Assembly (NCBI GenBank): GCA_022510885.1
Contig: JAFLSP010000025.1
Span: forward strand, 1-16,275
DNA: 16,275 nt
Origin: Treponema sp.
Lineage (GTDB): Bacteria; Spirochaetota; Spirochaetia; Treponematales; Treponemataceae
Direction of reading: 5' to 3'
The translations under genes were made by a program, and so were the position numbers. Below, piece by piece: positions 1-16,275 of this stretch. Within the stretch, counting starts at the first letter, position 1. Each line of letters starts with the position of its first letter. The notes beneath the pieces were generated by a model. The model ran no database searches. It was given only the letters and a program-made list of their open reading frames with translations, and was not told where the DNA came from.

Positions 1-643
1 CCATGTGCGCGGGCAGCTCAACCGCAAAGGTACGCGGCGTTCCCGCAACGGGAAGCGTGATGCGCGTGGCGGCAAGGCAGAGCGTCTTTACCCCCAAAGA
101 TTTCCGCGCGAGGCGGTTCAAGGGAAAGTCGCCGTGGCGGTCGTCGGCGACAATCGGGCAGCGCGCCTGCGCGAGGTGAATGCGAATCTGGTGCATCCGT
201 CCCGTGCCCAGCACGAGGCGCAGGCGGCTCACGGTGATTTCCCGCTCTCCCGCCTGAAGGCGCGCGGTCGCTTCCACCCAAAACTGCGTGACCGCCGACT
301 GCGTGCGTCCGTGCGCGGTCACGGCGGCACGTATCGTTCCCGCGCGGGAAGGCTTGCCGTCCACCACCGGCTCGCCGAAGCAGAAAGCAGTGTACGTCTT
401 CTGCACCTGCTTCCCCGCAATCAGCGCAGTCCATGCGCGCGCCGCCGCCGGATGCTTCGCCACCACCAAAAGCCCCGCCGTCTCGCGGTCAAGGCGGTGC
501 ACCAAATGCACGGGGCAGCCGACCTGCCGCGCGAGCGTCTCGTCCAGCGGATGCGCCACGCCCGCGCCGCCCTGCACGGCCATGCCCGCCGGCTTGTTCA
601 CCAGGAGAATGTCGTCGTCCTCGTAGATGACGGGAATCGCCAT
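1..643 (-). CDS. RluA-family RNA pseudouridine synthase (3' end off window)
   Basis: Converts uridine to pseudouridine in rRNA or tRNA; the exact target cannot be told from this sequence. The 214 visible residues show the RluA signature HRLDRETAGLL (residues 49-59) with catalytic Asp52, and the later GRMHQIRIHLA block (148-158). The protein begins straight at the catalytic fold (PVIYEDDDILLVNKPAG) with no N-terminal S4 domain, so it is the short RluA-type form. The ATG at 643 is chosen because a GAGG motif sits just upstream, overlapping the stop codon of the preceding gene; the gap is 7 bp, so the two genes are probably co-transcribed. Only a short C-terminal piece is missing past the left edge. 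The family is clear, the specificity is not. Confidence 0.9.
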   Translation of the reverse strand, partial: MAIPVIYEDDDILLVNKPAGMAVQGGAGVAHPLDETLARQVGCPVHLVHRLDRETAGLLVVAKHPAAARAWTALIAGKQVQKTYTAFCFGEPVVDGKPSRAGTIRAAVTAHGRTQSAVTQFWVEATARLQAGEREITVSRLRLVLGTGRMHQIRIHLAQARCPIVADDRHGDFPLNRLARKSLGVKTLCLAATRITLPVAGTPRTFAVELPAHM

Positions 644-650
644 GCCCGCC

Positions 651-1832
651 TCAGTCGTAGAACAGCACGGGCAGCCACTGGTCGCGGTCCTGCATCGCCG
701 CGTCCATCATGCCGAGCGTCAGCCCCGTGGCGGTCGTCTCGCCCACGAGGTAGTCCGTGTCGCCGACAGAGATAGTCTGCCCCAGTTTGCCGGGCAGCGC
801 GACCCCGAACATGGCGTGGCTGTACGCCGCGCTCACGAACAAACACGCATCCATGTCCATCTGCCGCAGCAGGACGGCGGCGAGGAGGCTGCGGCTGTCG
901 CAGTCGCTCGGCGCACCGCGCAGCACGGACGGAATCGGCGCGAGGTCGGCTTTGTCGGCAGTCGTCGAAGCGCGCGCGTAAGGAAACTGCTGCGTCCAGG
1001 TGAGGAGCATCTGCGCGAGCGCGGCGCCGGGGTTCTCGGGGTCAGCCTTCTGCGCGTCCGGCAGCAGCGCGTTGTGCAGGGCAAAGGCGATTTCCTTGGT
1101 GCGTCCCATCGTGTCACGCGCGACAAGGCGGTAGAAACGCTGCCACGCCGCGAACGCATGGGGCGTGTTCGCAAAGGGCAGAAAGACCGCCCACTCGCGG
1201 TCAATCACAAAACGCGCCGCCTCTTCGTCCTCCCGGTCGATGCGCGTCCTGACCTTCTTCCCCGCGACCGAAAGCGTCAGCGTCTCCTTTTTTCCGCCGG
1301 GAAACGCCTGCGTCGTCACGATGCCCGGCTCGCGCAGGCTTCCCGCATCGGTCATCACGGAATCGAGCACGGAAAGCAGAAACTGCTCGCAGTCATAGGC
1401 AACCTCGGCGGGCGCGTAGGCGAGCACGGTCAGCCAGCCCTTCTTTTCGGAAAGCGGCATGGCGCACGACCAGCCCTCGTGCGCCCCGTCGAGCGCGGCG
1501 TTCCGCATGGTCATCCTGGCAAGCGCGCAATTCTGATTGCGCCACCGCACTGGCGCGACGTCTCCTTTCGCCCCCAGCGCGGCAAAACTCCCCAAAAGCG
1601 CGTCCCGCGCGGAAGTATATGAGTCCGCCGGATGCACGCAGACCGTCACCTCCACCGGCAGCATCGTGTGCCGGAAGAGCAGCATCGCCGCGTCGTCCGA
1701 GCCGTCGTCGAGCGAAAAGCCCTCGGGAAAATCGATGACGTAGCCGAACTGCGGCACCGGAAACACGTCCGCACCAAGGGCGGCACCCAGCAAAAGAACA
1801 AGCGAACAGACGATGATTTTTACGCGCGTCAT
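651..1832 (-). CDS. Exported transglutaminase-like cysteine protease-fold protein
   Basis: A 393-residue protein with an N-terminal signal peptide (MTRVKIIVCSLVLLLGAALGA). Residues about 25-165 (YVIDFPEGFSL onward) resemble the PsbP/Mog1-like beta domains often found in secreted bacterial proteins. Residues about 275-375 look like a transglutaminase-like fold: FPYAR, then SDCDSRSLLAAVLL with candidate nucleophile Cys311, SHAMFGV with His339, and YLVGETTATG with Glu365 in the acid region. The family carries Cys-His-Asp/Glu triads acting as peptidases or amide-bond enzymes; the substrate here is unknown. The start at 1832 is preferred over an in-frame upstream codon at 1904 because it begins directly at the signal peptide and sits just after a good promoter. 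The RluA-type gene follows 7 bp downstream. Confidence 0.72.
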   Translation of the reverse strand: MTRVKIIVCSLVLLLGAALGADVFPVPQFGYVIDFPEGFSLDDGSDDAAMLLFRHTMLPVEVTVCVHPADSYTSARDALLGSFAALGAKGDVAPVRWRNQNCALARMTMRNAALDGAHEGWSCAMPLSEKKGWLTVLAYAPAEVAYDCEQFLLSVLDSVMTDAGSLREPGIVTTQAFPGGKKETLTLSVAGKKVRTRIDREDEEAARFVIDREWAVFLPFANTPHAFAAWQRFYRLVARDTMGRTKEIAFALHNALLPDAQKADPENPGAALAQMLLTWTQQFPYARASTTADKADLAPIPSVLRGAPSDCDSRSLLAAVLLRQMDMDACLFVSAAYSHAMFGVALPGKLGQTISVGDTDYLVGETTATGLTLGMMDAAMQDRDQWLPVLFYD

Positions 1833-1838
1833 AGCCCC

Positions 1839-1867
1839 ACTATACCACACAATCGGCGGCGTGATAA
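1839..1867 (-). promoter_or_regulatory. Sigma70-type promoter for the transglutaminase-like gene
   Basis: On the minus strand TTATCA (1862-1867) and TATAGT (1839-1844) are separated by 17 bp. The -10 hexamer ends only 6 bp before the ATG at 1832, so the predicted transcript start falls at or beside the start codon. There is no convincing Shine-Dalgarno in those 6 bp (GGGGCT). Confidence 0.6.
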
Positions 1868-1889
1868 GCGGGAGATGCCCGGCAAATCC

Positions 1890-1917
1890 TTGCATAATCC
1901 CCAAACTTTGCTACAAT
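1890..1917 (+). promoter_or_regulatory. Sigma70-type promoter for the esterase lipoprotein gene
   Basis: TTGCAT (1890-1895) and TACAAT (1912-1917) with a 16 bp spacer. It faces away from the minus-strand promoter at 1839-1867, so this short AT-richer patch is a divergent promoter region. Confidence 0.7.
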
Positions 1918-1923
1918 ATATAC

Positions 1924-1928
1924 AGGAG
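1924..1928 (+). promoter_or_regulatory. Ribosome binding site AGGAG
   Basis: AGGAG lies 6 nt before the ATG at 1935. It fixes the start of the esterase gene and rejects the longer in-frame extension to 1632, which would run through the opposing gene. It is one of the few strong Shine-Dalgarno sites in the window. Confidence 0.75.
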
Positions 1929-1934
1929 TTATCT

Positions 1935-3002
1935 ATGAGAAATATGTTTCGGAAGATTTTGCTCGTGCTGACCGCGCTCGTGGCGGTCGGCATGGTAGGA
2001 TGCAAGCGCAGCGAGGCGCAGACACCGCCACCGTCACAGCACGTCAACCTGTTCCTTGCGGGCGACTCGACCGTAAAGGACTACAGCGCGGCCGGCATGT
2101 GGAACGGCGGCAAGGCGCGCAACGAGGGCGCCTGGGGCGAGTTCCTGCAGGCGTGGCTCAACGACTCGACCACCGTGCAGAACTACGCGAACGGCGGCCG
2201 CTCCACGCGCAGCTTCATCAACGAGGGCAAACTCGACAAAATCGCGCAGAACATCGGCGCAGGCGACTACCTGTTCATCCAGTTCGGGCACAACGACTGC
2301 TCGAACGGCGCGAAAAACCTTGAGGAGCGCTTCGTGCCGCTCGGCAAGCCCAACCGGAAAGGCATCTACCCCGTCACGGCGGGCAAAAAGGAAAAAACGC
2401 CCGACTCCTTTGCGGCAAGCTACGGCGAGGAGTTCTACCCGCACACGAGCGGCACGTTCAAATGGTACCTCAAGCAGTACATCGACGTGGCGCGCAAGGC
2501 GGGCGCAATCCCGGTGCTCGTCACGCCGGTCTCGCGCGTGTACTTCGCCGGACTGAAAGGCACCATCGAGCCGCACCACGACGCCAAGGACACGACCACG
2601 GGAACGCAGACGACGACGAACAATGCCTACGTTGAGGCCGTGCGCCAGCTGGCAAAAGAGGAAAAAGTCACGCTGATTGAGGGCTTTGAAATCACCAAGT
2701 CCTTGTACGAAAAGTCCTTCGCGGACACCAAGAAAAACGTCGAGGCCTTCGCGCTCATGTTCCCGGACGACAAGACGCACAACAACAAGCTCGGCGGCTT
2801 CATCATCGCGGGCGAATTCGCCCATGCAATCAAGGCAGGAATCCCCGCGCTCGCGCCGCGCGTCAGGCATCCGACGGACACCACCGGCACGAACACCGAC
2901 GGCACGGTGCTGTTCTCCGTGGACGCAAACGGCATCTTCGACTGCCCCGACGCATACTGGAAGACCTACGCGCAGAACCTGATGGATTCGCTTGCGGAAT
3001 AA
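1935..3002 (+). CDS. SGNH/GDSL esterase lipoprotein, rhamnogalacturonan acetylesterase-like (CE12)
   Basis: A 355-residue predicted lipoprotein. A basic start (MRNMFRKI) and hydrophobic stretch end at VGMVGC, with Cys23 as the likely lipidated residue. The SGNH blocks appear in order: GDST with catalytic Ser45 (43-46), the NGGRSTRSF block (86-94), GHND (118-121), and a C-terminal D-x-x-H pair, Asp279 and His282, in DDKTHNN. This pattern fits CE12 enzymes that remove acetyl groups from pectin-derived rhamnogalacturonan; other acetylated glycans are possible. The catalytic set looks intact. Threonine-rich stretches occur near residues 220-230 and in the C-terminal tail (HPTDTTGTNTDGT). The gene has its own promoter and AGGAG site, and is followed by a hairpin. 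No pectin-related neighbours are seen, so the substrate is inferred from family alone. Confidence 0.82.
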   Translation: MRNMFRKILLVLTALVAVGMVGCKRSEAQTPPPSQHVNLFLAGDSTVKDYSAAGMWNGGKARNEGAWGEFLQAWLNDSTTVQNYANGGRSTRSFINEGKLDKIAQNIGAGDYLFIQFGHNDCSNGAKNLEERFVPLGKPNRKGIYPVTAGKKEKTPDSFAASYGEEFYPHTSGTFKWYLKQYIDVARKAGAIPVLVTPVSRVYFAGLKGTIEPHHDAKDTTTGTQTTTNNAYVEAVRQLAKEEKVTLIEGFEITKSLYEKSFADTKKNVEAFALMFPDDKTHNNKLGGFIIAGEFAHAIKAGIPALAPRVRHPTDTTGTNTDGTVLFSVDANGIFDCPDAYWKTYAQNLMDSLAE

Positions 3003-3034
3003 CGGAACATGCGCCCTTTCGGGCGGACGTTCCG
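3003..3034 (+). terminator. Hairpin after the esterase gene, possible terminator
   Basis: Starting right after the TAA stop: CGGAAC pairs with GTTCCG (3003-3008/3029-3034) and CGCCC with GGGCG (3012-3016/3021-3025), with a 3x3 internal loop and a TTTC loop. No U-tract follows, so it is not a classical intrinsic terminator; it may instead stabilise the mRNA 3' end. Confidence 0.5.
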
Positions 3035-3042
3035 CCGCAATC

Positions 3043-3071
3043 TTCCCCCGCACCGCGTTTTCTGATACACT
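3043..3071 (+). promoter_or_regulatory. Probable promoter for the carboxypeptidase gene
   Basis: TACACT (3066-3071) is a fair -10; a weak -35 (TTCCCC, 3043-3048) lies 17 bp upstream. The -10 ends exactly 6 bp before the ATG at 3078, the same geometry as at 1839-1844. No Shine-Dalgarno is present. Confidence 0.45.
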
Positions 3072-3077
3072 GTGTGC

Positions 3078-4472
3078 ATGAAGAATCTGGCGCAACTCAG
3101 GCAACACAAACACCTGCTCATCGCGGCGGCACTGCTCGCGTTCGCCGCATGCACCGCGTGTTTTTGCGGCTACGTCCGCTCGTTCGCGCACGGGGAGCGC
3201 ACGCCGCAGCCCACGGCCGAGCAGCGAGCCTACCTCTCCGACTGCCTTGACGCGGCCTATCCCGCAAAGCGGCGGAACATCCTGCGCGCGCTCCCCTACG
3301 GGACGAATCCCGCCGTCCTCGACATTGCCGCCGAATCCGCCATCCTCATCGACACGGCGAACGGCTGTGTTTTGTACGAAAAGAACGCCGACGAGGCGAT
3401 TCCCCCCGCGTCGATTGCCAAGCTGTTCGTCATGTACATCGCGTTCCAGGAGATTGCGGCGGGGCGCGTCTCGCTCGATGACGTGGTGCCGCTTCCCGAG
3501 AACAGCTGGGCGGTCAACCTGCCGCGCGACGCCTCGCTCATGTTCCTCGGGCAGGGGCAGACGGTCACGCTGCGCGAGCTGATGCGCGGGCTTGCGGTCG
3601 CCAGCGGAAACGACGCGGCGATTGCGGTGGCGACCTACCTCAGCGGCAGCGTCAAGGATTTCGTGGCGCGCATGAACGACGAGGCGCAGCAGCTCGGCCT
3701 GCGCTACACGCACTTCGTCGAGCCGAGCGGCTACAGCGAGGACAACGTGACCACGGCGCGCGAGCTTGCGGCATTCGCGCGCGTCTACGTCAACCGCTAC
3801 CCGCAGTCGCTCACTGACTTCCATTCCGTTCCCGAAATCTCCTACCCGCTTGAAGCGAACCTCGCCCCGTGGATGAAAGACCGCGGCGACAGCATGGCGG
3901 TCACGCAGCGGAACACCAACGTGCTGCTGCACACGCTCGACGGCTGCGACGGGCTGAAAACGGGCTTCATCTACGAGAGCGGGTTCAACATCGCGCTGAC
4001 CGCACGGCGCGACGGCATGCGCTACCTTTCCGTGACGATGCGCGGGCCGGGGCGGACGACGCGCGAGGGAAACCAGTTCCGCGAACGCGACGGGCGCACG
4101 CTCATGGAGTGGGCGTTCGCGTCCTTTGCCGACTACATCCCGCTTGAGCACATTCAGCCGTCGTATCCGCTCGCCGTGACGGGCGCGAAAGGACGTTTTA
4201 CCCGCCTCGAACCCGCCTGGACAACGCCGATTTCCGTTCCGCACGTGACGGGAGAAACGCCGCACGATGCCGCCGCGCAGGTGACGGCGACGGTCGTCCT
4301 GCCGACGCACATCTTTGGCGGCACACGCGCGGGCGAAGCCTACGGCAAAATCGAATACAAACTCGGCGACCTCGTGCTTGAGACCGTGCCGCTCGTCTCC
4401 GACCGAACGGTCGCGCGCGCGGGATTATGGGGAAGATTCTGGGGAACGCTTGCCAGCGCGTTTATGCACTGA
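3078..4472 (+). CDS. D-alanyl-D-alanine carboxypeptidase (low-molecular-mass PBP, DacA-like)
   Basis: A 464-residue class C penicillin-binding protein that removes the terminal D-Ala from peptidoglycan stem peptides outside the inner membrane. An N-terminal hydrophobic segment (about residues 12-32) is a signal or anchor. All three active-site motifs are present: SIAK (112-115, nucleophile Ser112), SGN (176-178) and KTG (294-296). Residues about 353-445 match the position of the PBP5-like C-terminal beta domain, and the last 16 residues (GLWGRFWGTLASAFMH) look like the amphipathic membrane-anchoring helix typical of this family. ATG 3078 is preferred to a GTG at 3072 because of the promoter position. 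It ends 2 bp from the stop of the convergent gene, with no terminator visible between them. Confidence 0.93.
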   Translation: MKNLAQLRQHKHLLIAAALLAFAACTACFCGYVRSFAHGERTPQPTAEQRAYLSDCLDAAYPAKRRNILRALPYGTNPAVLDIAAESAILIDTANGCVLYEKNADEAIPPASIAKLFVMYIAFQEIAAGRVSLDDVVPLPENSWAVNLPRDASLMFLGQGQTVTLRELMRGLAVASGNDAAIAVATYLSGSVKDFVARMNDEAQQLGLRYTHFVEPSGYSEDNVTTARELAAFARVYVNRYPQSLTDFHSVPEISYPLEANLAPWMKDRGDSMAVTQRNTNVLLHTLDGCDGLKTGFIYESGFNIALTARRDGMRYLSVTMRGPGRTTREGNQFRERDGRTLMEWAFASFADYIPLEHIQPSYPLAVTGAKGRFTRLEPAWTTPISVPHVTGETPHDAAAQVTATVVLPTHIFGGTRAGEAYGKIEYKLGDLVLETVPLVSDRTVARAGLWGRFWGTLASAFMH

Positions 4473-4474
4473 CG

Positions 4475-6703
4475 CTAGATGAAACGGCGAATCGGGACGA
4501 TTTCAAAACCGGCATCCCACAGTGCCGTGATGAGCAGGTCGAGCTTGTCGTACAGATAATCGCCGCGATTGCCGTCCGTAATACCCGTAACAACGGGAAT
4601 GACCGAACCGTCCTGCGCGGCTTTTGCGCAGTATGAGATGATTTCCGATGCCGTGAGATACTGTTCTTTGCGGGCAAGCGCGCGCTCGAAAGTCTGCGTG
4701 TCCAAACTGAGCGCGCCGCAGTCGGCATAGCGGTAGCCGCTCTCCGCGCCCGCCGCTTTCATCGCCTCGGTCACTTTGTAGTGCGGCGCGTGCCAGATGA
4801 GCGACAGCTCCTTTCCCGTGGCGGCAAAGAATTCGTCCTCGTTGCGCGCAAGCCCGCGGCGGATAAAGTCGCCGTCCATCACGAAGCCCTTTGCCGTCAG
4901 GTCGGCGGCAGTAAAGAACATGGACGCGCACTCGTAGCCGCTCACGGCGATTTGCTTTGCCTCGGCAGGATAGCGGCGCACGAATTCGCCGTTTATGAAA
5001 AACGTCGCGCCCACGCCGTATTCGTCCAGCACCGAAAGGATGCGCGTCAGTCCGTCGGCGCTGTCCGTCGCGTCAAAGGCCAGCGCAACGCGCTTGCGCC
5101 CCTCCGTCTTGACGGCGGTGTCGGGGAAGAACGCCTTGTTCTCCACGCCGCCGCTCAAAGTGCGCACGTACAGCGTGTCCGCGTAGCGCAAATTCGCCGT
5201 CGAGCCGACAAAGACGCGGTAGCGGCCGTTCTGCACCGCCGCGCGCGACGCGGCAGTCATTTTGCCCGCCGGGAGTTCGCGCCAGCCGCCCTGCGCACGG
5301 TCATACTGATAACACACGCCGTCCTTTACCGCGTCCTCCGCGCGCACCACCATGCCGTCCCAGAACGCCGTCTTTGCGGCAGAAAGGAAGAGCAGTTTCG
5401 CCGATTTCGCCCCCACGCGCCACGACCGGACGGTGGAAACGCCGCCGGCAAACAGCGTGTCGTTGCCGTTCCATGCGTAGGCGACCTGCTTCTCGCCGTT
5501 CAGCCGCGCCGTCGCCTTCCAGGTAGCGACGTTGTAGACGTAGAGCGACTCGCCTGCGGCAAAGGCGAGCGATTTTCCGTCGGGAGAAGCGAGCGGCTTT
5601 CCGGGGCGGTCGATGAGCGAAAGCGGGCGCAAGTCGTCCGTCAGCCGGTAGACCGCGCTGCGCCGCATACCGTCCTCGCCGCCAATGAGGTCAACCCATA
5701 AAAGCGCGCTGTTGTCCTGCGACCAGAACACCGAAAAGGCAATGGTCGAGCCGCGCGTGTCCACGAAGGGCTTGCTGTAGTATGCGGGCAGATAGGCAAA
5801 TCCCTTAGACTGCAACACGTAGGCGGAAATCATGCAGTTTCCCTGCACCACCAGCAGACGGTCTGTCCTTTCGTTCACGGAAAAACGGTCTTCCACTGGA
5901 TTGAACGCGACGGGAAGCCGCCCCGTCACCACGCCGCTTCCGACCAAGGGCGCGTACATACCGCGCGTGTACAACTCCGTCGTGTTCACGCGGTACACCA
6001 CGTCATGGTTGATATAGATGAGCGTCCGCGCATTCGCCCAGCAGACCGACGCAATCTTGCCCGCGCCGATTTTCCTGAACGCCTCGTTCATCTGCACCTG
6101 CTGAAACGCCGCCTTCGGCTCGCTGAAATAGACCGCGCCGTCCTTTTCATACACGACCGTCGCGCTGTCGGGCGACCACCGCACCGGAACGCTGTCAAAA
6201 CTGAAGTCCGCGTGGTCGTCAAGAACCACCTCCGCAAACGTGAGCGCGTTCTTCAGAATCAGCTCGCCAGTCGCCACGCCCGTCTTGCGCACGTAGCACA
6301 GCCACTTCCCGTCGGGACTGACCGCCTGCGGCCCGAGACGGATTGACTCGGCGGGAACGGAATCGCCGCGCTGCACCCAGGAGAGCGTCGCGTCCGTCAC
6401 CGAATAGCGCGCCGTACCGTAGCGGTTGCGCAACTGCACGACCGCGCCGCCCGAAAGCACGTCCAGCTGCTCAGGATAGCACGTGATGATGTCCGCTTCG
6501 CCCGTCTTTGCCGCGTTGCCGAGAAAGACCGTGCGATACGCAGGACTGCCCGGCACGTCATGCCTGACGGTGAACACGATTTCGTCCTGCTCGTTAATAG
6601 TAGGATTCTCAAAAGCGATTTCCGCAGAAGCGGAGACGGCGGTCGCAAGACACGCCGCCACGATGAGGGATTTTTTTGCCCGGCAGATGAGCTGCGGCTT
6701 CAT
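4475..6703 (-). CDS. Exported beta-propeller protein with C-terminal degenerate polysaccharide deacetylase (NodB) domain
   Basis: A 742-residue protein with a signal peptide likely cut after ASA (25-27). Residues about 30-520 carry TolB/WD40-like blade motifs such as SPDGKWLCYV, WSPDSATVVYEKDG, WSQDNSALLWVD and ASPDGKSLAFA, suggesting a propeller. Residues about 538-742 follow the NodB/CE4 fold (VALAFDATDS, then GVGATFFINGEFV), but the metal and catalytic motifs are eroded: TFDDG is AFDATD (542-547), the HxxxH motif is MFFTA (595-599), and the RxPY region is HAPHY (638-642). It probably binds rather than deacetylates a glycan, or acts structurally; that is inference. A GGAG lies 8 nt before the ATG, and the start overlaps the preceding gene by 4 bp (ATGA), so it is the last gene of the lepB operon. 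Confidence 0.8.
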   Translation of the reverse strand: MKPQLICRAKKSLIVAACLATAVSASAEIAFENPTINEQDEIVFTVRHDVPGSPAYRTVFLGNAAKTGEADIITCYPEQLDVLSGGAVVQLRNRYGTARYSVTDATLSWVQRGDSVPAESIRLGPQAVSPDGKWLCYVRKTGVATGELILKNALTFAEVVLDDHADFSFDSVPVRWSPDSATVVYEKDGAVYFSEPKAAFQQVQMNEAFRKIGAGKIASVCWANARTLIYINHDVVYRVNTTELYTRGMYAPLVGSGVVTGRLPVAFNPVEDRFSVNERTDRLLVVQGNCMISAYVLQSKGFAYLPAYYSKPFVDTRGSTIAFSVFWSQDNSALLWVDLIGGEDGMRRSAVYRLTDDLRPLSLIDRPGKPLASPDGKSLAFAAGESLYVYNVATWKATARLNGEKQVAYAWNGNDTLFAGGVSTVRSWRVGAKSAKLLFLSAAKTAFWDGMVVRAEDAVKDGVCYQYDRAQGGWRELPAGKMTAASRAAVQNGRYRVFVGSTANLRYADTLYVRTLSGGVENKAFFPDTAVKTEGRKRVALAFDATDSADGLTRILSVLDEYGVGATFFINGEFVRRYPAEAKQIAVSGYECASMFFTAADLTAKGFVMDGDFIRRGLARNEDEFFAATGKELSLIWHAPHYKVTEAMKAAGAESGYRYADCGALSLDTQTFERALARKEQYLTASEIISYCAKAAQDGSVIPVVTGITDGNRGDYLYDKLDLLITALWDAGFEIVPIRRFI

Positions 6704-6951
6704 GTATGCATCTCCGCGCTCAGCACGAGGATGTCAAGGTCTTTTTCCAGTTCCTGGAGTTTGGTTTCTAACTTACGCAGACGGCGCGCGCGGTCATCGG
6801 ACTGCTTTTTCTCCAACTGCTGAAACACGCTGTCCAGCACGGCTTCGCTGTTTATACCGATGCGCGACACGCCGCACCAAGGGCAGTAGATAAACTGCTC
6901 CTCAATCGTCCTGCCGCATTCCTTGCACACGCATACTGCTTCCATATTCAT
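6700..6951 (-). CDS. Small zinc-ribbon / coiled-coil protein
   Basis: An 83-residue cytoplasmic protein. Cys9-x2-Cys12 and Cys23-x2-Cys26 form a four-cysteine zinc ribbon near the N-terminus (CKECG ... CPWCG); an extra Cys7 sits beside it. Residues about 38-80 are charged and heptad-like (FQQLEKKQ ... LRKLETKLQELEKDL), suggesting a coiled coil for dimerisation. The function is not recognised. The ATG at 6951 has AGGAG and GAGGGG upstream in the 17 bp gap after the M23 gene. It overlaps the next gene by 4 bp, which implies translational coupling to the propeller protein. Confidence 0.8.
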   Translation of the reverse strand: MNMEAVCVCKECGRTIEEQFIYCPWCGVSRIGINSEAVLDSVFQQLEKKQSDDRARRLRKLETKLQELEKDLDILVLSAEMHT

Positions 6952-6968
6952 CGCGCCCCTCTCCTATC

Positions 6969-8156
6969 TTACTTGAAAAGCGTCAAAGGGTCTACCAATT
7001 TTCCGTTCTTGTAGACCGTAAAATGCAGGTGCGGACCGGTCGAATAGCCCGTCGAGCCGGCAAGCCCGATGCGCGTGCCCTGGCTGACCCGCTGCCCCTG
7101 CTGCGCGATGCGTTTTGACAGATGCCCGTAGAGCGTCTGATAGCCGTTCTCATGGTTGATGATGATGTAGTTGCCGAACACGTTTGACCAGCCCGCCACG
7201 ACGACCTTGCCGCTCATCGCCGCATAAATCGGCGTTCCCGTCGGACACGCCATATCAACGCCCGTGTGCGACGATTTTACGCCAGTGAAGGGGTCGGCGC
7301 GCGTACCGAAACGCGAAGTGAGCCGCCACGTCGCCTTAATCGGACTGGTGAACAACTCGCCCATCGCCTTTTTGAGCGAATTCGTGTCCATTTTTGCGCC
7401 GGGAATGAACAGTTCCTGCCCCGCATGCAGCGTCATCGTGTCGATGTCGTTCGCATCGAGGATTTCCTCCACGCTCACGTGGTACGCCACCGAAATCGCG
7501 TTGACCGACTCGCCTTTCGCCACGCGGTGCACCACGCCGTCCTGATTCGGTATGCGAAGCTTCTGCCCCGCACGCAGCGAGCGCACGTTGTCGATGTCGT
7601 TCACGGCGATGAGCGTGGAAATGTTCCCGAGGCCGAATTTTTTTGTGATGCCGCTGATGGTGTCGCCCGCAGCCACGACATACGGCGTATAGGCAATCGC
7701 CCTGCCCAAACCGACCGCCGCCGCCGTGAGAATCCTGCCGTCGTCCGCGAGCACGTTGCCGTTCTCATCGACCGAATCATCGCCCTGCTCCATGGCAAAA
7801 CGCGCCATCGCCGTGTTGAGAAAGTCAATTTCCGCCTGCGGCAACGACGGAAACACGACGGGATTCGCGTGGCTTTCCATATAGTCCGCCGCACGAAACA
7901 CCGCAAACGGCACGAGCACGCAGATAGCGAGCGTAGGAAGAAACCATTTGTAAAACGAAGCGCGCCTGAGCTTGCGCGGGTTGCATGCAACGGCAAGGGG
8001 GCTTTTCGGCATGACAAGCACATCGGCCGTTGCCGCGTAGTGTTTCACTTTGAACGGCGCCGGTTTGCCCGCAATCTGAATTCTCGACTTGTGTACATGA
8101 AACTGCATCGGCTCCTTTACTGCCGAAGCCGCACCCACGTAACTGATAATTTCCAT
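6969..8156 (-). CDS. Membrane-anchored LysM / M23 (LytM-type) peptidoglycan endopeptidase
   Basis: A 395-residue protein that should cut peptidoglycan cross-bridges. Order: a basic cytoplasmic N-terminus of about 70 residues, one transmembrane segment (about 71-88), a linker, two LysM domains (about 158-204 and 208-252) that bind peptidoglycan, and an M23 domain (about 280-392). Zinc ligands His297 and Asp301 (SHTGVD), the conserved His345 (YGHLS) and His376/His378 (HLHF) are all present, so it looks active rather than a degenerate EnvC/NlpD-type activator. The start at 8156 (MEIISYVG) is chosen because a longer frame to 8282 would overlap the previous gene by 80 bp; a further ATG at 8108 has a GGAG only 3 nt upstream and is a fallback. 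The gap to the preceding gene is 46 bp. Confidence 0.87.
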   Translation of the reverse strand: MEIISYVGAASAVKEPMQFHVHKSRIQIAGKPAPFKVKHYAATADVLVMPKSPLAVACNPRKLRRASFYKWFLPTLAICVLVPFAVFRAADYMESHANPVVFPSLPQAEIDFLNTAMARFAMEQGDDSVDENGNVLADDGRILTAAAVGLGRAIAYTPYVVAAGDTISGITKKFGLGNISTLIAVNDIDNVRSLRAGQKLRIPNQDGVVHRVAKGESVNAISVAYHVSVEEILDANDIDTMTLHAGQELFIPGAKMDTNSLKKAMGELFTSPIKATWRLTSRFGTRADPFTGVKSSHTGVDMACPTGTPIYAAMSGKVVVAGWSNVFGNYIIINHENGYQTLYGHLSKRIAQQGQRVSQGTRIGLAGSTGYSTGPHLHFTVYKNGKLVDPLTLFK

Positions 8157-8202
8157 ATTTTCGTTATCGGCCGAAAAAAGCGGGACATTGAGACGATTTG
8201 GC

Positions 8203-10014
8203 TCAGCGCAGATACTTCCGATACTCGCCGATGCCTTTTTGCAACGTCTGATAAATGATTTTTGAGCGTTGGAACGAAGCAACGACCGAATCAGCGGACA
8301 GTCCCGCCGCCGCGAACATATCGTTCAACTGCCGCTCCGTCGGAAACACGAGCGCGGCAACGTCCTTGCAGTCGGAACGCAGGATGTCCGCGTCAATGCG
8401 CTCCAGTTCATGCAGATACGCGCCGGAATTGCGCCGGTCGCCGAGTGCCTTGTCGGCGAGGGCGATGCCTTTTTTCGCCAGTCGATACAGCGCGTCAAAT
8501 CCGCTGGCAAGCTCATCATATACCTGGGCAAAAGCAGCCGCATCTTTCGGCACAGGACGCGCACTTGCCGCAAAAAACTGCGCGCGCGCGGCAGACTGTT
8601 CCGGCAGCTGCAACAGCGCCCGCGCATCAGCAACGGAAACGTGCGGAATGGCGAGCGAACGGGCAGAAAGCGAGTACGTCCGCACCTGCGGATATTCGGT
8701 TGCCCTGCGCTCAAACCACCACCCGAACAACTGCATCCGGTCGTCGGTCAAAAGCGGATTGCCGTCGTAATCACGCGCCGTCCGCATATTCGCCCCGAAC
8801 AGCGACGCAATGCCGCGCGTCTCCACGGGCTTGATGCGCGTCGCGACCGTGCAGATACGCTCCTCCGCTGTCGAACCGCGAATGTGTGTCTGCAAACCGG
8901 GATAGCCCAAGTCCAGACCCGCAACGTAAATGTCCTGCGCCCCGCACAGCCGCGCAAAATCCCATGCCGTCGTCGAGACCGACCCGCCCGCCGCGAGCGC
9001 GCCCTTGCCGCCAATCCGCCGCTCCATATACTGCCCGAGCGGAAAAAGCGAAGCACACAGCACGATTTCCTTGCACGGGAAGCGGAACACCGGCGGATAC
9101 GCGGCAGACTCCGTGATGAGTACGGACGAGGGGGAGGCAAGTCCCGCAATGTGGCGGGCAGCGTGATACTGCGGGTCAACGAGCACGATGAAATCCGGCT
9201 CAACGCCCGCGCGCAGGCAGGCGCGCAGCGCCGTGTCCGTGCATATCACGAGCAGGCGTTCTTTGAGCGCGGCAAGATGCGGAAGCACGTCGGCGAGCGT
9301 CGGTCCCGCCGCAAGCACGAGCGCGCCCAGCCCGCGCGGACACGTCTGCTCGTAACGCGCAACGCCGTCCAACTCACCCAGATAGCGCAGATTGCGGCAG
9401 CTGTTCCGCATCCACAGCGCGGAGAACCGCTCCAGCGTGTTCGTATTTACCTGCGACTTCTGCTTGGCGCGGTCAATGGCGGCAACCAGGGAAGCGTAAT
9501 AATCGGCAGCGTGTAACAGATGATTGTTGTTTGCGACAATTGCCGTATGCGCAAAGCCGCCCGCGCGTTCAATGAGCGAGACCACCTCGTCCGTATCTGC
9601 CTGCAAAGCAAGCACCACGTTCCGCGCGGCAAATACGGGCGACCAGTCCACATACCGCAGGGCATAAAAAAAATACGCCGCGTTCGGCTCAATGATAATA
9701 AGCGCATCGCGCGGAAACCGCTTTGCATAAGCGAGCGGCGCATAGCCCAAGCCGCAGGAAAAAAACGCACACGCATACACGCAGTCCTTTTTCGCGCCCG
9801 CCACGGTCTGCTCCGCTTCGCGCGCCGGGTCATACTGCGAATGCCACCACTTGCCCTGCTCCCGCGCAGAGGGAAGTCCGTTTTTCGCCGCGACGATTTC
9901 CAAACCGGGAATATCCGCCGGTTCGGGCGACTGCGCCGTCATGCCGTGCACTTGCGCGAGCGCGGGAAACCGCTCGCAGAACAGCGCGATGTTCTTATTC
10001 CAGATAGAGTTCAA
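8203..10014 (-). CDS. MptE-like / DUF115 protein (Maf-type flagellin glycosylation family)
   Basis: A 603-residue protein. Residues about 205-375 hold the DUF115 core: ALVLAAGPTLADVLPHL (231-247), VICTDTALRACLRAGVEPD (256-274), GGSVSTTAWDFARLCGA (343-359) and DIYVAGLDLGYPG (361-373). Members include Maf (motility accessory factor) proteins that add nonulosonic-acid sugars to flagellins, and the archaeal enzyme MptE; the flagellar role is a family-level inference. The N-terminus (NKNIALFCERFPALA) matches the usual start of Maf-type proteins. The only credible start is TTG at 10014, since an in-frame stop lies two codons upstream; a GGAG sits 10 nt before it. The gene overlaps the end of the PBP gene by 20 bp, suggesting coupled translation. 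Confidence 0.8.
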   Translation of the reverse strand: MNSIWNKNIALFCERFPALAQVHGMTAQSPEPADIPGLEIVAAKNGLPSAREQGKWWHSQYDPAREAEQTVAGAKKDCVYACAFFSCGLGYAPLAYAKRFPRDALIIIEPNAAYFFYALRYVDWSPVFAARNVVLALQADTDEVVSLIERAGGFAHTAIVANNNHLLHAADYYASLVAAIDRAKQKSQVNTNTLERFSALWMRNSCRNLRYLGELDGVARYEQTCPRGLGALVLAAGPTLADVLPHLAALKERLLVICTDTALRACLRAGVEPDFIVLVDPQYHAARHIAGLASPSSVLITESAAYPPVFRFPCKEIVLCASLFPLGQYMERRIGGKGALAAGGSVSTTAWDFARLCGAQDIYVAGLDLGYPGLQTHIRGSTAEERICTVATRIKPVETRGIASLFGANMRTARDYDGNPLLTDDRMQLFGWWFERRATEYPQVRTYSLSARSLAIPHVSVADARALLQLPEQSAARAQFFAASARPVPKDAAAFAQVYDELASGFDALYRLAKKGIALADKALGDRRNSGAYLHELERIDADILRSDCKDVAALVFPTERQLNDMFAAAGLSADSVVASFQRSKIIYQTLQKGIGEYRKYLR

Positions 10015-11878
10015 TGGTCATCTGCTCCGTGACGGGCGTTCCGGCGGGCGGGTTCTGCGTCTTGACCCAGCCGTCGCCGTTGATTTTTACGCGCAAGTCA
10101 GTGCGATGCAACAGCGGCAGCAGTTCGCGCTTGGGCAAGCCCGTAAAGTCGGGAAGGACATCGGTGATTTCGAGCATCTCCGCCCCCGTAATCGTAATGC
10201 TCCCCGAATGCCGCACGCTCGCCGCGCGCCCGCGGTTCATGCCCAGATGGTCGATTATCTCGTTCGCGGCTTCCTTGATGACCGGCGCGACGATTCGCCC
10301 CGCGTAGTTCTCGCCCTTCGCTTTCTCTATGACGATATAGAGAATGATTTCGGGATTCTCCACCGGGAACACGGCGATGCAGTTTGAAAGGAAGTCCGTC
10401 TTGCTGTAGCCGCCGTGCACCAGGTCTGCCATCTGCGCCGTGCCCGTCTTCACGCCGATAGAAATATCGCCCAAGCCCGCGCGCGTTCCCGTTCCGCTCT
10501 GCGCGACCGTCTCCATGCAGCTGAGCAAGTACGCCGCCGTCCTGGGGGAAAGCACCGCATCGCGCATGACCGGCTTGTGACTGTACGTCTCGCTGCCGTC
10601 GTGCGTGGTGATTTTTGCAATGAACGTAAGCTGCACGGGAACGCCGCCGTTGGCAATGGCGGTCGCCGCCTGCACCATTTGCAGCGCGCTCACCGTAATC
10701 TCCTGTCCGATGGCAATCGTCGGCTTTGACCGCGCCGACCACAGGCGGTCGCTCGTATTGCGCACCGACCCCGTCGTCTCCGCCGGCAGTTCCACGCCCG
10801 TGCGCGAACCGAACCCCAACGAGCGCACGCGCGCAAGGAACGGCTCGGAGTCAATTTTCTCGCTCATCTGCGCAAGCGCGTCGTTGCACGAATACTGCAA
10901 GGCCTCGCGCGCGCTGAGCCAGCCGTGATGGTCGAGGCAGGTGATGACAATACGCTCGCCGCTCGTCGTGCGCTTCTCGTACCTGCCGTCGCAGTAGAAC
11001 ATATCCCGCTCGCTGATTGCCCCCGAATCCAGGAATTCCGCCACCGAGAACACCTTGAACACCGACCCCGGCTCGTAGCTTTCCGTGGCGGGGCGGTCCA
11101 TGCGCTCCTCGCTCGACGAATGCGTGTAGTCGTTCAGATTGACGGCGGGCAGGCTGATGTAGGACAGGATTTCGCCCGTCTTCGCCTCCGCCGCAACCAG
11201 CATAAGGCTCTCCGCCTGCGTGCTCGCCATCGCCTCGCGCGCCACCTTCTCCAGCTTGAACTGCAAATTCGCGTCAATCGTCAGGTAGACGTTCTTCCCC
11301 TGCAAGTCCGCCGGCAGGAAATCGGCGGCGACCTTGGGCGAGAGCGTGTCCTGCATGGCATACTCAATGCCCGCAAGCCCCGTGCCCGAGTCGCCCATGT
11401 AGCCGATGAGCTGCGAGGCAAGCGCGCCCTCCGGGTAGACGCGCCCGGGAATACGGTCAAAGCGCACGGCGGCAATAAACCCGCCGTTGCGGCACGCCTC
11501 ATACAGCGCGTCGCAGGTGTTCTGGTCGATTTTTTTCCTGACGTAGACAAAGTGCGCGTTCGAGGCGTTCGCCACCGTCGCCGCGACCGACTGCTCGCTC
11601 TCGCCCAAAATCGGCGCGACTGCCCGCGCAAACGCGGGAATATCATGCATCGCGCTCGGCGTGACACCAAAATGATAGAAACTTGTCGAGACGGCGAGCG
11701 CCTTTCCGTTGCGGTCAACGATTGAGCCACGCTGTACGACCGGGGATGCCGCCATGCGCGGTGCCTCCTGCACAAAGGCAAGCCTTGCATACTTGACGAG
11801 AATGACGACGCTGAAAATCGCGACGCAGATGCCTAAAAAAATAAGTCGCTTTACCCGCAAAAAATGATTCATCTGCAT
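9995..11878 (-). CDS. Class B penicillin-binding protein (FtsI/PBP2-like) with one PASTA domain
   Basis: A 627-residue transpeptidase that cross-links peptidoglycan. It has a single N-terminal membrane anchor (about residues 10-30), a dimerisation/pedestal region starting near RGSIVDRNG (50-58), then the transpeptidase domain with SVFK (272-275, nucleophile Ser272), SCN (330-332) and KTG (477-479). Residues about 573-627 (DVLPDFTGLPKRELLPLL ... NPPAGTPV) form one PASTA domain, which in related proteins contacts wall fragments or the catalytic domain. The layout is that of a division-type PBP. ATG 11878 has GGGG 8 nt upstream and overlaps lepB by 10 bp; ATG 11872 would give a classic 4 bp ATGA overlap. 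Which is used cannot be decided by eye. Confidence 0.92.
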   Translation of the reverse strand: MQMNHFLRVKRLIFLGICVAIFSVVILVKYARLAFVQEAPRMAASPVVQRGSIVDRNGKALAVSTSFYHFGVTPSAMHDIPAFARAVAPILGESEQSVAATVANASNAHFVYVRKKIDQNTCDALYEACRNGGFIAAVRFDRIPGRVYPEGALASQLIGYMGDSGTGLAGIEYAMQDTLSPKVAADFLPADLQGKNVYLTIDANLQFKLEKVAREAMASTQAESLMLVAAEAKTGEILSYISLPAVNLNDYTHSSSEERMDRPATESYEPGSVFKVFSVAEFLDSGAISERDMFYCDGRYEKRTTSGERIVITCLDHHGWLSAREALQYSCNDALAQMSEKIDSEPFLARVRSLGFGSRTGVELPAETTGSVRNTSDRLWSARSKPTIAIGQEITVSALQMVQAATAIANGGVPVQLTFIAKITTHDGSETYSHKPVMRDAVLSPRTAAYLLSCMETVAQSGTGTRAGLGDISIGVKTGTAQMADLVHGGYSKTDFLSNCIAVFPVENPEIILYIVIEKAKGENYAGRIVAPVIKEAANEIIDHLGMNRGRAASVRHSGSITITGAEMLEITDVLPDFTGLPKRELLPLLHRTDLRVKINGDGWVKTQNPPAGTPVTEQMTIELYLE

Positions 11879-12372
11879 AAGACTTTCCCCAACACGTTCC
11901 GTACCGGAACAAACCCGTAGGTGCGGGAGTCCACCGATTCCTCGTAATTGTCGCCGACCGCAAGGATGTAGCCGTCGGGCACTGCGTCAATATCCTTCAA
12001 CTGCTGATACTGCGCGTCCGTCAGCGGAATCCGCGTGCCTCCCACCGTCAGAGTATACACCGTATCGGACGAATATGCTAGATGCTCACCGCCCGTCGCG
12101 ACGCACCTTTTCACCACGATTTTGTTGTCATATAAATAGATGACGACATCGCCCGCCAGAGGCTCGCGCCACTGCACGAGCAGCCGCTCGCCGTAAGGCC
12201 GCGCAAGCCCGTAGGCAAGTTTGTTCACCACGAGCGTGTCCCCGTCCCGGAGCGCGGGCCACATCGACCTGCCGGAGACGTGCAGCACGTCCACCACGAA
12301 CAGCTTGAGCAGCAGCCCCGCCGCAAGCCCCAGGCAGATGACCAACACCGCGTTCTTCCCGTCCTCACTCAT
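11869..12372 (-). CDS. lepB: Signal peptidase I
   Basis: A 167-residue type I signal peptidase that removes signal peptides from exported proteins on the outer face of the inner membrane. It has one N-terminal transmembrane segment (about residues 8-29), SGRSMWP with catalytic Ser36, the KIVVKRCVA block with general base Lys88, and the C-terminal box GDNYEESVDSRTYG (140-153). The size matches the short, single-anchor form. The start at 12372 (MSEDGKN) is preferred over 12510: the longer frame would add an implausible 46-residue leader running through the promoter region. A TATACT -10 lies 7 bp upstream with almost no Shine-Dalgarno (GGA). It heads the six-gene envelope operon. Confidence 0.92.
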   Translation of the reverse strand: MSEDGKNAVLVICLGLAAGLLLKLFVVDVLHVSGRSMWPALRDGDTLVVNKLAYGLARPYGERLLVQWREPLAGDVVIYLYDNKIVVKRCVATGGEHLAYSSDTVYTLTVGGTRIPLTDAQYQQLKDIDAVPDGYILAVGDNYEESVDSRTYGFVPVRNVLGKVLCR

Positions 12373-12379
12373 CACGTCC

Positions 12380-12415
12380 AGTATACCGTTTTTCGCGATT
12401 TTTTTCACACTTTTT
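12380..12415 (-). promoter_or_regulatory. lepB operon promoter with phased A-tracts
   Basis: Minus-strand -10 TATACT at 12380-12385. No good -35 is found, but three A-tracts (A5 at 12389-12393, A7 at 12399-12405, A5 at 12411-12415) are centred exactly 11 bp apart. Such phasing bends DNA and can act like an UP element. Confidence 0.55.
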
Positions 12416-12452
12416 CTCAAGTTTCTCCCCGCCGCACCGATAGTAAAAGTGT

Positions 12453-12503
12453 ACCCGGAAGCGTCAGTGCGAAACGACATCCAGACGCACTGACAGTGCC
12501 GGT
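12453..12503 (+). ncRNA. Unassigned structured RNA element (strong hairpin)
   Basis: A perfect 9 bp stem pairs GTCAGTGCG (12463-12471) with CGCACTGAC (12486-12494) around a 14-nt loop (AAACGACATCCAGA). Beyond a 4x4 internal loop, ACC(C)GG (12453-12458) pairs with CCGGT (12499-12503), leaving one bulged C. No coding frame explains it. It lies 11 bp before an intrinsic terminator on the same strand, so it could be the body of a small RNA of roughly 100 nt or the sensing part of a leader for the HD-GYP gene. It does not match the riboswitches, tRNA, SRP RNA or integron attC sites I can recall. Confidence 0.45.
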
Positions 12504-12514
12504 TCTCCATACTT

Positions 12515-12554
12515 AAAACTTGGAAGACGTGTAAGGTCTTTCAAGTTTTTTTTT
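12515..12554 (+). terminator. Intrinsic (Rho-independent) terminator, plus strand
   Basis: AAAACTTGGAAGAC (12515-12528) pairs with GTCTTTCAAGTTTT (12536-12549): 14 bp with one G-U pair, a 7-nt loop (GTGTAAG) and a run of nine T (12546-12554). The minus strand offers only four T, so the element acts on plus-strand transcripts. No plus-strand gene lies directly upstream, which makes its purpose notable. Confidence 0.82.
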
Positions 12555-12615
12555 GCCCGCCCGATTTTTCGCTACAGACCGCGCGCGCGACTGCCGATAT
12601 TCTACGCGGACGACT

Positions 12616-14043
12616 ATGAATTCCTATTCAATCAGCGAACTCGAAGACGGCACGACTTTCTCCAACCACCTCTTTCTGGACGAAAAATTCCAGCTGCTCG
12701 ACACGGAGGTTCCTTTCACCGCCTCCATGAAACAGGCACTCACCGAATGGCAGTTCCGCGTGGTGTTCTCCGACGGCAACGCGCACATCCCGGACAATCC
12801 CGCCGAGCCAGCCGCGCCGACCGAAACCAAAAAAGACATACCCCAGAACGTGAATTATGAATCGGTCGATTTGGACAACCTGCTCGGACTGCCGCAGAAC
12901 GCACAGAGCCAGCCGCCCGAGCCGCCCACCGAGGTACCCGACCTGCCCACGCCGGCAAGCGAGAAACCCGCTCCCGTAAAGCTCGAAAAAAACATCAGCA
13001 TCGACGACCTGGACGATTTGTTCGGCGAGCTAGACGCACCGCTCGGACTTGACGACACGGAAGAGGAAGCGGCACTTCCCGAAGAGCCGCCAGCAGCCGA
13101 CGACACAGGCACGGACGACGAACCGCCCGCATTTGACGCGGCGGCAGACGCGGAGCGCATCGCGCAGGCACGCGCCTTCTACAACGACTTTTTGGATTAC
13201 ATCGACACCCTGTTCAAGAACTACACGGCGGAACAAAAACTCGACGCGCCGTCAGTCACGGAAAAAGTCAACGAACTGCGCGCATTCGTCAAGGAGAACC
13301 GCCCGTACATCCTGCGCATCATGCCCACGGACGAGGCGGCGAACAAGCACTTCCTGGTCAACCACAGCATGCGCTCAACCGTGCTCGCGCTCATCATCGG
13401 CATGACGCTCAGGATGACTGACGACAAACTGACCGAACTGGGAGTCGCCTGTATGCTGCACGAAATCGGGCAAATCCGCCTGCCGCCGCAGGTCTACATG
13501 ACCGACCAGCCGCTTTCCGACGAAGAGCGCGGCAAGATGGCGGCACACCCTATTTTGAGTTACTACATCCTCAAGGAAAACAACTTCCCCCATTCCGTCC
13601 AGATTGCCGTGCTCGAACACCACGAACACGAGGACGGCACGGGCTACCCGCGCAAACTCAGCGGCAACAACATCACCTCGTTCGCAAAAATCATCGCCGT
13701 TGCCTGCTCGTTCGAGGCGATAACCGCCCCGCGCCAGTTCCGGCAGGCACGCACCACCCACGAGGCCATGCTCGACATGCTCAAAGACAACGAGCAGCAG
13801 TATGACGACATCGTGCTCAAAGCGCTGCTGCACAGCCTGTCGCTCTACCCCATCGGCGCGTTCGTCCAGCTCGCCAGCGGCAAGACCGCGCAGGTCGTCA
13901 ACAGCAACCCGGGCAACCCCGCGCATCCCGTCATCAGGCTGACCGACGGGACGCACGAGTGCGAGGCGGACGACGGCGACTACAAAATCGTCCGCGTGCT
14001 GGACGCGCAGGAAGCCTCCGCGCTCAAAACCGAAGCAGAATAA
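12616..14043 (+). CDS. HD-GYP-type protein with altered catalytic residues
   Basis: A 475-residue cytoplasmic protein. Residues 1-55 (SISELEDGTTF ... FRVVFSDG) are a small N-terminal domain of the kind that often precedes HD-GYP modules. Residues about 56-180 are an acidic, proline-rich, probably disordered linker. Residues about 240-420 are the HD-GYP fold, normally a c-di-GMP phosphodiesterase: His250, HEIGQ (282-286), His311, HHEHEDGTGYP (335-345). The signature HDxGK reads HEIGQ, and the usual D-x2-(Y/F)-D region reads CSFE (364-367), so metal-ligand acids are changed. It may be weakly active or a c-di-GMP sensor; that is inference. ATG 12616 is preferred over a TTG at 12553 inside the terminator T-tract. 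A poor -10 (TATTCT, 12598-12603) and no Shine-Dalgarno precede it. It ends 3 bp from the convergent gene. Confidence 0.82.
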   Translation: MNSYSISELEDGTTFSNHLFLDEKFQLLDTEVPFTASMKQALTEWQFRVVFSDGNAHIPDNPAEPAAPTETKKDIPQNVNYESVDLDNLLGLPQNAQSQPPEPPTEVPDLPTPASEKPAPVKLEKNISIDDLDDLFGELDAPLGLDDTEEEAALPEEPPAADDTGTDDEPPAFDAAADAERIAQARAFYNDFLDYIDTLFKNYTAEQKLDAPSVTEKVNELRAFVKENRPYILRIMPTDEAANKHFLVNHSMRSTVLALIIGMTLRMTDDKLTELGVACMLHEIGQIRLPPQVYMTDQPLSDEERGKMAAHPILSYYILKENNFPHSVQIAVLEHHEHEDGTGYPRKLSGNNITSFAKIIAVACSFEAITAPRQFRQARTTHEAMLDMLKDNEQQYDDIVLKALLHSLSLYPIGAFVQLASGKTAQVVNSNPGNPAHPVIRLTDGTHECEADDGDYKIVRVLDAQEASALKTEAE

Positions 14044-14046
14044 GGT

Positions 14047-14811
14047 TTAGTTGAAAAAGGCACGGAGTTTTTCGGCCTCTTCCTTAAATTGGTCATCGAC
14101 GAGCGGCGGGTTCGCGGCAAAATACAGAATCTGCTGCAACTCCTCTCCCGTGCGCGCGCCCCACAGGGGAACGACGTGCTCAAACTGATGCAGGTAGCCG
14201 AGCGAAAGCGGGATATTGCGCAGCACGCCGCCGCACAGCGGGCGCATCGCCACAAAGCCGATGTCCTTTTCGGCGCACTGCGCGACGAGCGGCTCCACCG
14301 ACGCACTGTTCAGCAGGTTGAAGGGAAACTGCACGGTCTCCCACCCCGCCTGCGAGCGCACCACGCGGTTCGCCACGTCAAACGATTCCGTCACCACGCC
14401 AAAATGATTGATAAGCCCCGCGCGGCGCAGGTCAATCAGCTCGTCCACCAGGCCGTCCGCGCCGCCCTTCTCGGGCAGCCCCTCCTCGCGCTCCAGCTGA
14501 TACAGGTCGATGCAGTCCACGCCGAGCGCGGCAAGGCTTGCGTACAAGTCCGCCTTGAGGTCGGCAATCGTGCGCGCCGCCGTCTTGGTGGCAATGAACA
14601 CGTCCTTGCGGAACGGCCTGATTGCCCTGCCGAGCCGCTCCTCGCTCTGCGGCACGGAGCGGGCGACGTCAAAGAAATTCACGCCGCCGTCATAGGCCTG
14701 CGCGACCAGCTCCCCTGCGGCAGCATCGTCGGCAAGCCGTTCGAGCGTCATCGCGCCGAACGCCGTGCGGCTCACGAGCAGGCGCGACTTTCCGAGCGCG
14801 ACGTACTCCAT
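14047..14811 (-). CDS. Short aldo/keto reductase-fold protein lacking catalytic Tyr and His
   Basis: A 254-residue protein with the AKR barrel signature: FGAMTL, GGVNFFD (Asp48), SEERLGRAI, VFIATK (Lys76), DCIDLYQL and LINHFGV. AKRs reduce carbonyls with NADPH through an Asp-Tyr-Lys-His tetrad. Here the Tyr position (Asp48 plus 5) is Val53 in ARSVPQSE, and the His after YQL is Glu107, so two of four catalytic residues are missing. It is also shorter than the usual 280-330 residues, lacking a C-terminal extension such as the 4Fe-4S region of some relatives. It starts 2 bp after the glyS stop with no Shine-Dalgarno, so it probably relies on translation of glyS. A role as an oxidoreductase is doubtful. 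Confidence 0.8.
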   Translation of the reverse strand: MEYVALGKSRLLVSRTAFGAMTLERLADDAAAGELVAQAYDGGVNFFDVARSVPQSEERLGRAIRPFRKDVFIATKTAARTIADLKADLYASLAALGVDCIDLYQLEREEGLPEKGGADGLVDELIDLRRAGLINHFGVVTESFDVANRVVRSQAGWETVQFPFNLLNSASVEPLVAQCAEKDIGFVAMRPLCGGVLRNIPLSLGYLHQFEHVVPLWGARTGEELQQILYFAANPPLVDDQFKEEAEKLRAFFN

Positions 14812-14813
14812 CG

Positions 14814-16275
14814 CTAGCCGCGCGCGGGCGGCGTGTAGTTCCGTATCGCGTCATGCAGGAACGGCACGAGCCGGTCAACCGCCACGCGCTCCTGCGCCAT
14901 GCTGTCGCGGAAGCGCACCGTCACCGTGCCGAAGTCCGGGTTCGCGCCGCCGTCCTCCCTCCTCTCGGTAATCGTGTCATAATCGACTGTGACGCAGAAG
15001 GGCGTGCCCACCTCGTCCTGGCGGCGGTAGCGCTTGCCCACCGTGCCGCTCTGGTCGTAGTCGGTCGCGAACTCCTCCCTGAGCGCGTTCTGGATTTCCT
15101 TCGCCTTCTCCGCAAGGCCGTCCTTCTTCATCAGCGGCAGCACCGCCACGGTGACCGGCGCGAGCCTGGGGTGCAGGTGCAGCACGGTGCGCCAGTCGTC
15201 CTTGCCGTCCTTCCCCACGTTCTCCTCCTCGTAGGCCTCGCAGAGGAAGGCGAGGAAGTTGCGGTTCAGCCCGGCGGAGGTCTCAATCACGTAGGGCGTG
15301 TATGCCCTGTTGCCGTCGTCCTGGTCGATGTACGCCATGTCCTTGCCGCTCGTCTTTGTGTGCTGGGAGAGGTCGAAGTCGGTGCGGTTGTGGATGCCCT
15401 CGATTTCCTCGAAGCCGATGGGGAAGCGGTACTGGATGTCGTATGCGTCCTTGGCGTAGTGCGCCAGCTTGTCGTGGTGGTGCCAGGCGAGGTTCCGCTC
15501 GGAGATGCCGTACTTGAGGTAGAACTGCCAGCGGTAGTCGCGCCACTCCTCGAAGATGCCGTCGTCCGTGCCGGGCTTGCAGAAATACTCCATCTCCATC
15601 TGCTCGAACTCGCAGGTGCGGAAGATGAAGTTCTTGAAGATTATCTCGTTGCGGAAGGACTTGCCCACCTGCGCCACGCCGAACGGCACCTTCATGCGGC
15701 TGGACTGCACGATGTTCTTGAAGTCCGTGAAGATGCCCTGGCAGGTCTCCGGGCGCAGGTAAATCAGGTGCGAGTCGTCGGCGACCGGCCCCTGGTGCGT
15801 CTTGAACATCAGGTTGAACTCGCGCACGGCGGTGTACCTGCGCTCCTTGCTGCCGCAGGTGGGGCAGGTGACGTGCGCGTCGATGAAGGCCTTCATCTCA
15901 TCGTGGCTCATCGTGTCCACCGGCTTTCCGGGCGCGTCGCCGGGGTGCGAGGCCACGTAGTCCTCAATCAGCTGGTCGGCGCGGAAGCGCGCGTTGCAGG
16001 CCGTGCAGTCAATCATCGGGTCGGAGAAGTGCGCCACGTGCCCGCTCGCCTCCCAGGTCTTGTGGTGCTGGAAAATCGCGCTGTCAAGCCCCACCACGTC
16101 GTCGCGCAGCTGCGTCATGTAGTGCCACCACGCGTTCTGTATGTTGCGCTTGAACTCCACGCCGAGCGGCCCGTAGTCCCACGCGCCCGCCTGGCCGCCG
16201 TAAATCTCGCTCGCCTGATACACGAACCCGCGCCGCTTGCACAGGCTGATGATTTTGTCCAAGGTGCACTTGCGC
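14814..16275 (-). CDS. glyS: Glycyl-tRNA synthetase, alpha2 type (5' end off window)
   Basis: A class II synthetase that charges tRNA-Gly with glycine. The start region ISLCKRRGFVYQASEIYGG is typical of the dimeric (eukaryote/archaeal-like) form, distinct from the alpha2beta2 GlyQS type. Further marks: a four-Cys zinc motif (DCTACNAR and CPTCGSKER), LRPETCQGIF (usually LRPETAQGIF), motif 2 FRNEI, and motif 3 ETSAGLNRNFLAFL, followed by the C-terminal anticodon-binding domain to TPPARG. The reading frame stays open to the last base; a TTG at 16260-16262 is possible but homologues carry a few more residues, so the true start is probably just beyond the edge. The AKR-like gene follows by 2 bp. 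About 487 residues are visible. Confidence 0.94.
   Translation of the reverse strand, partial: RKCTLDKIISLCKRRGFVYQASEIYGGQAGAWDYGPLGVEFKRNIQNAWWHYMTQLRDDVVGLDSAIFQHHKTWEASGHVAHFSDPMIDCTACNARFRADQLIEDYVASHPGDAPGKPVDTMSHDEMKAFIDAHVTCPTCGSKERRYTAVREFNLMFKTHQGPVADDSHLIYLRPETCQGIFTDFKNIVQSSRMKVPFGVAQVGKSFRNEIIFKNFIFRTCEFEQMEMEYFCKPGTDDGIFEEWRDYRWQFYLKYGISERNLAWHHHDKLAHYAKDAYDIQYRFPIGFEEIEGIHNRTDFDLSQHTKTSGKDMAYIDQDDGNRAYTPYVIETSAGLNRNFLAFLCEAYEEENVGKDGKDDWRTVLHLHPRLAPVTVAVLPLMKKDGLAEKAKEIQNALREEFATDYDQSGTVGKRYRRQDEVGTPFCVTVDYDTITERREDGGANPDFGTVTVRFRDSMAQERVAVDRLVPFLHDAIRNYTPPARG

Follow-up and report, generated by a model that had tools for sequence, protein, structure and literature searches.

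The locus examined here raises the question of what a strong hairpin and a near-perfect intrinsic terminator are doing on the plus strand of a Treponema sp. genome, at a place where no annotated plus-strand gene is available for the terminator to end, since lepB (11869-12372) is encoded by the minus strand and is transcribed away from the feature. This point had already been made in the first-pass annotation of the window (i.e. the whole stretch of 16,275 nucleotides that was analysed), and it is upheld. The same annotation had placed a hairpin at 12453-12503 and a terminator at 12515-12554, both of which were confirmed by their pairing and by comparison of their folding with that of shuffled sequences. 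For these elements it had offered two models, namely a stand-alone RNA of about 104 nt that starts near 12451, and a leader of the downstream HD-GYP gene that switches between a terminator and an antiterminator.

The segment 12450-12556 folds with -39.4 kcal/mol (z = -4.66), and none of 200 shuffled sequences was equally stable. The fold of the broader segment 12400-12620 was weaker, with a z of -1.68 and 9 of 200 shuffles as stable. It should be noted that a simple terminator scan of 11000-14000 is not significant on its own, because it returned 4 sites where 3.9 were expected; the site at 12515 has 14 pairs and the remaining three sites have 5-6. A scan of the window against Rfam 15 gave no match at the gathering score, and below this score just two matches were found around the feature. 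At looser thresholds, 20 relative loci yielded a tRNA and one weak TD-1 match, both of which lie elsewhere. Judging from its sequence, the feature is probably a stand-alone gene for an RNA of about 105 nt (Table 1).

Table 1. Positions of the predicted small RNA, its parts and its neighbours in the window, and of its proposed partner in the same genome.
Feature	Position	Strand	Remarks
-35 element TCAAGTTT	12417-12424	+	σ28 (FliA) type; contains the CAAGTTT formerly proposed as antiterminator
-10 element ACCGATAG	12436-12443	+	σ28 type
Predicted small RNA	12450-12554	+	5' end predicted by the promoter and 3' end by the U-run
Conserved hairpin H1	12463-12494	+	9-bp stem; matched by models R1 and R2
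H1 loop GACAUCCAGA	12476-12485	+	complementary to the loop of the flaB-flaG hairpin
Intrinsic terminator	12515-12554	+	14-bp stem 12515-12528 / 12536-12549, U-run to 12554
Terminator loop GTGTAAG	12529-12535	+	
HD-GYP-type gene (Pfam HD_5)	12616-14043	+	syntenic downstream neighbour, not the inferred target
MptE-like / Maf-type gene (flagellin glycosyltransferase-like)	8203-10014	-	2.4 kb from the RNA here
HA loop, own genome	G000 contig C271:19452-19460		CTGGATGTC; complement of the H1 loop

On the 5' side of the likely transcript, the window reads TCAAGTTT-N11-ACCGATAG (12417-12443), and no second match to the narrow form of this promoter was found within the window. The RACE-mapped promoter PflaB2 of T. 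denticola has a -10 of CCGATAA and a -35 of TTAA (excerpts of PMC9481697). These assignments bear on two further elements of the first-pass annotation. CAAGTTT (12418-12424) is indeed complementary to AAACTTG (12516-12522), but as the -35 box it lies outside and upstream of the likely RNA, and the antiterminator role proposed for it is therefore not retained. Likewise, GATAGT, which had been taken for a weak -10, is present at 12439-12444 and belongs to the σ28-type promoter. The sole σ70-type promoter-like site in 11000-14000 is found on the minus strand (window 12408-12372). A distance of 8 bases separates the end of its -10 from the start codon of lepB (12372), and the lepB mRNA could therefore be nearly leaderless.

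Relatives of the RNA were sought at increasing distances. In a DNA search of 59 genomes, including the own genome, the region was found in the latter and in three further members of the genus. When a sequence pattern was used, 37 of 200 genus genomes were matched, compared with 3 for a mirrored control, a few of the 37 being due to chance; four matches (L012, L017, L021 and L033) were chance-like and were excluded from subsequent counts. Because MAFFT misaligns the H1 stems, the loop length being variable, a covariance model of H1 (R1) was built from seven members of equal length, the window among them. In the 200 genomes of the genus, R1 found matches in 68 at E ≤ 0.01. When the limit was relaxed to E ≤ 1, where matches by chance are to be expected, this rose to 126 genomes, 120 of them with one match and six with two or three. 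A second model (R2), built from 40 R1 matches, was found at E ≤ 0.05 in 116 of 390 genomes of the order; 92 of these belong to the genus, 18 to six further genera of the same family, and 6 lie outside the family. All 18 matches in the other genera have the hairpin with a CCGATA-type promoter upstream. Of the six matches outside the family, those in G308 and G324 show a hairpin with its promoter, the U-run coming directly after H1, whereas those in G045, G230, G465 and G318 do not have promoter and hairpin and were rejected; the RNA of G045 described below sits elsewhere than this rejected match. An exact-pattern scan of genomes of named species returned 26 loci, all from Treponema (T. parvum ATCC 700773 and T. 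porcinum ATCC BAA-908 included), uncultured Spirochaetaceae or Spirochaetes. Many members of the genus thus appear, by sequence, to carry a relative of the RNA, as do six further genera of the family and three genomes from a different family. Two variant forms were seen. In L006, L027, L028 and L030 (genomes G027, G150, G032 and G031), H1 and promoter are unchanged and are followed by a longer 3' part (CTCCATGAGGAAAGG... or similar) with another terminator. In the other family (L300, L301 and G045:C1:1366984, minus strand), the RNA looks shorter, as the U-run follows H1, which itself seems to be the terminator.

When the relatives were aligned, GACATCCAGACGC proved constant and the terminator similar, with CCGATA located upstream. 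In the window, 12461-12471 pairs with 12486-12497, leaving one bulge, and H1 is closed further by CCGG (12455-12458 / 12499-12502); across the relatives, the conserved loop is GACATCCAGA. Among 38 distinct sequences in a model-fitted alignment, 8 of the 9 pairs of H1 have changes on both sides, 91.7% of the cells are paired (73.1% in shuffles), and the covariation score is 0.560 as compared with 0.203 in shuffles (0 of 500 reaching it) and 0.191 for the best slid register. These pair counts lean towards the model to which the alignment was fitted; complementary stems are already visible in the raw sequences. The first-pass annotation had stated that it would give up its proposal if compensatory changes or conservation of the hairpin were lacking, and the opposite is the case: H1 covaries and is kept in relatives. 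Other parts of the RNA are conserved as well. The terminator loop has TGTGAG or TGTAAG (GUGURAGG-type) in 60 of 101 relatives, and the linker motif [CT]TCCAT[GA] occurs in 22 of 101; these conserved parts outside H1 have no known partner and are not accounted for by the pairing proposed below. From two MAFFT alignments, RNAalifold drew a pairing of the H1 loop with the loop of the terminator; this was set aside, since the paired columns are nearly invariant and so provide no evidence, and since the terminator loop motif is absent from several genera.

The promoter is conserved along with the hairpin. TAAA-N-CGATA is located 5' of the loop, at an almost fixed spacing, in 79 of 101 loci with a strict motif and in 97 of 101 with a relaxed one, as compared with 5 and 99 of 1911 control windows, respectively; the TCAA form of the window is scored under the relaxed motif alone. 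One of the four loci that miss the promoter has only 3 nt of upstream sequence, and another, in G205, shows none by eye. A σ28 promoter directly upstream, which marks the σ28-dependent flagellar small RNAs, therefore seems by its motif to be a feature of the present RNA too.

We then considered whether the RNA could be a cis leader of the HD-GYP gene, i.e. an attenuator or riboswitch-like terminator/antiterminator that governs c-di-GMP turnover. In 80 of 101 loci the HD-GYP gene follows the RNA on the same strand, often at a short distance, and read-through from the promoter of the RNA could therefore feed it. However, the HD-GYP gene is on the other side and on the opposite strand in 5 loci, and was not found in the available flank in 16, which indicates that the RNA can part from it. 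In addition, the strand that would have to serve as antiterminator is promoter DNA, no riboswitch was matched in Rfam, and the constant loop matches a distant mRNA, described below, rather than HD-GYP. With an antiterminator outside the transcript and a position in cis that is not constant, we do not class the RNA with the HD-GYP attenuators or riboswitches, and we regard such a role as very improbable. The switching leader proposed in the first-pass annotation is thereby abandoned, its antiterminator strand being the -35 box. Its other model, the stand-alone RNA, is borne out by the conserved promoter, the covarying hairpin, the terminator, and the loci where HD-GYP is inverted or not found. 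In 53 of the 101 loci the Maf-type gene precedes the RNA on the same strand, and in 2 it lies downstream on the opposite strand; in the flanks of the remaining 46, which are often short, it was not found.

The exact loop complement, TCTGGATGTC, was sought in ten genomes and gave 54 matches, nine of which are the RNA genes themselves, against 30 for a mirrored control. When 30 of these loci were read, five proved to be at one and the same place, between a flagellin gene and flaG, and G202 provides a sixth complement at this junction by coordinates. A FlaG profile detected flaG in each of 53 further genomes that were searched, which together with the five loci above gives 58 flaG leaders. In the 260 nt that precede flaG, the best-matching site of every leader is 0-2 mismatches away from the 10-nt complement and is part of a hairpin (HA) of the form AAGAGAY-NCYGGAYGTN-RTCTTTT or a close variant. 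In local folds this hairpin forms, but one or two base pairs arise within its loop, which is why in none of the 58 leaders as many as 8 of the 9 core bases are left unpaired; the flanking stems measure 1-16 bp, with a median of 10. The motif of HA loop and 3' arm was counted in 140 of 200 genus genomes, once in 136 of them, compared with 5 matches for a mirrored control, this being a count of the motif wherever it occurs in a genome. Two copies were seen in G147, G017, G189 and G209, one copy being CCGGATGTT in G147 and G209, which suggests a second operon or mixed assemblies.

In the own genome, HA begins 29 nt past the stop of flaB, at a distance of about 84 nt from the flaG start. It is followed by a GC-rich, terminator-like hairpin with a U-run, and then by the ribosome-binding site of flaG. 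Such a hairpin with a T-run, second after HA, was recognised by a simple pattern in 53 of the 58 leaders, and could serve as a partial terminator by which the ratio of flagellin to FlaG is set. This hairpin before the ribosome-binding site has a GUGCGCC-type top, for example in L185:1444-1480. The gene after flaG looks by eye like one that we take to be fliD. Two flagellin C-termini precede HA in 28 of 29 loci, and a σ28-type site just upstream of the flagellin gene next to HA was found in none of the 20 loci with a placeable start. This arrangement of two flagellins is reminiscent of the flaB1-flaB3 operon of T. denticola, which has a σ70-like promoter according to excerpts of PMC9481697.

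If the two loops are partners, they should change together. Both loops were available for 88 genomes, and in 84 of these they are exact 9-nt complements, whereas swapped partners gave a mean of 59.4 and a maximum of 68 exact matches (10000 shuffles, relatedness ignored). The exceptions are G128, G139, G277 and G296; G063 and G069, which are outside the 88, also match. Three loop positions change together between RNA and target. The first paired change is from G-C to A-U. For four genomes without a model match, it was predicted before looking that the RNA loop should read AACATCC where the target ends in T; this loop was indeed found in G018, G069 and G020, and not in G120. Among the 25 genomes with only a T-form target, the RNA has A in 13 and C in one (G139), and it was not identified in the other 11. 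The second paired change, from A-U to G-C, is confined to one clade (CCGG form; G063, G066, G074 and G095). The third lies between families. Of the 18 flaG loci from other families, 16 have the hairpin and differ from CTGGATGTC by no more than one mismatch; 15 of these read CTGGACGTC and one reads CTGGATGTC. One of the two remaining loci is truncated at 56 nt. From the CTGGACGTC target, GACGTCCAG was predicted as the RNA loop of the other families, and this loop was met in G045, which has the CTGGACGTC target. In the 1.94 of 3.24 Mb of this genome that were searched, GACGTCCAG occurs at one place in an 11-bp hairpin with a σ28-type promoter and a U-run; another of the G045 matches listed combines a stem of 4 bp with a poor promoter. 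The RNA loops of G308 and G324 are UACAUCCAG and AACAUCCAG, for which the predicted target loops are CTGGATGTA and CTGGATGTT, respectively.

The number of independent events was estimated on a tree of flagellin and FlaG. A first flagellin tree of 110 columns was poorly resolved; the second kept 64 of 79 rows, 15 being dropped. On the latter (64 genomes), the T state requires at least 4 changes, of which 3 fall on branches with good support. The RNA did not change in the opposite way in any independent pair, and the sign test (median p of 0.5) is not significant because there are too few such pairs. Energies of the whole-RNA duplex hardly favoured own partners (-44.16, versus -43.15 for swaps and -44.20 for the best swap). 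A second pairing site, between the 3' part of the RNA and the flaB-flaG leader, was considered and rejected, since the gap between own and swapped partners in 51 genomes (-27.99 versus -26.97, best swap -27.86) is too small for a claim. Altogether, the view that the flaB-flaG hairpin is the partner of the RNA is well supported by the comparison of sequences, and base pairing in trans with a flagellar mRNA, another mark of σ28-dependent flagellar small RNAs, is predicted here as well.

We therefore favour, with good though not full confidence, the reading that the locus encodes a trans-acting RNA of about 105 nt that is started by σ28 and whose H1 loop kisses HA at the flaB-flaG junction. σ28 RNA polymerase would start the RNA near 12450 and the intrinsic terminator would stop it near 12554. 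Promoters of the σ28 type are active after completion of the hook, when FlgM leaves the cell, and the RNA would therefore be expected from that moment on. Once made, it would bind the loop behind flagellin, GACAUCCAGA forming a loop-loop ('kissing') contact of 9-10 bp with the HA loop, and would thereby couple the activity of σ28, as a sign of the completed hook, to the flagellin-flaG(-fliD) operon. The contact lies before the terminator-like hairpin and the flaG start, and could in this way alter cleavage, stability of the flagellin mRNA or read-through into flaG. Accordingly, at the flaB-flaG junction we would expect an effect, of either sign, on processing, stability or read-through. Hfq (PF17209) was found in none of 21 genomes (the own genome, 12 of the genus and 8 of the order), whereas the same search was positive in 5 of 14 control genomes. 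We therefore do not count the RNA among the Hfq-dependent trans-acting small RNAs, and a preformed loop-loop contact is a mode of pairing that fits this finding.

Since GGA is kept in every form of the target that was read (CTGGATGTC, CTGGATGTT, CCGGATGTC and CTGGACGTC), HA might instead be a CsrA site that the small RNA masks or, in the extreme form of this idea, a site that CsrA alone explains and that the RNA matches incidentally. The loop sequence GGAUGU resembles what we take to be the CsrA consensus. In T. denticola a CsrA homolog is present, and sites for it lie near the start regions of flaB1 and flaB2, as described in parts of PMC9481697. However, the extreme form leaves unexplained the matched changes outside GGA in both loci, and we judge the CsrA explanation unlikely, though deserving of attention. 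Masking as such is compatible with the kissing contact, and may be either a serious alternative or a part of the same mechanism. A different relation to CsrA is known from small RNAs of the CsrB/RsmZ kind, which sponge this protein. Like these, the present RNA would act around CsrA and flagellin; unlike them, it carries UCC and GUGURAGG in its conserved loops and no GGA. The conserved loops being GACATCCAGA and GTGTRAGG, and GGA being present in the window RNA only outside hairpin loops, at the base of H1 (12457-12459) and in the terminator stem (12522-12524), we reject the idea that it is a CsrA-sponging RNA.

The contact between the two loops could also work in the reverse direction, the flagellin mRNA, which is expected to be abundant, sponging the small RNA away from other targets. 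The conservation of the terminator loop and linker motifs, in 60 and 22 of 101 relatives without a known partner, would be understandable in this case. However, no second recurrent partner came to light, as the flaB-flaG junction was the only non-RNA place to be repeated (in 5 genomes) among the 30 loci read from the 10-nt complement search, and this direction appears improbable to us. Returning to the kissing RNA that we prefer, its boldest version is an ancient pair, present throughout the order and co-evolving base for base, by which completion of the hook is passed on through an RNA, without Hfq, to a flagellin-FlaG-FliD operon that is not itself transcribed by σ28, perhaps in competition with CsrA for the same loop. 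This broader view is tentative, and we hold it to be rather less probable than its opposite.

Small RNAs under σ28-type promoters with a flagellar link are known from other bacteria. In E. coli, UhpU, MotR, FliX and FlgO are σ28-dependent and alter the level of flagellin and the number of flagella; as far as the excerpts of PMC10578931 go, they resemble in these traits what is proposed for the RNA described here, but they are described as derived from UTRs and have Hfq among the keywords, whereas the present RNA looks stand-alone and has a loop-loop match to the flaB-flaG leader. In Campylobacter, CjNC1 and CjNC4 are σ28-dependent (PMC4626219, in part) and CJnc170/FlmR is FliA-dependent (PMC11187230, in part), with flagellar targets or effects. 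CjNC1 and CjNC4 repress reporters without Hfq in E. coli, and their predicted targets are 5' UTRs of σ54 genes, unlike flaB-flaG here (excerpts of PMC4626219). A kissing hairpin or an order-wide co-evolution of loops is not mentioned in the descriptions of the Campylobacter RNAs that were compared (PMC4626219, PMC11187230). The related spirochete T. denticola shares the σ28 promoter form and the flagellin genes. Its flagellins are controlled by σ28, σ70 and CsrA, flaB1-flaB3 being in the operon with the σ70-like promoter, and the portions of PMC9481697 consulted describe no small RNA of the present kind in this control. The same holds true for Treponema and spirochetes in the literature searched (including PMC9481697, PMC7160235 and PMC8525777, in part), a search that left most subscription papers outside. 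Our comparisons thus point to a hitherto undescribed RNA control of flagellum building.

The present findings supply a seed for a family that is missing from Rfam 15, and they offer a clear case of a small RNA loop that co-evolves with the loop of a distant mRNA. If the proposed mechanism is true, it would represent RNA control of flagella in bacteria where Hfq was not found. The periplasmic flagella of spirochetes are built from several flagellins under different sigma factors, and a σ28-dependent RNA would offer a specific and testable answer to the question of how these are coordinated.
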